A program made the translations under genes and the position numbers. Below the pieces are notes generated by a model. It was not told the DNA's origin, ran no database searches, and worked only from the letters and a program-made list of their open reading frames with translations. Positions 1 through 64,000 of a DNA stretch of 64,000 bases are shown piece by piece. This DNA is from Caulobacter vibrioides OR37 (GTDB lineage Bacteria; Pseudomonadota; Alphaproteobacteria; Caulobacterales; Caulobacteraceae): assembly GCF_000372645.1 (NCBI RefSeq), contig NZ_APMP01000001.1, positions 186,001 through 250,000 of the forward strand, written 5' to 3'. The first letter of the stretch is position 1, and the number at the start of each line of letters is the position of its first letter.

Positions 1-1013
1 CCGGCGAGCCGGGCTTCCAGATGTCGTTCGCCGCCACCGCCGCCCTGGTGGCGCTGGCCGAGGCCTGGCCGCGCCCTCTGAAAGAAATCTCGACGCCCTG
101 GTGGATCCGTTGGCCGCAAGCTGGGCTCGCCTGGCTGGCGATCAGCGTCGCCGCCAGTTTCGTGGCGGGCCTGGCCACCGGGCCGTTCGCCATGCAGCAC
201 TTCAACCGCGTGGCCATCTGGGGATTGCCGGCCAATCTGGCGGTCGAGCCCCTGTCGTCTTTCGTCATCATGCCGTTCCTGGCTATCGGAACGGTGCTTG
301 AGCCCCTTGGCCTGGGCGGGCCGTTCCTAGCCGTGGCCGGCTGGGGCATCGACGCGATGGTGGCGGTGGCCAACGCCTTCGCGGGCGTCCATGGCGCGCA
401 GAGGATCGTGGCCAGCGCGCCGCCCCAGGTGCTGGTGGTCGCGTTCCTGGGCCTGATGATGCTGTGCCTCTGGCGCGGACGGCTTCGTTGGATCGGCGCG
501 CCGATGGCGCTGTCGATCGCCCTGTGGCCAAGGCCCGAGCCGCCCGACGCCTGGATCGCCGCCGACGGCGCGACGGCGGCCGTTCGGACCGGGGACGCGG
601 CGGTGCTGCTGCGCACCGACGCCAAGCGGTTCGGCGCCGAGCTTTGGGCGCGGCGCCGCGGTTTGGAGCCGACGACCTGGAGCCTCTATGGGTGCGATCG
701 CCGGGTCTGCGTCCCCGCGACGGGCGCGCCGGTGCGGCTGGCGTTGGCCTGGAGCCGCAAGACGCCGGACGCCGAGATCCTGTCGGGCTTGTGCGCCGCG
801 GCCGAGGTCGTCGTGGTGCGTGGCCCGCGGCCCGAGCGTATTCCGCCGCTGTGCAATGACACCGTGCTGCTGACCGGCGAGGACTTCGCCCAGGGCGGCG
901 CGGCGGAGCTCTACAGGCATCTGGATGGCTGGAGGATCGCCTGGGCCCAGCCCTTGCGGGGCGATCGCCCCTGGAGCCATCTGCTGACAGCCGATGTCAC
1001 GGGCGACCGTTAA
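1..1013 (+). CDS. comEC: ComEC/Rec2-type competence protein, 3' part
   Basis: Only the C-terminal part is in the window. The reading frame is open from the first bases, and residues GEPGFQMSFAAT match the conserved 'PGFQMS' block of the ComEC/Rec2 DNA-uptake channel family. Several hydrophobic membrane helices follow in the first ~170 residues (for example VLVVAFLGLMMLCL). The rest is a soluble domain containing VVVRGP and LCND blocks, consistent with the C-terminal domain seen in long alphaproteobacterial ComEC proteins. I do not see the HxDxDH metal site of the metallo-beta-lactamase-like ComEC tail, so that domain is divergent here. The protein should sit in the inner membrane and pass single-stranded DNA. 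The family assignment is good; the function is inferred. Confidence 0.8.
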   Translation, partial: GEPGFQMSFAATAALVALAEAWPRPLKEISTPWWIRWPQAGLAWLAISVAASFVAGLATGPFAMQHFNRVAIWGLPANLAVEPLSSFVIMPFLAIGTVLEPLGLGGPFLAVAGWGIDAMVAVANAFAGVHGAQRIVASAPPQVLVVAFLGLMMLCLWRGRLRWIGAPMALSIALWPRPEPPDAWIAADGATAAVRTGDAAVLLRTDAKRFGAELWARRRGLEPTTWSLYGCDRRVCVPATGAPVRLALAWSRKTPDAEILSGLCAAAEVVVVRGPRPERIPPLCNDTVLLTGEDFAQGGAAELYRHLDGWRIAWAQPLRGDRPWSHLLTADVTGDR

Positions 1014-1059
1014 GGCGGGGCGCGAGGCTAACGCGTCCGAAGGGGTATCAAGGAACATC

Positions 1060-1827
1060 ATGTCTAACGATTTCACCGCCCGCCGCGCCGCTTTCCGGGC
1101 GCTCCACGCCGAGGGCTGCTTCGCCCTGCCCAATCCCTGGGACGTCGGAAGCGCTCTTCGGTTGGAGAAGATGGGCTTCAAGGCCCTGGCCTCGACCAGC
1201 GCGGGCGCGGCCTGGGCCTTGGGCAAGGACGACGGCCGGCTGAGCCGCGACGAGGTGCTGGCGCATCTTCGGACCCTGTGCGCGGCCACGAGTCTACCGG
1301 TCAATGCCGACTTCGAGAACGGCTTCTCCGACACCGCCGAGGGGGTTGCGCGAAACGTCGCGTTGGCGATCGAGACCGGCGTCGCGGGGGTCTCGATCGA
1401 GGACTGGTCCGGCGAGGCGCTGTACGATCTGCCGACGGCGGTCGAACGCTTGCGAGCCGCGCGGTCGGCCATCGACGCCTCCGGACAGGACGTGATGCTC
1501 GTGGGCCGGGCGGAAGGCTATCTGCGAGGTGATCGAGACCTGAACCGGATCCTTGAGCGCCTCAAGGCCTATGCGAACGCGGGCGCGGACTGCCTCTATG
1601 CGCCGGCGGTCGCGGAGGCCGATATGATCCGGGCCATTGTCCAGGCTGTCGCGCCCAAGCCCGTCAACGTTTTGCTTTGGGGACCGGACATGTCGCTTGA
1701 GAGCCTGGGCGCCTTGGGCGTGCGTCGCGCCAGCACCGGCGGCGCTTTGGCGGCCGCGGCGTGGGCTGGCTTCGACAGCGCGGCCAAGAGCCTCGCCGAG
1801 GTCGGGCGGCTGCCGCCGCGGCGATAG
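1060..1827 (+). CDS. Isocitrate lyase / PEP mutase family protein
   Basis: A 255-residue protein of the PEP mutase/isocitrate lyase superfamily, whose members make or break C-C or P-C bonds of 2-oxo acids with Mg2+. The N-terminal FALPNPWDVGSA block and the metal-site region VNADFENGF (about residues 85-93) are typical, followed by GVSIEDW and VGRAEGYL. The long catalytic loop KKCGH of true isocitrate lyases is absent, so this is a member of the short subgroup (oxaloacetate decarboxylase or carboxy-PEP-mutase-like) with unknown substrate. I chose ATG 1060 because the preceding in-frame residues are not conserved-looking and this start opens directly into the family N-terminus. It stands alone between comEC and lexA. 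Confidence 0.8.
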   Translation: MSNDFTARRAAFRALHAEGCFALPNPWDVGSALRLEKMGFKALASTSAGAAWALGKDDGRLSRDEVLAHLRTLCAATSLPVNADFENGFSDTAEGVARNVALAIETGVAGVSIEDWSGEALYDLPTAVERLRAARSAIDASGQDVMLVGRAEGYLRGDRDLNRILERLKAYANAGADCLYAPAVAEADMIRAIVQAVAPKPVNVLLWGPDMSLESLGALGVRRASTGGALAAAAWAGFDSAAKSLAEVGRLPPRR

Positions 1828-1849
1828 GGCGACAGCTTCAGGGTGTCCG

Positions 1850-1873
1850 GTCATCCCCGCACGCGGGGACGAC
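1850..1873. repeat. Short GTC-TCCCCGC palindrome, REP-like, possible terminator
   Basis: TCCCCGC (1854-1860) and GCGGGGA (1863-1869) form a perfect 7-bp stem with a 2-base loop, extended by GTC/GAC at the ends with one mismatch. It lies between the converging ends of the PEP-mutase-family gene and lexA, so it could act as a terminator for both, although there is no T-run. The core resembles the GTCATCCCCGC-type intergenic palindromes common in proteobacteria. Confidence 0.5.
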
Positions 1874-1882
1874 CGCTCGGGA

Positions 1883-2593
1883 TCAGTGATAGCGACGGAT
1901 CAGGCCGACCAGCTTGCCCTGCACCTCGACCTGGTCGGGGCCGAAGATGCGCGTTTCGTATTTGGGGTTGGCCGCCTCCAGGGCGATCGAGCCGCCCTTC
2001 TTGCGGAGGCGCTTGAGGGTGGCTTCCTCGCCGACCAGAGCCACGACGATCTCGCCGGACGTGGCCGTATCGCCCTTCTTGATGATCACATAGTCGCCGT
2101 CGAGGATGCCGGCCTCGATCATCGAGTCCCCTTGGACCTCGAGGACGTAGTGCTCGCCATTGCCGAGCATGGTCTCGGGCACCGGCAGGCGCTCACGCTC
2201 GTGCTGGATGGCGTCGATCGGCGTGCCTGCGGCGATGCGGCCGAGGATCGGCAGATCGCGGCTGTCGCTCGTCGGTCCCGAGGCGGCCGAGGCTGGCGCG
2301 GAGGGCGGCGCGCCGCCGCCCTCGAACACCTGCGGACGGAAGGCGCCGCGGCCTTTCGGCGGGGCGGCCGTCGTGGCTTGCTGCGGCAACTTCACCACCT
2401 CCAAGGCCCGAGCGCGGTGGGCGAGGCGGCGGATGAAGCCACGCTCCTCCAGGGCGGTGATCAGGCGGTGAATTCCGGACTTGGACGCCAGATCCAGCGC
2501 CTCCTTCATCTCGTCGAACGAAGGGGACACGCCGGTCTCCTTGATCCGCTCGTGGATGAACATGAGCAGTTCGTGCTGCTTGCGGGTGAGCAT
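1883..2593 (-). CDS. lexA: LexA repressor (SOS response)
   Basis: LexA represses DNA-damage genes and cleaves itself when RecA is activated. The 236-residue protein begins [10 protein letters not shown], the usual LexA N-terminus with a winged helix-turn-helix (residues 1-65; [16 protein letters not shown]). A Pro/Ala-rich linker of about 40 residues follows, long as is usual in Alphaproteobacteria. The S24 peptidase domain carries the scissile Ala122-Gly123 (RIAAGTP), nucleophile Ser157 (QGDSMIEAG) and general base Lys194 (EATLKRL). I placed the start at 2593, not at the upstream in-frame ATG (2620), because the family begins at MLTRKQ. Two SOS boxes lie just upstream, which indicates autoregulation. 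Confidence 0.97.
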
Positions 2594-2638
2594 GGCGACC
2601 TCGGCTGGAGCGCGGAACAAACCGCAAACCTTGGAGAT

Positions 2639-2653
2639 GTTCTCTAGGCGTTC
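2639..2653 (-). promoter_or_regulatory. Proximal SOS box (LexA operator)
   Basis: GTTC-N7-GTTC on the plus strand (GAAC-N7-GAAC in the lexA direction), an exact match to the direct-repeat operator known for alphaproteobacterial LexA. It lies 46 bp upstream of the lexA start and covers the predicted -10 element. Confidence 0.9.
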
Positions 2654-2667
2654 TTCCTTAATGTCAA
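2641..2667 (-). promoter_or_regulatory. Predicted lexA promoter
   Basis: Reading in the lexA direction, TTGACAT (2667-2661) and CCTAGAGA (2648-2641) are separated by 12 bases. This fits the Caulobacter housekeeping layout TTGACGS-N10-14-GCTANAWC with a weak -10. The -10 is inside the proximal SOS box, so LexA binding would block polymerase. Confidence 0.6.
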
Positions 2668-2676
2668 GTTGACGCC

Positions 2677-2691
2677 GTTCGCGCTGTGTTC
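2677..2691 (-). promoter_or_regulatory. Distal SOS box (LexA operator)
   Basis: A second exact GTTC-N7-GTTC (spacer GCGCTGT), same orientation as the proximal box and 38 bp (start to start) from it. It lies just upstream of the predicted lexA -35. A paired arrangement suggests cooperative or graded autorepression. Confidence 0.85.
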
Positions 2692-2709
2692 AGGCCTGAA
2701 AAACAAGGC

Positions 2710-3318
2710 TCAGGGGGCGTTCGGCGGCGGCGCGGCCGCCGAATCGGTCAGCTCTTCGAACCGCGTGGCCAACTCGGGGAACTTGGGCGTGCAGGTCTCA
2801 TAGAAACCGGCGATGCGGCGCATGTCGGCCTCGTAATCGCCTGTCGGATAGAGCGCCGGACCCAGACCGACCCGCTTTCGCCGATAGTCCATCATTCCCA
2901 GCACGATCGGCACGCCCGCGCCGACGGCGATGTGGTAGAAGCCGGTCTTCCACTGACGCGCCTTGCCGCGCGTGCCCTCCGGCGCGATCGTCAGCATGAA
3001 TTGGTCGCGCCGGGCGAATTCCTCGATCATCGCCTTGACCATGTCCTTCGAGCGCTCGCGATCCAGCGGAATGCCGCCGAGGTCGCGCATCATCGTGTCG
3101 AAGGGCGGTTTGAACAGCGAGGCCTTGCCGATGAAACTGAGATCGAGCCCCAAGGCGTCGGCCGCGCCGACGAAATAGACGAAGTCCCAGTTGCTGGTGT
3201 GCGGGGCGGCGACGATGACGAACTTGCGGGTCGTCGGCGGCTCGCCCTCGATACGCCAGCCCCGAAGCTTGAAGTGAGCCGAGAGCGCCCATTTCACCAC
3301 GCGGGCGAGCCAGTTCAT
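2710..3318 (-). CDS. Lysophospholipid acyltransferase family protein (PlsC-like)
   Basis: A 202-residue member of the glycerolipid acyltransferase family, which transfers acyl chains to lysophospholipid-type acceptors at the inner membrane. The catalytic HX4D motif is visible as HTSNWD, and the glycerol-phosphate-binding block as PEGTR. The N-terminus has an amphipathic stretch but no clear signal peptide. ATG 3318 gives MNWLARVVKW; a TTG 36 bases further upstream would also be in frame. The gene begins just downstream of trpC on the same strand and may be read through from the trp genes. The small size and HTSNWD motif match the short PlsC-like proteins rather than the essential PlsC; the acceptor is unknown. 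Confidence 0.85.
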   Translation of the reverse strand: MNWLARVVKWALSAHFKLRGWRIEGEPPTTRKFVIVAAPHTSNWDFVYFVGAADALGLDLSFIGKASLFKPPFDTMMRDLGGIPLDRERSKDMVKAMIEEFARRDQFMLTIAPEGTRGKARQWKTGFYHIAVGAGVPIVLGMMDYRRKRVGLGPALYPTGDYEADMRRIAGFYETCTPKFPELATRFEELTDSAAAPPPNAP

Positions 3319-3356
3319 GCGGTCTTTTCCAGGCCGAGCCGAGGTTGAGCTCAAAC

Positions 3357-4145
3357 TCAGCCTATCAGGGTTTTCGTGGCGGCCGTCACGTCAGCATGTC
3401 GCATCAGGCTTTCGCCGACCAGCATGGCCTTGGCGCCCGTCGCCTCCATGCGCGTGACGTCGGCGTGGGTGAAGATGCCGCTTTCGGTGACCAAAAGGGC
3501 GTCCTTGGGCGCGAGGGCGGATAGGCGCTCGGTCACCGCCAGATCGACGACGAAACTTTTCAGGTCGCGGTTGTTGACGCCCACGAGGTCGGCGCCCAGC
3601 CCGGCGGCGCGCGCCATCTCGGCCTCGTCGTGAACCTCGACCAAGGCGTCCATGCCCAAGCGCCTAGCTTCGGACATCAGCTCGGCGGCCAGGACGTCGT
3701 CGATCATGGCCAGAATCACCAAGATCGCGTCGGCGCCCAGGGCGCGGCTCTCGGCGACCTGCCAGGGATCGACCAGGAAGTCCTTGCGGATGCAGGGCAG
3801 GGCGGTCGCCGCGCGCGCGGCCACGAGATAGGCGTCGGCGCCCTGGAAGCTGGGGCCATCGGTCAGGATCGACAGGCAGGCCGCGCCGCCGGCCTCATAG
3901 GCCTTGGCCAGGACCGGCGGATCGAAATCCTCGCGGATCAGGCCCTTGGACGGTGAGGCCTTCTTGATCTCGGCGATCAGCGACAACTTGCCCGGCGCGT
4001 GCCGGGCTGCCAGCGCGGCCTTGAAGCCGCGCGGCGCCGAGGCGGCGTTGGCGGCGGCGTCGATGTCGGCTTGCGAGCGCGCGGCCTTGCGGCTGGCGAC
4101 GTCCTCACGCTTGTAAGCGGCGATCTTGGCGAGGATGTCGGTCAC
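3357..4145 (-). CDS. trpC: Indole-3-glycerol phosphate synthase
   Basis: TrpC closes the indole ring, converting CdRP to indole-3-glycerol phosphate in tryptophan synthesis. The 262-residue TIM barrel shows the signature [10 protein letters not shown] with catalytic Lys, [38 protein letters not shown] and VTESGI. It is monofunctional, with no TrpF fusion. The start is GTG at 4145-4143, which overlaps the trpD stop by 4 bases (GTGA), a translational-coupling arrangement that also fixes the start. A much longer open frame upstream on this strand is a shadow of trpD. Confidence 0.96.
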
Positions 4146-5170
4146 GCGGGCACTTCCGTGGAGTTGGTGGCGGCCACGAGGCCGGCGAGCGCCGCCTTGG
4201 CGCGGCCTTTGTCGATGACGTCGCCGGCCAAGGCGATGCCTTCGGCCAGGGTCTCGACCTTGTCGGCGACCAGGAACGCGGCGGCGGCGTTTAGCAGGAC
4301 GATGTCGCGATAGGGACCCTTCTCGCCGTCGAACAGACGGGTCAGGGCGGCGGCGTTGAAGGCCGGATCGCCCCCGGTGAGATCCGAAAGCGCCGCCCGG
4401 GGCAGGCCGACGGCTTCGGGCGTGATCCGGAACAGATGCACGCGGCCGTCGCGCCATTCGGCGACCTCGGTCTCGCCCGTGGTGGTCAGCTCGTCCATGC
4501 CGGAGCCATGCACCGACCAGGCGCGCTCCGCGCCCAGAGCCCCCAGGGCCTTGGCGATCGGCTCGACGAAGCGCGGCGCCGAGACGCCGACCACCTGGCG
4601 CTTGGCGCCCGCTGGATTGGTCAGTGGGCCCAGCAGGTTGAAGATCGTGCGGAAGCCCAGCTGCTGGCGGATCGGCGAGACGTGTTTCATCGCGCCGTGG
4701 TGCGCCTGGGCGAACAGGAAGCAGATGCCGGCCTCGTCCAAGGCGCGCCGCTGTTGCTCGCGCGTCGCATCGATATTGACGCCGAGAGCGGTCAGGACGT
4801 CCGCCGTGCCGGACTTGGAGGTGATGGCCCGGTTGCCGTGCTTGGCGACCTTGAGGCCGCCGCCGGCGACCACGAAGCCGACGGCGGTGGAGATGTTCAG
4901 GGTGTGCAGGCCATCGCCGCCGGTGCCGCAGACGTCGATGACGTCGTAGGGATGCTCCAGCTGGACGGCGGCGCGGCGCATGGCCCGGGCGCAGGCGGCG
5001 ATCTCGCCGACCGTCTCGCCGCGCAGGCGCATGGCGGTCACGGCGGCGGCGACCTGGGCGGGCGTTGGCTCGCCCCGCAGACAGGCGGCGAAGAACACCT
5101 CGGCGTCCTCGTCGCCCAGGGTCTGGCCGTCGGCCAGCTTGGCCAGCAGCGGCTTGAAAGCGTCGGACAT
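4142..5170 (-). CDS. trpD: Anthranilate phosphoribosyltransferase
   Basis: TrpD joins anthranilate to PRPP, giving phosphoribosylanthranilate. The 342-residue protein has an N-terminal helical domain (about 1-70) and the phosphoribosyltransferase domain with [26 protein letters not shown] and the H-rich HHGAMKHV block that binds anthranilate. Its length is normal for the family. It lies 14 bases after trpG and overlaps trpC by 4 bases, so trpG, trpD and trpC form one transcription unit. It is a separate protein, not fused to trpG as in some enterobacteria. Confidence 0.96.
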
Positions 5171-5184
5171 GATACGGCCCGCTC

Positions 5185-5781
5185 CTAGACCCAGATCGCC
5201 GCGTCGCGGGGCACGCCCGCCAGGTCGATGAAGTTGGCCAGCATCTGATGACCGCCCTCGGTGGCGATCGATTCCGGATGGAACTGGACGCCGAACACCG
5301 GGCGCGTCCTGTGCTGGACGCCCATGATTTCGCCATCGTCGGTCCAGGCCGTGACCTCCAGCTCGGGCGGCAGGTCTTCCTTGCGGACGGCCAGGCTGTG
5401 ATAGCGCGTGGCGGTGAACGGGTTGGGCAGGCCCTTGAAGATGCCCTTGTCGTTGTGGCGAACCTTGCTGACCTTGCCGTGCATGACCTGCTTGGCGCGG
5501 ATCACCTCGCCGCCATAGGCCTGACCGATGGCCTGATGGCCCAGGCAGACGCCCAAGATCGGCAGGTCCTCGGGCGCGCCGCGCAGCAGAGGCAGGCAGA
5601 TGCCGGCCTGGTCCGGGGCCTTGGGGCCAGGAGACAGCAGCACGGCGGCGGGCTTCAGGCCGAGCGCCTCCTGCACCGTCAGGGCGTCGTTGCGGTAGAC
5701 CTCGGTCTCCGCGCCCAGCTCGTTCAGATAGTGGACGAGATTGTAGGTGAAGCTGTCGTAGTTATCGATGACGAGGATCAT
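5185..5781 (-). CDS. trpG: Anthranilate synthase component II (glutamine amidotransferase)
   Basis: A class I glutamine amidotransferase of 198 residues that supplies ammonia to TrpE (and possibly PabB). The nucleophile elbow [16 protein letters not shown] carries the catalytic Cys, and the His-Glu pair is in VQFHPESI near residue 170. The N-terminus [18 protein letters not shown] is characteristic. It begins the trpGDC run. TrpE lies upstream on the same strand but is separated by a repeat-containing gap and a small opposite-strand ORF, so trpG may have its own promoter. Whether it also serves folate synthesis cannot be told from the sequence. Confidence 0.95.
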
Positions 5782-5807
5782 GACGCCGCCTTTCGGAGTG
5801 CGGTTCT

Positions 5808-5847
5808 AGAGCAAGCCGCGCGATATAGGAATCGCGTGGTTCGCTCT
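5808..5847. repeat. GANTC-containing imperfect palindrome
   Basis: The left arm (5808-5824) and right arm (5831-5847) both begin or end with AGAGC/GCTCT and pair with three mismatches. A CcrM site GAATC (5829-5833) sits at the loop. Layout and GANTC content match the intergenic inverted repeats reported from Caulobacter. A related element lies near accC at 18953-19003. Confidence 0.6.
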
Positions 5848-5861
5848 ATTTTTTTGTTTTC

Positions 5862-5905
5862 GCATCGCTTTCGCGAAAAACCGGCATCCACTTTTCGCCC
5901 GATGC
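5862..5905. repeat. Alphaproteobacterial intergenic repeat with GCATCG/CGATGC ends
   Basis: GCATCG (5862-5867) pairs with CGATGC (5900-5905) around an interior with CTTTCGCGAAAAACCGG and CCACTTTTCG blocks. These blocks resemble the short dispersed repeat common in rhizobial and caulobacterial intergenic DNA. It directly follows the GANTC palindrome, giving a composite repeat about 100 bp long upstream of trpG. Confidence 0.5.
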
Positions 5906-5997
5906 TCCAGCCCGCGATGAAGGTTTGTGTAGCGGCATTTTCGCGCGCGGCTTTCAGGGCCGGTTACAGCGGTCGCGAGCTTGCGCATCATGGCGGC

Positions 5998-6207
5998 ATG
6001 GACCCGCGTGATTCCGCCCTGGACCCCGTCGCTCTCGCCTATGTTCGCGCTCTGTTGCGTCCGAAGACGCGGAGCGTGAAGCTTGGCGTGGTGCTGACGG
6101 CGGCGGCCTTCGCCGCGCTGTGCGCCATCAGCTTCGCCACGGTGATGGTGCTGGCGCCGCCGGCGGTCACGCAACACCTTCCAGACGATCGCCTCGGTGT
6201 CCCATGA
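5998..6207 (+). CDS. Small single-pass membrane protein, unknown
   Basis: I do not recognise this 69-residue ORF. It starts MDPRDSALDPVALAYVRALL, has a basic segment (RPKTRSVK) and then one strong hydrophobic helix (about residues 29-53, VVLTAAAFAALCAI). By the positive-inside rule the N-terminus should face the cytoplasm. It runs against the trp genes, between trpE and trpG, and has no obvious ribosome binding site. Its stop overlaps ATGA with a 13-codon Arg/Pro-rich micro-ORF (6204-6245). The codon choice looks coding and the hydrophobic segment is clean, but conservation is needed to be sure. Confidence 0.5.
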   Translation: MDPRDSALDPVALAYVRALLRPKTRSVKLGVVLTAAAFAALCAISFATVMVLAPPAVTQHLPDDRLGVP

Positions 6208-6248
6208 GCGCCAAACGACCGCCCCGCCGCGTCCGCCAGCCCTAAGGC

Positions 6249-7799
6249 TCAGCTGAATCGCCAGGCTTCCTCGGCGGCGCGCTTGAGGGCGCGGGACTTG
6301 TGCAGGGTCTCGTCGTACTCGGCGTCGGGATCGCTGTCTGCGACAATGCCGCCGCCGGCCTGCACGTACATCATGCCGTCCTTCACCAGCGCCGTGCGCA
6401 GCACGATGCAGGTGTCGACCGAGCCATCGGCGCCGAAATAGCCCACGGCCCCGGCATAGCCGATGCCGCGCTTTTCGACTTCCAGCTCGTCGATGATCTC
6501 CATGGCTCGCACCTTGGGCGCGCCCGACAGGGTGCCGGCGGGGAGGGCCGCCATCAGCACGTCGACTGGATCGACACCCTCGGGCGCGTTGCCCTCGACG
6601 TTCGAGACGATGTGCATCACGTGGCTGTAGCGTTCGATCTTGAAGCTCTCGGTCACGCGGACATTGGGCCCCTTGGGGCGTTCGGCCAGTTTCTGCTCGG
6701 CGGACGCGTTGCGGCCCTGCTGACGAAGCATGGCCACGCGACCCACGTCGTTGCGGCCCAGGTCCAGCAGCATTAAGTGCTCGGCGCGCTCCTTGGGATC
6801 GGCCAGCAGTTCGGCCTCGAGCGCCGCGTCCTCTTCCGGCGTCGCGCCGCGCGGCCGGGTGCCGGCGATCGGCCGGATGGTGATCTTGCCATCGCGCAGC
6901 CGGACCAGGATCTCTGGGCTGGAGCCCACCAGATTGAAGCCGTCCAGGTTCAGGAAGAACAGGAACGGCGACGGGTTGGTGCGGCGCAGCGAGCGATAGA
7001 GCGCGAACGGCGGCAGGTCGAACGGGCTGCGGAACCGGTGACTGGCCACGACCTGGAAGATGTCGCCGGCGGCGATGTAGTCCTTGGCCTTGGCCACGAC
7101 CTCGGCGTAGTCGGCGCGGCTGACCGGCGTCGTGAACTCCATCGGGCCGCGCGGCGTGTGGGGACCTTCCTGGGCCAGCGGCTTGCGCAGGTCGGCCATC
7201 ACGGCCTCGATCCGCGCCTGGGCGGCGGCGTGGGCCTCCTTGGCCGAGACCCCGGCTCGCGGCCGCACGGCCGTGGTCAGCACGATCTCCTGGGCGATGG
7301 CGTCGAAGATCGCCACGATCGACGGCCGGGTCATGATCCCGTCCGGCAGGTCCAGGGTGTCGGTATTGACGTCGGGCAAGCGCTCGACCAGCCGCACGAG
7401 ATCATAGCCCAGCGCGCCAAAGACCCCAGCCGTCATCGGCGGCAGGCCCTTGGGAATCTCCATCCGCGAACGGGCCACCAGGTCGCGCAAGCTGTCCAGC
7501 GCGTCGCCAGGCTGGGGCGTGTAGCGGCCGGCGGCGATGTCGGCGCCCTCGGCGATCTCGGCCTTCTCGCCCCGGCAACGCCAGACGAGGTCCGGGTTCA
7601 GGGTGACGATGGAGTAGCGGCCGCGCCAGGCGCCGCCTTCGACGCTCTCGAACAGAAAGCTATAGGGACGCGCCTGGGCGATCTTCAGGTAGGCCGAGAC
7701 CGGGGTCTCGAGATCGTCGATCAGGCGGGTCCAGACGACCTGCGGCCGTCCAGCCTCATAGGCTTCCGAGAAGGCGTCGAACGCGGGCTCCAAACTCAT
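6249..7799 (-). CDS. trpE: Anthranilate synthase component I
   Basis: TrpE converts chorismate to anthranilate using ammonia from TrpG, the first committed step to tryptophan. The 516-residue protein has the N-terminal regulatory domain with the Trp-feedback-type segment FLFESVEGG (about residues 48-56). The chorismate-binding C-terminal domain shows DIFQVVASHRF, IAGTRPRG, DLGRNDVGRVA, VMHIVSNVEG, LPAGTLSGAPKVRAMEII and QAGGGIVADSDP. Its ATG overlaps the stop of ppiD by one base (TAATG), so it is translationally coupled to a periplasmic chaperone gene. No leader peptide or attenuator is possible in this arrangement. Confidence 0.96.
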   Translation of the reverse strand: MSLEPAFDAFSEAYEAGRPQVVWTRLIDDLETPVSAYLKIAQARPYSFLFESVEGGAWRGRYSIVTLNPDLVWRCRGEKAEIAEGADIAAGRYTPQPGDALDSLRDLVARSRMEIPKGLPPMTAGVFGALGYDLVRLVERLPDVNTDTLDLPDGIMTRPSIVAIFDAIAQEIVLTTAVRPRAGVSAKEAHAAAQARIEAVMADLRKPLAQEGPHTPRGPMEFTTPVSRADYAEVVAKAKDYIAAGDIFQVVASHRFRSPFDLPPFALYRSLRRTNPSPFLFFLNLDGFNLVGSSPEILVRLRDGKITIRPIAGTRPRGATPEEDAALEAELLADPKERAEHLMLLDLGRNDVGRVAMLRQQGRNASAEQKLAERPKGPNVRVTESFKIERYSHVMHIVSNVEGNAPEGVDPVDVLMAALPAGTLSGAPKVRAMEIIDELEVEKRGIGYAGAVGYFGADGSVDTCIVLRTALVKDGMMYVQAGGGIVADSDPDAEYDETLHKSRALKRAAEEAWRFS

Positions 7800-9760
7800 T
7801 ACTCGGCTTTCTTTCCGGCCTTGCCGCCCTGCGCCTTGGCCAGGGCGTCGGTGTCGACCCCGATGGCCTGGCGCGCCAGCGTCAGATTGCTCTTGGTCTT
7901 CAACTGGACCTTGGCGGCGTTGCGCGCCGCGTCGCCCAGGTCGCGCACCAGTCCGCTGGCGGCCTGGGTCTGCAGGATGACCGAGGCGCGGGCCACGTCG
8001 GCCGCCGGGGCGGCGCGCACCTTGTCCAGCTTGGCCACGACATAGGCCTCGCCCTGCTGGCCGGCGCGCGCGGTGAAGACCTCGCCCGGCTTGGCGTTGA
8101 AGGCGGCGACCAGGAACTCACGGCCCAGGCCCATGTGCTGCTGGACGTTCTCGCGCGACAGGCCGTCGACGTGCTGCACCTTCGACTGGGCCGAGGCGGC
8201 CACGGCGTCCAGCGTCTCGCCCTTCTTGACCCGGGCCGCCAGTTCGTCGGCCTTGGCCTTCAGGCGCTTGCCCAGCTCCTGGCCCATCCAGACCGCGGTC
8301 AATTGCGGCTTGATCTCGGCGAGCGGCGGCATGGCGGCGGGAATGACCTTCTCGACGCGGACGGCGTAGTATTCGCCCTTGCCGGCCTCGATCAGGTCGC
8401 TGTCCGCGCCTTGGCCCAGGCCGAAGGCGGTCTTCAGAATCTCCGGCGTCAGGCCGGCGACCGGCTGGCCGGTCTGATCGGCGCCCTGAGCGGTGACCGG
8501 GGCGGTCGTGACGACCATGGCGCCGGCCTTGCTGGCCGCGGCGACCAGATTGGCGCCGGCGTCGTGGGCGTCCTGATAGGCCTGGGTCTGATCGTAGGCC
8601 TTGCTCTGGGCGGCCTGGGCGCGAACCTCGGCCTCGATTTGCGGACGGACGCTCTCCAGCGTGGCGGCGGCGCCCGGCGTGACCTTGGTCACCTTGATCA
8701 CCGAGACGCCAAGATCGCCTTGAATCGCGCCGCTGGACTGGCCGGCGGCCAGCGAGAACGCCGCGTCGGCGACCTTGCGATCGGGCAGGGCGGTCTTGGG
8801 CTTGTCGGCCAGGACGAGGGCGGTCTTGCCATAGGCCTTGGCCACGGCGGCCGGATCCTCGCCCTTCTTCAGGCGGTCGGCCATGGCGGCGGCGGTCTTG
8901 AGGTCCGGAGCCTGGATTTGGACCAGCGAACGGGTCTCGGGCTTGGCCAGGCTGTCCTTGCGGAAGTCGAAAGCCTTCTGCACATCGGCCGGGTTCGGTG
9001 TGACGCTGGGCTCGAGCGCCTTGGCGCTGATGCGCACGATCGACAGGACCCGGGTCTCCGGGCGGGTCAGGCGCTCGCGGTTCTCGTTCATGAACGCCGT
9101 CAGCTGGGCGTCGGCCGGCGGCGCGGGGCGCGGCACCGAGGCCGGATTGATGGCGAACGCGCCGACGTCACGGGCTTCCAGGCCGTAGGCGCCTTGCAGG
9201 GCGGCATAGATGCGCGGCGCCTTGAAGCCGTCGGCCACGGCCGTGAAGAAATGCGTCTGGGCGATCTCGTCGCGCAACGAGGCCTCGTAGGCCTGGGGCG
9301 TGAGGTTGTTTTGGGCCAGCAGGGCGGCGTAGGTCTTGGAGTCGAACTTGCCGGTGATCGGGTCGAACGGACGCTGGGTCGGCGGCAGCTGGCTCATCTG
9401 CTCGCGCACCACGTTGCCGACCAGCTTGTCCGAGGGCGCGACGCCCATGTCGTGGATGGCGGCGGCGATCGATTCCTGCAGCGCCAGCTCTTGAAGGATC
9501 TGGCGGTCGACGCCTTGCTCGACAGCCTGGTCGGGCGTGATCGTCGTTCCGTTCCGCTGCTCCATCGCCTTGCGATAGTTGTCGAAGCGCAGCTTGAAAT
9601 CCTGCGGCGTCATCGTGCGCGATCCCGCGCTGATTACGCCGGAGCCGCGCGGACCCTTGAACACGTCGCTGATGCCGAAGATGGCGAAGCTGACGATCAG
9701 CAGGCCAAACAGCAGCACCGCGAACGGGCTTTTGGCGAAAGTGCGGAAACCGGCGAGCAT
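7799..9760 (-). CDS. ppiD: PpiD-type periplasmic peptidyl-prolyl isomerase / SurA-N domain protein
   Basis: A 653-residue membrane-anchored chaperone. Residues ~12-35 form an N-terminal anchor (PFAVLLFGLLIVSFAIFG), followed by GISDVFKG, the usual start of PpiD. A SurA_N-like helical domain (DQAVEQGVDRQILQELALQE) follows, then a parvulin-like region around residues 260-370 (VSVIKVTKV) and a long C-terminal helical part. It should help fold secreted proteins leaving the Sec translocon. I start it at ATG 9760, directly before the anchor; the longer open frame upstream has no hydrophobic or conserved residues. It heads a transcription unit with trpE and is divergent from tpiA. Confidence 0.9.
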   Translation of the reverse strand: MLAGFRTFAKSPFAVLLFGLLIVSFAIFGISDVFKGPRGSGVISAGSRTMTPQDFKLRFDNYRKAMEQRNGTTITPDQAVEQGVDRQILQELALQESIAAAIHDMGVAPSDKLVGNVVREQMSQLPPTQRPFDPITGKFDSKTYAALLAQNNLTPQAYEASLRDEIAQTHFFTAVADGFKAPRIYAALQGAYGLEARDVGAFAINPASVPRPAPPADAQLTAFMNENRERLTRPETRVLSIVRISAKALEPSVTPNPADVQKAFDFRKDSLAKPETRSLVQIQAPDLKTAAAMADRLKKGEDPAAVAKAYGKTALVLADKPKTALPDRKVADAAFSLAAGQSSGAIQGDLGVSVIKVTKVTPGAAATLESVRPQIEAEVRAQAAQSKAYDQTQAYQDAHDAGANLVAAASKAGAMVVTTAPVTAQGADQTGQPVAGLTPEILKTAFGLGQGADSDLIEAGKGEYYAVRVEKVIPAAMPPLAEIKPQLTAVWMGQELGKRLKAKADELAARVKKGETLDAVAASAQSKVQHVDGLSRENVQQHMGLGREFLVAAFNAKPGEVFTARAGQQGEAYVVAKLDKVRAAPAADVARASVILQTQAASGLVRDLGDAARNAAKVQLKTKSNLTLARQAIGVDTDALAKAQGGKAGKKAE

Positions 9761-9899
9761 AGGGGCGAAAACCTTCCAGACGGACCGCCGCGCGAACGGG
9801 CGCGATGGTCGAGAGCAGCGGGTATAGTAGAGCCACACGTCAACGGGCAAGCGGCGCGGGCTTGACTTCCCAGGGGAGCGTGTCCCCAAGAAGGCGTTC

Positions 9900-10661
9900 A
9901 TGACCCTTTCGAGCACGACGCCCCGGACGCTGATCGCCGGAAATTGGAAGATGAACGGCCTTTCGGCCGCCCTCGAAGAGGCCCGCGCCGTGGCCGCAGC
10001 GCTGGACAGCCAGCCCGTCGCCGCCCGCGTCGCCATCTTTCCGCCCGCCACCCTGCTGCACCGCTTGGCCGACGCCGTGGAGGGTTCGTCCGTCCTCGTC
10101 GGCGGCCAGGACTGCCACGCGAACGCCAACGGGGCCCACACCGGCGATATCGCGGCCGAGATGATCGCCGATGCGGGCGGGACCCTGGTGATCTGCGGCC
10201 ACTCCGAACGCCGGACCGATCATGGCGAGACCTCGGAGCAGGTGGCGCGCAAGGCCCAAGCGGCGATCGCCGCTGGCCTCGAGCCCATCATCTGCGTCGG
10301 TGAAAGCCTGAGCCAACGTCAGGCGGGAGAGGCGGTCGCGTTCGTGTTGGGCCAGGTCCGCGAATCCTTGCCGGCCGGTCTGAAGGGGCAGGCCTTCAAT
10401 GTCGCTTACGAACCGCTTTGGGCCATCGGCACGGGCCATGTGGCGTCCGTCGAGGACATTATCGAAATGCACGGGGCCATCCGCGCCGAACTGGTGGCGT
10501 TGTTCGGCGAACAGGGCGGGGCGACGCCGATCCTCTACGGCGGCTCGGTGAAACCCGACAACGCCGGCGAGATCCTGGCCGCGCCGGAGGTCGGCGGCGC
10601 CCTGGTTGGCGGCGCTTCGTTGAAGGCCAAGGATTTCCTGGCCATCGTCGCGGCCGCCTAG
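9900..10661 (+). CDS. tpiA: Triosephosphate isomerase
   Basis: TpiA interconverts dihydroxyacetone phosphate and glyceraldehyde 3-phosphate. The 253-residue barrel has LIAGNWKMNG with the active-site Lys, CGHSERR with the electrophilic His, YEPLWAIGTG with the catalytic Glu, and the phosphate-binding GGSVKPDN. A GAAGG ribosome-binding-like stretch precedes the ATG. Transcribed alone, divergent from ppiD; secG, which often follows tpiA, is not found here. Confidence 0.97.
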   Translation: MTLSSTTPRTLIAGNWKMNGLSAALEEARAVAAALDSQPVAARVAIFPPATLLHRLADAVEGSSVLVGGQDCHANANGAHTGDIAAEMIADAGGTLVICGHSERRTDHGETSEQVARKAQAAIAAGLEPIICVGESLSQRQAGEAVAFVLGQVRESLPAGLKGQAFNVAYEPLWAIGTGHVASVEDIIEMHGAIRAELVALFGEQGGATPILYGGSVKPDNAGEILAAPEVGGALVGGASLKAKDFLAIVAAA

Positions 10662-10781
10662 GTCGACGCCGCTTTCGGGACGGGTCTCGCGCGCGCAAGA
10701 TCCGTCCCCAGAATCCTTGACATCGCGGCGCCCACGTGCGCCTTACCGCGCCTTGCAAATCAGCGCGTATTCAAGACTTTC

Positions 10782-12620
10782 ATGACCTCCATGCACGCCT
10801 ATCGCACCCATACCTGCGGCGCCCTGCGCGCTTCCGACACCGGCGCCGCGGTGCGTCTGTCGGGCTGGATCCATCGCAAGCGCGACCATGGCGGCCTGGT
10901 CTTCATCGACCTGCGCGACCACCACGGTCTGACCCAGCTGGTGCTGCACCCCGAGACCCCCGGCTTCGCGATCGTCGAGCGCCTGCGCGCCGAGAGCGTG
11001 ATCCGTGTCGACGGCGAGGTCATCGCCCGCGACGCCAGCGTGGTGAACCCCAACCTCCCGACCGGCGAGATCGAGATCCGCGTGTCGGCCGTCGAGGTTC
11101 TGAGCGAGGCCGCCGAGCTGCCGCTGCCGGTCTTCGGCGAGCCGGACTATCCCGAAGAGATCCGCCTCAAGCACCGCTATCTCGATCTGCGTCGCGAGAC
11201 GCTGCACAAGAATATCGTCCTGCGCTCGCGCGTGATCCAGTCGATCCGCAACCGCATGTTCGCCCAGGGCTTCAACGAGTTCCAGACGCCGATCCTGACG
11301 GCCAGCTCGCCCGAAGGCGCGCGGGACTTCCTGGTGCCCTCGCGGATGCACCCGGAGAAGTTCTATGCGCTTCCCCAAGCGCCCCAGCAGTTCAAGCAGC
11401 TGCTGATGGTCTCGGGCTTCGACCGCTACTTCCAGATCGCCCCGTGCTTCCGCGACGAGGACCTGCGCGCCGACCGGTCGCTGGAATTCTACCAGCTCGA
11501 CGTCGAGATGAGCTTCGTCACCCAGGAAGACGTGTTCGCGGCCATCGAGCCGGTGATGCACGGCGTCTTCGAAGAGTTCGGCAATGGCCGCCGCGTCTCG
11601 CCGATCAGCGAGACCCACACCTTCACCAACGACTTCGGCGCGACGTTCGAGCACAAGGGCTTCGAGCGCCTGACCTACGCTCAGTCGATGGCCTGGTACG
11701 GCAGCGACAAGCCGGACCTGCGCAACCCGATCAAGATGGCCAACGTCTCGGAGCACTTCCGTGACGGCGGCTTTGGCCTGTTCGCCAAGATCCTGGGCGC
11801 CGACGCCAAGAACCAGGTCTGGGCGATCCCGGCCCCGACCGGTGGTTCGCGCGCCTTCTGTGACCGCATGAACAGCTGGGCCCAGGGCGAGGGCCAGCCG
11901 GGCCTGGGCTACGTCTTCTGGTCGGAAGACCAGGGCGGCTGGGGCGGTCCGATCGCCAAGAACCTGGGGGAACCGACCCAGGCGCTGATGGAGTCACTGG
12001 GCCTGGGCGCCGGCGATGCCGCCTTCTTCGTGGCCGGGGACCCGGCCGTGTTCGCCAAGTTCGCGGGCCTGGCCCGCACGCGCGTCGGCACGGAGCTGAA
12101 GCTGGTCGACGAGAACCAGTTCAAGTTCTGCTGGATCGTTGACTTCCCGATGTTCGAGTGGAACGAGGACGAGAAGAAGGTCGACTTCTCGCACAATCCG
12201 TTCTCGATGCCGCAGGGCGGTCTGGAGGCCCTGGAGAACCAGGACCCGCTGACCATCCGCGCCTACCAGTACGACATCGTTTGCAACGGCTATGAGCTGT
12301 GCTCGGGCGCGATCCGGAACCACAAGCCCGAGATCATGCTCAAGGCCTTCAAGATCGCCGGCTACGGCCCCGAGGTGGTCGAGGAGCAGTTCGGCGGCAT
12401 GTTGAACGCCTTCCGCTACGGCGCGCCGCCGCACGGCGGTCTGGCGCCCGGCATCGACCGCATCGTCATGCTGCTGGCCGACCAGGTCGCCATCCGCGAG
12501 GTTATCGCCTTCCCGCTGAACCAGCAGGGCCAGGACCTCCTGATGAACGCCCCGGCCAATGTGCTCGACAAGCAGCTGAAGGAGCTGCACATCCGCACCG
12601 CGCCCCCGATCAAGGTCTAG
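10782..12620 (+). CDS. aspS: Aspartyl-tRNA synthetase (bacterial type)
   Basis: A class II synthetase of 612 residues that charges tRNA with aspartate. The N-terminal OB fold ([19 protein letters not shown]) binds the anticodon. The catalytic domain shows motif 2 ([20 protein letters not shown]) and motif 3 ([12 protein letters not shown]), and the bacterial-type GAD insertion lies between. The ATG at 10782 gives [10 protein letters not shown]; the second ATG (10791) is an equally plausible start. Alphaproteobacteria often lack AsnRS and use a relaxed AspRS with GatCAB, but the specificity cannot be read from sequence alone. A strong hairpin terminator follows 18 bases after the stop. Confidence 0.96.
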
Positions 12621-12638
12621 GATCAGGGTAAGCCCACG

Positions 12639-12674
12639 AAAAAGCCCTCCGGTCTTACGATCGGAGGGCTTTTT
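12639..12674. terminator. Rho-independent terminator after aspS (bidirectional)
   Basis: A perfect 13-bp stem, AAAAAGCCCTCCG (12639-12651) with CGGAGGGCTTTTT (12662-12674), and a 10-base loop. It has an A-run on the left and T-run on the right, so it can end aspS and also the converging pentapeptide-repeat gene. Confidence 0.93.
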
Positions 12675-12702
12675 GATTTCGGGCCAGGCTAAGGCGGCGG
12701 CT

Positions 12703-13584
12703 TTACCACTTCGCCTTGGGCGCTTTCGGCGCGGGCGGGGCAGGTGGGGCCGGTGGAGCGGGCGGCGCCTTGGGCATCTCGCGCAGCAGCAGGAAATGGC
12801 TGCTCTTCAGGCCGTTGCAGGGACGCACTGTCAGGCCCGCGGGCAGACGCGCGCCATCGCCGCAGGCGTCGTCCAGCTGTTCCTGTTCCAGACCGCGCGC
12901 GCTGGACAGGTCCGCGCCGGTCAGCACCGCCATGGTCAGGTCCGCGTTTCGGAAGTCGGCTCCCGAGAAGATCCCACCCCGCAGGATCGAGCCCGTCATG
13001 TCGGCGTTGCGGAAGCTGGCGCTTTCGAAATGGCCGCCGGTCAGATTGGCGTGGTTGATGTCGGCGTTCGAGAAATCGGCGTCGCGGGCGTTCGCGCCTT
13101 GCAGGTTCGACCCGGTCAGCTCGGCGTTCGAAAAGCGGGCCTTCTGCAGGTTGGCGCCGACGAATTGCGAGCCATGCATTTCGGACGAGGTGAGATCGAC
13201 GCGGATCAGCACGGCGGACTGAAGGCTCACCCCGCTGCCCTCGACGCCCGACATCCGAGCGTCGGTGAAGTTGGCGGCGACGAAATTGGCGCCGCGCATC
13301 TCCGCCCCGCGCAGGTCGGCGCGGCTGAGGTCGGCGCTGGCGAAATTGGAGCCGTAGAACATCGCGCCGCGCAGATCGGCGCCGATCAGGATCGCCCTGA
13401 CGAAATTCGCATTGGCGAACTTGGCGTTCATCAGCTTGCGGCCGGCCAGATCGCAGTTGGCGCACATCCCGCCGAAAGACGTCAGCTTGGCGACATCCCT
13501 GTCCTCGACCGAGGCCTGGGCTTGGCCGGAGACGGCCATCAGGCTCAAGGTCAATGCGACGATGGAAGCGCCCCAGCGGGCCAT
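12703..13584 (-). CDS. Secreted pentapeptide-repeat protein, Pro-rich C-terminus
   Basis: A 293-residue exported protein with a cleavable signal peptide (residues 1-24, ending QAQASVE). About 190 residues of A(D/N)LXX pentapeptides follow (ADLSRADLRGAEMRGANF), which fold as a right-handed quadrilateral beta-helix. Before the repeats is a CANC pair (MCANCDLAG). After them is EQEQLDDACGDG...LTVRPC, then a PAPPAPP-rich tail. The next gene upstream is a shorter paralogue with the same layout. No enzymatic motif is visible. The family includes gyrase-mimicking proteins, but those are cytoplasmic, so this one has another, unknown role, perhaps structural in the periplasm. Confidence 0.85.
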   Translation of the reverse strand: MARWGASIVALTLSLMAVSGQAQASVEDRDVAKLTSFGGMCANCDLAGRKLMNAKFANANFVRAILIGADLRGAMFYGSNFASADLSRADLRGAEMRGANFVAANFTDARMSGVEGSGVSLQSAVLIRVDLTSSEMHGSQFVGANLQKARFSNAELTGSNLQGANARDADFSNADINHANLTGGHFESASFRNADMTGSILRGGIFSGADFRNADLTMAVLTGADLSSARGLEQEQLDDACGDGARLPAGLTVRPCNGLKSSHFLLLREMPKAPPAPPAPPAPPAPKAPKAKW

Positions 13585-13678
13585 TGATTTCTCCGTGCGG
13601 TCGATACGCGACTGTATGAGTTACGGTTTGGACGCGAGACCGTCCAGACGCCACTTAAATCGCGGTAATGACGGGGAT

Positions 13679-14170
13679 TTAACGGCAGCGAGGCAGCGAA
13701 AGCCCGCGCGGCAAGGCGGTCGAGCCATCGCCGCAAGCCTGGTTCAACTGGCCCTGGGTCAGACCGATGGCGCGGTCCATTTCAGCGCCCGAGAAGTTGA
13801 CGCCCGCCAAGCGCGCGCCGGCGAAATTCGCCCCCTGCAGGTAGGCCCCGACAAAGCTGGCGTTGGTCAGGTCGGCGTGGGCGAAGCTGGCGCCGGTCAG
13901 CACGGCGCCGTAGGCGTTGACGTCTCGCAGATCGCCGCCGGTGAAGCGGGTGCGGTTCATGATCGCGGCGGAGAAGTCGGCCTGGCGAAGGCGGGCGCCG
14001 GACAGGTTCTTATTCTTCAGCTCCAGATTGGCGAGATCGGCCTGGAACAGGTTGCAACGCGGGCAATTAGCGCCGTTTCGCACCGAGGCGATCTGTCCGG
14101 CGTTCTGGGCGGCGGCGGCGCTGGCGCAGCCCAAGGCCACTAGCGCGGCGATAAGAGCGATCGGTTTCAT
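13679..14170 (-). CDS. Secreted pentapeptide-repeat protein, short paralogue
   Basis: A 163-residue exported protein: signal peptide MKPIALIAALVALGCASAAAAQ, an N-terminal CPRC pair (ANCPRCNLFQADL), about 90 residues of pentapeptide repeats (ANLELKNKNLSGARL), and the C-terminal block TQGQLNQACGDG...LSLPRC. That block is nearly the same as in its downstream neighbour. The LGC in the signal peptide is a possible lipobox, but A-S-A-A-A-A-Q after it looks more like a signal peptidase I site. The two genes look like a tandem duplication with loss or gain of helix turns, 94 bases apart on the same strand. Confidence 0.85.
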   Translation of the reverse strand: MKPIALIAALVALGCASAAAAQNAGQIASVRNGANCPRCNLFQADLANLELKNKNLSGARLRQADFSAAIMNRTRFTGGDLRDVNAYGAVLTGASFAHADLTNASFVGAYLQGANFAGARLAGVNFSGAEMDRAIGLTQGQLNQACGDGSTALPRGLSLPRCR

Positions 14171-14242
14171 TCTGGCGCACGTCCTGCGGCAAGAGAGCGG
14201 TTCGCACCCTGGCCTAGCAAGCTTAACGCCAACCGAACGCGG

Positions 14243-16963
14243 TCACGAAGAGGCGAGGGGGCCGGGACGGTCCGACTGAGCGCCGCAGGTGTCGCAGACG
14301 GTCATGCCGCCGCGTCGAACCAGCGAAAGGTCGCCACAGGCTGGGCACATCTCGCCCTCGACGCCCGGACGGTCCGCCCCCTCGACCCGGCGGCGACCGA
14401 ACGAGGCGAAGACCAGGTTGTCGGGCGCCGCGCCACGCGAGAAGCCTTTTGAGATGAACTTGCTGGCCAGCACGGGGTCGGGGCCGGCTTCATCGGCCTC
14501 GTCGTCCGCGCGTGGCTTGCCCCAACCCAGGCCGTCGGCGTTGAACTGGCCGCTGTCGCCATTGGCCAGGTCGTCGCGCCCCAGATACGACACGCCCAGT
14601 TCGCGGAAGATGTAGTCGAGGATCGAAGTCGCCGACTTGATCGAGTCGTTGCCCGTGACCGGCCCGGCCGGCTCGAACTTGGTGAAAACGAAGGCGTCGA
14701 CGAACTCGTCCAGCGGCACGCCGTGCTGCAGGCCCAGCGACACGGCGATGGCGAAGTTGTTCATCAGGCTGCGGAAAGCCGCGCCTTCCTTGTGCATGTC
14801 GATGAACAGCTCGCCCAGCTCGCCGTCCTCGTACTCGCCGGTGTGCAGATAGACCTTGTGTCCGCCGACCGAGGCCTTCTGGATATAGCCCTTGCGGCGA
14901 TCGGGAAGGCGTCGGCGGGAGCGGTCGCGTTCGACGATCTTCTCCACGACGCGCTCGGTCACCAGGGGGGCGCTGACCGGCGCCGCGCGCGCGGGTTCAG
15001 CGGCTTCCTCGGGCAGATCCAGCTTGAAGTCGGAGGGAGCGTCGGCGCGCATCAAACGCAGGGCGCGGACGCCGGCGCGCGCGGCGGCGGCCTGCGCGCG
15101 GACGGCGTCGGCGGGCCGTGCATCGAAAGCGATGGGGATCGTCACGGGAGCCGGCAGGCAGGCGAAGGCCTCAACGGCGGCGATCATCGCCAGGCGATCG
15201 CCGAAGGCGGGAGCCTCGACCGACCGGAAGGCCTCGCGCAGTTCCGGATTGAGCGCGTCGCAGTCGCCCAGGGTTCCCGCGCCCAGGGCGTGGCGCTCGG
15301 CGGCGGCGATCTCGGTGGGCGAGAAGTCGGCGAAGGCCAGGGTGTCGAAGTCGCGCCGAGCGACGTCCTCCGCCGAGGCGCCGAGCACGTCGCGCAGGAA
15401 GCCGGCGCCGACGACGGCCGGCGCGAAGGCGGCGCGCAGACCGTGGTGTTCGCGAAGAGCGTTATCGGCCTTCTCGATCTCGTGGGCCGTGAAGCCGCGC
15501 GCTTGCAGCATGAGGTGGTCTATGGCCGGACTGTCCAGCAGGGAGCCATGACCCAAGGCGTGCCGACGCGCGGCGTCCAGATCGACGCCCTCGGTCGAGA
15601 GGGCCTCGAACGCGGCCGGACTGAAGGCGGGCAGCAGCCACCCGTCGGCGGTCTGGCTCACCGACACGGGCGACATGGCGCCGGCCGGCCCGACCGGAGC
15701 GCCGCCTAGGCGCAGCGTGGCCTCGGCGTCCTCGAACGGGCCGACCAGGGCCGCCGAGCGCAGGCCGTGCTTGCGGGCCAGGGCGTGGGCGGTGGCCAGT
15801 GAGGCGGCGGCCTCCGTGGCGAGGTCCGAGCGCAGGGCGGCGGCGCGCACGCGGCGTTCCGCCAGGGTCTTCAGCACGCCCTGTTTGTCCTGGGCGAAGG
15901 CCTCGTCCTGACCCAGGACGGCCGCCGCCTCGGCGCTAGCCGACAGGGCCGCGCCGACCGCCAGGGCCCATAGCGCCGCCGCGCCGTCGCGGCCTTCGAC
16001 GCTGGTCTGGGCCCAGCCCTGGCTCAGCAGGCAGTCGCCGACGCCGGCTAGGCCCAGGCGCGCGGGACGTTCGCCCCGTTCCAGCTCCAGCGCCGTGCCC
16101 CAAAGGTGGCAGACATAGGTGAAGCGTTCGATGTCGAAAGCGTCGTCGTCGAGGAAGGCGCTGGCGTCGATCGCGGCGGCCACGCCCACGCCGCGCGACA
16201 GGGCTTCGGCGTCGGTCGGCGACAGGGCCAGGGTCAGCGCGCCGGTTTCCCAGCCTACCTGGGCGGCCAGGGCGGCGGCCTCGTCGCCGGCGGCGACGGC
16301 CTGACGCGAGGCCGATGCGATCAGCGCCAATTCCCGAGCCGGGGCCTCGTCGGTCAAGGGCGGGCGGAAGGCGTCGGCCGTGGCGATGGCGTCGAGGATG
16401 ACGCGGTCGTCGGCGCCCAGTTCGCGCGCCTTGCGCGCGGCGCGGGCCAGGGCGGGGTTCTTGCGGACGTCGCCGCAGGCGCGAGGATCGCCCGAGCAGC
16501 GGCGGACGGCGTCGGCCACCTGCGCCAGAGCGGCGTCGAGCCGCGCGGCGGCCTGGGCGGCAAGAACGCGGCCCCGTCGCTGGGCCAGAGTGGTCTTCAC
16601 CGCGCTCTGGAACTCGATCTCGGCGATGTCGGGCAGCAGCTCCAGATTGCTCTGGCCGTTCGCGGGTGTGGCGACGCCCGACAGCATGGTGGCCAGCAGC
16701 GCCTCGCGGAACGCGGCGGCGTCGGTCTTGTCGCCGAACAGGCCGCGCGCGAGGCCAATCTGAGCGATCCGATCGGCGTATCGGGCGGGGCCGCCGCCGA
16801 GCGGCGCCTTCGGCTCGATCTCGCCGGCCCAGTCCAGCCAGGCCTCGACCCGCGCGTCGGACCAAGACGACGGCGCCGATACGACGACCATCTCGTCGGC
16901 GCGCTCCAGATCCCGCCATTCCATGGCGGGGACAATTCCGGCGGCTTTGACGGGCGTGCGCAT
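14243..16963 (-). CDS. NrdJ-like TSCPD-domain protein lacking a recognisable reductase core
   Basis: A 906-residue protein whose C-terminal third matches the tail of the long class II (B12-dependent) ribonucleotide reductase NrdJ. The TSCPD domain (about 692-790) has [52 protein letters not shown] and [20 protein letters not shown]; a zinc ribbon follows with C873xxC876 and C890xxC893. Just before, GAGTLGDC and [11 protein letters not shown] recall the NrdJ 'GAMTLEGAP...MMAAAQPF' region. The first ~450 residues are Ala-rich and show none of the catalytic Cys or substrate-loop motifs of the reductase barrel. I therefore read it as a paralogue that lost catalysis. ATG 16963 (MRTPVKAAG) is preferred to the longer frame. 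Role unknown. Confidence 0.8.
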
Positions 16964-17083
16964 GGGCGAGTTCCGGTCCGGGCGGCGGTAGTGATGTCTT
17001 GCCAAATCCCTAGCGGCTGATTCCAAGCCAACGGGATGCGCTTAAGGTCGCACCTCAAACTAGAACCTCGATCGCCGAGCCTC

Positions 17084-17126
17084 AATAGATGTTGCGGGCG
17101 CCGAGGTGCTAATCCACAAGATGTTG
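17084..17126 (-). promoter_or_regulatory. Pair of CAACATCT motifs, candidate NrdR boxes
   Basis: On the minus strand CAACATCT occurs twice (17126-17119 and 17094-17087), in phase at 32 bp. NrdR, the repressor of ribonucleotide reductase genes, binds as two boxes about 31-32 bp apart with a TGT/ACA-rich core. The pair lies 124-163 bp upstream of the NrdJ-like gene and between it and the divergent NDUFA12 gene. The match to the published NrdR consensus is only partial. Confidence 0.4.
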
Positions 17127-17245
17127 AAGCTTGGCGCGCTTTACCGGCGCTGGACGCTGCGCGTCCGGAACGCTATGTTCCGCCGACTTCAGCCGCGCCC
17201 GCCGCGCGGCCCCTGTGAGCCCTTATAATTCCGGGTGCGAACCTA

Positions 17246-17641
17246 GTGCTGAAAGCGATCTTCACGTGGTGGAACGGCGCGACCATGGGTCAGCGCTTCC
17301 ATATCGGCCGCCGCGGCGTGTTTGTGGGCCAGGACGACTACGGCAACCGCTATTTCGAAGCGCGCGACAACAGCGACAGCTATGACCAGCGCAAGCGCCG
17401 CTGGGTGATCTACAGCGGCTATGCCGAGGCCTCGAAGGTCCCCGCCGAATGGAGCGGCTGGCTGCACTACACCCTGGACGAGCCACCCACCCGCGAGCCG
17501 CTGAAGCGCCGCGCCTGGGAGAAGGATCACCTGCCGAACCTGACCGGCACCGTGCACGCTTGGCGCCCTAAGGGCTCCCTGACCAATGGCGGCGAGCGCG
17601 CCGCCGCCACCAGCGACTACCAAGCCTGGAAGCCGGAATAG
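17246..17641 (+). CDS. NDUFA12-family NADH:ubiquinone oxidoreductase subunit
   Basis: A 131-residue homologue of the mitochondrial complex I accessory subunit NDUFA12 (B17.2), one of the supernumerary subunits shared with Alphaproteobacteria. The conserved features are VGQDDYGNRYFE, RRWVIYSGYAEASKVPAEWSGWLHY and KDHLPNLTGT. The protein should bind the peripheral arm of complex I on the cytoplasmic side. The start is GTG 17246; a second in-frame ATG lies at codon 14 but would cut into the conserved region. It is followed 5 bases later by a DUF2155 gene and then aat, an arrangement found widely in the class. The nuo operon is not in this window. Confidence 0.93.
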   Translation: MLKAIFTWWNGATMGQRFHIGRRGVFVGQDDYGNRYFEARDNSDSYDQRKRRWVIYSGYAEASKVPAEWSGWLHYTLDEPPTREPLKRRAWEKDHLPNLTGTVHAWRPKGSLTNGGERAAATSDYQAWKPE

Positions 17642-17646
17642 GGCCG

Positions 17647-18348
17647 ATGACCCGCCGGGCGTCCCTGGTCGGCGTCGTCGCGATCCTGTCCGGCCTGGCC
17701 GCGACAGGCGTCGCCGTGGCGCGCCAGAACGCCCAACCGGCCCAGCCGGCGCCGGTCGCGGCCCCGCCGCCCGTCGCCTCGGCGGCGAAGCCCGCGCTGT
17801 CGCCGACGCTGCGGCCGTCGTCCAATCCGACGGCGGCGCCCGATCTGCGCGCGGCGCAGCCCGCGCAGGTCACGCCCGCTCAGGCCAATCCAACCCCGAC
17901 CCCAGCCGTGAAGCCCGGCGCCGCGGACGGAGCGCTGGGCGCGACCACACCCGCCAAGCCCGCCGCGCCCAAGGCGCCGGACCTCCCCGCCAAGCGCGGT
18001 CGCTACGCCATCGCGATCATGCAAGCGCTCGACAAGGTCACGACCGAGACCATGCGGTTCGAGGTCCCGGTTGGTCAGCCGATCCGCTACAAGACGCTGA
18101 TCTTCACCGTCCGCGCCTGCGAGACGGCGGCCGCCGACGAGGTGGCGCCGGAAACCACGGCCTATGTCGTGATCGACACCCAGCCCAAGGCCCAGGCCGG
18201 CCGCGCCGCGCCCGCCGGTCGCCAGATCTACAAGGGGTGGATGTACGCCAGCTCCCCGGGCCTGCACCCGCTGGAGCATCCGGTCTATGACGCTTGGCTG
18301 ATCGCCTGCAAGCAGTCGATCCCCGACGCGCCGCCCGCCAAGCCGTAG
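17647..18348 (+). CDS. DUF2155-domain exported protein
   Basis: A 233-residue protein with a signal peptide (residues 1-26), a long low-complexity Ala/Pro-rich stretch (to ~115) and the C-terminal DUF2155 domain (about 125-225). The domain shows [29 protein letters not shown] and the ending [28 protein letters not shown]. The conserved Cys pair (VRAC and LIAC) could form a disulfide in the periplasm. Its constant neighbourhood with NDUFA12 suggests coexpression but no function has been shown that I know of. Its last 64 bases overlap the 3' end of aat on the opposite strand, and both ends are coding for family-typical residues. Confidence 0.88.
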
Positions 18349-18938
18349 AAGTCGCCCTCGACGGTCAAGGCCTTGGCCAGGCGTCGCCGATAGTCCGCGC
18401 GACTGATCTCGATCGTGCCGAACTGCGTCAGGTGGTCTGTGATGAACTGGGTGTCCAGCAACAGGTAGCCGCCGACGATCAGCCGCGCGGCCAAATGCAC
18501 CAGCGCCACCTTGCTGGCGTCCCGCGCGGTCGAGAACATGCTCTCGCCAAAGAACGCCCCGCCCAGCGACACGCCGTAGAGGCCCCCGACCAGATCCGTC
18601 CCCGACCAAGCCTCGACGCTATGGGCCACGCCCCGCTGGAAGAGCTGGCCGTAGAGGCGTTGGATGGGATGGTTGATCCAGGTCTCCAGCCGCCCTGGCC
18701 GAGCGGCGGCGCAATTCTCGACCACCGCGTCGAACGCCGTGTCGATGCGGATCTCGTAGGGCTGATGGCGCACCGTGCGGGCCAGGCGCCGGGGAACGTG
18801 CAGCGCGTCAAGCGGCAGGACGCCCCGCCGCTCGGGATCGATCAGGAAGAGGCTCTCGTCCTCGCGGGCGTCGGCCATGGGGAAGACGCCGCGCGCGTAG
18901 CAGGCGACCAGGTCGTCGACCGTGAAGGCGTCTTCCAT
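18285..18938 (-). CDS. aat: Leucyl/phenylalanyl-tRNA-protein transferase
   Basis: Aat adds Leu or Phe to proteins with N-terminal Arg or Lys, marking them for ClpAP degradation (N-degron pathway). The 217-residue protein has [10 protein letters not shown] at the N-terminus, [50 protein letters not shown] and [28 protein letters not shown], all family hallmarks. ATG 18938 (MEDAFTVDD) is chosen because the upstream frame crosses palindromic repeats and has no homologous residues. It lies downstream of accC on the same strand and converges with the DUF2155 gene, overlapping it by 64 bases. Confidence 0.95.
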
Positions 18939-18952
18939 GACGAGGCCCGGAC

Positions 18953-19003
18953 TAGAGCGCGATAGCCGAAAGTGTAAGCGGTTTCGGCGGTTATCACGCT
19001 CTA
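18953..19003. repeat. Imperfect palindrome with TAGAGCG ends
   Basis: TAGAGCG-C-GATA-G-CCG (from 18953) pairs with CGG-T-TATC-A-CGCTCTA (to 19003), with two mismatches and a three-base bulge. It lies in the aat leader, 15 bases from the start codon, next to a second palindrome, and shares its GAGC/GCTC ends with the repeat near trpG. Confidence 0.6.
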
Positions 19004-19016
19004 AATGTTTGATTTG

Positions 19017-19063
19017 GAGCCTTATTTTCCGCTCGAATGATTCCATTCGAGCGGATAAGGCTC
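19017..19063. repeat. Long GANTC-loop palindrome downstream of accC
   Basis: The inner 11-bp perfect stem CCGCTCGAATG (19029-19039) / CATTCGAGCGG (19044-19054) is extended by the outer stem GAGCCTTAT (19017-19025) / ATAAGGCTC (19055-19063) after a 3-base bulge. The loop ATTC together with the stem edge makes GATTC, a CcrM site. The last base touches the accC stop codon. It could end accBC transcription. The design matches CcrM-site-associated intergenic repeats described from Caulobacter. Confidence 0.75.
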
Positions 19064-20409
19064 TAGGCTTCCTGGGACTTGATCCAGCGCTCCAGCCAGT
19101 GGATGTCGTAGTCGCCGGCCAGGATGTCGGGTTGCACCAGGAGGTCCTGGAACAGCGGGATCGTGGTCTCGACGCCGCCGACCACCATTTCGGCCAGGCA
19201 GCGCTTCAGGCGTGCGACGCACTCGGCGCGGTCACGACCATGCACGATCAGCTTGCCGATCAGGCTGTCGTAATAGGGCGGGATCGCATAGCCGGTGTAG
19301 ATCGCCGAATCCAGGCGAACGCCCAGGCCGCCCGGCGCGTGGAAGTCGGTGATCACGCCGGGCGAGGGCGTGAACGTGCGCGGGCTCTCGGCATTGATCC
19401 GGCACTCGATCGCGTGGCCCTCGAACACCACGTCGTCCTGGGTGAACGACAGCGGCAGGCCGGCGGCGATACGGATCTGCTCGCGCACCAGGTCGATGCC
19501 GGTGATCGCTTCGGTGACCGGATGCTCGACCTGCAGGCGGGTGTTCATCTCGATGAAGAAGAACTCGTCGTTCTCCCACAGGAACTCGATGGTCCCGACG
19601 CCCAGATAACCGATGGCCTTGACGGCATCGACGACGATCTTGCCGATCTTGGCGCGGCCTTCGGCGGAGAGGGCTGGCGAGGGGGCTTCTTCCAGCACCT
19701 TCTGGTGGCGGCGCTGCAGGGAGCAGTCGCGTTCGCCCAGGTGCACCACGTTGCCGTGGCTGTCGGCGATGACCTGCAGCTCGATGTGGCGCGGCTTCTG
19801 GAGGTAGCGCTCCATGTAGACCGTGTCGTCGCCGAAAGCGGCGCGGGCCTCGGCGCGGGCGGTCGAGACCGCTTCGGCGAGGTCTTCACGCGTCTGGGCG
19901 ACCTTCATGCCGCGACCACCGCCGCCGGCGGCGGCCTTGATCAGCACCGGGAAGCCGATGCGGTCGGCGGCCTCGAAGGCCTCTTCTTCGGTCGAGACGC
20001 CGCCGTCCGAGCCCGGAACGACCGGGATGCCGGCGTCCTTCACGGCCTGCTTGGCGGTGATCTTGTCGCCCATCATCCGGATGTGCTCGGGCTTCGGACC
20101 GATGAAGGTGAAGCCGTGCGCGCCGACGATCTCGGCGAAGCGGGCGTTCTCGGACAGGAAGCCATAGCCGGGGTGGATCGCCTGGGCGCCGGTGATCTCG
20201 GCGGCCGCGATGATCGACGGGATGTTCAGGTAGCTCTTGGCGGCCGGAGCCGGACCGATGCAGACGCTTTCGTCGGCCAGGCGCACCCACATGGAGTTGC
20301 GGTCGGCCTCGGAGTGCACGGCCACCGTGGCGATGCCCATTTCCTTGCACGCCCGGTGGACCCGGAGCGCGATCTCGCCCCGGTTCGCGATGAGGATCTT
20401 GTCGAACAT
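19063..20409 (-). CDS. accC: Biotin carboxylase subunit of acetyl-CoA carboxylase
   Basis: AccC carboxylates the biotin on AccB using ATP and bicarbonate, the first half of malonyl-CoA formation. The 448-residue ATP-grasp protein starts [21 protein letters not shown]. It shows the Gly-rich ATP loop [23 protein letters not shown], the [15 protein letters not shown] block, [26 protein letters not shown] (metal and catalytic residues) and [11 protein letters not shown]. Length is standard. It lies 7 bases after accB and forms the usual aroQ-accB-accC unit. Confidence 0.97.
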
Positions 20410-20416
20410 GGCGCGC

Positions 20417-20926
20417 TTACTCGATGACGACGAGCGGCTCGCCGAACTCGACGGGCTGGGCGTCGGCGACCAGGATCTCGACGACCTTGCCGGCCTTGGG
20501 GGCCTGGATCGGATTCATGGTCTTCATGGCTTCGACGATCAGCAGGGTCTGGCCGGCCGAAACGCTGTCGCCGACCTTCACGAACGGATCCGCGCCCGGC
20601 TGCGGCGAAAGGTAGGCGGTGCCGACCATCGGCGACTTCACGGCGTCGCCGCGCGCGGCGGCCGGGGCCGGCGCGGCGGCTTCTGCCGCCGGCGCCACCG
20701 GGGCCGGAGCGGAGACGGGCGCGGGGGCGTAGGCCGGGGCGGCCGCTTGCACGTAGTTGACCGGCGCGGCGGTCAGCTCGCGGGCCACGCGGATCTTCAG
20801 GCCGGCGTGCTCGACTTCGATCTCGGACAGGCCCGTGTCCTTCAGGATGTCCGCGATCTTGCGGACCAGACGGGCGTCGATGGCCGGAGCTTCGACCGGA
20901 TCGGCGGGGGCCTTGGGGTTCGACAT
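20417..20926 (-). CDS. accB: Biotin carboxyl carrier protein of acetyl-CoA carboxylase
   Basis: A 169-residue carrier. An N-terminal helical region (about 15-52, [20 protein letters not shown]) leads to an Ala/Pro-rich flexible linker (about 53-93). The C-terminal biotinyl domain has the thumb region [12 protein letters not shown], and the biotinylated Lys135 sits in VEAMKTMN. The usual motif is EAMKMMN; here the residue after Lys is Thr, a mild variant. It works with AccC and the AccA/AccD transferase, which are encoded elsewhere. Downstream of aroQ and closely followed by accC. Confidence 0.96.
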
Positions 20927-20987
20927 GGAAGCTTACCTTATTGTTCTGAAGCGCCTCGGCGACCAAAACCGCCGGGCGATATCGTTG

Positions 20988-21428
20988 CTAAACGCGGATC
21001 AGGCCGAGAGCGGCCTCGATCGCCAGTTCGTAACTCGCCGCGCCGAACCCGGAGACGATCCCCGTGGCCGCCAGCGACACATAGGTGTGGCGGCGGAATT
21101 CCTCCCTCGCCGCCGGGTTGGACAAGTGACACTCGATCACCGGGATGCTCAAGGTCTTGAGCGCATCCAAGAGCGCGATCGAGGTGTGGCCGTATCCGGC
21201 CGGATTGAGGACCAGCGCCGAGGCCGACTCACGCGCCTCCTGCACCCAGTCGATCAGCACGCCTTCATGGTTGGACTGGCGGAAGACCACCGAAACGCCA
21301 CGCGAAGCCGCCCGCGCCTCGCAGCGCGCCCGGACATCGTCGAGGGTGTCCTTGCCGTAAATCTCGGGCTCGCGGGTTCCCAGCAGGTTGAGATTGGGTC
21401 CGCTCAGCACGTGGATCGGTTTTACCAT
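20988..21428 (-). CDS. aroQ: 3-dehydroquinate dehydratase, type II
   Basis: AroQ dehydrates 3-dehydroquinate to 3-dehydroshikimate in the shikimate pathway. The 146-residue protein shows [19 protein letters not shown], with the lid Arg and catalytic Tyr, then [33 protein letters not shown] and [21 protein letters not shown] with the catalytic His. The start is ATG 21428; the open frame above it overlaps thiS and has no homology features. It heads the aroQ-accB-accC unit, a pairing common in Proteobacteria. Confidence 0.96.
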
Positions 21429-21457
21429 GCGGCTCCGCCGTCGATTCCGGGAGGTCT

Positions 21458-21484
21458 TGTATAGCCGGTTCCTCCGGGTCACAA
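21458..21484 (-). promoter_or_regulatory. Predicted aroQ-accBC promoter
   Basis: In the aroQ direction TTGTGAC (21484-21478) and GCTATACA (21465-21458) are separated by 12 bases, the spacing of Caulobacter housekeeping promoters (TTGACGS-N10-14-GCTANAWC). The -10 matches well and the -35 only in its first three bases. It ends 30 bases upstream of the ATG. Confidence 0.45.
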
Positions 21485-21507
21485 GCACGGCTCGCTTCGG
21501 AGGTGAG

Positions 21508-21708
21508 ATGAGGCTACTGCTGAACGGGGAAGAGCGGGACCTGGCCGACGTGGTCACGATCGCCGATCTGGTGACCGCCCTGGGCCTGGACGCCCGCAAG
21601 GTGGCGGTCGAGCGCAACCTGGAGATCGCGCCGCGCTCAACCTATGCCGACACGGCCCTGGCCGACGGCGACCGCATCGAGATCGTCACGTTCATCGGCG
21701 GCGGTTGA
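21508..21708 (+). CDS. thiS: Sulfur carrier protein ThiS
   Basis: A 66-residue ubiquitin-like sulfur carrier for the thiazole half of thiamine. It has [25 protein letters not shown] and the essential C-terminal Gly-Gly (IVTFIGGG), which is adenylated and turned into a thiocarboxylate. GGAGGTGAG directly upstream is a strong ribosome binding site and fixes ATG 21508. thiG follows 45 bases later. No TPP riboswitch fits in the 79-base gap to aroQ, so control of this pair is not visible. Confidence 0.94.
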
Positions 21709-21753
21709 TCATCCGCATTTGAAACCCGGGCTGACGGGGCGTAAACCGGCCCC

Positions 21754-22575
21754 ATGAACGCGCATGTTTCCCCCGACACCGTCACCGCCCCAGAAAATGT
21801 TGGTAGCGACGAGACCTGGACCGTCGCCGGCCGCACCTTCCGCTCGCGCCTGATCGTCGGCACGGGCAAGTACAAGGACTACGCGACCAACGCCGCCGCC
21901 GCCCGCGCCGCCGGGGCCGAGATCGTCACCGTGGCCGTGCGCCGCGTGAACCTGACCGACCCGAGCCAGCCGCTGCTGGTCGATTACGTCAAGCCCACCG
22001 AGTTCACCTACCTGCCCAACACCGCCGGGTGCTTTACCGGCGAGGACGCGGTGCGGACCCTGCGCTTGGCCCGCGAGGCCGGCGGCTGGGATCTGGTCAA
22101 GCTCGAGGTCCTCAGCGACCCCAAGACCCTGTTCCCGGACATGGAGGAGACCCTGCGCTCGCTGAAGCTGCTGGTCGCCGACGGCTTCCAGGTGATGGTC
22201 TACTGCTCGGACGACCCGGTCTACGCCAAGAAGCTGGAAGAGGCCGGCGCGGTGGCGATCATGCCACTGGGCGCGCCGATCGGCTCGGGCCTGGGCATCC
22301 AGAACCGCGTGAACCTGCGGATCATCGTCGAGAACGCGAAGGTGCCTGTGCTGGTCGACGCCGGCGTCGGCACGGCCTCGGACGCGGCGATCGGCATGGA
22401 GCTGGGCTGTGACGCCATCCTGATGAACACCGCCATCGCCGAGGCCAAGGATCCGATCCGGATGGCCAAGGCGATGAAGCACGCCGTCATCGCGGGCCGC
22501 GAGGCCTATCTGGCCGGCCGGATGCAGAAGCGGCTCTACGCCGATCCCAGCTCGCCGCTGGCGGGGCTGATCTAA
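21754..22575 (+). CDS. thiG: Thiazole synthase
   Basis: ThiG builds the thiazole phosphate ring of thiamine from deoxyxylulose phosphate, dehydroglycine and ThiS thiocarboxylate. The 273-residue TIM barrel has [54 protein letters not shown] with the Schiff-base Lys, [16 protein letters not shown] and [29 protein letters not shown]. Residues 1-20 are an extra N-terminal stretch; an internal start is possible but lacks support. It is in one unit with thiS. Its stop codon overlaps, tail to tail, the stop of the VapC-type toxin gene. Confidence 0.96.
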
Positions 22576-22955
22576 AGGGCCGACACGACATCGGTGCGGG
22601 AGAAATCTTCGCCTACGAACAGCAGCGGACATCCGCGTTCGCGAGCCAGCGCATAGGCGAAGCAGTCTTCGAAGTTCAAGCCGGCGGGTTGGAAGCCCTT
22701 GCCCCAACGCCGGTAAGCGGCGGCGACCTTGTCGACATCTTCAAGCGCCACTGGGATGGTGCTGAAGCCGAACCCGTTCAGAAGGCCGTTCATCTCTTCG
22801 GCGACATTCTTGCGGTGCGCGACGATCATGGCCTCAACAGCCGTCGCCGCGGAGATTAGAACCTCGGTCTCGGTCGCGAGGGCGATGTGGCAAGCCGAGG
22901 CGAACGCCTCTCCAAGAGCGATCGCCATCAAAGCCGAAGTGTCGACGACGATCAC
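22572..22955 (-). CDS. vapC: VapC-type PIN-domain ribonuclease toxin
   Basis: A 127-residue PIN-domain protein. The acidic residues expected to hold the metal are visible: Asp5 in [12 protein letters not shown], Glu in [11 protein letters not shown] (about residue 41), Asp in [11 protein letters not shown] (about 96) and Asp in [11 protein letters not shown] (about 117). It would cut RNA when free of its antitoxin. It overlaps the antitoxin gene by 4 bases, the classic type II layout. The pair sits directly against thiG (stop codons overlap by 4 bases), so it looks like an inserted module. Confidence 0.88.
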
Positions 22956-23215
22956 CCTGGGAGACCGTCGTCGTCATATAGGAAGTCCTGACTGCGCGCG
23001 GCTGACACGCCGGGAAGAGCTTTGGACCGGCCACTCTCACTGATCGCTTGCAGCCGCCGCAGACGGTCAGCCGGATCGGTCAACGGCGTGCTCGATATCG
23101 GGGTCAGCCGCTCGGCCGCATGACCGTCCTGCGTGAGGATGATCTCTTCGCCGGCCTCGGCCCGACGGACTAGGTCGGTCAGTTGACCCTCGGCCTCGGC
23201 GATGGCGACGCGCAC
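22952..23215 (-). CDS. Phd/YefM-type antitoxin
   Basis: An 87-residue protein whose N-terminus, VAIAEAEGQLTDLVRRAEAGEEIILTQDGHAAERLTPI, is the Phd/YefM DNA-binding fold. The C-terminus ([17 protein letters not shown]) is likely disordered until it wraps the VapC-type partner. The start is GTG 23215 with AGGAG at a suitable distance; no ATG fits. It precedes the toxin with a 4-base overlap and probably represses its own operon. Confidence 0.85.
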   Translation of the reverse strand: MRVAIAEAEGQLTDLVRRAEAGEEIILTQDGHAAERLTPISSTPLTDPADRLRRLQAISESGRSKALPGVSAARSQDFLYDDDGLPG

Positions 23216-23274
23216 GGCTATGCTCCTGAAGCGTTCACGAAGCGATAGTGGCTCCTTGATCGCCGTCCTTCAAG

Positions 23275-24015
23275 TCAGCCCGGCTTTGCCTTGCTGGCCC
23301 GCGCCTGCTCGATCGCCAGCTTGAGGGCCGCGATGTCGGCGCCCGGCACCAGCGTGTCGCCGACGATGAAGGCCGGGGTCCCTTGCAGGGCCAGGGTCTT
23401 GGCCAGGGCCTGCGTGTCCGACAGATGCTGGGTGACGGCCTGGCTCTCGCCGACCGTCTTGGCCTTGTTGAGGTCGATGCCGAGGCCTTGGGCGATGCGC
23501 AGGGCACTGGCGGCGTCGAGGCTCTTCTCGGCCATCATCGCCTTATAGAGCTCCAGGCTCTTGCCCTGGTCCTTGGCGCCCAAAGCCAGGCGCGCGGCGG
23601 CCTCGCTGTCATGGCCGAAGATCACGAAGTCCTTCAGCACCAGGCGAATGTCGGGGTTCTTGGCGACCAGATCGACGATCTCTGGCGCGGCCGCCTTGCA
23701 GTAGCCGCAGCGGTAGTCGAAGAACTCGGTGACGGTCACCGCGCCCGACGGATTGACGACGATGTCGCGCGGATCATGTTCGATGGCCTGACGGTATTGG
23801 CTAATGGCCTTCTGGGCCGTGGCCATCTGCTGGGCGGCCTGCTTTTCTTGGAGTTTCTGGTTGGCCTCCATCAACACCTCGGGGTGTTCGAGCAGGTAGG
23901 CGCGGACCTTCTCGCCAAACGCCTTGTCGGGCTTGGCGTTGTCGCAGCCGGCGAGGGCGAGGCCGGCGATGGCCAGCGGAACGGCGAGGGTCGCGGCGCG
24001 ACGGATCAGGGTCAT
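23275..24015 (-). CDS. DsbA-family thiol:disulfide oxidoreductase, lipoprotein
   Basis: A 246-residue protein with a lipoprotein signal (LALAGC, Cys24 modified), a helical linker rich in Gln/Lys, and a thioredoxin fold with an inserted helical domain. The active site is C103-G-Y-C106 in FFDYRCGYCKAAAPEIVDL, and the cis-Pro loop is LQGTPAFIVGD. It resembles Com1/ScsC/DsbA-like proteins that oxidise or isomerise disulfides in the periplasm. It is downstream of the M48 protease on the same strand, 33 bases away, which suggests an envelope quality-control pair. Confidence 0.9.
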   Translation of the reverse strand: MTLIRRAATLAVPLAIAGLALAGCDNAKPDKAFGEKVRAYLLEHPEVLMEANQKLQEKQAAQQMATAQKAISQYRQAIEHDPRDIVVNPSGAVTVTEFFDYRCGYCKAAAPEIVDLVAKNPDIRLVLKDFVIFGHDSEAAARLALGAKDQGKSLELYKAMMAEKSLDAASALRIAQGLGIDLNKAKTVGESQAVTQHLSDTQALAKTLALQGTPAFIVGDTLVPGADIAALKLAIEQARASKAKPG

Positions 24016-24048
24016 CGAAATCTCTGGTCGGGAAAGAAGGGAAGGAGC

Positions 24049-25485
24049 TTAAAGGCCGGGACTGGAGACCACCGCGCCCTCCTTGGCCAGGGCCTGGAGG
24101 TCCTGCTTGCTCGGGCTGGAGGCCAGGACGATGTCGGTGGCGCGGCGCCAGTCCGGGGTGTTCTTCTGAAGAAGCTCGCGCGCGCGCATGGCGAAGACCT
24201 TGGCCTCGCGCGTGGCCCCCAGCGAGAAGTACTGTTCGGCGGTGGCCAGGCGGGCCTCGCCATCCTTGTGCTGTTTGTCATAGGCGTCGGCCAGCAGGCG
24301 CCAAGCCACGGCGTTCTCGGGATCGTTCAACAGCGCGCGCTTCAGTTCCCGCACGCCCTCGTCGACCTTCTTGGGGTCGTTCATCCCGATCAGGGTCTGG
24401 CCGAGATTGATGCGCAGCAGCGGCGCGTCGGGCTTCAGCTGCACCGACTTGCGCTGCGGTTCCTCGGCTTGGGCCACGCGATTGAATTCGAACAGGATCT
24501 GGCCCTTCAGCTCCCAGAGATAGGGATTGTCGGGGTGGTCGGCGATCAGCGGATCCAGCAGTTGCAGGGCCCGGTCCGGATCCTTCATCTGATAGTAGGC
24601 GATGGCCCGGGCGTACCGCGCGGGAAAGCTCGTGTCGGTTTCCTTGTACTTCATCAAGGCGATCTGAGGGTTGAGGAAGCCCTCGAGCTTGGCCTTCATC
24701 ACCTCGTGTTCGGCCAGATCCGCCGGCGTATCGACCGCGCCGTAGTGCGGCAGGCGCTCGACCCGGCCGCGCAGGGCCTCGATGCGGTCGGACGACAGGG
24801 GGTGGCTGCGGAAATAGGCGAAACGCCGCGACTGGTCGAAGACCTCCTGGTAGCGGAAGTTGTCGAAGAACTCGACCAGCCCGCGACCCGACTGGCCGGT
24901 GGCCTCCAGGAAGCCCGCGCCGGCCTGGTCGGCGCGCGATTCCTGCTCGCGGCTGTAGCCCAGGGCGCCCAGCGCGCCGGCGAATTGCGAATTGGCGATC
25001 AAGGCCGCGCCGCCGTCCGGCGAGCCGGCCAGGGCCGCCAGAATGCCCAGACCCATGGTCAGGATCATCGGCTTGAGGCCGGCCTTCATCATCTCGTCCG
25101 AGCGGATCGGGTGGCCGCCCGCCAGGTGCCCGGTTTCGTGGGCGATGACGCCGCGCAGCTGGTTGGGGTTTTCGGTCTGCAGGATCAGTCCTGTGTTGAT
25201 CCCCATCTGAAGGCCCTGGGTCGCGAAGGCGTTCAGGGTCTTGTCGCCGATGATCAGGATGCGCACCGTCTTGGGATCGATGCCCGCCGCCGCGTAGATC
25301 GGGTCGGCGTCATGGTGGAGGATCTCCTCGATCTCGGTGTCGCGGATCAGCGAGGCCCCGTCGTCCTGGGCATGGGCGACGCGGGGCGTGGCGAGGCTGG
25401 ACGCCAGGACGGCCAGGACGGAGGCCGCCACACCCAGTCGCTTGCCTGCCTGACGCCTACCAGCGCGCCCACTACGCGAGGTCAT
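24049..25485 (-). CDS. M48-family periplasmic metalloprotease with TPR domain (BepA-like)
   Basis: A 478-residue exported zinc protease. The N-terminal signal (residues ~17-40, ending TPRVAHAQ) is followed by the M48 catalytic domain with H116-E-T-G-H120 and the third zinc ligand in REQESRADQAG. Hydrophobic helices near LGILAALAG surround the site. The C-terminal part (about 290-470) is made of TPR-like helices (YLWELKGQILFEFNR, AWRLLADAYDKQHKDGE). This layout is that of BepA/YfgC, which degrades or assembles outer-membrane proteins such as LptD. It is followed by the DsbA-like gene; BepA substrates need disulfides, which makes the pairing sensible. Confidence 0.9.
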   Translation of the reverse strand: MTSRSGRAGRRQAGKRLGVAASVLAVLASSLATPRVAHAQDDGASLIRDTEIEEILHHDADPIYAAAGIDPKTVRILIIGDKTLNAFATQGLQMGINTGLILQTENPNQLRGVIAHETGHLAGGHPIRSDEMMKAGLKPMILTMGLGILAALAGSPDGGAALIANSQFAGALGALGYSREQESRADQAGAGFLEATGQSGRGLVEFFDNFRYQEVFDQSRRFAYFRSHPLSSDRIEALRGRVERLPHYGAVDTPADLAEHEVMKAKLEGFLNPQIALMKYKETDTSFPARYARAIAYYQMKDPDRALQLLDPLIADHPDNPYLWELKGQILFEFNRVAQAEEPQRKSVQLKPDAPLLRINLGQTLIGMNDPKKVDEGVRELKRALLNDPENAVAWRLLADAYDKQHKDGEARLATAEQYFSLGATREAKVFAMRARELLQKNTPDWRRATDIVLASSPSKQDLQALAKEGAVVSSPGL

Positions 25486-25584
25486 CGAATGATCTCCAGA
25501 TCGCGCCCCCGCGAACCACGACCAATGTAACTTGGAACGGCGAGGCGAGGGAACAAGGGTTTCCGCCCAGGCCCAAAACGATTT

Positions 25585-25616
25585 CGGCCCGCGCGTCGGT
25601 CAGAACGCGCGGGCCG
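25585..25616 (-). terminator. Hairpin terminator downstream of rne
   Basis: A perfect 12-bp GC-rich stem, CGGCCCGCGCGT (25585-25596) with ACGCGCGGGCCG (25605-25616), and an 8-base loop. In the rne direction it is followed by AAATCGTTTT. It lies between rne and the M48 gene on the same strand. Confidence 0.75.
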
Positions 25617-25629
25617 GGAACCGTTCGCC

Positions 25630-28344
25630 TTACCGGCGCCACCACCCGCGGCGCGGTTTTTCGGGCGGGGTGGTGATCTCGTTCGGATCAGGTTCGGCCG
25701 GGGCGGTCGCCGCGGCTTCCACGACGACCTCCGGCTCCAGCGCCGGAGCCGGCTCGGGCGCGGCCTCGACGACCGGTTCCGGCGGCGCGACGGCGACGCT
25801 TTCGGTCACGGCTTCGGCCACCGCCTCGGCGGTCTCGGGCGCGGCCTCGGCGACGACGTCCGGGGCCGCCTTCTTGGCGCGCGAGCGCGTGCGCTTGGGC
25901 TTCTTCGGCGTCTCCTCGACTTCCGGCAGCTCGACCCAGACATCGGCCGGCGGGGCGGCGATCACCGGCGGCGCCAGGATCGGCGCTTCATAGGGCTCGG
26001 CGACCTCGGCAACGGCTTCGACGTTGGCGGCCTCGGCGACGACCGCCTCCTGAGCGGCGGGAGCCTCGTCGCGACCGCGACGACCCCGATCGCGGCCGCG
26101 GCGGCCGCGTTCGCGGGCGGGACGGTCCTCGCGCTCTGGACGCTCGACGCGTTCCGCGCGTTCGGACTCGGCGGCCTCGCCACGACCTTCGGGCGCGCGG
26201 CGTTGCTCGCCACCGCCGACCAGGGCGGCCGGGTCGTGCCAGGTGAAGACGTTCTCGCCGAACGGGACGCGCGGGCGGATCCAGACGAAGGCGTCGGTCG
26301 GGCGATCACCGTCCTCGCGACCGCCGCGACGACCGCCACGGCGACCGCGACGGCGGCGGCGGCGACGGTCATCGTCATCGTCGCCGAATTCCGCGCGGTC
26401 GTCGGCCTCGCCCTCGACCTCTTCCTCTTCGGATTCAACTTCGGCGTCGGCCTCGCGGTCATCGCGACGGCCGCGACCCCGGCCGCGATCACGGCGACCA
26501 CGGCGGCCCTTGCGGTCGCCGCGATCGTCTTCGCGAGCCTGCTTGCGGCTCGAGGCGTCGTCGTCGTCGGTGTCTTCGCGTTCGAGGTCTTCCTCGTCCT
26601 CGTCCGGAATGATCTCGTCTTCTTCTTCCTCGTCCTCGTAGGCCGAGGCGTCGAAATCGTCGTCTTCCTCGACATAGGGCGCCGGCGCCACGGCGATGCG
26701 CTCGCCAAGCTCGGTGCGCTCGATCTCGCTGTCGCCGGCGTGCAGGCTGTCATCGACCACGACGGTGACGAACAGGCCGTGCGTCGTCAGCAGGCGCTGC
26801 AGATAGGCGCGCTTTTCGTTGAGGATATAGAGGCCGACCGCGCGCGAGACCTTCAGGATCACGCTGCCCGAGCCCTTCAGGGCCTCGACCTCGACGGCGC
26901 GCAGGGCGGCCAGGGCGCTGGACTCGACCGAGCGGACGCGACCGGTGCCCTCGCAGTGTTCGCAAACGTGGGTCGTGCCTTCCAGCACGCCCGTGCGGCG
27001 GCGCTGGCGGCTGATCTCCATCAGGCCAAAGCCCGAGATCTTGCCCATCTGGATGCGGGCGCGGTCGTCCTTGAGCGCGTCCTTCAGGACCTTCTCGACC
27101 GTGCGGTTGTTCTTGCCTTCATCCATGTCGATGAAGTCGATGACGATCAGGCCGGCCAGATCGCGCAGGCGCAGCTGGCGGGCGGCTTCCTCGGCCGCCT
27201 CGATGTTGGTCTTGAGGGCGGTGGCCTCGATGTTGCGCTCGCGCGTCGCCTTGCCCGAGTTGACGTCGATGGCCACCAGGGCCTCGGTCTGGTTAATCAC
27301 CAGATAGCCGCCGGAGCGCAGCGGCACGACCGGCGAATAGATCTGGGCCAGGTGGTCCTCGATCTTGTTCTTGACGAACAGCGGGGTCGGGTCGCGGTAG
27401 TTGAAAACCTTCTTGGCCTGGCTCGGCATCAGCATGCGCATGAAGTCGCGCGCTTCCTTGTAGCCGGCGTCGCCTTCGACCCAGATACCCTCCAGGTCCT
27501 TGTCATACATGTCGCGGATGGCCCGCTTGACGAGGTCTTCCTCCTCGTAGATCAGCGCCGGCGCGATCGAGTGCAGCGTGTTTTCGCGGATGTTTTCCCA
27601 CAGACGCAGCAGATATTCGTAATCGCGCTTGATCTCGGCCTTGGTGCGCTTGGCGCCCGCCGTGCGGACGATCAGGCCCATGCCTTGCGGCACCTCCAGG
27701 CTCTGGACCACGCTCTTCAGGCGCTTGCGGTCGGTAACCGCCGTGATCTTTCGGCTGATGCCGCCGCCACGCGCGGTGTTGGGCATGAGCACGCCGTAAC
27801 GGCCGGCGAGGGAGAGGTACGTGGTCAGGGCCGCGCCCTTGTTGCCGCGCTCTTCCTTGACGACCTGGACCAGCATGATCTGCCGGCGGCGGATCACTTC
27901 CTGGATCTTGTACTTGCGCATCAGCCGGCGCTTGCGACGCGCCAGCTCTTCCTCGACGTCGTCTTCCTCGTCGTCGACCGCGTGATCGCCGCCGTTGACG
28001 TCGTCCTCATCATCGCTGCCCGAGGCGCGACGCGAGACCGGGATGTCGTCCTCGTCGTCGGCCGAGTCGTCGCGCATCAGCGCTTCACGGTCGGCGACCG
28101 GGATCTGGTAGTAGTCGGGGTGGATTTCGTTGAACGCCAGGAACCCGTGGCGATTGCCGCCATATTCGACGAACGCGGCCTGCAGGCTGGGTTCGACGCG
28201 GGTCACCTTGGCGAGGTAGATATTTCCACGGAGCTGTTTGCGGGTCTGGCTCTCGAAATCGAACTCTTCAACCCGGGTACCGTCCACGACGACCACACGC
28301 GTCTCTTCGGCGTGTGCTGCGTCGATCAGCATCTTCTTCGACAT
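25630..28344 (-). CDS. rne: Ribonuclease E
   Basis: The main endonuclease of mRNA decay and rRNA/tRNA processing, 904 residues. The N-terminal catalytic half shows the S1 domain (GNIYLAKVTRVEPSLQAAFVEYG) interrupted by an acidic insert (DDEDDIPV, about 95-130), the 5'-sensor, and the DNase I-like domain with VAIDVNSGKATRE and GLIVIDFIDMDE (catalytic Asp pair). The Zn-link Cys pair is CEHCEGTG. The second half is low complexity: acidic and Arg-rich blocks for RNA and partner binding. The protein ends EKPRRGWWRR; in Caulobacter a C-terminal GWW element binds PNPase. ATG 28344 (MSKKMLIDAAH) is the conserved start. A 540-base leader precedes it. Confidence 0.96.
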   Translation of the reverse strand: MSKKMLIDAAHAEETRVVVVDGTRVEEFDFESQTRKQLRGNIYLAKVTRVEPSLQAAFVEYGGNRHGFLAFNEIHPDYYQIPVADREALMRDDSADDEDDIPVSRRASGSDDEDDVNGGDHAVDDEEDDVEEELARRKRRLMRKYKIQEVIRRRQIMLVQVVKEERGNKGAALTTYLSLAGRYGVLMPNTARGGGISRKITAVTDRKRLKSVVQSLEVPQGMGLIVRTAGAKRTKAEIKRDYEYLLRLWENIRENTLHSIAPALIYEEEDLVKRAIRDMYDKDLEGIWVEGDAGYKEARDFMRMLMPSQAKKVFNYRDPTPLFVKNKIEDHLAQIYSPVVPLRSGGYLVINQTEALVAIDVNSGKATRERNIEATALKTNIEAAEEAARQLRLRDLAGLIVIDFIDMDEGKNNRTVEKVLKDALKDDRARIQMGKISGFGLMEISRQRRRTGVLEGTTHVCEHCEGTGRVRSVESSALAALRAVEVEALKGSGSVILKVSRAVGLYILNEKRAYLQRLLTTHGLFVTVVVDDSLHAGDSEIERTELGERIAVAPAPYVEEDDDFDASAYEDEEEEDEIIPDEDEEDLEREDTDDDDASSRKQAREDDRGDRKGRRGRRDRGRGRGRRDDREADAEVESEEEEVEGEADDRAEFGDDDDDRRRRRRRGRRGGRRGGREDGDRPTDAFVWIRPRVPFGENVFTWHDPAALVGGGEQRRAPEGRGEAAESERAERVERPEREDRPARERGRRGRDRGRRGRDEAPAAQEAVVAEAANVEAVAEVAEPYEAPILAPPVIAAPPADVWVELPEVEETPKKPKRTRSRAKKAAPDVVAEAAPETAEAVAEAVTESVAVAPPEPVVEAAPEPAPALEPEVVVEAAATAPAEPDPNEITTPPEKPRRGWWRR

Positions 28345-28887
28345 TAAGGAAGTCTCCACGGCGCGCGGCGGGCGCTAGGCCCGGGCGCCGATATGAATGA
28401 AGGGCGCGCGCGTCGCCGTCCGTCGCCCCGCCAGCGCGGTTGCGAAGGGTCGGATGCCAATGGCGGACGGGTGCGGCGCAGCCCATTGAGGTTTCGTTTT
28501 CCCTGGCCACGCCGTGGGGCGTGGTGGAGTTGTTTTGCCTGTCGCGCCGGAATGGCGCGGTCGGGATGGCGCGTCGTCGCCGGGAGGCGTTAGAGCTCGA
28601 CGCGAGCCCCTCGACACGGCCTGGAGGGGCGTCCAGCCCGCTCCCGCGTCCGCGTCTCGAACACTATCTAGTCTGCCGCTTTCATGGCGAAAGGGTTCAG
28701 GACCACTTCGCCGCTCCAACGGACCGCGCGGTGTCGTGACGATCACGGCCTCCGAGCGCGGAGCGACTGTAGCAACATTGGCGCACAAAAGAAAAGCATT
28801 CGACGGAGCATCTCGACTTAACCCTTTCGCTACCGGGGCTGAACGATATTGACGTTCGGTTCACCAGTTCCGGCTACGCGGGCGGGG
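28345..28887 (-). promoter_or_regulatory. Long gene-free leader of rne, shared with amidase promoter region
   Basis: No gene is supported in these 543 bases. On the rne side there are stable hairpins: CCACGCC/GGCGTGG (28507-28513/28518-28524) and GCCCCTC/GAGGGGC (28606-28612/28624-28630). The stretch near 28740-28850 is less GC-rich and should hold the two divergent promoters; I could not fix either with confidence. E. coli rne has a long structured leader through which RNase E limits its own mRNA, and this region could do the same. Confidence 0.5.
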
Positions 28888-30078
28888 ATGCGCAAGGCTC
28901 TTATCAATCTGGCTCGAATGGGATGGGTCCGCGCGGCGTTGATCGTCGGCGGGCTGACCCTGGCGGGCGTCGCGGTCGCGACCGCACAGGGGCCGGCGGC
29001 CCCGGCCGGGGTGCAGAAGGTGCGCTTCGGCGGCGACCGGAATGAGACGCGCATCGTCATCGACCTGGATCGCGCCGCGGCGGGCCGGCTGGTTTCGGAC
29101 GGCGCCGACGGCCAGCGTCTGGTGATGACGTTGCCCAACGTCATCGTCTCCGGCGATCTGCAGGGGACGGGGCAGGGGCTGGTCAAACGCTGGGTCATCG
29201 ACGAGGCGGCGGGCGGCGCTCGCCTTCGCCTGGAGCTGTCCGGCCGCGCCGAGGTGCGCCGTCGCTTCCTGCTGCCGCCCGGAGACGGCGCGACAGCCTA
29301 TCGGTATGTCATCGATCTTAAGGCCGTCGACGGCGCTCCCGTGGTGGCGGCCCCGCCGCGCCTGACGGTCGCTTCGGCGCCGGTCAAGATGACGCCGCTG
29401 CGCCTCAAGAAGGTCATCGTCATCGACGCCGGCCATGGCGGCAAGGACCCCGGTTCGCTGGGCGCGGACGTCTACGAAAAGGACGTCACCCTCGCCGCGG
29501 CCAAGGCCCTGAAGGCGCGCCTCGAGAAGACGGGTCGCTTTCAGGTGGTGCTGACCCGCGAAACCGACACGTTCGTGCCGCTGGAAGGCCGGGTGCAGAT
29601 CGCGCGCCGCGCGGACGCCGACCTCTTTATTTCTCTGCACGCCGACTCGGGACCGGACGTGAACACCCGGGGCGCCTCGGTCTACACCCTGTCGGAGAAG
29701 GGCACGGATCGGGTCGGCCTAGTGCTGGACAAGAACGACTGGCTGACCAAGGCCAATATGCCGGGGCGCGATCGGGCCGTGAGCCAGATCCTGCTGGACC
29801 TGTCGCAGCGCGCCACCAAGAATCGCTCCGCCGCCTTCGCGCAACTGTTGCTGGCCAAGGTCGGCGAGGAAACGACACTGCTGCCGCGCAGCCACCGCGA
29901 CGCGGGCTTCTTCGTGCTGCTGGCGCCGGACGTGCCCGCCGTTCTGCTGGAGATGGGTTTCATCACCAATCCCGAGGACGAGCATTTCCTGACCTCGCGC
30001 CACGGTCGCGAGCGTCTGGTCGACGCCGTGGGCGATTCCATCGAGGCCTATTTCAGCGCCGAACTTCGGAAGTCGTAA
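28888..30078 (+). CDS. amiC: N-acetylmuramoyl-L-alanine amidase (AmiC type)
   Basis: A zinc amidase that cuts the peptide stem from muramic acid during daughter-cell separation. The 396-residue protein has a signal peptide (about 1-32), an AMIN domain (about 38-140, VQKVRFGGDRNETRIVIDLDR) that binds peptidoglycan at the division site, and an amidase_3 domain (about 165-390). The visible zinc and catalytic residues are in IDAGHGGKDPG (His), YEKDVTL (Glu), FISLHADSG (His) and LLEMGFITNPEDE (Glu). ATG 28888 is used because the signal peptide begins there. Caulobacter encodes one such amidase, recruited by LytM factors. PBP gene follows on the same strand. Confidence 0.93.
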   Translation: MRKALINLARMGWVRAALIVGGLTLAGVAVATAQGPAAPAGVQKVRFGGDRNETRIVIDLDRAAAGRLVSDGADGQRLVMTLPNVIVSGDLQGTGQGLVKRWVIDEAAGGARLRLELSGRAEVRRRFLLPPGDGATAYRYVIDLKAVDGAPVVAAPPRLTVASAPVKMTPLRLKKVIVIDAGHGGKDPGSLGADVYEKDVTLAAAKALKARLEKTGRFQVVLTRETDTFVPLEGRVQIARRADADLFISLHADSGPDVNTRGASVYTLSEKGTDRVGLVLDKNDWLTKANMPGRDRAVSQILLDLSQRATKNRSAAFAQLLLAKVGEETTLLPRSHRDAGFFVLLAPDVPAVLLEMGFITNPEDEHFLTSRHGRERLVDAVGDSIEAYFSAELRKS

Positions 30079-30249
30079 GCCTCGCGGCTGTCCTGGCGCT
30101 TCCCCTTTGCGCTGTCGCGCTCTAATCACAGGAACGATCGTTCGCGTGGAGCCGAGCTCGACGCGACCACGACCCTGTTTACGGTTCGGCGGCAAGCGAT
30201 CTAGTGAAGGGTGTAAGGCGGGCGCCGTGGCTCGTCCGACGGAGGTCGC

Positions 30250-32622
30250 GTGGATCTGAAACCCACCGAACGATGGATGGCCATCGCGGGCGTGGCCGTG
30301 CTGTCGGCCATCGCGGTCGCGGGCTTCGCGATCGCGATCTATGCGGCCTGGCTGTTCCACGACATGCCCGACGCCGGCGAGTTGCAGGACTATCGTCCGC
30401 CGACGGCGACGCGCGTCTATGCCTGGGACGGCACCCTGATCGGCGAATATTCCAAGGAACGCCGTATCTTCATTCCCTACGACCAGATCCCGCCGCAGCT
30501 GGCCCAGGCCTTCCTGGCGGCCGAGGATCGCAACTTCTTCCAACACGGGGGCGTGGACGTCTCGGGCCTGTCCCGGGCCATGCTGAAGAATGTCGGCAAC
30601 GCGCTGCGCGGGCGGCGCCTGGAGGGCGGTTCGACCATCACCCAGCAGGTCGCCAAGAACGTTCTGCTGACCAGCGACGCCACCGTCGGCCGCAAGTTCA
30701 AGGAAGCCATCCTGGCGCATCGCCTGGAGCAGTCGCTGACCAAGCAGCAGATCCTTGAGCTCTATCTGAACGAGATCTGGCTGGGCTATCGCTCGTTTGG
30801 CGTCGGCGCGGCCGCCTATAACTATTTCGGCAAGTCCTTGCCCGAGCTGACCCTGGCGCAGTGCGCCTATCTGGCGTCGCTGCCCAAGGGGCCGGACAAC
30901 TATCATCCGATCCGCAACAAGGCCAAGGCGATCACCCGCCGCAACTGGGTGCTGGGGCAGATGGTCGAGCAGGGCTGGGTCTCCAAGGAGGACGCGGCCA
31001 AAGCCATGGCCGAGGATCTGGTTGTCCAGGCCGCGCCCAAGCGGGCCGCCTATCGCGACGCGGACTATTTCGTCGAGGAGGTGCGCCAGCGCGGCGTCGC
31101 CACCCTCGGCCCCCGCCTGAACGAGGGCGGCTACTACATGCGCACCACGCTGGATCCGCGCCTGCAGACGGCGGCCCGGATCTCGCTGATGGATGGCCTG
31201 GAGAAGTACGACCGCCGCCATGGCTGGCGCGGGGCCTGGGGGCACGTGGAGCCGACGGACCTTGCCTGGGAAAAAAGCGCGCTGGGCAAGGCGATCCCCT
31301 CCGAGCGGACCGGCTGGCGTCCGGCCCTGGTGACCTCGAACGACGGCCACGTGCGTCTCGTCCGCAAGGAGGGCGAGGGCCAGATCGTGAGCGAGGACAT
31401 GGCCTGGGCCAAGGCCGGCAAGGGCCTGAAGGCGGGCGATCTGGTCTTCGTCGAGAAGTCGCCGAACGGCGGCTATCGTCTCCGGCAGATCCCGGCGGTC
31501 AATGGCGCGATGGTGGCGATGGAGCCCTATACGGGCCGGATCGTCGCCCTGGTGGGCGGCTACAGCTATTCTCTGTCCAACTTCAACCGCGCCACCCAGG
31601 CGATGCGTCAGCCCGGCTCGTCGTTCAAGCCGTTCGTCTACGCCACGGCCCTGGAGAACGGCTACACGCCCGCCAGCGTGGTCGTCGACAGCGCCATTAC
31701 CCTGAAGGGGGCCAACGGCCAGGACTGGAGCCCGGAGAATTACCACAAGGAATTCTACGGCGCTCAGCCGCTGCGCCGAGGCCTGGAACTGTCGATCAAC
31801 GCCATGACCGTGCGGCTGGCCCAGAGCATCGGCATGAAGAAGATCGTCGACATGGCCCAGCGCGCCGGCGTGGTGCGCAATATGGACCCGGTGCTGGCCA
31901 TGGCGCTGGGGGCGGGCGAAACGACGCCGTTCAAGTTGACCGCCGCCTATGCCGCCTTCGTCAACGGTGGACGCCGCGTCGAGCCGCACCTGATCGAACT
32001 GGTCCAGGACCGCGAGGGCAAGGTGATCTTCCGCGCCGACAAGCGTGATTGCGAGCGCTGCGAAGCCGGCTTCAACGGCGATGAAAGCCCGCGCTTCGCC
32101 GCGCCGGGCGAGCAGATCATGGACCCGATCACGGCCTATCAGATCACCTCGATGCTGCAGGGCGTCGTCCAGCGCGGCACGGCCGCCGCCGTCAGTTCGC
32201 TGGGCCGTCCGCTGGCGGGCAAGACGGGCACGACCAACGAATATCGCAGCGCCTGGTTCGTCGGCTTCTCGCCGAACCTGGTGGTCGGCGTTTTCGTGGG
32301 CTTCGACGACAACCGCTCGCTGGGCGAGGCCGAGACCGGCGCGACCGACGCCGTGCCGGTGTTCATGGATTTCATGAGCGAAGCCTTGAAAGGCCAGCCA
32401 ATCGTCGATTTCAAGCCGCCGAAGAACGCCAAGTTCGCTCTGGTGCGCGGCATCCGCGAGGCCTTCCGGCCCGGCACCGAGCCTAAGGTCGAGATCGCGC
32501 CGACGCCCGGTCCGATCCCGTACCAGCAGGAATTGCCGCCCGGACTGCCGCCGGTTCCGCAGGCCGCGCCCCAGGCGGGCAAGCCGGCGCAAAAGGTCGA
32601 TCCGCTCAGCGGTCTCTACTGA
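30250..32622 (+). CDS. Bifunctional penicillin-binding protein 1A (class A PBP)
   Basis: A 790-residue glycosyltransferase-transpeptidase that polymerises and crosslinks peptidoglycan. It starts at GTG 30250. The membrane anchor is at about 12-35. The GT51 domain has AAEDRNFFQHGGVD with catalytic Glu92, and GGSTITQQVAKN. An OB-like insert of about 130 residues precedes the transpeptidase domain, which has S457-S-F-K460, S515-I-N517 and K658-T-G. The C-terminus is Pro-rich (PTPGPIPYQQELPPGLPP). Caulobacter has several such enzymes. By position it may be the one named PbpX, which I could not verify, so I leave the symbol blank. It follows the amidase gene. Confidence 0.93.
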   Translation: MDLKPTERWMAIAGVAVLSAIAVAGFAIAIYAAWLFHDMPDAGELQDYRPPTATRVYAWDGTLIGEYSKERRIFIPYDQIPPQLAQAFLAAEDRNFFQHGGVDVSGLSRAMLKNVGNALRGRRLEGGSTITQQVAKNVLLTSDATVGRKFKEAILAHRLEQSLTKQQILELYLNEIWLGYRSFGVGAAAYNYFGKSLPELTLAQCAYLASLPKGPDNYHPIRNKAKAITRRNWVLGQMVEQGWVSKEDAAKAMAEDLVVQAAPKRAAYRDADYFVEEVRQRGVATLGPRLNEGGYYMRTTLDPRLQTAARISLMDGLEKYDRRHGWRGAWGHVEPTDLAWEKSALGKAIPSERTGWRPALVTSNDGHVRLVRKEGEGQIVSEDMAWAKAGKGLKAGDLVFVEKSPNGGYRLRQIPAVNGAMVAMEPYTGRIVALVGGYSYSLSNFNRATQAMRQPGSSFKPFVYATALENGYTPASVVVDSAITLKGANGQDWSPENYHKEFYGAQPLRRGLELSINAMTVRLAQSIGMKKIVDMAQRAGVVRNMDPVLAMALGAGETTPFKLTAAYAAFVNGGRRVEPHLIELVQDREGKVIFRADKRDCERCEAGFNGDESPRFAAPGEQIMDPITAYQITSMLQGVVQRGTAAAVSSLGRPLAGKTGTTNEYRSAWFVGFSPNLVVGVFVGFDDNRSLGEAETGATDAVPVFMDFMSEALKGQPIVDFKPPKNAKFALVRGIREAFRPGTEPKVEIAPTPGPIPYQQELPPGLPPVPQAAPQAGKPAQKVDPLSGLY

Positions 32623-32800
32623 CGCATTGCGTGGGAGCGCGACGCGCGTTAGAGCCTGCCCGGCTCGGATCGTTCGATCCGCGCCGGATCAGCGGGCTCG
32701 GGATTCAAAAGTCTAGAGCGCGCCCGAGCGGGTTGACCGCGCGCACTTAACCCTGGCGCGCTTGATCCCGCGCCCTTCAACACTGTCACGGAGTTACGTG

Positions 32801-33923
32801 ATGCGACCGGATGTCGAGGCCGCCGCGGCCGACATCGAGCAGTCCGTGGGACTGCTCAGGAGGCGTCTTTGACTGGGACGTCGCTCTCCGCAAGCTCGAT
32901 GAGCTGAACGCCCGGGTTGAGGACCCGACCCTTTGGGACCGCCCGTCCGAGGCCCAGGCCGTGTCGCGCGAGCGCGCCAACCTGGCCGCCAAGGTCGAGG
33001 CCGTGCAATCGATCGAGCGCGACCTGAAGGACGCCCTCGACTATGCCGAGCTGGCCGACATGGAGTCCGACGAGGACTCGCTGAACGACGCCCGCGCGCA
33101 GCTCAAGGCTATCAAGGAGCGCGCCGGTCGCGCCGAGCTTGAGGCCCTGCTGTCCGGCGAGGCCGACGGCAACGACTGCTATATCGAAATCAATTCCGGG
33201 GCCGGCGGCACAGAGTCCTGCGACTGGGCGGGCATCCTGCTGCGCATGTACACGCGCTGGGCCAACGCCCATGGCATGACGACCGAGCTGATCGAAGAGA
33301 CCGACGGCGACCAGGCCGGCATCAAGTCGGCGACCCTGCTGGTCAAGGGCCAGAACGCCTATGGCTGGCTGAAGACCGAGGCTGGCGTGCACCGCCTAGT
33401 GCGCATCAGCCCCTACGACAGCAGCGCCCGCCGCCACACCTCGTTCGCCTCGGCCTGGGTCTACCCCGTGGTCGACGACAATATCGAGATCGAGATCAAC
33501 CCGTCCGACGTGCGGACCGACACCTATCGCGCCTCCGGCGCCGGTGGTCAGCACATCAACAAGACGGACTCGGCCGTCCGCCTGACCCACATCCCGACCG
33601 GCATCGCCGTGGCCTGCCAGGCCGGCCGCTCGCAGCACCAGAACCGGGAAGAAGCCTGGAAGATGCTGCGCGCCCGCCTCTACGAGGCCGAACTGCAGAA
33701 GCGCGAAGCCGCCCAGCAGGCGCTGGAAGACACCAAGACCGATATCGGCTGGGGTCACCAGATCCGGAGCTACGTCCTGCAGCCCTACCAGATGGTCAAG
33801 GACCTGCGGACCAATGTCGAAACCTCCGACACGCAAGGCGTGCTGGACGGCGATCTCGACGCCTTCATGGGCGCTTCGTTGGCCCAACGCGTCGGGCATA
33901 CCCGCGACGGGGGCGAAGCGTAG
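32801..33923 (+). CDS. prfB: Peptide chain release factor 2, programmed +1 frameshift
   Basis: RF2 releases the finished chain at UGA and UAA. The first 23 codons run from ATG 32801 ([15 protein letters not shown]) to an in-frame TGA at 32870-32872. The rest is read in the +1 frame from GAC 32871 to 33923, giving 373 residues in all. The junction is [19 protein letters not shown], as in other RF2 proteins. G248-G249-Q250 ([14 protein letters not shown]) catalyses hydrolysis. The codon-recognition tripeptide is SPY ([15 protein letters not shown]) instead of the SPF of E. coli. GTG immediately before the ATG is an alternative start. Annotating only the second frame would truncate the N-terminus. 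Confidence 0.95.
32858..32873 (+). promoter_or_regulatory. prfB +1 recoding site
   Basis: AGGAGG (32858-32863), three bases (CGT), then CTT-TGA-C (32867-32873). This copies the known RF2 recoding signal: an internal Shine-Dalgarno three bases before a CUU slippery codon followed by UGA-C. Low RF2 stalls at UGA and favours the shift, an autoregulatory loop. Confidence 0.95.
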
Positions 33924-33935
33924 GCGCCGCCATGA

Positions 33936-33959
33936 CCCCCGCCCTTTGATGGGCGGGGG
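33936..33959. terminator. GC-only hairpin between prfB and bacA
   Basis: CCCCCGCCC (33936-33944) pairs perfectly with GGGCGGGGG (33951-33959) around TTTGAT. It lies between the converging prfB and bacA genes. There is no T-run, so it is only a probable terminator or an end-protecting structure. Confidence 0.5.
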
Positions 33960-33986
33960 GGGCGTGAACCGCGACGCCGCGGCGAT

Positions 33987-34487
33987 TTAGCCGGTGACCG
34001 GCTTGGCCTGGGCGATCGCCAGCGGCTCGGCTTGCGGGGCCGTCGGCGCCGGCTGGGCCTGGGGCGCGGGGCGCTGGAACTTCAGGCTGCGGCCCTGGAA
34101 GAAGGCGCCGGTTTCCATGGCCAGCTGTTCGTGGGTGATGTCGCCGTCGACATAGGAGGTGCCGTAGAGGCGGACCTGCTTGGAGGTGATCGAGCCGACC
34201 ACGCGCCCGCGCACTTCGACGACCTCGGCATAGACGCCGCCCTCGACATGTCCAGTCTCGCCGACGGTCAGCCGGCCGACGCGAACATCGCCCTTGACCA
34301 CGCCGTCGATCTGCAGCTCGCCCTCGCCGGTGACGCCGCCCTCGATGGTCAGATCGGCCGAAAGCAGGCTGGCCACCTTCGGCGGCGCGCGGCGCTGGGA
34401 GTCGACCTGGGCCGCCGCCGTCGGAGCCGGCAGCGGCTCGATGCGAGCAGGGGTCTTGGACCCGGACTTAGCTTGCTTGCTGAACAT
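33987..34487 (-). CDS. bacA: Bactofilin (BacA)
   Basis: Bactofilins polymerise without nucleotide into filaments at the membrane; in Caulobacter BacA recruits the peptidoglycan synthase PbpC to the stalk base. The 166-residue protein starts MFSKQAKSGSKTPARIEP, the short membrane-targeting N-terminus. The beta-helical core (about 38-137) has ADLTIEGGVTGEGELQIDGVVKGDV and RGRVVGSITSKQVRLYGTSYVDGDI. The tail is Pro/Gln-rich. I prefer ATG 34487 to the GTG two codons earlier because bactofilins need the exact hydrophobic N-terminus. The start lies inside the 3' end of the M23 gene (20-base overlap), so the two are translationally coupled. Confidence 0.93.
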   Translation of the reverse strand: MFSKQAKSGSKTPARIEPLPAPTAAAQVDSQRRAPPKVASLLSADLTIEGGVTGEGELQIDGVVKGDVRVGRLTVGETGHVEGGVYAEVVEVRGRVVGSITSKQVRLYGTSYVDGDITHEQLAMETGAFFQGRSLKFQRPAPQAQPAPTAPQAEPLAIAQAKPVTG

Positions 34488-35619
34488 ACTCACCAGCCTT
34501 CAAGAAGCGGTTGGGGTTCTGAGCCTTGCCATTGACCCAGACTTCGTAGTGCAGATGCGGGCCGGTCGACCGTCCTGTCGAGCCCATGCCCCCCACGCGC
34601 GAACCGATCGCCACGTGTTCGCCCACATGCACCGAGATGGCGGCAAGGTGGGCGTAGCGGGTCTTGAAGCCGCCGCCATGGTCGATTTCGACCGTATTGC
34701 CGTAACCCGAGCGGACGCCGGTGAACGACACGACGCCCGGCGCCGTGGCCATGATCGGCGTGTAAAAGGCGCCCGGGAAGTCCAGGCCCGAATGGAAGGC
34801 CGGACGGTGCGTGAACGGGTCGAAGCGAACGCCGTAGCTGGACGACAGGGCCGGATTGTTGGTCGGACGGTAGAACGGCAACCGCTTCGAGGCGGAGGTC
34901 AGCGAGCGCATGTCCGACATGTCGTTGGCGGCGTGCTGGATGCGGCCGGCGAAATCCTCGTCCACGTCCAGGACCGCGGCGAGGGCGCGCGGATCCTTGG
35001 CCTCGATCAGCGGGCCGCCCAGCGACGCCCCGCGACCGGTGAAGTTGCCCGCGTCCAGGCCGGCCATGCGCATGGCCAGGCGTAGGCGTTCGGCGCGGCT
35101 CTTGGCGAAGCTTTCCGCCGCGTCGACCAGGCGCTCCTGGTCCATGCGGGTGGCTTGGATGCGCTGAACCGGGCTGGCGGCCAGCAGGCGCGGCTTGGCG
35201 ACCTTCAGGGCGTCGGCGGCGCCGGGCACGCCCTTGAAGTCGGAAACCAGCAGGGCCAGGGCCGCGTGGCGCTTCTCGACCGAGGCGGCCAGGTCTTCCA
35301 GCGAGCCATTGGTGGCCGACAGCTGGGCCACGGCGCTGTTCAGGCGCGCCTGCCTGTCGGCGTTCAGGCGCTCGTAATAGGCCCTCTGCTTGATCATCTG
35401 CTGGTCGGTGGAGCTGACCGCCAGGGCGTCCACCATCATCGAGGCGGTGCAGACGCCCATCCACAGCGCCGCGCCGGCGATCGCCGCGGCGCCCAGCAAC
35501 TGCTTGTTGGTGGAAAAGACATATCCGCGCATTTCGCCGCCAGAGCGAATGTAGACATGCCGTTCAGGAAATAAACTTTCGAGAGATTGCCGCAGTCGCT
35601 TGAAGCGCTCAATCGCCAT
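34468..35619 (-). CDS. M23 (LytM-type) peptidase, bactofilin partner
   Basis: A 383-residue membrane-anchored M23 protein: a short basic cytoplasmic N-terminus (about 1-36), one transmembrane helix (about 38-60, LLGAAAIAGAALWMG), a coiled-coil stretch (about 70-125), and a C-terminal LytM domain. The zinc residues are intact: H276-SGL-D280 in FHSGLDFPG and H355-L-H357 in GPHLHYEVW, so it should be an active endopeptidase, unlike degenerate LytM regulators. This layout and gene pair match LmdC, the bactofilin-bound hydrolase described in Hyphomonas and Rhodomicrobium, whose cytoplasmic peptide binds BacA. That interaction is inferred here. Confidence 0.88.
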   Translation of the reverse strand: MAIERFKRLRQSLESLFPERHVYIRSGGEMRGYVFSTNKQLLGAAAIAGAALWMGVCTASMMVDALAVSSTDQQMIKQRAYYERLNADRQARLNSAVAQLSATNGSLEDLAASVEKRHAALALLVSDFKGVPGAADALKVAKPRLLAASPVQRIQATRMDQERLVDAAESFAKSRAERLRLAMRMAGLDAGNFTGRGASLGGPLIEAKDPRALAAVLDVDEDFAGRIQHAANDMSDMRSLTSASKRLPFYRPTNNPALSSSYGVRFDPFTHRPAFHSGLDFPGAFYTPIMATAPGVVSFTGVRSGYGNTVEIDHGGGFKTRYAHLAAISVHVGEHVAIGSRVGGMGSTGRSTGPHLHYEVWVNGKAQNPNRFLKAGEYVQQAS

Positions 35620-35851
35620 CGCCCGAGACCCCCGTTTCAGGTCCGGCGATATGCTACGATAAAGCGGAAACGCGCAAGACTGTTCGCGCCCGAAGTGAGC
35701 GCGAATCTAAAAAAGCGACTTTGCGCCCTAAGCCTTAACGTTTCCTAAGCGGCGAAGTCACGGCGAATGGTGACAATCACGCGAAATGGACACAGGTAGA
35801 GGCGCCGATACAACACATCGTGGACGTGGTCCGTTTCCCCGCGCGGGAAAA

Positions 35852-36313
35852 CTACTTGATCGCCTTGGCCGCGTTCATCACGGCCTTGATGTGGCCCGGC
35901 ACCTTGACCTTCCGCCAGACCTCGCGAATGACGCCTTCGCGGTCGATCAGGAAGGTCGAGCGGTCGACGCCCATGTACTTGCGGCCATACATGGATTTCT
36001 CGACCCAGGCGCCATAGGCCTCGACGACGTCGCCGAGGGGATCGGCGGCCAGTTCGATGGTCAGGTCGTGCTTGGCGCGAAACTTGGCGTGAGAGGCGAC
36101 GCTATCCTTGGAGACGCCGACGATCACCGCGCCCAGCTTCTGGAATTCCTCGACTTCCGACGAGAACTGCAACGCCTCGGATGTGCAGCCGGCCGTGTCG
36201 TCCTTAGGGTAGAAATAGAGGACGATGTTCTTGCCTTTCAGCCCCGAGAGACTGACTCGGCCGGTATCGGTCGGCAGGTCGAAATCGGGAGCCTTGTCGC
36301 CGGGCTGCAGCAT
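35852..36313 (-). CDS. bcp: Thiol peroxidase of the Bcp/PrxQ family
   Basis: A 153-residue thioredoxin-fold peroxidase that reduces H2O2 and organic peroxides. The peroxidatic Cys is in PKDDTAGCTSEALQF (about residue 43). The residue five positions later, a resolving Cys in E. coli Bcp, is Leu here, and no other Cys is present in the protein, so it should work as a 1-Cys enzyme. VGVSKDSVASHAKF, YMGVDRSTFLID and VWRKVKVPGH are family blocks. It lies downstream of tyrS on the same strand but a hairpin separates them. Confidence 0.93.
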   Translation of the reverse strand: MLQPGDKAPDFDLPTDTGRVSLSGLKGKNIVLYFYPKDDTAGCTSEALQFSSEVEEFQKLGAVIVGVSKDSVASHAKFRAKHDLTIELAADPLGDVVEAYGAWVEKSMYGRKYMGVDRSTFLIDREGVIREVWRKVKVPGHIKAVMNAAKAIK

Positions 36314-36345
36314 CGAACGCGTCCTTGATGTCCGTTAGGGAAACC

Positions 36346-36383
36346 ATCGTCCCGGCCCTTGGCTACGCCAGGGCCGGAACGAT
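36346..36383 (-). terminator. Long hairpin between tyrS and bcp
   Basis: The outer stem ATCGT/ACGAT and the inner CCGGCCC/GGGCCGG and TGG/CCA form one long stem with small internal mismatches around the loop CTACG. It lies 15 bases after the tyrS stop. There is no clear T-run, but stability is high. Confidence 0.6.
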
Positions 36384-36397
36384 AATCAACCCCATAA

Positions 36398-37657
36398 CTA
36401 AACGGGCTTCACCAAGACGATCTTCTTCTTGCCGGCGGCCAGCTTGACGACCCCTTCGGCCAGGTCGGCCGAGGTGATCACGCGATTGGCGTCGGCCTCG
36501 GCCTTGTCATTGACCTTCAGGCCGCCCCCTTGGGCCAGGCGACGGGCCTCGCCGCGCGAGCCGGCCAAGCCGGCGTCGGCGAACAGGGCGGCCAGCACGA
36601 TCCCAGCCTCAAGATCGGCGGCTGGCACCTCGAAGGTCGGCAGGTCGGCCGACAGGGCCCCTTGCTCGAAGGCCTTCTCGGCGGCGTCGCGCGCCTTGCG
36701 AGCCTCTTCCTCGCCGTGGGCCATGCGGGTGGCCTCGTCGGCCAGCACCTTCTTGGCCTCGTTGATCTGAGCGCCTTCGAGGGCTTCCAGCTCGGCGATC
36801 TTGTCCAGCGGCAGGTCGGTGAACAGCTTCAGGAAGCGGCCCACGTCGGCGTCCTCGGTGTTGCGCCAGAACTGCCAGTAGTCGTAGGGGCTCAGCACAT
36901 CGGCGTTCAGCCATACCGCCCCTGCGGCGGTCTTGCCCATCTTGGCTCCCGAGGCCGTGGTCAGCAGCGGCGTGGTGAGGCCGAAGGCCGGCTTCTGGTC
37001 CACGCGACGGATCAGCTCGACACCGTTGAGAATGTTCCCCCACTGGTCGGAACCGCCCATCTGCAGGGTGCATCCCTTAACCCGGTTCAGCTCCAGGAAG
37101 TCGGTAGCCTGCATCAGCATGTAGTTGAATTCGAGGAAGGTCAGCGGCTGCTCGCGCTCGAGACGCAGCTTGACCGAGTCGAAGGTCAGCATGCGGTTGA
37201 CCGTGAAATGCGAGCCATATTCCCGTAGGAACTGGATGTAGCCCAGCTTGCTCAGCCATTCGTCGTTGTCGACCAGCACGGCGTCGGTCGGTCCGTCGCC
37301 AAAGGTCAGGAACTTCTCGAACGCGCGCTTGATGCTGGCGATGTTGGCCTGGATGCCTTCCTCGGTCAGCATCTTGCGGCTCTCGTCCTTGCCGGAAGGA
37401 TCACCGACCTTGGTGGTGCCGCCGCCGACAAGGACGATCGGCTTGTGGCCGGCCTGCTGCAGGCGCCGCAGCATCATGATCGAAATAAGGTTGCCGACGT
37501 GCAGAGACGAGGCCGTGGCGTCAAAGCCGACATAGGCCGTGATCACGCCACTGGCCGCCGCGGCGTCCAGTTCCTCAGGATGGGTGATCTGGTGGATGTA
37601 GCCGCGCGCCTCCAGGGTTCGCAGGAACTCCGACTTGAAGGGCGAGGCGGCTGACAT
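36398..37657 (-). CDS. tyrS: Tyrosyl-tRNA synthetase
   Basis: A class I synthetase of 419 residues that charges tRNA-Tyr. The HIGH element is LHVGNL in [15 protein letters not shown], and the KMSKS element reads KMGKT in [16 protein letters not shown]-terminal S4 domain (about 355-415) contains [37 protein letters not shown] and [12 protein letters not shown] line the Tyr pocket. I use ATG 37657 ([22 protein letters not shown]); upstream in-frame residues are not conserved. Divergent from anmK, with a 255-base gap that holds no clear regulatory site. Confidence 0.96.
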
Positions 37658-37912
37658 GGTTCGACTCTCTGTTTTGAATGGCGGGCCGTCTAACACGGCG
37701 GCGTCGGCTTGTGAGGATTTCATTTCACGACTCCGGGGAGGGCCGGAGCGCATGATCGACTGTTGAGAGAGCGACCCCGGCGAGGCGGGGGCTAAGCGAC
37801 GTGTCTGGTCGGCCTCCCGCTATGGCAGCGGGCGGTAATACGGACGGGCCAGGACGCGCGGGTCTATCATGGGGCCTAGCTACCGTTGGCGGAGCATGGC
37901 AGTCAACGGCTC

Positions 37913-39019
37913 ATGCGTATCCTTGGATTTATGACCGGCACCTCGCTCGACGCCGTCGACATGGCGGTGCTGGAGACCGACGGCAACGACATCCAGGCCT
38001 TCGGCCCGGCGGGCGAGCGAAAGCTGCGCGAGGAGACGCGCGATCTCCTGCTGAAGACCACCGACATCGCCCGCGCCTGGCCGCGTGGCGCGCCGGAGCC
38101 GGCGATCTTCGACGCGGCGCGCAAGGCCGTCGCCGACGAGCACTTCCATGCCGCCAGCGATTTCCTCCGGGAACACGGCCTGACCTGGGACGCCTTTGAT
38201 CTGCTGGGCGTGCACGGCCAGACGGTGCTGCATGAGCGGCCATCGGCCCAGCGTCCGGGGCGCACGGTCCAACTTTTGGACGCCCAGCGCCTGGCCCGGG
38301 CGACGGGACGACCGGTGGCCTTCGACTTCCGCACGGCCGATGTCGCCGCCGGCGGGGAGGGCGCGCCGCTGGCGCCGATCTACCACGCGGCGCGCGCCCG
38401 CGCTTCGGGCCTGGCCGCGCCGGTCGCGGCGCTGAACGTCGGTGGAGTGGCCAACATCACCCTGATCGGCTCGGGCGGCGAACTCCTGGCCTTCGACACC
38501 GGTCCTGGCAACGGCATGATCGACCTGATGCTGCAGGGGCGGGGGCTGGGGCGTTTCGACGAGGACGGCCGGCTGGCCGCCGCCGGGCGCGTCGACGAGG
38601 CGGCGCTGAAGGCCCTGCTGGCGAGCCCCTATTTCGACGCGCCGGTTCCCAAGTCGCTCGACCGCTACGACTTCTCGCTGGACCCGGTGGCTGATCTGTC
38701 GCCGGAGGACGCGGCGGCCACCCTGGTCGCCTTCACGGCCGAGGGTGTGTTCCGCGCCTTCTCGCACGGCGGCGAGACGCCCAGCGCCTTGATCGTCTGC
38801 GGTGGCGGGCGACACAACCCGATGATTATGCGGACCTTGGCCGAGCGAGCGCCGGTCCCGGTCGACACGGCCGAGGCGCACGGCTGGCGCGGCGACAGCA
38901 TCGAGGCCGAAGCCTTCGCCTATCTGGCCGCCCGGACGGCGAAGGGCTTGCCGATCAGCTTCCCCGGCACCACGGGCGTGAAGGCGCCGATGACGGGCGG
39001 GCGGATCGTTCAGCCTTAA
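37913..39019 (+). CDS. anmK: Anhydro-N-acetylmuramic acid kinase
   Basis: AnmK phosphorylates and opens 1,6-anhydro-MurNAc to MurNAc-6-phosphate, recycling wall sugars. The 368-residue sugar-kinase fold shows GFMTGTSLDAVDMAVL at the N-terminus, LLGVHGQTVLHE, FDFRTADVAAGGEGAPLAP with the catalytic Asp, ALNVGGVANITLI, FDTGPGNGMIDLM and VCGGGRHNPMIM. ATG 37913 is directly before the family start MRILGFMTG. It stands alone but fits the window's several peptidoglycan genes. Confidence 0.95.
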   Translation: MRILGFMTGTSLDAVDMAVLETDGNDIQAFGPAGERKLREETRDLLLKTTDIARAWPRGAPEPAIFDAARKAVADEHFHAASDFLREHGLTWDAFDLLGVHGQTVLHERPSAQRPGRTVQLLDAQRLARATGRPVAFDFRTADVAAGGEGAPLAPIYHAARARASGLAAPVAALNVGGVANITLIGSGGELLAFDTGPGNGMIDLMLQGRGLGRFDEDGRLAAAGRVDEAALKALLASPYFDAPVPKSLDRYDFSLDPVADLSPEDAAATLVAFTAEGVFRAFSHGGETPSALIVCGGGRHNPMIMRTLAERAPVPVDTAEAHGWRGDSIEAEAFAYLAARTAKGLPISFPGTTGVKAPMTGGRIVQP

Positions 39020-39047
39020 TGGATCTCGCCCTAGGAGCTGGGGGCAG

Positions 39048-40343
39048 TTAGTGCAGCTTCAAGCGTCCCGACACGCGCTGCTGCAGCAGCCGCGCGATGG
39101 CCAGAGTCGCCGTGCGGCCGACGCCCAGGATCGCCCGGTGGTGGTCGAGGTGCAGCGACATATAGGCCCACTTGGCCAACAGGCCCTCGATGAAGAAGTT
39201 CGGCCCGCCCAGACCGCCCATCAGCGCGCCCACGCCCTTGTTATCGCCCAGCGACACCAGAGAGCCGAAGTCGCGATAGACGAACGGCGTCTGGACATGA
39301 CCTTGGCGCAGTCGCGCGATCAGGACCCGTTCCAGATAGCTGGCCTGCTGGTGCGCCGCCTGGGCGCGGGCGGGAACGGTCTTACCGTCCTTCCAGGGCG
39401 CCGCCGCGCAATCGCCCAGGGCCCAGATGTCGGGCGAGGAGGTCTCAAGTCGATCATTGACCACGAACTGGTTGCCGCGATTGGTCTCCAGGCCGAAGCC
39501 TCGGTTCGCCTCTGCCGCCTTGACGCCCGCCGCCCAGACGATCAGGTCGGCGAGGACGTCGCCCCGGCTGGTCTCCAGCCGGTCGGCGTGGACGGCGAGC
39601 ACCTTGGCGTCCGTCTTCACCGCCACGCCCTTGCGCTCAAGCGCGAGCTTGGCTTTGTCGGCGATCTCCGGGGGCAGGCCGCCCAAAATTCGCTCAGCGG
39701 CCTCGACCACCGTGATGTCCAGCCGGAAGCGTTGCTCGTCGCCAAGGCTGCCCAATAACTCCCGGTGCGCCTCGATCAGTTCGGCCGAGAGTTCGACGCC
39801 CGTGGCGCCGCCGCCGACAATGGCCACGCGCATGATCTTGTCGGTCGAGAACGAAGCCCTGGTGAAGGCGGCCAGCAGCCGCGCATGGAAAACCTCGGCG
39901 TCTTCGGTGCGCTCCAGCAGATAAGCTTGCTCCGCGCCGGGCGTGCCGAACAGGTTCGAACCCGAGCCGATCGCCAGCACGCCATAGGTGAAGGTGATGG
40001 TCCGCTCGGGCGCCAGGACCTGGCCGCCCTGGTCGGTGATCGCCTTCAGGGTCAGACGCTTGGCGCCTGGATCGAAGGTCGCGAGTTCGCCGAGCAGGAA
40101 GTTGAAGCCATTCGATCGGCCCAGGATAGAATACGACACGCCCTCCTGGTGGACGTCCAACGTGCCGGCCGCTACCTCGTGCAGGGTCGGCTTCCAGATG
40201 TGAAAGCTGGAGCGATCGATCAGGAGCACCCTGCGCTTGCCCCCATGGGACGCGATGCGCCGGCCTCCTAGGCGACGGCCCAGCCGCGACGCCAATTCCA
40301 GCCCGCCGGCGCCCCCGCCAACGATGACGATGTCATAATGCAT
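39048..40343 (-). CDS. ndh: Type II NADH:quinone oxidoreductase (Ndh family)
   Basis: A 431-residue two-dinucleotide-fold flavoprotein that passes electrons from NADH to quinone without pumping protons. The FAD site is IVIVGGGAGGLELASRLGRR at the N-terminus, and the NADH site is VAIVGGGATGVELSAELIE (about 180). DIWALGDCAA binds FAD at the C-terminal side. A C-terminal amphipathic part (about 375-431, FFIEGLLAKWAYMSLHLDH) attaches to the membrane. Start ATG 40343; a GTG codon precedes it in frame. An exact TTGAT-N4-ATCAA box ends 10 bases upstream, which suggests oxygen-linked control. Confidence 0.9.
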   Translation of the reverse strand: MHYDIVIVGGGAGGLELASRLGRRLGGRRIASHGGKRRVLLIDRSSFHIWKPTLHEVAAGTLDVHQEGVSYSILGRSNGFNFLLGELATFDPGAKRLTLKAITDQGGQVLAPERTITFTYGVLAIGSGSNLFGTPGAEQAYLLERTEDAEVFHARLLAAFTRASFSTDKIMRVAIVGGGATGVELSAELIEAHRELLGSLGDEQRFRLDITVVEAAERILGGLPPEIADKAKLALERKGVAVKTDAKVLAVHADRLETSRGDVLADLIVWAAGVKAAEANRGFGLETNRGNQFVVNDRLETSSPDIWALGDCAAAPWKDGKTVPARAQAAHQQASYLERVLIARLRQGHVQTPFVYRDFGSLVSLGDNKGVGALMGGLGGPNFFIEGLLAKWAYMSLHLDHHRAILGVGRTATLAIARLLQQRVSGRLKLH

Positions 40344-40352
40344 CACGCGCCC

Positions 40353-40366
40353 TTGATATTCATCAA
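40353..40366 (-). promoter_or_regulatory. FNR/FixK-type box at ndh
   Basis: TTGAT-ATTC-ATCAA (40353-40366) is a perfect copy of the FNR/FixK operator. It ends 10 bases before the ndh ATG, so a bound regulator would overlap the promoter or ribosome binding site and repress. It also overlaps a perfect 16-base palindrome TTCATCAATTGATGAA (40359-40374). Confidence 0.75.
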
Positions 40367-40448
40367 TTGATGAAAAATAGGTTCGTGACCAGTGTTACGC
40401 TAGCGGCGCCGTCACGCCAGTGACGCAACGTCGCACCGCCTCATGGAA

Positions 40449-40471
40449 AAGGCCTCCCGAAAGGAGGCCTT
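40449..40471 (-). terminator. Hairpin terminator after the alpha/beta hydrolase gene
   Basis: AAGGCCTCC (40449-40457) pairs with GGAGGCCTT (40463-40471) around a 5-base loop. In the direction of the hydrolase gene, which ends 11 bases earlier, the stem is followed by TTCC. Confidence 0.75.
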
Positions 40472-40481
40472 GCCCAGCTGT

Positions 40482-41132
40482 CTAGATCGGATTTTCCGCC
40501 AAGCGCTTGTCGAGATAGTCGCTGACGCTTTTCTCGACGCTGGGCAGGTGCTCGGCCCAGAAGTGGGTGGCTTTGTCGATGACCTCGTAGTCGATCGTGA
40601 TGCCCTTCTGGGTGCGCAGCTTGGTGACCACGCGCTCCACCTCGACCGGCGGGGTGATGGTGTCGGCCGAGCCCGTCAGGAAGAGGCCCGAGGCCGGGCA
40701 GGGGGCCAGGAAGCTGAAGTCGTACATGTTGGTCGGCGGCGACACCGAGATGAAGCCGTCCGTCTCGGGCCGGCGCATCAGCAGTTGCATCCCGATATAG
40801 GCGCCGAAATCGAAGCCGGCGACCCAAGTCTGGCTGGCGGCCGGATTCGAGGTCTGCAGCCAGTCCAGAGCGGTGGCGGCGTCGGCCAGTTCGCCGATGC
40901 CGGCGTCGAACTCGCCCTGGCTGCGGCCGACGCCGCGGAAGTTGAAGCGCAGAGTCGCGAAGCCGCGCTTCATGAACAGGTGATACAGCTGAACCGACAC
41001 CGGGTGGTTCATGTGACCGCCGGCCTTGGGGTGCGGGTGCAGGATCAGCGCGATGGGCGCCGTTTCGGTCTTGCCCGGAGAATAGCGACCCTCGATCCGC
41101 CCGGACGCGCCGGTCAAAATCACATCAGGCAT
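40482..41132 (-). CDS. Alpha/beta hydrolase-fold protein with Asp at the nucleophile elbow
   Basis: A 216-residue single-domain alpha/beta hydrolase, related to the small 'HPHPKAGGHM' proteins found near Fe-S genes in Alphaproteobacteria. The oxyanion region is LILHPHPKAGGHMNHPVS, then FNFRGVGRSQGEFD. The nucleophile elbow, GXSXG in most relatives, reads GFDFG (VAGFDFGAYIGMQLL), with Asp for Ser. The rest of the triad is plausible: Asp in GSADTITPP and His in KATHFWAEH. Asp nucleophiles occur in dehalogenases and epoxide hydrolases, so the reaction could differ, or activity may be lost. It is divergent from iscR. Confidence 0.85.
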   Translation of the reverse strand: MPDVILTGASGRIEGRYSPGKTETAPIALILHPHPKAGGHMNHPVSVQLYHLFMKRGFATLRFNFRGVGRSQGEFDAGIGELADAATALDWLQTSNPAASQTWVAGFDFGAYIGMQLLMRRPETDGFISVSPPTNMYDFSFLAPCPASGLFLTGSADTITPPVEVERVVTKLRTQKGITIDYEVIDKATHFWAEHLPSVEKSVSDYLDKRLAENPI

Positions 41133-41188
41133 GTGGTCCCCTTCCGCTGGCGACGGTCCGCGTCCGGCCTTTTTGAGACTCGGAATAC

Positions 41189-41217
41189 TTGACCGCCGCG
41201 CTTGGTCTTCCTAAATC
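41189..41217 (+). promoter_or_regulatory. Predicted promoter of the iscR-suf operon
   Basis: TTGACCG (41189-41195), 14 bases, then CCTAAATC (41210-41217) fits TTGACGS-N10-14-GCTANAWC with one mismatch in each element. Within it GACC and GGTC form an inverted pair that could be part of a regulator site. The iscR ATG is 95 bases downstream. Confidence 0.6.
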
Positions 41218-41312
41218 GCCAACGCGTAGCGGGCCACCGAGCCCGCGCGCGAAGTCGCGGCTTGTAGCACACGCAAAAGCCGATGCGCGCGGAATCTGCA
41301 AGGGGTAAGGCG

Positions 41313-41774
41313 ATGCGCCTGAGCACCAAGGGGCGATACGCGGTCATGGCGATGACCGACCTGGCCAAGCGCCAGGACGAAAGCGAGGGCCGCGCCGTGG
41401 CCCTGGCCGAGATCGCCGCGCGCCAGCAGATTTCGCTTTCCTATCTCGAACAGCTTTTCGCCCGCCTGCGCCGCAAGGGGCTGGTGATCAGCGCGCGCGG
41501 CCCGGGCGGCGGCTACCGACTCGCCAAGGCCTCCGCCGAGACCTTCATCGCCGACATCGTGTTGGCGGTCGACGAGCCGCTGCGGGCCACCCGCTGCAAC
41601 TTCACCAAGGGCCAGGCCAAGGGCTGCATGGCCGGCGGCGAGCGCTGCATGACGCATAATCTCTGGGAAGAGATGGGCCGGCAGATCCACGGCTACTTGG
41701 CCAGCGTCTCGGTGGCCGACGTGCTGGCGGGCGAACTGCGTCCAGCGCGCCCGATGGAGATCGCGGCCGAGTGA
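41313..41774 (+). CDS. iscR: Rrf2-family Fe-S regulator IscR
   Basis: A 153-residue winged-helix repressor that senses Fe-S supply and controls the operon it heads. It begins MRLSTKGRYAVMAMTDLA, with recognition helix ISLSYLEQLFARLRRKGLV and wing SARGPGGGYRLAK. Three Cys (C95, C105, C112) and H115 in CNFTKG...GCMAGGERCMTH match the [2Fe-2S] ligands of IscR (three Cys, one His), so cluster sensing is likely. ATG 41313 opens the conserved start. It overlaps the next gene by 4 bases (GTGA). Confidence 0.95.
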   Translation: MRLSTKGRYAVMAMTDLAKRQDESEGRAVALAEIAARQQISLSYLEQLFARLRRKGLVISARGPGGGYRLAKASAETFIADIVLAVDEPLRATRCNFTKGQAKGCMAGGERCMTHNLWEEMGRQIHGYLASVSVADVLAGELRPARPMEIAAE

Positions 41775-42909
41775 ACGCCTCCCGCACATCGGTCTATCTC
41801 GACTACAACGCCACGGCGCCCCTGCGGCCGGAGGCGAAGGACGCGCTGCTGCGCGCCCTGGAGAGCCCGGCCAATCCCTCGTCGGTCCACGCCGCCGGCC
41901 GCGCCGCCCGCGACGTCGTCGAGCGCGCCCGCGCCGAGGTCGCCGCCTTGGTCGGCGTGCCGGCCGGCTCGATCACCTTCGTCAGCGGCGGCACCGAGGG
42001 TAACGCCCTGGCCATCGAGAGCGCCAAGGTCGCGGGCGTCGAGCGGATCATCCTCTCCGCGATCGAGCACGACGCGGTGACCGAAACGGCCAAGGCATCC
42101 GGCCTGCCGGTCGAGGTCCTGCCTGTGGATAACTATGGCGTCGCCGATCTCGGCTGGCTGGCGCAAGCGCTTGAAAAGCCGGGCAAGGCTCTGGTCTGCC
42201 TGATGCTGGCCAACAACGAGATCGGCGTCATCCAGCCTGTGGATAAGGCTTCGGCCCTCGTCCGCGCCCACGATGGCTGGTTGCATGTCGACGCCGTCCA
42301 GGCCGCCGGCAAGATCGCCATCGACTTCTCCGGCCTCGGCGCCGACACCATGGCGCTGTCGGCCCACAAGCTGGGCGGACCGCAGGGCGTGGGCGCGCTG
42401 GTCGCCGGAACCCGCGCCACCGTCACCCGCCGCCTGCACGGCGGCGGTCAAGAGCGCGGCCGCCGGGCCGGCACCGAGAACGTCGCCGGGATCGCCGCCT
42501 TCGGCGCGGCGGCCAAGGCGGCGCGGGAAGGCCTTGCCTCGATGGCCGAACAGGCCCAATGGCGCGACGCCCTGGCCGAGCGGCTGAAGGCGGCTGGCGC
42601 GGTCGTGCTTGGCGAAGGCGCCGATCGCCTGCCGCAAACCCTGTGTTTCGCCGGCGAGGGCTTTGGCTCCGAGGTCCAGGTCATGAACATGGATCTGGCC
42701 GGGATCATGGTCAGCGCGGGCAGCGCCTGCTCGTCGGGCAAGGTCAAGGCCAGCCGCGTGGTGGAAGCCCTGGGCCGCGCCGATCTCGCCCCGTTCGCCC
42801 TGCGTGTCAGCGGCGGTTGGGCGAGCACGGAAGACGATTGGATCAAGTGCGGCGACGCCTGGCTCGCCGCCTGGAAGCGTATCGGCGCCCGGCGCCGGGA
42901 GGTGGCTTA

Positions 42910-42910
<1 letters not shown>
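41771..42910 (+). CDS. Cysteine desulfurase, group I (IscS/NifS type)
   Basis: A 379-residue PLP enzyme that takes sulfur from cysteine. It begins at GTG 41771 inside the iscR stop. Conserved blocks: [61 protein letters not shown], the PLP-Lys in [15 protein letters not shown], and [11 protein letters not shown]. The reactive Cys loop is [14 protein letters not shown], the long exposed loop of group I enzymes. A second, group II enzyme (SufS) is in the same operon. Having both is common in Alphaproteobacteria, and their division of labour is not clear from sequence. Confidence 0.93.
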
Positions 42911-44375
<1,465 letters not shown>

Positions 44376-44379
<4 letters not shown>

Positions 44380-44765
44380 CGTGTGTCACCCTCTATCGAC
44401 CTGTTGGCACGGCGGAGCTGAAGCTGATCGAGGATTCCGGTTGGATTGAGTTCCCGCCGCGTTTGCCCGAGCAGCCGATCTTCTATCCCGTGACCAACCA
44501 GGATTACGCAGCCCAGATCGCTCGCGATTGGAACGCTGTGCATAACGATGACAGGCGCGGCTACGTTACGCGTTTCGACGTCTCGGCAGCCTTCTTGAGC
44601 GCCTACGACAAGAAGGTCGTGGGCGGGCGAGAGCACGAGGAATACTGGATCCCCGCCGAGGATCTTTCGCTGTTCAACGCCGCCATCGAAGGCCAGATCG
44701 AGGTCGTCGAGACATTCGTCGGTGATGACGCGGCCACTCAAAAGACCCGTGAGACCAATGCTTAA
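44376..44765 (+). CDS. Unknown small protein inside the suf operon
   Basis: A 129-residue soluble protein between sufB and sufC, overlapping sufB by 4 bases (ATGA) and sufC by 8. Features: [20 protein letters not shown] at the N-terminus, [41 protein letters not shown] and [17 protein letters not shown] recognise the pattern as a small family usually labelled 'ADP-ribosylation/crystallin J1', a name I think is uninformative. The start-to-end layout (YRPVG..E..L, then ..[10 protein letters not shown]) resembles proteins that bind nucleotides or modified substrates, but no active site is clear. Its bases are visibly less GC-rich than sufB and sufC, so it may have been acquired. Confidence 0.8.
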
Positions 44766-45507
44766 GATCCAAAATCTTCACGCCCGCGTCGAGGACAAGC
44801 CGATCCTGAAGGGCGTCACGCTGGACGTGCCGGCCGGCGAGGTCCACGCGATCATGGGCCCGAACGGCGCCGGCAAGTCGACCCTGTCCTACGTGCTGAC
44901 CGGCCGCGACGGCTATGAGGTCACGGAAGGGGCGGCGACGCTCAACGGCGAGGACCTGCTGGCGCTGGAGCCCAACGAGCGGGCGGCCAAGGGCCTGTTC
45001 CTGTCGTTCCAATATCCCCTGGAAATTCCGGGCGTTCCGGCCCTGACCTTCATCCGCACCGCGCTCAACGCCCAGCGCCGCGCGCGGGGCGAGGACGAGA
45101 TCGCCGCCCCGGCCTTCCTGAAGCTGGCCAAGGAGAAGGCCGCGGCGCTGAAGATCGACTTCGAGATGCTCAAGCGCGGCCTGAACGTCGGCTTCTCGGG
45201 CGGCGAGAAGAAGCGGATGGAAATCTTCCAGATGTCCATGCTTTCGCCGAAGTTCCTCATCCTCGACGAGACCGACAGCGGCCTGGATATCGACGCCCTG
45301 AAGATCGTCTCCGAAGGCGTCAACGCCCTGCGCTCGCCCGAGCGTGGGATGCTGGTCATCACCCACTATCAGCGCCTCTTGGACTACATCAAACCCGACA
45401 AGGTCCACGTGCTGGCCGCCGGCCGCATCGTCGCCTCGGGCGGTCCGGAGCTGGCCCTGCAGCTGGAAGCCGAGGGCTATGACCGCATCGTGGGGGCGGC
45501 GGCTTGA
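44758..45507 (+). CDS. sufC: ATPase subunit SufC of the Fe-S scaffold
   Basis: SufC is the ABC-type ATPase that drives conformational change in SufBCD. The 249-residue protein has Walker A GPNGAGKS, Q-loop FLSFQYPLEIPG, the signature NVGFSGGEKKRMEI, Walker B FLILDETDSGLDIDALK and the switch His in VITHYQRLLDYI. It is cytosolic with no membrane partner. ATG 44758 gives [19 protein letters not shown]; it is read 8 bases before the end of the unknown ORF, so the three are coupled. Confidence 0.96.
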   Translation: MLKIQNLHARVEDKPILKGVTLDVPAGEVHAIMGPNGAGKSTLSYVLTGRDGYEVTEGAATLNGEDLLALEPNERAAKGLFLSFQYPLEIPGVPALTFIRTALNAQRRARGEDEIAAPAFLKLAKEKAAALKIDFEMLKRGLNVGFSGGEKKRMEIFQMSMLSPKFLILDETDSGLDIDALKIVSEGVNALRSPERGMLVITHYQRLLDYIKPDKVHVLAAGRIVASGGPELALQLEAEGYDRIVGAAA

Positions 45508-46541
45508 CCCTTTCGACCGCCCTCAAGACCGGCGACCTCTCGGCGCTGCCGTCGCGGCGTGACGAGGACTGGCGCTGGACCGACCTGCGAGGTCTGCTGA
45601 AGGTCCTGCCGCCTGCGTCACCCCAAGGCCGAGCTTGGTTCTGGGAGAACCCGCTTTCCGGAACCCTCGACATGACAGGGGGTGTCGTCAACGGTCGCGG
45701 ACCCACGGATCTCGCTGTTGACGCAGGCGAAGAGCGCTTCGTCGGCTGGCGCTTCATGTCGGCGACGGATGCAACAGCGCATGGCGCCGAGCTTTGGGTC
45801 GACGTCGGCGAAGGCGCTAAGCTGACCTTGATCGAAAGCTACGAAGGACGCGGCACGGGCTACGTTTCGGACGTGGCGGTCAATATCCGTCTGGGCAAGG
45901 ACGCGATCGTCGAACGGATTATCTTCGCCGACGACGATGCGGACGCCATCTCGGTCGTCACCGCCGACGTCGCCCTGGCCCCCGGCGCCAAGTTCGCCCA
46001 GACCGTCCTGACCTCCGGCGCGCGCCGCCAGCGGATCGAGACCCGCGTCCGCCACCCCGGCGCACACGCCGAGGTTCGCCTGGACGGGGCCTATCTGCTG
46101 GACGCCCAGCGCCACGCCGACCTGACCAGCGTCGTCACGCACGGCGGCCTCGACGGCGTCACCAGCCAGCTGACCAAGGGCATGGTCACCGACCAGGCGC
46201 GCGGCGTCTTCCAGGGCCGGATCGTCGTCGAGAAGGGCGCCGACCAGACCGACGCGAGGATGGGCCATCACGCCCTGATCCTGTCGGACAAGGCCGAGAT
46301 CGACGCCAAGCCCGAGCTGCTGATCTTCGCCGACGACGTCTCCTGCGCCCACGGCAACACGATCGGCGCCCTGGACGACGAGGTGCTGTTCTATGCCGAG
46401 CAGCGCGGCATCCCCGAGGCCGAGGCCAAGGCCATGCTGACCGTGGCCTTTGTCTGCGAGGTGATCGAGCGCATTGGGCACGAGGGCGCGCGCGACGCCG
46501 CCGCCGCCTGGGTCGTCCGCAAGCTGGGGAGCGAGGCATGA
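45504..46541 (+). CDS. sufD: Fe-S scaffold subunit SufD
   Basis: A 345-residue partner of SufB and SufC. Conserved signs: LPSRRDEDWRWTDLRGLLK at the N-terminus, VNIRLGKDAIVERIIFADDDAD, FQGRIVVEKGADQTDARMGHHALILSDKAEIDAKPELLIFADDVSCAHGNTIG-type core in short blocks (KPELLIFADDV, SCAHGNTIGALDDEVLFYAEQRGI). It is shorter than E. coli SufD (about 420), mainly in the N-terminal half. It starts at TTG 45504, overlapping the sufC stop, and ends overlapping sufS by 4 bases (ATGA). An ATG further inside would cut conserved residues. Confidence 0.93.
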   Translation: MTLSTALKTGDLSALPSRRDEDWRWTDLRGLLKVLPPASPQGRAWFWENPLSGTLDMTGGVVNGRGPTDLAVDAGEERFVGWRFMSATDATAHGAELWVDVGEGAKLTLIESYEGRGTGYVSDVAVNIRLGKDAIVERIIFADDDADAISVVTADVALAPGAKFAQTVLTSGARRQRIETRVRHPGAHAEVRLDGAYLLDAQRHADLTSVVTHGGLDGVTSQLTKGMVTDQARGVFQGRIVVEKGADQTDARMGHHALILSDKAEIDAKPELLIFADDVSCAHGNTIGALDDEVLFYAEQRGIPEAEAKAMLTVAFVCEVIERIGHEGARDAAAAWVVRKLGSEA

Positions 46542-47806
46542 CCAGCGCCGCGCTGACACCCCCATCCCCGACCCCTTCCCCGCAAGGGGGAAGGGGCTTG
46601 GACGTCGCGGCGATCCGCGCCCAGTTCCCAATCCTGGCGCGGGAAGTCCACGGCAAGCCGTTGATCTACCTTGACAGCGCCGCCAGCGCCCAGAAGCCGG
46701 ACGCGGTGCTGGACGCGATGATGGGCCTGGCGCGGACCTCCTACGCCAACGTCCATCGCGGCCTGCACACGCTGGCCAACGAAACGACCGAAGCCTATGA
46801 AAAGGCCCGGGAAACCGTGGCGCGCTTCATCAACGCCGACCGCGACGAGGTGGTCTGGACCAAGAGTGCGACGGAAGCGGTGAATCTGGTCGCGTCCTCG
46901 TTTGGCCTCAGCCTGAGCGCTGGCGACGAGATCGTGCTCTCGGAGATGGAGCACCACGCCAACATCGTGCCATGGCACTTCCTGCGCGAGCGCAAGGGCG
47001 TCGTTCTGAAGTTTATCCCGGTGCTGGATGACGGGCGCCTGGACATGGAGGCCTATAAGGGCCTGCTGTCCGACAAGACCAAGATGGTCGCCGTCACCCA
47101 CATGTCGAACGTGCTGGGCACGGTCAACGAGGTGGCCGAGATCGTTCGCCTGGCCCACGCGGCCGGCGCGCCGGTGCTGCTGGACGGCTGCCAGGGCGTG
47201 GTTCACGCCAAGGTCGACGTCAAAGCCCTGGACGTCGATTTCTACGTCTTCTCCGGCCACAAGCTGTACGGCCCGACCGGCATCGGCGTGCTCTATGGCA
47301 AGGCCGAGCGCCTGGCGGCCCTGCCGCCGTACCAGGGCGGCGGCGAGATGATCGGCTCGGTTTCGCTCGACAAGATCACCTATGCCGACCCGCCGCACCG
47401 CTTCGAGGCCGGCACGCCCGCGATCCTCGAGGCCGTCGGCCTGGGCGCGGCGATCGAGTGGCTGAACGGCTTGGACCGCGACGCGATCTTCGCCCACGAG
47501 CACGCCCTCTACGAACGCGTCGCCAAGCGGCTGCGCGGCGTCAATGGCGTGCGGATCCTCGGCGAGGCGCCCGGCAAGGGCGCGGTGCTGTCCTTCACGG
47601 TCGAGGGCGCCCACGCCCACGACATCGCCCAGGTGCTGGACCGCTACGGCGTCGCCGTGCGCGCCGGGACCCACTGCGCCGAGCCCCTGATGCGCCGTTT
47701 CGGCGTGACGTCGAGCGCCCGCGCCTCGTTCGCCCTATATAACACCGAGGCAGAGGCCGACGCGTTCGTCGACGCGCTGGCCAAGGCCCGCAGTTTCTTC
47801 AGTTGA
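46538..47806 (+). CDS. sufS: Cysteine desulfurase, group II (SufS)
   Basis: SufS supplies sulfur to SufBCD, usually with a SufE-type partner. The 422-residue PLP enzyme has YLDSAASAQKPDAVLDA, SYANVHRGLHTLANETTEAYE, WTKSATEAVNLVA, SEMEHHANIVPWH, the PLP-Lys in FSGHKLYGPTGIGVL and the reactive Cys in RAGTHCAEPLM, as in group II enzymes. Residues 8-20 (PPSPTPSPQGGRG) are not typical of the family. They are encoded by a palindromic repeat that carries the frame through, so this copy has a foreign N-terminal extension of about 20 residues before the conserved start (LDVAAIRAQFPIL). Confidence 0.95.
   Translation: MTSAALTPPSPTPSPQGGRGLDVAAIRAQFPILAREVHGKPLIYLDSAASAQKPDAVLDAMMGLARTSYANVHRGLHTLANETTEAYEKARETVARFINADRDEVVWTKSATEAVNLVASSFGLSLSAGDEIVLSEMEHHANIVPWHFLRERKGVVLKFIPVLDDGRLDMEAYKGLLSDKTKMVAVTHMSNVLGTVNEVAEIVRLAHAAGAPVLLDGCQGVVHAKVDVKALDVDFYVFSGHKLYGPTGIGVLYGKAERLAALPPYQGGGEMIGSVSLDKITYADPPHRFEAGTPAILEAVGLGAAIEWLNGLDRDAIFAHEHALYERVAKRLRGVNGVRILGEAPGKGAVLSFTVEGAHAHDIAQVLDRYGVAVRAGTHCAEPLMRRFGVTSSARASFALYNTEAEADAFVDALAKARSFFS
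46561..46596. repeat. Palindromic repeat inside the sufS coding sequence
   Basis: CCCCTTCCCC (46572-46581) pairs perfectly with GGGGAAGGGG (46587-46596) around GCAAG, preceded by CCCATCCCCGA. This has the look of the short C-rich/G-rich intergenic palindromes of Caulobacter, but here it is in frame within the start of sufS and is translated as PSPTPSPQGGRG. Confidence 0.75.
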
Positions 47807-47814
47807 GCCGCTTC

Positions 47815-48174
47815 ATGACCGACGCCGCCGCCGCTCCCGAACCCGCTTCGGCCCTCTCGCAAGACGAGCTGAACCGGCTGACCGACCAGCTGATCGAGAA
47901 GCTGAAGACGGTCTATGACCCGGAAATCCCGGTCGACATCTATGAGCTGGGCTTGATCTACAAGGTCGACGTCTCGGACGACAGGGACGTGGCCATCGAG
48001 ATGACCCTGACCGCTCCGGGCTGCCCGGTGGCCGGCGAGATGCCCGGCTGGGTCAAGGACGCCGTCATGGAGATCCCGGGCCTGAAGTCCTGCGCGGTCG
48101 ACCTCGTCTTCGATCCGCCGTGGGACGCCTCGCGCATGAGCGACGAGGCCAAGCTGCAGTTGAATATGTTCTGA
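47815..48174 (+). CDS. sufT: DUF59 / MIP18-family Fe-S assembly protein (SufT-like)
   Basis: A 119-residue protein of the MIP18/DUF59 family, which helps mature Fe-S proteins. It shows KLKTVYDPEIPVDIYELGLIYKVDV, EMTLTAPGCPVAGEMPGWVK with the conserved Cys, and VDLVFDPPWDASRMSDEAKLQL. The N-terminus (about 1-20) is Ala-rich and not conserved. ATG 47815 is preferred; a TTG four codons earlier overlaps the sufS stop. Its place directly after sufS is usual in Alphaproteobacteria. Confidence 0.93.
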   Translation: MTDAAAAPEPASALSQDELNRLTDQLIEKLKTVYDPEIPVDIYELGLIYKVDVSDDRDVAIEMTLTAPGCPVAGEMPGWVKDAVMEIPGLKSCAVDLVFDPPWDASRMSDEAKLQLNMF

Positions 48175-48188
48175 TCGGTTCAAACGCC

Positions 48189-48581
48189 ATGGAAGCCGCC
48201 GTCTCGCCCCGTCCCCGCCGCCCGCGCCCCAAGGTCGTCACCCTGACCGACGCCGCGGCCGCGCGCGTGAAGGAGATCATGGCCAAGGCCGACAAGCCCT
48301 ATGTCGGCCTGCGCGTGGGCGTGAAGAACGGCGGATGCGCCGGCCAGGAGTACGTGTTCGAATACGCTGAGGAGAAGGGGCCGATCGACGAGGTCGTCGA
48401 GGACAAGGGCGTCATCATCCTGATCGAGCCGAAGGCCGTGCTCTTTTTGATCGGCACCGAGATCGACTACGAGGTGACTAAGCTGTCCTCGAAGTTCGTG
48501 TTCCATAATCCCAACGAGACCGACGCCTGCGGTTGCGGCGAGAGCGTGACGATTCAGCCGGCGGCCGAGGTTCAGGACTGA
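48189..48581 (+). CDS. sufA: A-type Fe-S carrier (SufA/IscA family)
   Basis: A 130-residue HesB/IscA-like carrier that binds Fe or Fe-S and passes clusters to targets. The three ligand Cys are visible: one in KNGGCAGQEYVFE (about residue 53) and two in DACGCGESVTI (about 115 and 117). LTDAAAARVKEIMA opens the domain. The first 15 residues (MEAAVSPRPRRPRPK) are a basic tail not found in short IscA. ATG 48189 follows 14 bases after the previous stop. Its own stop overlaps the next ATG by one base (TGATG). Confidence 0.95.
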   Translation: MEAAVSPRPRRPRPKVVTLTDAAAARVKEIMAKADKPYVGLRVGVKNGGCAGQEYVFEYAEEKGPIDEVVEDKGVIILIEPKAVLFLIGTEIDYEVTKLSSKFVFHNPNETDACGCGESVTIQPAAEVQD

Positions 48582-48781
48582 TGTTGGCCAGAACCCCCGC
48601 CTGCGTCGAATGCGGTCTGCCGTGGGGCGCGCCGAGCTTCAAGCACGAGGACGAGGCGCCGCTCTATTGGTCGGATACCGGCCTGCTGTGCTCCTCGACC
48701 TGCGCCCAGACCCACTTCGGCAAGCGGAGGGTCGAGGGGACATTCGTGGCGATCCCGGCGGAGTGTCCGGTCGAGGTTTGA
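48581..48781 (+). CDS. Small Cys-rich (zinc-ribbon-like) protein at the end of the suf operon
   Basis: A 66-residue protein, coupled to sufA by TGATG. It contains CVEC at residues 8-11 (ACVECGLPWGAPSF), a Cys around 37 and 41 (GLLCSSTCAQTHF), and one more Cys near the C-terminus (AECPVEV). A C-x2-C plus C-x3-C pattern could bind zinc or an Fe-S cluster. I do not recognise the family. Being last in an operon of Fe-S assembly genes suggests a role with metal or as a client or small carrier; this is inference. Confidence 0.75.
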   Translation: MLARTPACVECGLPWGAPSFKHEDEAPLYWSDTGLLCSSTCAQTHFGKRRVEGTFVAIPAECPVEV

Positions 48782-48800
48782 GCCGGGCGAAACCTTCTCC

Positions 48801-49601
48801 CTAGGGGATAGGCTTCGCTGTAACGACCTTCGTTTCTATCGGCACGTTCTTCCGCCCATCCCATTCCACAAGCACTGACTCCCGCGCGGGCGCGCCGCGC
48901 GCCTCCGCGATCAGTTCGTTGGTGCGTGTCTCGACCACCCGCTCCAGCTCCGCCATGAAGACGTCCTTCTCCAGTCCCAAGGGCAGGGGCGGCAGGAGCT
49001 CGACGGTGGCCACGCCGGGAGTCTTTTGCTTTTCCGTTTGCCGCCAGAAGCACCCCAGGTTCGTCGCGACCGGCACCACCGGCAGGCAGAAGTCCTTGCT
49101 CATGTGATAGACGCCCGTCCGGTAGCGGAACCGCTCGCCGGGCGCGGCCAGGTGGCCTTCGGGATAGATCAGGATGCGCCGACCCTCGGCCGCGACCTGG
49201 GCCGCGCTCTTGGACAGGGCTTCGCGCGCTTCGGGACCGCCGCAGCTGTCGACGACGATGGCGCCGAACTTCTTCAGGATCGCGCCGACCAGCGGGAATT
49301 TCTCCAGGTGGTCGCCGGTGACGAAAGAGAGGTTGTCCACGTGAGCGAACATCACGAAGCCGTCGCCCCAGCTATGATGCTTGGCGGCGATGATGCACGG
49401 GCCGGCGGGTAGGTTCTCCTGGCCCTTCAGCTGGACCTCCACGCCCGCGAGGCGATCTAGCGCCCAGAGCATCCGGCGACTGTAGAGCCGCAGCGCGAAG
49501 GTCACCGCATCGCGTCCCGGCGCCAGCGCGGCGAGGGCGGCCGACAGGCCGTAGAAGATCGACAGGACCCAGTAGTAGGCGTTGAAAAGCGCGCTGCGCA
49601 T
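48801..49601 (-). CDS. 1-acylglycerol-3-phosphate acyltransferase (PlsC family)
   Basis: A 266-residue integral-membrane acyltransferase. The N-terminal hydrophobic region (about 5-33, YYWVLSIFYGLSAALAALA) anchors it. HX4D reads KHHSWGDG, and the glycerol-phosphate site reads YPEGHL (usually PEGTR). Acceptors are lysophosphatidic acid or similar. Unlike the lexA-side gene this is the full-size PlsC type. ATG 49601 starts at MRSALFNAYYW. It is 11 bases downstream of the TetR gene on the same strand, so that regulator may control it. Confidence 0.9.
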   Translation of the reverse strand: MRSALFNAYYWVLSIFYGLSAALAALAPGRDAVTFALRLYSRRMLWALDRLAGVEVQLKGQENLPAGPCIIAAKHHSWGDGFVMFAHVDNLSFVTGDHLEKFPLVGAILKKFGAIVVDSCGGPEAREALSKSAAQVAAEGRRILIYPEGHLAAPGERFRYRTGVYHMSKDFCLPVVPVATNLGCFWRQTEKQKTPGVATVELLPPLPLGLEKDVFMAELERVVETRTNELIAEARGAPARESVLVEWDGRKNVPIETKVVTAKPIP

Positions 49602-49612
49602 TGTGTTCGATC

Positions 49613-50173
49613 CTAGCGAGCGAAGAGCACGGCCTGGACGGCCGCCGTCATGAGTGAAGCGTGAGCCGAGAGGGCGTCGTCGCCCAGGCGGCCATAAGCT
49701 TTGTTTTGGGCGGTCTGGGTGATCACGCCGATCGCCATGGCGGCCAGCACGCGCGGGTCGCCCGGCGGCAGCTCGGCATTGATCATGGCGCGCTTGATCA
49801 CGTTTTCGACCAAGGTGACCGGGTCGCGACCATCCTCCTGATAGTAGGGGAGGAAGTGGTTCAGCTGCAAAAGGTGGAACGAGAACAGCAGCCAGTCCTC
49901 GTCGGCTACCGCGCAATAGGCCTTCACCAGCGCCATGGCCTTGGCCTTGATCCCATCGACGGCGGCGGCTTCGTCCTCGATCAGTCGCGAGAGCCGCCGA
50001 TGGCAGTCCATGAACAGGCCGACCGCCAGCGCGTCCTTGCTCTTCCAGTGGCGATAGATCGCGCCTTCCGAGACCCCGGCGCGGGCGGCGATCGCCTTGG
50101 TCGTGGTCGCGTCGACGCCGTCGGCGACGAAGGCTTCGAGGGCGGCGCGTTCGATGCGGGGCTTGGCGCTCAT
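49613..50173 (-). CDS. TetR/AcrR-family transcriptional regulator
   Basis: A 186-residue regulator. The N-terminal helix-turn-helix is clear: RAALEAFVADGVDATTTKAIAARAGVSEGAIYRHWKSKDALAVGLF. The C-terminal helical domain (about 60-186) should bind a small, possibly acyl, ligand, and it precedes an acyltransferase gene. A near-perfect palindrome lies 29 bases upstream of its start, between it and the divergent glycosyltransferase gene. It probably represses both directions. Confidence 0.92.
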   Translation of the reverse strand: MSAKPRIERAALEAFVADGVDATTTKAIAARAGVSEGAIYRHWKSKDALAVGLFMDCHRRLSRLIEDEAAAVDGIKAKAMALVKAYCAVADEDWLLFSFHLLQLNHFLPYYQEDGRDPVTLVENVIKRAMINAELPPGDPRVLAAMAIGVITQTAQNKAYGRLGDDALSAHASLMTAAVQAVLFAR

Positions 50174-50201
50174 GAGACAAGCATCGCGCCGTGCCCTTGA
50201 A

Positions 50202-50225
50202 ATGCAAGTGAGTAATCACTTACAT
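50202..50225. promoter_or_regulatory. Palindromic operator between the TetR and GT9 genes
   Basis: ATGCAAGTGA (50202-50211) and TCACTTACAT (50216-50225) are inverted, with one mismatch, around GTAA. The inner core AAGTGA-GTAA-TCACTT is perfect. Shape, spacing and the divergent gene layout fit a TetR-family operator. Confidence 0.8.
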
Positions 50226-50273
50226 TTCCGTGATCGACATTGACCCGGCGCGGCCGGGCGGCGACACACGGCC

Positions 50274-51245
50274 ATGGTCCAGACGGTTTTGATCTATTCG
50301 ATGGGCGAGGTGATCGGCGACGGCCTGATCAAGCTGCCCTTCATCGCTGGTCTGCGGGCGGCGTTCCCCGATGCGCGGATCACTTGGTGCGCCGCCAAGG
50401 GCGACACCGTCTACACGGGGCCGCTGAAGACCGTGGTCCAGGGCTATATCGACGAGGTGATCTTGGAGGGCGCGAACGGCGCCAGCGTGCTCGACAGCCT
50501 GCCTTGGTCCAGGCCGTTTGGCGGTCGTAAGTTCGACCTCGTCATCGACACCCAGGAGAACCTGCGGCGCGGCGGCGTCGCCCGGCGCGGCGCGGCGGGG
50601 CGTTTCGTATCGGCGGCGCGGCAGGCGCGGAGCCAAGATTGGCCCGTGGCGGTGACTGACCGCCTGGCGCGACTGCTGACGCTGGCCACGGACGGGCAGG
50701 GCGCGCCGAGGCCCCTGGCGCTGACCCATCCCGACGCCCTGAAGGCCGCCGAGATCCTGCTGCCGGCCGGTCAGACCTATGTCGGCCTCGCGCCCGGCGC
50801 GGGCGGCCAGGACAAGCGCTGGCCGCTTGAGAACTATCTCGACCTGGCGCGTCGGATCGTCGCCCAGGGCTGGACGCCAGTGTTCTTCTTCGGCCCCGAC
50901 GAGGCCGAGGACGCGGCGATCGCCGCGCGCGAGATCCCGCGGGCGGTGCAGCCCGAACGCAATCGGACGGACGGCCTGCCGGTTAAGGGGCCGCTACTGG
51001 TCATCGCCCTGGCCGGACGTCTCGCGGCGGGCGTCGCCAATGACGCCGGCCCTGGCCACATGCTGGCCGCCGGCGGCGCGCCCTTGCTCTCCTTGCAACA
51101 GGACCGCCGCAAAGCCGTGAAGTTCCGTCCCGCCGCCGAGCGGCTTGAGATGCTGATCGCGGAGGACTACGGAAGCGGCATGGGCGCCTTGCCGACCAAC
51201 GCGGTCTGGGCGGCCGTCGAAAAGTTGGTGTCCGGAGCGTCCTGA
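50274..51245 (+). CDS. Glycosyltransferase family 9 (heptosyltransferase-like)
   Basis: A 323-residue GT-B glycosyltransferase of the heptosyltransferase family, which builds lipopolysaccharide core sugars. It shows GEVIGDGLIKLPFIAGLRAAFPDARITW, VIDTQENLRR, GLAPGAGGQDKRWPLENYLDLARR and the donor-site region VANDAGPGHMLAAGGAP (the ADP-heptose family has a 'D.GPMHLA' block here). The acceptor is unknown. The next two genes follow with zero and one-base gaps, and the operator upstream suggests TetR control. Confidence 0.9.
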   Translation: MVQTVLIYSMGEVIGDGLIKLPFIAGLRAAFPDARITWCAAKGDTVYTGPLKTVVQGYIDEVILEGANGASVLDSLPWSRPFGGRKFDLVIDTQENLRRGGVARRGAAGRFVSAARQARSQDWPVAVTDRLARLLTLATDGQGAPRPLALTHPDALKAAEILLPAGQTYVGLAPGAGGQDKRWPLENYLDLARRIVAQGWTPVFFFGPDEAEDAAIAAREIPRAVQPERNRTDGLPVKGPLLVIALAGRLAAGVANDAGPGHMLAAGGAPLLSLQQDRRKAVKFRPAAERLEMLIAEDYGSGMGALPTNAVWAAVEKLVSGAS

Positions 51246-51650
51246 ATGTCCATCCTCGCGCCGATCTCGGCGGGCGAACTGGTCGACAAAATCACCATCC
51301 TGCGGGTGAAGGCCGAGCGGATCGGCGATGCGGCCAAGGAAGCTAATGTCCGCAAGGAGCTGGCCCTGCTGGAGGCCACCGCGCGCGAACATCTGCCCGA
51401 TACCGCGGAGATCGCGCGCTTGACCGACGAACTGACCGACGTCAACGCCGCGCTCTGGGACATCGAGGACGGCAAGCGCGACTGCGAGCGCCGCCAAGAC
51501 TTCGGCCCGGACTTCGTGGCCCTGGCGCGCCGCGTCTACATCGACAACGACAAGCGCGCGGCGATCAAGCGCGCGATCAATGAGGCCGCCGGCTCCGAGA
51601 TCGTCGAGGAGAAGAGCTACAAGCCGTATCTCCAGGCGTCGAAAGACTGA
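51246..51650 (+). CDS. DUF6165-family protein
   Basis: A 134-residue, mostly helical protein. It matches DUF6165 in layout: SAGELVDKITILRVKAERI, KEANVRKELALLEA, LTDELTDVNAALWDIEDGKRDCERRQDFGPDFVALARRVYIDNDKRA, ending SEIVEEKSYKPY. DUF6165 proteins are commonly encoded beside surface-polysaccharide glycosyltransferases, as here, with no known activity. The start directly follows the stop of the GT9 gene. Confidence 0.88.
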   Translation: MSILAPISAGELVDKITILRVKAERIGDAAKEANVRKELALLEATAREHLPDTAEIARLTDELTDVNAALWDIEDGKRDCERRQDFGPDFVALARRVYIDNDKRAAIKRAINEAAGSEIVEEKSYKPYLQASKD

Positions 51651-52054
51651 TGCAAGTCGTTCGCGGCGCTCGGGAAATGGTCGCCGGCATGACGCCCGAG
51701 CTTAAGAACGGAGTCTATGTCTTCTGCGCCGCCGGTGATCGGGATTGGTGGGCTTTGGAGCCGTTGGCGATGTTTCGCGAAGCCGAGGGTGTCAGCCTGA
51801 TCCTGGAAGCCGAAGCGGCGAGGTCAGCGGGCTTCTCCGTCGACGCGCCGATGGCGATGATCACCCTGAACGTCTATTCCGCCCTCGACGGCGTCGGCCT
51901 GACCGCCGCCGTGGCGACGGCGCTGGCCGAGGCCGGGATCGCCTGCAACATGGTCGCGGCGCTGAACCACGACCATGTCTTCGTGCCGGCCGAGCGCGCG
52001 GCTGAGGCCCTGGCGGCGCTTAGGGCCTTGCAGGTTTCGGCTACCGCCCCTTGA
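51650..52054 (+). CDS. ACT-domain protein (DUF2241-like)
   Basis: A 134-residue protein that starts at ATG 51650, sharing one base with the previous stop. GVYVFCAAGD precedes FREAEGVSLILEAEAARSAG, and the C-terminal half (about 65-130, MAMITLNVYSALDGVGLTAAVATALAEAGIACNMVAAL) is an ACT-like fold with the N-H-D-H-V-F-V block (LNHDHVFVP). Such proteins likely bind amino acids. It ends 14 bases inside the converging enoyl-CoA hydratase gene. Confidence 0.85.
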   Translation: MQVVRGAREMVAGMTPELKNGVYVFCAAGDRDWWALEPLAMFREAEGVSLILEAEAARSAGFSVDAPMAMITLNVYSALDGVGLTAAVATALAEAGIACNMVAALNHDHVFVPAERAAEALAALRALQVSATAP

Positions 52055-52856
52055 ACGCCGCCGCGCGCTTCTGCAGGAAGGCGGTGACGCCTTCGAGGAA
52101 GTCCTCGGTCTTGCCGGCGAACTTCTGAGCCTTGCGTTCGGCGTGCAGCTGGCCGGTCCAGTCGGCGTCCAGGCTGTCCCACACGAGCTTGCGGATCGCG
52201 CCTAGCGCCGCCGGGCCCCGCGCCAGCTCCTGGGCGATCGCCGTCGCCGCGCCGATCAGCTCTTCGTCGGGAACGCAGCGATTAACGAGGCCCCATTGCA
52301 GAGCGGTGGCGGCGGGAATCTTGTCGCCCAACAGCATCATTTCCATAGCGCGCGCCTTGCCGATCAGGCGCGGCAGCAGATAGGTCGAGCCGCCGTCGGG
52401 AACGAGGCCGATGCGGCGGAAGGCCTGCAAGAAATAGGCGCTCTCGGCCGCCACGATCATGTCGCCCATTAGGGCGATCGAGCAGCCGACGCCGGCCGCC
52501 GGACCGTTCACCGCCGTCACGATCGGCAACGGGAAGTCCCGCAACAGCGTCATCAGCGGATTATAGGTGTTCTCCAGCGCCGAGCCGGCGTCTGGCTTGC
52601 CGTCGACGTCCAGTTCGCGGCCGGCCGCGCCGCCGCCCGACAGGTTCGCGCCGGAGCAGAAGCCGCGGCCCTCGCCGGTCAGGATGACGGCGCGCGCCTC
52701 GACCTTGCCGGCGGCGATCGACGAGAAGGCATGGATCAGCTCGCGAGCGATCTCCAGGCTGGCGGCGTTCAGCGTCGCCGGATCGGCGAGGGTGACCGTG
52801 GCGACGCCGCCTTCGGTCGAGACGCGGATCTTTTGATAGTCCCCATGGGCGGTCAT
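52041..52856 (-). CDS. Enoyl-CoA hydratase/isomerase family protein
   Basis: A 271-residue crotonase. ILTGEGRGFCSGANLSG forms the oxyanion loop; VTAVNGPAAGVGCSIALMGDMIVA gives the second; FRRIGLVPDGGSTYLLPRLIG carries the region where hydratases keep a second catalytic acid. Here the residue is Asp in VPDGGST rather than a Glu, which suits PaaG-like isomerases. The C-terminal helix closes the trimer. The substrate is not known; the size and GLVPDGG block favour a ring or 2,3-enoyl CoA substrate such as in phenylacetate breakdown. Confidence 0.88.
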   Translation of the reverse strand: MTAHGDYQKIRVSTEGGVATVTLADPATLNAASLEIARELIHAFSSIAAGKVEARAVILTGEGRGFCSGANLSGGGAAGRELDVDGKPDAGSALENTYNPLMTLLRDFPLPIVTAVNGPAAGVGCSIALMGDMIVAAESAYFLQAFRRIGLVPDGGSTYLLPRLIGKARAMEMMLLGDKIPAATALQWGLVNRCVPDEELIGAATAIAQELARGPAALGAIRKLVWDSLDADWTGQLHAERKAQKFAGKTEDFLEGVTAFLQKRAAAFKGR

Positions 52857-52929
52857 GACGCGGGCTCCCTAAGTTCTTTGGGGAGACTCTAGGCGCCTTT
52901 GCCGCTTGGGAAGGCTAGCGGAATCTTCA

Positions 52930-52963
52930 AAAGCAAACGCCGCCGATCCTTCGATCGACGGCG
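52930..52963 (-). terminator. Rho-independent terminator after dgcB
   Basis: The stem CGCCGCCGATC (52938-52948) with GATCGACGGCG (52953-52963) has one mismatch and a 4-base loop. In the dgcB direction it is followed by TTTGCTTTT. It lies 26 bases after the dgcB stop. Confidence 0.85.
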
Positions 52964-52988
52964 CTCGGCGGTCTTTTGATGAATGGCG

Positions 52989-54050
52989 TCAGGCGGCGTT
53001 CGCCGACGCGGGCGAGGTTTCGGCCGAGGTGACGCGGTTGCGGCCGCCGCGCTTGGAGGCATAGAGCGCCGCGTCGGCGCGTTCCATGATCGAGTGGCCG
53101 CTTTCGCCCGGCTTACGCTCGGCGAAGCCCGACGAGATGGTGATCGCGCCCAGGTCCTCGTTGGTCGAGCGACGCTTGAGCATCCGAGAGGAAACCTCGA
53201 CGCGAATTTCCTCAAGGGTGTTGGAGACGGCCTTGGCGGTCTCGCGCGGGAAGATCATCGCGAACTCCTCGCCGCCGTAGCGGGCCGCGAATCGCGGCGG
53301 GGCGGCGACGCGGCCGATGACCGACGCGACGTAGCGAATGACCTGATCGCCGGTCTGGTGGCCCCAGGTGTCGTTGAAGCCCTTGAAATGGTCGATGTCG
53401 AGCACGGCCAAACAGATCGTCGTGCCGCTTTCGTCAGCCTCCTGGCAGGCGCGATCTAGTTCTTCGTCGAACGCCTTGCGATTGGCCAGATTGGTCAGGC
53501 CGTCGGTCGTGGCGTCGCGGCGGACCTGTTCGAGGTGCTCGCGCAGGCGCTCGACCTCCGAGGTCGATTCGGCCAGGCGCGCTTCGAGCGACCGGTTTTC
53601 CTTGGCGACGCGCCGGGTGGCTTCGGCGAGGCCGCCGACCAGGTTCTTGATGGCTTCGACGTCGGTGGTCTTGTCCAGGGTCTTGCTGGCGCCGGCCAAT
53701 TCCTTGCCGAAAGCCGCGTTGGACTTCTGGGCGTTCTGGATAGCCTTGGAGACGGCTTCCAGTTCCTTGGACAAGATGTCGCCCGCGTCGCGGATCTGCT
53801 GGTTCAGTCTGGCCTTGGGCAGATAGGCGGCGGCCAGTTCTTCGGAGACCAGCTCGGTCATCGGTTCGCCGAGGGAAATCAGACGGGTCAGTTCGCGGGC
53901 CAGGGCACCTTCGGGATCGGCCACATAGTGCGTCCACAGCTCGAAGTTCAATGCCGTTGGCCAGACCTGATGGCGCTCCATCAGTTCCAAAGCGCGCGAG
54001 GCGATCTTGTAGGCTTCTGGACCGCGTAGCGTGGTTTCGACGTCCGACAT
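52989..54050 (-). CDS. dgcB: GGDEF diguanylate cyclase (DgcB type)
   Basis: It makes c-di-GMP from two GTP. The 353-residue soluble protein has an N-terminal helical and coiled-coil half (about 1-175) and a GGDEF domain (about 178-345) with active-site GGEEF (259-263, RYGGEEFAMIF) and DIDHFKGFNDTWGHQTGD. The allosteric I-site RXXD five residues before GGEEF is not present (APPR), so feedback inhibition by product may be weak or differ. Position among suf and mfd genes, and the coiled-coil-GGEEF layout, match C. crescentus DgcB (CC_1850 as I recall), a driver of surface attachment and holdfast formation. Confidence 0.9.
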   Translation of the reverse strand: MSDVETTLRGPEAYKIASRALELMERHQVWPTALNFELWTHYVADPEGALARELTRLISLGEPMTELVSEELAAAYLPKARLNQQIRDAGDILSKELEAVSKAIQNAQKSNAAFGKELAGASKTLDKTTDVEAIKNLVGGLAEATRRVAKENRSLEARLAESTSEVERLREHLEQVRRDATTDGLTNLANRKAFDEELDRACQEADESGTTICLAVLDIDHFKGFNDTWGHQTGDQVIRYVASVIGRVAAPPRFAARYGGEEFAMIFPRETAKAVSNTLEEIRVEVSSRMLKRRSTNEDLGAITISSGFAERKPGESGHSIMERADAALYASKRGGRNRVTSAETSPASANAA

Positions 54051-54244
54051 GTCTTCTTCCTTGGTCGACGCGGCCCCCTGCGGCGACGCCGATCACTTGG
54101 AGCGCGAGCATAGGCCCTAGAGTTCTTACGAGCCGTTAAGAACGAACGCCGTTCGCTTGCGCGATGACCTAGTCTCGCGCATGGTGAACGCTGATAAGGT
54201 GAGCCTCGCGCCGACAGGGCGGGCCGCGGGAGGAGCGACAGATC

Positions 54245-55702
54245 ATGAACGCACCGGTTAATCTGACTTTGGACGCTCACAAGGCGCTCATGGACGACGT
54301 CTTGCGGAGGCAAAAGGCCGCGCACCTGCGCGACGGTCCGCCCAGCGCGGAGAAGCGGATCGACTGGCTGAACCGCTGTATCGACCTCCTTGTCGGGCAT
54401 CAGGCGGAGATCGCCAAGGCGGTCAACGCTGACTTCGGGGCGCGCTCGGCCGACGCCACGGCCCTGACGGACGTGGCCGGGTCGATCGGCCCGCTGAAGT
54501 TCGCCCGCGACAACCTCGCCAAGTGGATGAAGCCCGAGAAGCGCAAGACGACCCCGGCGATCCTGGGCCTGTTCGGCGCGAAGGCTCAAATCCAGTACCA
54601 GCCCAAGGGCGTGGTCGGGGTGATCAGTCCGTGGAACTTTCCGGTCAACCTGACCTTCGCGCCACTCGCGGGCGTGTTCGCGGCCGGAAACCGGGCGATG
54701 ATCAAGCCATCGGAATTCACGCCCGCCACCTCGGACCTGCTCAAGGCGATGTTCGCCAAGGCCTTTTCCGAGGAGGAGGTCGCGGTCTTCGTCGGTGGAC
54801 CCGAAGTGGGTCAAGCCTTCTCGGGCCTGGCCTTCGATCACCTGGTTTTCACCGGCGCGACCTCCGTGGCCAAGCACGTGATGCGAGCGGCGGCCGAGAA
54901 CCTGGTGCCGGTGACGCTGGAATTGGGCGGCAAGAGTCCGGTGATCCTGTCGCGCGGCGCCGACATGGCCACGGCCGCGGCGCGGATCATGAACGGCAAG
55001 ACCCTGAACGCCGGACAGATCTGTTTGGCGCCCGACTATGTGTTCGCGCCCCAGGACCAGGTCGAGACCTTCGTCGAGGAGGCCAAGGCCGCCGTCGGCC
55101 GCTATTTCCCGACCATCAAGGACAATCCCGACTACACCGCCGTGGTCGCCCAGCGCCATTACGACCGCGTGAAGGGCTATGTGGATGACGCCCGCGCCAA
55201 GGGCGCTCGCATCGTCGAGATCAATCCGGCCGGCGAGGACCTGTCGCAGCAGGAGCACCGCAAGATCGCCCCGACCCTGATCCTGGACCCCACCGACGAC
55301 ATGAAGGTGATGCAGGAGGAGATCTTCGGACCCGTCCTGCCGGTGAAGACCTACAAGTCCGTCGACGAGGCCGTCGACTATGTGAACGCCCGCGAGCGGC
55401 CGCTGGCGCTCTACTGGTTCGGGACCGACGATGCCGAGAAGGATCGGGTGCTGGCGCGCACTACCAGTGGCGGCGTGACGGTCAACGACGTCATCTTCCA
55501 CGTCGCCCAGGAGGAGCTGCCCTTCGGCGGCATTGGTCCGGCCGGCATGGGCGCCTATCACGGCCACGACGGCTTCCTCGAATTCAGCCACAAGAAGGCG
55601 GTGTTCCAGCAACTGAAGAAGGACATCGCGCCGATGCTGGCGCTGCGTCCGCCTTATGGCGAAGGCATCCGCAAGTACTTGGCGGATCAGATCAAGCGGT
55701 AG
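54245..55702 (+). CDS. calB: Coniferyl-aldehyde-dehydrogenase-type aldehyde dehydrogenase
   Basis: A 485-residue NAD(P)-linked aldehyde dehydrogenase. It shows VGVISPWNFPVNLTFAPLAGVFAAGN (nucleotide side), FTGATSVAKHVM, TLELGGKSPV with the catalytic Glu, and GQICLAPDYVF with the nucleophilic Cys. EEIFGPVLPVKTY and QEELPFGGIGPAGMGAYHG are typical. The closest family subgroup is coniferyl aldehyde dehydrogenase, which oxidises aromatic aldehydes from lignin, but this subgroup is used loosely. GGAGGAG before the ATG is a good ribosome binding site. It ends at a bidirectional terminator. Confidence 0.9.
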   Translation: MNAPVNLTLDAHKALMDDVLRRQKAAHLRDGPPSAEKRIDWLNRCIDLLVGHQAEIAKAVNADFGARSADATALTDVAGSIGPLKFARDNLAKWMKPEKRKTTPAILGLFGAKAQIQYQPKGVVGVISPWNFPVNLTFAPLAGVFAAGNRAMIKPSEFTPATSDLLKAMFAKAFSEEEVAVFVGGPEVGQAFSGLAFDHLVFTGATSVAKHVMRAAAENLVPVTLELGGKSPVILSRGADMATAAARIMNGKTLNAGQICLAPDYVFAPQDQVETFVEEAKAAVGRYFPTIKDNPDYTAVVAQRHYDRVKGYVDDARAKGARIVEINPAGEDLSQQEHRKIAPTLILDPTDDMKVMQEEIFGPVLPVKTYKSVDEAVDYVNARERPLALYWFGTDDAEKDRVLARTTSGGVTVNDVIFHVAQEELPFGGIGPAGMGAYHGHDGFLEFSHKKAVFQQLKKDIAPMLALRPPYGEGIRKYLADQIKR

Positions 55703-55743
55703 CGTCGAGGCCTCGGCCCGGCGCGCGCTGGGCGGAACATGAA

Positions 55744-55773
55744 AAAGGCGCCGGATGATCGTCCGGCGCCTTT
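55744..55773. terminator. Bidirectional terminator between calB and the helicase gene
   Basis: AAAGGCGCCGGA (55744-55755) pairs perfectly with TCCGGCGCCTTT (55762-55773) around TGATCG, with an A-run on the left. It serves the two converging genes. Confidence 0.88.
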
Positions 55774-55796
55774 GACGTTCGTGGGGCTGGAGAGCC

Positions 55797-57347
55797 TCAG
55801 TTGTCGGTATTGGCCTTGGCGACGCCCGGCGTGGGGCGGGCCAGGAAAGCCGGGATGTCGGCGCCGAAGCCGACCACGCGCCGATCGTCGTCGTCGCGGT
55901 CCCGGACCGGCTGGACGCCGCGCACGGGACGTTCGGGGCGCTCGGGACGGGCGGCGCGCGGTTCGGCCTCGATCGGGGCCGGAGCGACCGTTCTCGGCTC
56001 GCGCGGCTCGCGGTCGCGGCGCGGCCTGCGTTCGCGGGCCGGACGCTCCTCAAGGGCTTCCGGCGCGTCGGCGGCGACTTCGGCGGGCGTCTCGGCGGCG
56101 TCCTCGGAGCGCCCGCGACGGCCGCGGCCGCCACGTTCTTCCCGGTCGCCGCGATCACGGCCGCCGCGCTTGCGATCGCGGTCGCCCTCGCGCTTGACCG
56201 TGACGGCGTTCGAGTAGTCGAGGTCCAGCTTCTCTTCCTCGGGCGTCGAGCCGATCAGCTTGATGACCTTGTCGAAGCCCTTGTCGTCGGACGGCGTCAC
56301 CAGCATGTAGGCTTCGCCGGTGCGCCCAGCGCGGCCCGTGCGGCCGATCCGGTGCACATAGTCGTCGGCGTGGTGCGGGACGTCGTAGTTGAAGACGTGG
56401 CTGACCGCCGGAATATCCAGGCCGCGCGCGGCGACGTCGGAGGCCACCAGGATCTTCAGCGCGCCCGAACGGAAGTCCGCGAGGGTCTTCATCCGCTGGG
56501 TCTGGTCCAGGTCGCCATGGATCGGGGCGGCGTCGAAACCATGCACCTTCAGCGACTTGGCGACGATGTCGACCTCGGTCTTGCGGTTGCAGAAGACGAT
56601 GCCGGTCTCGATGCCGGCCTTCTCGATCAATGCCCGCAGAGCCAGTCGCTTGGCCTTGGGATCGGAGGAGGGCACCTTGACCAGGCGCTGGGTGATGTTG
56701 GCGTTGGTTGTCGCCGGGCGAGCCACCTCGATCCGGACCGGGTCGCGGAGGAACTGCTTGGTCAGGCGGGTGATTTCCGGCGGCATGGTCGCCGAGAAGA
56801 ACAGGGTCTGCTTCTTCGGCGGCGTCAGCTTGAAGATGCGCTCGATGTCGGGGATGAAGCCCATGTCGAGCATCCGGTCGGCCTCGTCGACCACCATCAT
56901 CTGCACGCCGGTCATCAGGAGCTTGCCGCGCTCGAAGTGGTCGAGCAGGCGGCCGGGCGTGGCGATCAGCACGTCGACGCCGCGGTCCAGCTTCTTTTCC
57001 TGGTCGCCGAACGAGACGCCGCCGATCAGCAGCGCCCAAGAGAGCTTGGTGCCCTTGGCGTATTTCTCGAAGCTGGCGGCGACCTGGTCGGCCAGTTCGC
57101 GGGTCGGGGCGATGACCAGGGCCCGCGGCATCCGGGCCTTGGCGCGGCCCGAGGCGAGGCGATCGACCATCGGAAGGGTGAAGGCGGCGGTCTTGCCGGT
57201 GCCCGTCTGGGCGATGCCGAGGACGTCCTGGCCCGCGAGGGCGACCGGAATGGCCTGGGCTTGAATGGGGGTCGCGGTGGTATAGCCGGTGTCGGCGACC
57301 GCCTGCAGGGTCGTGGGCGAAAGCCCGAGGTCGGAAAATTCGGTCAT
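55797..57347 (-). CDS. rhlE: DEAD-box RNA helicase (RhlE type)
   Basis: A 516-residue ATP-dependent RNA helicase. The motifs are all visible: Q-motif (FSDLGLSPTTLQAVADTGY...TPIQAQ), I AQTGTGKT, Ia PTRELADQ, II VDEADRMLDMGF, III SATMP, V ASDVAARGLDIP and VI HRIGRTGRAGRTG. The C-terminal tail (about 385-516) is Arg/Glu/Asp-rich and low complexity, as in RhlE proteins that join RNase E in the alphaproteobacterial degradosome. ATG 57347 (MTEFSDLGL) is the family start; the longer frame adds 39 unrelated residues. The assignment among RhlE/RhlB/DeaD paralogues is by similarity only. Confidence 0.92.
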   Translation of the reverse strand: MTEFSDLGLSPTTLQAVADTGYTTATPIQAQAIPVALAGQDVLGIAQTGTGKTAAFTLPMVDRLASGRAKARMPRALVIAPTRELADQVAASFEKYAKGTKLSWALLIGGVSFGDQEKKLDRGVDVLIATPGRLLDHFERGKLLMTGVQMMVVDEADRMLDMGFIPDIERIFKLTPPKKQTLFFSATMPPEITRLTKQFLRDPVRIEVARPATTNANITQRLVKVPSSDPKAKRLALRALIEKAGIETGIVFCNRKTEVDIVAKSLKVHGFDAAPIHGDLDQTQRMKTLADFRSGALKILVASDVAARGLDIPAVSHVFNYDVPHHADDYVHRIGRTGRAGRTGEAYMLVTPSDDKGFDKVIKLIGSTPEEEKLDLDYSNAVTVKREGDRDRKRGGRDRGDREERGGRGRRGRSEDAAETPAEVAADAPEALEERPARERRPRRDREPREPRTVAPAPIEAEPRAARPERPERPVRGVQPVRDRDDDDRRVVGFGADIPAFLARPTPGVAKANTDN

Positions 57348-57568
57348 TACACGCTGGTCTGATCCGGAGCCGCCCGTGCTTGGGCGAGCGGGCGGCGCGG
57401 ATTCGCCAGACCTGCTCCGAAGTTGGGGATAAATAGGCCGAAAGTCGGCAAAGTCAATCTCCACAAGGCGATAGGGGGTATTCGGAGCTTTGCTCGGAAC
57501 GACTGTGCGGACCTGAAAACGCCGTGGCGCTGGCGCCGCGTCGATGCTCGCTCTATATCCGCCGACAC

Positions 57569-57862
57569 ATGAGCATCGACCACGACTCCCGCCTCCGGCG
57601 CCTTCGGTTCCGCGCCTGGCATCGCGGTTTCCGGGAAGCGGACCTGATCCTTGGGCCGTTTGCGGACATCCATGGCCCGAGCCTGACGCCCGAGCAGTTC
57701 GACACCCTGGAAACCCTGCTGGAACAGTCGGACCGCGAGATCTACGCCTGGATCGTCGGCCAGGAGGCCACGCCCGAACGGTTCGAGACGGACGTCATGG
57801 CGATGATCCGCGCGTTCAGGTTCCAGGCGCACGCCTCGCGCCCCGCCGGCGACGGCGCCTGA
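57569..57862 (+). CDS. sdhE: FAD assembly factor SdhE (succinate dehydrogenase)
   Basis: A 97-residue helical protein that helps attach FAD to SdhA. The defining RGxxE motif is in WHRGFREADLILG (about residues 17-29), followed by LTPEQFDTLETLLEQSDREIYAWIVG. Length and layout are standard. ATG 57569 is preferred; the upstream frame is unrelated. mfd begins 21 bases after its stop, a common pairing in Alphaproteobacteria. Confidence 0.93.
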   Translation: MSIDHDSRLRRLRFRAWHRGFREADLILGPFADIHGPSLTPEQFDTLETLLEQSDREIYAWIVGQEATPERFETDVMAMIRAFRFQAHASRPAGDGA

Positions 57863-57883
57863 CCCTTTAGATCAAGAGACCCG

Positions 57884-60800
57884 ATGGCCTACGACGCCAA
57901 ACAGATCGCCAAGGCCGCCGGCGGCCTGACCCTCGCCGGCGCGCCGGAAGGCTTCGACGCGCTGGTGATGGCCGACATCGCCCGGGCGCGCGGCGGCCTG
58001 ACCGCGTTCGTGGCCCGGGACACCGCGCGCGCCAACGCTTTCGTCGACGCCCTGAAGTTTTTCGCGCCCGAGATCGAGGCCGTGCCAATGCCGTCGTGGG
58101 ATTGCCTTCCCTACGACCGCATTGGTCCGTCGTCGGGCGTCTCGGCCACGCGGATGGCGACCTTGTCGCGCCTGGCCAGGGGCCTGGGCGACGGCAAGCC
58201 GGCCATGCTGGTCATCGCCGCGCCAGCGCTGTTGCAGCGTGTGCCGACGAAGGATGTGCTGCTGCGCGCCAGCTATAGCGCCAAGGTCGGCGCCGTGGTC
58301 GATATCAAGGACCTTGAGCGCTATTTCGCCGTCAACGGCTATGCCCGCGCCTCCACCGTCTCCGAGCGGGGCGAGTTCGCGATCCGCGGCGGCGTCATCG
58401 ACGTCTATCCGCCGGCCGCCGAGGAGCCCGTTCGCCTCGACCTGTTCGGCGACACGCTGGAGAGCATCCGCGCCTTCGATCCCGAGACCCAACGCTCGAC
58501 CAAGCAACTGACCGAGATCAATCTCCTTCCGGTCAGCGAGGCCTTGCTGGACGCCGACGGCATCTCGCGCTTCCGCAAGGGCTATGTCGCCGAGTTCGGC
58601 GCGCCCGGCGACGATCCCTTGTACGCCACCGTCAGCGAGGGCGGCCGTCGCGCCGGGTTGGAGCACTGGCTGCCGCTGTTCTACGAGCGGATGGCCAGCC
58701 TGTTCGACTATCTGCCGGCCGGCGCCCTGATCGGCGTCGACCACCAGGCGACCGAGGCGCGGGACGAGCGCCTGTCGATGATCCTGGACGCCTATGAGGC
58801 GCGGTCGCAGGCCGATCGCAAATCCTCGTACCGCCCTCTGCCGCCCGAGGCGCTGTATCTGACGGTGGAGGAGTGGGAGCGGGAGATCGCCGATCGCCCG
58901 AACCGTCGCTTCACGCCGTTCCAGCCGCAGGGGCTGGACGTCGTCGACATGGGCGCGAAGCTGGGCCGGGTCTTCGCCGCCGAACGCGCCCAGGACAGCG
59001 TCAACCTGTTCGAGGCCACCGCGGCCCACGCCCGCGATCTCGCGGGCAAAGGAAAACGCGTGCTGTTCGCCTCGTGGTCCGAGGGCTCGTCCGAGCGCCT
59101 GGGGACCATGCTGGGCGATCATGGTCTGAAGAAGATCCCGTATGCCGGCTACTGGCAGGCGGCCAAGGCCAATGACCCCAAGGTTCCGCAGCGGGTCGTG
59201 CTGCCGCTGGACCACGGCTTCGAGACCGACAGCCTGGCGGTCATTTCAGAGACCGACATCCTGGGCGACCGTCTGGCGCGGCCGCGCAAGAAGCGCCGCG
59301 CCGCCAACTTCCTGGCCGAGGCCTCGGCCCTGACGCCGGGCGATCTGGTCGTCCACATCGATCACGGCATCGGCCGCTACGAGGGCCTGAAGACGCTCGA
59401 CGTGCAGGGCGCGCCACACGACTGCCTGGACCTGCTCTACGGCGGCGAGGCCAAGCTCTATCTGCCGGTCGAGAATATCGACCTCCTGACCCGTTACGGC
59501 GCGGCCGACGCCGACAACGTTCAGCTGGACAAGCTGGGCGGCGCGGCCTGGCAGGGACGCAAGGCCAAGGCGCGCGAGCGTCTGCGGGTCATGGCCGAGG
59601 GCCTGATCCAGATCGCAGCCGCGCGCCAGCTCAAGCATGTCGAGGAGACCGATCCGCCGTCGGGCGTGTTCGACGAGTTCTGCGCCCGCTTCCCCTACGA
59701 GGAGACGGACGACCAGCTGAACGCCATCCACGACGTGCTGGAGGACTTGGCGTCCGGCAAGCCGATGGATCGCCTGATCTGCGGGGACGTCGGCTTCGGC
59801 AAGACCGAGGTGGCCCTCCGTGCGGCCTTCGTCGTGGCGATGAGCGGCAAGCAGGTGGCCGTGGTCTGCCCAACGACCCTCTTGGCCCGCCAGCACTACA
59901 AGACCTTCAAGGACCGTTTCCAGGGCTGGCCCGTGAAGGTCACGCGTCTGTCGCGCCTGGTCACCGGCAAGGAAGCCGCCGACACCCGCGCCGGCCTGGC
60001 CGACGGCAGCCTGGAGATCGTGGTCGGCACCCACGCCATTCTGTCCAAGCAGGTGTCGTTCAAGGACCTGGGCCTGGTCATCGTCGACGAGGAACAGCAC
60101 TTCGGCGTCAAGCACAAGGAGAAGCTCAAGGAGCTTCGCGCCGACGTGCACATGCTGACCCTGACCGCCACGCCGATCCCGCGCACCCTGCAGATGGCGC
60201 TGTCGGGCATCCGGGAGATGTCGATCATCGCCACGCCGCCCGTCGATCGCCTGGCGGTGCGCACCTACATCAGCCCGTTCGATCCTGTGACGCTGCGCGA
60301 GGCGCTGCTGCGCGAGAAGTACCGTGGCGGCCAGTCTTACTACGTGGTGCCGCGCATCAAGGACCTGGAGGACATCGAGAAGTTCCTGCGCGTCCATGTG
60401 CCGGAGGTGAAGTACGTCGTCGGCCATGGCCAGATGGCGGCCACCCAGCTGGAAGACGTGATGACGGCCTTCTACGAGGGCCAGTACGACGTGCTTCTCG
60501 CGACGACGATCGTCGAGAGTGGGCTGGATATCCCCTCGGCCAACACGTTGATCGTCCACCGCGCCGACATGTTCGGCCTGGCCCAACTCTACCAGATCCG
60601 GGGCCGGGTCGGCCGCTCCAAGGCGCGCGCCTACGCCTATCTGACCACGCCGGTCGAGAAGTCGCTGACCCTGTCGGCGGAAAAGCGCCTGCAAGTGCTG
60701 CAATCGCTGGACAGCCTGGGCGCAGGCTTCCAGCTGGCCAGCCACGACCTTGACCAGCGCGGCGGCGGCAACCTGCTGGGCGACGAGCAGAGCGGCCACA

Positions 60801-61351
60801 TCAAGGAGATCGGGGTCGAGCTCTATCAGCAGATGCTGGAGGACGCGGTCGCGGAGCTGAAGCAGCGGCAGGGCCAGGAAGCCCTGCTGGAAGACCGGGG
60901 CTGGTCGCCGCAGATCAATACCGGCGCCGCCGTGATGATCCCGGACGACTATGTGCCCGACCTGAACGTGCGCCTGTCGCTCTATCGCCGTCTGTCGGAA
61001 GCCGAGCAGGCCGCCGACCGCGAAGCCCTGGCCGCCGAAATGATCGATCGCTTCGGCCCCCTGCCGCCCGAGACCGACTCGTTGCTCAAGGTCGTGGCGA
61101 TCAAGGGGCTGTGCCGCGAGGCCAATGTCGCCAAGATCGACGTCGGTCCCAAGGGCGCGGTCGTGGCCTTCCGCAACGACGAATTCGCCAACCCGCTGGC
61201 GCTGGTTCAGTTCGTGGCCAAGAACAGCCTGATCTGGAAGGCCCGACCCGACCAGAAGGTCGTGGTCAAGGGCGAGTGGGACACGCCGGCCCAGCGGCTC
61301 GACGCGGCCGAGAAGATCCTGACCGCGCTGTCCAAGCTGGCCAAGGCCTGA
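57884..61351 (+). CDS. mfd: Transcription-repair coupling factor Mfd
   Basis: Mfd removes RNA polymerase stalled at DNA lesions and recruits UvrA. The 1155-residue protein has the UvrB-like N-terminal domains (PSWDCLPYDRIGPSSGVSATRMATLSRL and RGEFAIRGGVIDVYP), the RNA-polymerase-interacting domain (TPGDLVVHIDHGIGRYEGL), the RecG-like helicase core with Walker A CGDVGFGKTEVALRA, DEEQHFGVKHKEKLK and GRVGRSKARAYAYL, and a C-terminal regulatory domain (about 1000-1155, DLNVRLSLYRRL). Length is full for the family. Confidence 0.97.
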   Translation: MAYDAKQIAKAAGGLTLAGAPEGFDALVMADIARARGGLTAFVARDTARANAFVDALKFFAPEIEAVPMPSWDCLPYDRIGPSSGVSATRMATLSRLARGLGDGKPAMLVIAAPALLQRVPTKDVLLRASYSAKVGAVVDIKDLERYFAVNGYARASTVSERGEFAIRGGVIDVYPPAAEEPVRLDLFGDTLESIRAFDPETQRSTKQLTEINLLPVSEALLDADGISRFRKGYVAEFGAPGDDPLYATVSEGGRRAGLEHWLPLFYERMASLFDYLPAGALIGVDHQATEARDERLSMILDAYEARSQADRKSSYRPLPPEALYLTVEEWEREIADRPNRRFTPFQPQGLDVVDMGAKLGRVFAAERAQDSVNLFEATAAHARDLAGKGKRVLFASWSEGSSERLGTMLGDHGLKKIPYAGYWQAAKANDPKVPQRVVLPLDHGFETDSLAVISETDILGDRLARPRKKRRAANFLAEASALTPGDLVVHIDHGIGRYEGLKTLDVQGAPHDCLDLLYGGEAKLYLPVENIDLLTRYGAADADNVQLDKLGGAAWQGRKAKARERLRVMAEGLIQIAAARQLKHVEETDPPSGVFDEFCARFPYEETDDQLNAIHDVLEDLASGKPMDRLICGDVGFGKTEVALRAAFVVAMSGKQVAVVCPTTLLARQHYKTFKDRFQGWPVKVTRLSRLVTGKEAADTRAGLADGSLEIVVGTHAILSKQVSFKDLGLVIVDEEQHFGVKHKEKLKELRADVHMLTLTATPIPRTLQMALSGIREMSIIATPPVDRLAVRTYISPFDPVTLREALLREKYRGGQSYYVVPRIKDLEDIEKFLRVHVPEVKYVVGHGQMAATQLEDVMTAFYEGQYDVLLATTIVESGLDIPSANTLIVHRADMFGLAQLYQIRGRVGRSKARAYAYLTTPVEKSLTLSAEKRLQVLQSLDSLGAGFQLASHDLDQRGGGNLLGDEQSGHIKEIGVELYQQMLEDAVAELKQRQGQEALLEDRGWSPQINTGAAVMIPDDYVPDLNVRLSLYRRLSEAEQAADREALAAEMIDRFGPLPPETDSLLKVVAIKGLCREANVAKIDVGPKGAVVAFRNDEFANPLALVQFVAKNSLIWKARPDQKVVVKGEWDTPAQRLDAAEKILTALSKLAKA

Positions 61352-61359
61352 GCCCGAAC

Positions 61360-61390
61360 GCCTTCCATCGGTGCCGCGCCGATGGAAGGC
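61360..61390. terminator. Hairpin between mfd and the KAS III-like gene
   Basis: GCCTTCCATCGG (61360-61371) pairs perfectly with CCGATGGAAGGC (61379-61390) around a 7-base loop, extended by GCCC/GGGC outside. It lies between two converging genes. Confidence 0.75.
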
Positions 61391-61400
61391 TTGGGCCCCT

Positions 61401-62516
61401 CTAGCGCTTGCGCACGAACACCGTGCCGGCCGAATAGCCCGCGCCGAAGCTGCAGATCAGGCCGGTTTCGCCGGCGGCGAAATCGTCATTGGCCGAATGG
61501 AAGGCGATGATCGAGCCGGCCGAGCTGGTATTGGCGTACTCGTCCAGGATGATGACGTTCTCGCCGGGAGCGGGGTCGCGGCCGAGCACCTTGCGCCCGA
61601 TCATCTCGTTCATGTTGATATTGGCCTGGTGCAGCCACAGGCGCTTGAGGCCGGTCGGGTCGACGCCCAGGTCGGCGGCGTGTTCGATGATCATCTCGCT
61701 GACCATCGGCACGACCTCGCGGAACACCTTGCGGCCTTCCTGGACGAACAGCTTGTCCTTGGCGCCGACGCCTTCCGGCGCGGCGCGGTTCAGGAAGCCG
61801 AAGTTGTTGCGGATATTGTTGGAGAACACGGTCTTCAGGCGCGTTCCCAGGATTTCCCAGCCGCCCTTGGCCAGGTCCGCGTCCTCGACGATCACCGCCG
61901 TGGCCACGTCGCCGAAGATGAAGTGGCTGTCGCGGTCCTTGAAGTTCAGGTGGCCCGAGCAGATCTCGGGATTGACCATCAGCACGGCCTTGGCGCTGCC
62001 GGTGGCGACGAAGTCAGCGGCGGTCTTGATGCCGAAGGTGGCCGACGAACAGGCCACGTTCATGTCGAAGGCGAAGCCGTCTATGCCCAGCGCCTGCTGC
62101 ACCTCGATGGCCATGGCCGGATAGGGGCGCTGCATGTTCGAGGCCGCGCAGATCACCGCGCCGATCTCGGACACGGGCTTGCCCCAGCGGGCGATGGCGT
62201 CCTTGGCCGCCTCGACCGCCATTTCGGCGAGGATGGAAATCTCCTCGTTGGGACGCTCGGGAATGATCGGACGCATGACCTCCGGATCGACGATGCCGTC
62301 CTTGTTCATCACGAAGCGCGCCTTGATGCCGGAGGCCTTCTCGATGAACTCGGGCGAGGAGGGGGCCAGGGCGACCACCTCGCCGGCCGCGATGGCCTCG
62401 GCGTTGGCGGCGTTGAAGCGCTCGACGAAGGTGTTGAAGGCCTCGACCAGCTCGGCGTTCGAAATGCTGTGAGGCGGGGTGTACAGCCCCGTGGCGGCGA
62501 TGACGGCTTGCGGCAA
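61401..62516 (-). CDS. Beta-ketoacyl-ACP synthase III-like (FabH-like) thiolase-fold enzyme
   Basis: A 371-residue KAS III-type condensing enzyme. The catalytic Cys is in FDMNVACSSATFGIKTA, His in LWLHQANINMNEM and Asn in EYANTSSAGSI, the C-H-N triad of KAS III. The N-terminal IAATGLYTPPHSISNAELV is typical. It carries a longer lid region (about 25-95) than housekeeping FabH and groups with FabH-like proteins (PqsBC/OleA-type) that may join longer acyl chains. Most likely start is TTG 62516 (PQAVIAATGL), because ATGs upstream add residues across an unrelated stretch; the start is uncertain. Confidence 0.85.
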   Translation of the reverse strand: MPQAVIAATGLYTPPHSISNAELVEAFNTFVERFNAANAEAIAAGEVVALAPSSPEFIEKASGIKARFVMNKDGIVDPEVMRPIIPERPNEEISILAEMAVEAAKDAIARWGKPVSEIGAVICAASNMQRPYPAMAIEVQQALGIDGFAFDMNVACSSATFGIKTAADFVATGSAKAVLMVNPEICSGHLNFKDRDSHFIFGDVATAVIVEDADLAKGGWEILGTRLKTVFSNNIRNNFGFLNRAAPEGVGAKDKLFVQEGRKVFREVVPMVSEMIIEHAADLGVDPTGLKRLWLHQANINMNEMIGRKVLGRDPAPGENVIILDEYANTSSAGSIIAFHSANDDFAAGETGLICSFGAGYSAGTVFVRKR

Positions 62517-62740
62517 GGCGACGGTCCCGATGATGCGCGCGGGCCTAGGAGCCCGCGTTCTGACGTTTGTTTGACCCGTAGATAGCATGGATGGCGGCGC
62601 CGTCATCCCCGTGGCTTTGGGGCCACGACACGCAATGGCCTTGAACCCGGCCGTGAACCGCCCCACGCCCGCCGCGTTATCCGCATAGCCCTAGGCTGGC
62701 TGAGGGAGCTGAAGAGTACGCGTAGCATAGGAGTTCAACG

Positions 62741-63274
62741 ATGAAGACTCTCATCGCCACTACCCTGGTCGCTGGTTCGGTTCTCGCGGCCCCGCTCATG
62801 GCTCAGGCCCAGAATTCGACGGAGGTCTACGGCTCTCTGAATTATGACCAAACTCGGACCCGAGGCGCCGACACCGGCGCTATTCAAGGGCGCGTGGGCG
62901 CCAAGTTTACGCCTAATTTTGGCGTTGAAGCCGAAGCCGCTGGCGGCGTCGATGGCGACACCGTCTACACCCCGGGCGGTCCCGCTCACGTGAAGATGGA
63001 GCACCAGGTCGCGGCCTACGCCGTCGGCTACCTGCCGGTGACCCAGAACCTCGATCTTCTGGGCCGCGTCGGGTATGGGTCGACGAAGTTCAGCACCAAC
63101 AATCCGGCCGCCACCGACTTCGACGGCAGCCATGACAGCTGGAACTATGGCGTCGGCGCCCAGTACAAGATCGACGACAAGAACGGCATCCGCGCCGACT
63201 GGACCAAGTCCGAATACAGCAAGAGCGACTTGAGCTCGAACACGGTGTCGCTGGGCTACGTCCGCAAGTTCTAG
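62741..63274 (+). CDS. Small outer-membrane beta-barrel protein (OmpX/porin-like)
   Basis: A 177-residue protein with a signal peptide (about 1-23, ending MAQAQ) and a predicted eight-stranded barrel: alternating short strands such as TEVYGSLNYD, GAIQGRVGAKF, HQVAAYAVGYLP, LDLLGRVGYGS, SWNYGVGAQYKI and NTVSLGYVRKF, ending in the aromatic C-terminal Phe that BAM recognises. Loops are Asp/Ser/Gly-rich. GGAG precedes the ATG at a suitable spacing. It belongs to the OmpA/OmpX-like OMP_b-brl group; a specific role is not evident. Confidence 0.88.
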   Translation: MKTLIATTLVAGSVLAAPLMAQAQNSTEVYGSLNYDQTRTRGADTGAIQGRVGAKFTPNFGVEAEAAGGVDGDTVYTPGGPAHVKMEHQVAAYAVGYLPVTQNLDLLGRVGYGSTKFSTNNPAATDFDGSHDSWNYGVGAQYKIDDKNGIRADWTKSEYSKSDLSSNTVSLGYVRKF

Positions 63275-63293
63275 GCGTCGGCTCGAAGTGAAG

Positions 63294-63321
63294 ACGGCGC
63301 GCCTCTCGCGGGGCGCGCCGT
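63294..63321 (+). terminator. Terminator after the outer-membrane protein gene
   Basis: ACGGCGCGCC (63294-63303) pairs perfectly with GGCGCGCCGT (63312-63321) around 8 bases, then TTGCTT. It lies 20 bases after the stop, converging with the DUF805 gene. Confidence 0.8.
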
Positions 63322-63335
63322 TTGCTTGGGCGGGA

Positions 63336-63815
63336 TCAGCTGATGATGGTCGGCTGATCCGGCGTCGCGGGCGTGGCCGCGTAATAGTGGTTGTGGATCA
63401 CCGGGCCGGCGCCGGGCGGACCGGGGCGGCCTTTGGGATCCTCGCCATAGCGGTTCGGGCCAGGCGTGCTGTCCAGAAGCGTGAAGATCAGGATCACGAA
63501 GCTGCCGAAGGGGATGAAGCTGATCAGCAGCCACCACCCCGACTTGTCCGTGTCATGCAGGCGCCGGACCGTGACGGCGAGCGCCGGAATGATCAGAGCT
63601 ATGAAGAAGAGCAGCGCCAACAGGGTGAACAGGCCAACGAGGATAGCCACGGGCCCATCCTGTCGACCGCTCGTCGTCCCATAGGCGACCGAAGCAATGA
63701 TGAAGAAGCCGGCGGTCACCAGCAGCTGGAAGAGCGCGAACAGCCAGTACTCCGACCGCCTGGCCCGGCCTTCGAACACCGCGAACTTGCGTAGCGGCTC
63801 AAGCATCAAGCTCAT
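63336..63815 (-). CDS. DUF805-family membrane protein
   Basis: A 159-residue inner-membrane protein. It starts at ATG 63815 (a GTG precedes it). The DUF805 pattern is visible: GRARRSEYWLFALFQLL (helix 1), helices at about 50-75 (LVGLFTLLALLFFIALII) and 88-106 (GWWLLISFIPFGSFVIL), with the conserved VRRLHDTDKSGWW between. A Gly/Pro-rich cytoplasmic tail ends in HNHYYAATPATPDQPTIIS. Function unknown; such proteins are small and common in several copies per genome. Confidence 0.9.
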   Translation of the reverse strand: MSLMLEPLRKFAVFEGRARRSEYWLFALFQLLVTAGFFIIASVAYGTTSGRQDGPVAILVGLFTLLALLFFIALIIPALAVTVRRLHDTDKSGWWLLISFIPFGSFVILIFTLLDSTPGPNRYGEDPKGRPGPPGAGPVIHNHYYAATPATPDQPTIIS

Positions 63816-64000
63816 CACACTTCCCCTTTTGGCGACGCCGAGGCGGCGCGCTCAACCCTAGGGGAGGATAGCCAAGGCCGGTGGTGTTGGTAAAGCCCGG
63901 GGCTCGCGCTTGACGCCCGGGCCTGGATCGTCAATCTGAACGGCAATAAGTTATCGGGGGGATGCGTCGGTCTTGGACAAGGCGCTGTTGATTCAGCTGG

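Follow-up and report, generated by a model that had tools for sequence, protein, structure and literature searches.

An Operator-Like Dyad Overlapping a FixK-Type Box at the Predicted ndh Start Site of Caulobacter vibrioides OR37

The ndh Locus and Its FNR/FixK-Type Box

The locus studied here raises the question of whether a perfect FNR/FixK-type box, located almost at the start of a gene for a type II NADH dehydrogenase (NDH-2), is the element by which this gene is regulated, as proposed in a preliminary description of the same DNA. The analyzed stretch of 64,000 nucleotides from Caulobacter vibrioides OR37 is referred to as the window. The following features of the window are considered first:

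39048–40343, minus strand: ndh, type II NADH dehydrogenase-like gene (Pyr_redox_2 and solved relatives)
40353–40366, minus strand: perfect FNR/FixK-type box TTGATGAATATCAA, with the right half ATCAA at 40357–40353
40449–40471, no strand assigned: hairpin AAGGCCTCC-N5-GGAGGCCTT between the hydrolase gene and the ndh promoter
40482–41132: neighboring alpha/beta hydrolase gene

The NDH-2 identity of the gene downstream of the box was backed by a Pyr_redox_2 domain in its product (Pfam profile search) and by NDH-2 enzymes as its best solved relatives; of 32 NCBIfam families, 25 were displayed, and no equivalog in this set reached its cut-off. The ATG of ndh is located at 40343 and abuts a second in-frame start, GTG 40346. 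Within the genus, 43 of 75 genomes carry ndh (E ≤ 1e-60). This patchy distribution, together with copies of 62–68% identity in beta-/gammaproteobacterial records (e.g., Ideonella and Diaphorobacter), suggests transfer of the gene. The hairpin appears terminator-like by eye and was not reported by the terminator scan, since the rule of the scan requires a longer T run. Further along the window (41283–44379), a gene for an Rrf2 regulator of the IscR type, scoring below the IscR cut-off, is followed by cysteine desulfurase/SUF-like genes, as judged by eye.

The box reads TTGATATTCATCAA on the plus strand (40353–40366) and TTGATGAATATCAA on the minus strand carrying ndh, where it is separated from the ATG by 9 bases (40352–40344) within the sequence CCTATTTTTCATCAATTGATGAATATCAAGGGCGCGTGATG. 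The perfect box near the ndh start is thus real; the range 40353–40374 given for it previously unites the box with an overlapping palindrome. It matches the Caulobacter FixK consensus, TTGAY-N4-RTCAA, perfectly, and its position relative to ndh would suit repression, as had been predicted. Allowing at most one mismatch, one match was detected in the window vs. a mean of 0.40 in shuffled sequences, and 450 kb of the own contig contained two exact boxes, compared to none in each of four resamples. The genome scan recommended beforehand retrieved six exact copies of TTGATN4ATCAA in 4.43 Mb and none of the reversed control. Three of these are located at ndh, cydA and ccoN; the others fall in intergenic DNA before an uncharacterized ORF (L005), within the ORF of L004 and right where a TetR-like ORF begins (L002). 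The L005 box (1501–1514) lies in AT-rich DNA with the ORF 167 bases on. Moreover, TTGATCACGGTCAA occurs twice, in L008 and L009, approximately 1.2 kb apart, in a stretch that looks duplicated.

Crp-Type Proteins and the FixK Reading of the Box

As anticipated, the genome encodes a FixK of the Caulobacter type (NF050806, 366.7 bits, cut-off 300), and an orthologue was found in all 13 genomes of the clade comprising the closest ndh orthologues (87–100% protein identity, own gene included). No true FNR came to light: six full-length Crp-type proteins were read, all from loci above the HTH_Crp_2 family cut-off, and not one of them featured an N-terminal cysteine cluster; canonical FNR was rejected as the regulator on this basis. 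A seventh locus above the cut-off, L073, appeared by eye to encode an Lrp-type protein.

Binding of FixK or another Crp/FNR-type protein to TTGATGAATATCAA, at approximately +1 to +14, would repress ndh at low oxygen, so that NADH is channeled into the proton-pumping NDH-1 under the conditions in which cydA and ccoN are turned on. In support of this reading, the box is perfect, cydA and ccoN are among the six exact genomic copies, and FixK is present in 13/13 genomes of the clade, nine of which kept the ndh box. The strongest point in its favor is that the only two exact boxes of genome G174 are those at ndh and cydA. Furthermore, FNR-repressed promoters of E. coli include some with sites overlapping the +1 start (PMC3688515).

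Upstream DNA was read for 36 of the 43 genus ndh orthologues and for seven rows from other genera of the family, supplemented by named copies that largely came from the same genomes. TTGA-N6-TCAA within 200 bases upstream occurred in 9 of these 43 rows (36 plus 7), all belonging to the clade of 13; the box was absent from the other 27 of the 36 genus orthologues, and none was detected in the 150 bases upstream of the beta-/gammaproteobacterial orthologues L149–L153 and L155. Upstream DNA of a third clade of ndh orthologues is unrelated. Another copy of TTGATGAATATCAA, at G134:C241, adjoins an unrelated gene (chemotaxis-type protein by eye) and was dismissed. Across the clade, the box lies 9–12 bases before the ATG. 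Four of the 13 close orthologues have a disrupted right half, although FixK is present:

L017, box lost: TTGATGAATAAAAG
L018, box lost: TTGATGAATATCAG
L052, box lost: TTGATGAATATTAT
L054, box lost: TTGATGAATAATGA

On the ndh gene tree, these losses need four changes, two of which are forced by well-supported branches. Right-half columns 11–14 are kept in 11, 10, 12 and 10 of 13 rows, which does not exceed the conservation of the leader behind them, while the spacer GAAT is invariant in 13/13.

As controls, cydA, ccoN and fixK, all preceded by FixK-type boxes (that of fixK shared with fixT), were looked up by the same method in the same 13 genomes; ccoN, FixK and FixT were named by family models above cut-off, cydA by Pfam. 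The cydA gene was found in 12/13 genomes with the box kept in 12/12, beginning 89–93 bases before the ATG. For ccoN, found in 10/13, the box was kept in 9/9 readable cases, beginning at 70–72 bases; L096 was left out as the gene is too near the contig end. Both fixK and a box within the fixT–fixK gap were present in 13/13. No ccoN was found (E ≤ 1e-60) in G174, G192 and G161, though FixK is present. In G157 (L089, L090), cydA is in two pieces with a stop and looks broken or misassembled; its FixK box is retained. Mean pairwise differences were as follows:

ndh box: ends 0.157, spacer 0.000
cydA box: ends 0.000, spacer 0.511
ccoN box: ends 0.000, spacer 0.549
fixT box: ends 0.000, spacer 0.314

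A FixK site is expected to combine conserved ends with a free spacer, and the control boxes indeed have invariant ends (TTGA/TCAA) and drifting spacers. At ndh, the profile is reversed, which weakens the FixK reading. The claim that the box is the selected feature at ndh was not supported by this comparison, nor does conservation support FixK as the sole explanation. Taken together, we regard repression of ndh through this box as rather unlikely, though conceivable in the nine genomes with a perfect box. FixK usually activates from near −41.5; activation of ndh from such a position is unlikely, since the transcription start would then fall inside the conserved first codons.

A Conserved Block at the Predicted ndh Promoter and Its Operator-Like Dyad

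The element that is kept at ndh is a block extending from TAT(A/G)TT to GATGAATA, which is nearly unchanged in the 13 genomes, while DNA farther upstream has drifted. The block and the DNA just upstream of it comprise the following features:

40398–40403, minus strand: candidate −35, weak and speculative, proposed from position only; CTAGCG here, CTGGCG in most relatives
40374–40379, minus strand: predicted −10 hexamer, reading TATTTT in the window and either TATATT or TATGTT in close relatives
40367–40368, minus strand: predicted ndh transcription start, deduced from the spacing to the −10-like hexamer; purine in 13/13 close orthologues
40358–40375, minus strand: operator-like dyad TTTCATCAATTGATGAAT, 18 bp, motif TTCAYC-N4-GRTGAA

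The inner part of the dyad is a perfect 16-bp palindrome, TTCATCAATTGATGAA (40359–40374), sharing eight bases with the box. Alignment columns −9 to −4 as well as 1–10 are identical in 13/13 rows. The kept block runs from the likely −10 (TATATT) through TTCAYC-N4-GATGAA, and TTC-N10-GAA around the predicted start was present in 24/24 rows of clades 1 and 2. No genome other than that of the window has a perfect palindrome here: its siblings show pairing at 5–7 of 8 positions and clade 2 at 5 of 8. The dyad is rare, with one exact copy in 450 kb of own-contig sequence and none in four resamples.

If TATATT is the −10, transcription would begin at the first purine found at a typical spacing from it, which immediately precedes the box, and the dyad would be centered on this start. 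Caulobacter RpoD motifs begin 34–37 bases before the start (PMC4287350), and by this measure the weak CTGGCG is rightly placed in most rows. A CTGGCG-like −35 is absent in L054, L055 and L017, and the sigma-70 scan gave no match. SigT promoters follow the pattern GGAAC-N16-CGTT; neither such a promoter nor a small upstream ORF beginning with the ATG of TTGATGAAT was consistent across rows by eye. The best reading of the box itself is that it formed at the junction of the leader ATCAA with TTGATGAAT, a conserved part of the dyad, and that it is partly a by-product of the dyad.

The block might also be kept without any regulator, as ndh core promoter and leader required by RNA polymerase and the ribosome, with box and dyad as by-products. 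Consistent with this explanation, the block contains a plausible and suitably spaced −10, it is conserved throughout, with most of the interior of the dyad included, and the second half-site of clade 2, GAGGAA, is a possible ribosome site; part of the conservation may be due to −10 and leader. The explanation has to be weighed against the occurrence of the dyad elsewhere.

Recurrence of the Dyad Upstream of bdhA and a TonB-Dependent Receptor Gene

The 13 genomes were screened with the pattern TTTCAYCRATTGATGAAT, allowing up to two mismatches and using the reversed pattern as control. The dyad was detected at ndh in 13/13 genomes and at 14 other places, and the reversed pattern in none of the genomes. 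Contexts of 13 of the 14 places are of two kinds: seven are bdhA-type, six TonB-receptor-type, and no third kind was encountered. The fourteenth, G194:C427, has a bdhA-type sequence. The seven bdhA-type sites lie between yaaA and bdhA, 70–82 bases before the ATG of bdhA, which encodes 3-hydroxybutyrate dehydrogenase. The six TonB-type sites lie upstream of a TonB-dependent receptor gene, with a TetR gene opposite in five cases and the contig end in the sixth. The own genome carries a bdhA-type site, a TetR/TonB site with a more diverged center and a looser dyad upstream of scoA, ATTCATCAAGGGTTGAAT; for bdhA, scoA and scoB, the respective family models scored above cut-off. At up to two mismatches, no bdhA-type site was found in 5/13 genomes and no TonB-type site in 7/13, the own genome among them.

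TTCAYC-N4-GRTGAA fits 26 of the 27 pooled sites (13 ndh, 7 bdhA, 7 TonB), the motif being broken in L018, and the variable half-site base occupies the same Y/R position at all three promoters. A mere core promoter would not lead one to expect that the half-sites recur around different centers before bdhA and the TonB receptor gene, with the same Y/R variation, and we consider it quite improbable that the ndh block is kept without a regulator. The suspicion that the palindrome is a second site was strengthened: it is better kept than the box and recurs before bdhA and between the TetR gene and the TonB receptor gene.

Two further observations concern these regions. In the rows L199–L211, the DNA separating the TTCAYC dyad from the ATG of bdhA contains a second short dyad, which reads TGYTGC-N3-GCARCA in most of them and resembles a PhaR-type site. 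At L159 (1501–1516), TTCATCGATTGATTAA lies between a TonB receptor gene and a divergent TetR gene; the TetR gene beside L159 occurs in 3/13 genomes only and was rejected as the regulator.

The TetR protein encoded beside the TonB-receptor site (L212:3617–4375 in the own genome) possesses a TetR_N domain and the C-terminal domain PF17939. Its best NCBIfam match is PsrA with 75.5 bits, which, at a cut-off of 300, means that it is not scored as PsrA. It is a candidate regulator of the dyad and no more, since its gene adjoins one dyad site. The dyad sits between tetR and the TonB receptor gene; at the two loci examined, the DNA upstream of tetR itself showed none.

Proposed Regulation of ndh and Relation to Known Systems

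Based on conservation, recurrence and rarity of the dyad, we lean, with slightly better than even confidence, towards an operator for a regulator other than FixK, placed over the ndh start site and common to bdhA and the TetR/TonB pair. A dimeric regulator would bind the TTCAYC-N4-GRTGAA dyad at ndh. Since the predicted start site lies within the dyad, the bound regulator would block RNA polymerase until an inducer frees the dyad. This inducer might derive from the use of fatty acids or 3-hydroxybutyrate, so that NDH-2 would rise along with the enzymes making NADH from such substrates. In most of the clade, FixK may additionally bind the ndh box, the ATCAA part of which has not been maintained by selection.

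E. coli FNR represses ndh from a site centered at −50.5 (PMC3688515). The Caulobacter locus resembles this system in its NDH-2 gene, in the consensus TTGATnnnnATCAA and in the predicted repression; it differs in that the box lies at the predicted start, no cysteine-cluster FNR occurs among the six Crp-type proteins, and conservation does not track the box. For cydA, ccoN and fixT, activation by FixK in Caulobacter was reported (PMC3751524). The ndh box shares with this regulon (cydA, ccoN, fixT, ftrB) the motif and the presence of the regulator in the same genome, whereas the ccoN and cydA boxes lie 56–79 bases before the ATG and keep their ends, and the ndh box lies at 9–12 bases with its ends not kept. 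Likeness to PsrA-type TetR regulators of fatty acid metabolism is seen in PF17939 and the best NCBIfam match, and repression by a TetR protein would agree with an operator dyad close to the start. However, the score is far under the PsrA cut-off, and PsrA sites are of the GAAAC/GTTTC type, from which the ndh dyad differs. FNR repression of ndh in E. coli and the Caulobacter FixK regulon are already known, while the titles and abstract beginnings retrieved from the open-access literature contained no report of FixK acting on Caulobacter ndh or of the TTCAYC-N4-GRTGAA motif.

More speculatively, and with considerable doubt, the sites may belong to a small regulon of Caulobacter. A single TetR-type repressor that senses the use of fatty acids or ketone bodies would act via TTCAYC-N4-GRTGAA on 3-hydroxybutyrate dehydrogenase, the TonB receptor, possibly 3-oxoacid CoA-transferase, and NDH-2. 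NDH-2 would be brought in when such carbon sources flood the cell with NADH, and FixK could override this control from the overlapping box in part of the clade.

This locus illustrates that even a textbook-perfect box can be a poor guide: the conservation profile favors the overlapping palindrome. With three or four promoters and one candidate regulator, the analysis provides targets that are directly testable. If the operator is real, the choice between the pumping and the non-pumping NADH dehydrogenase in Caulobacter would be tied to the type of substrate and not to oxygen alone.
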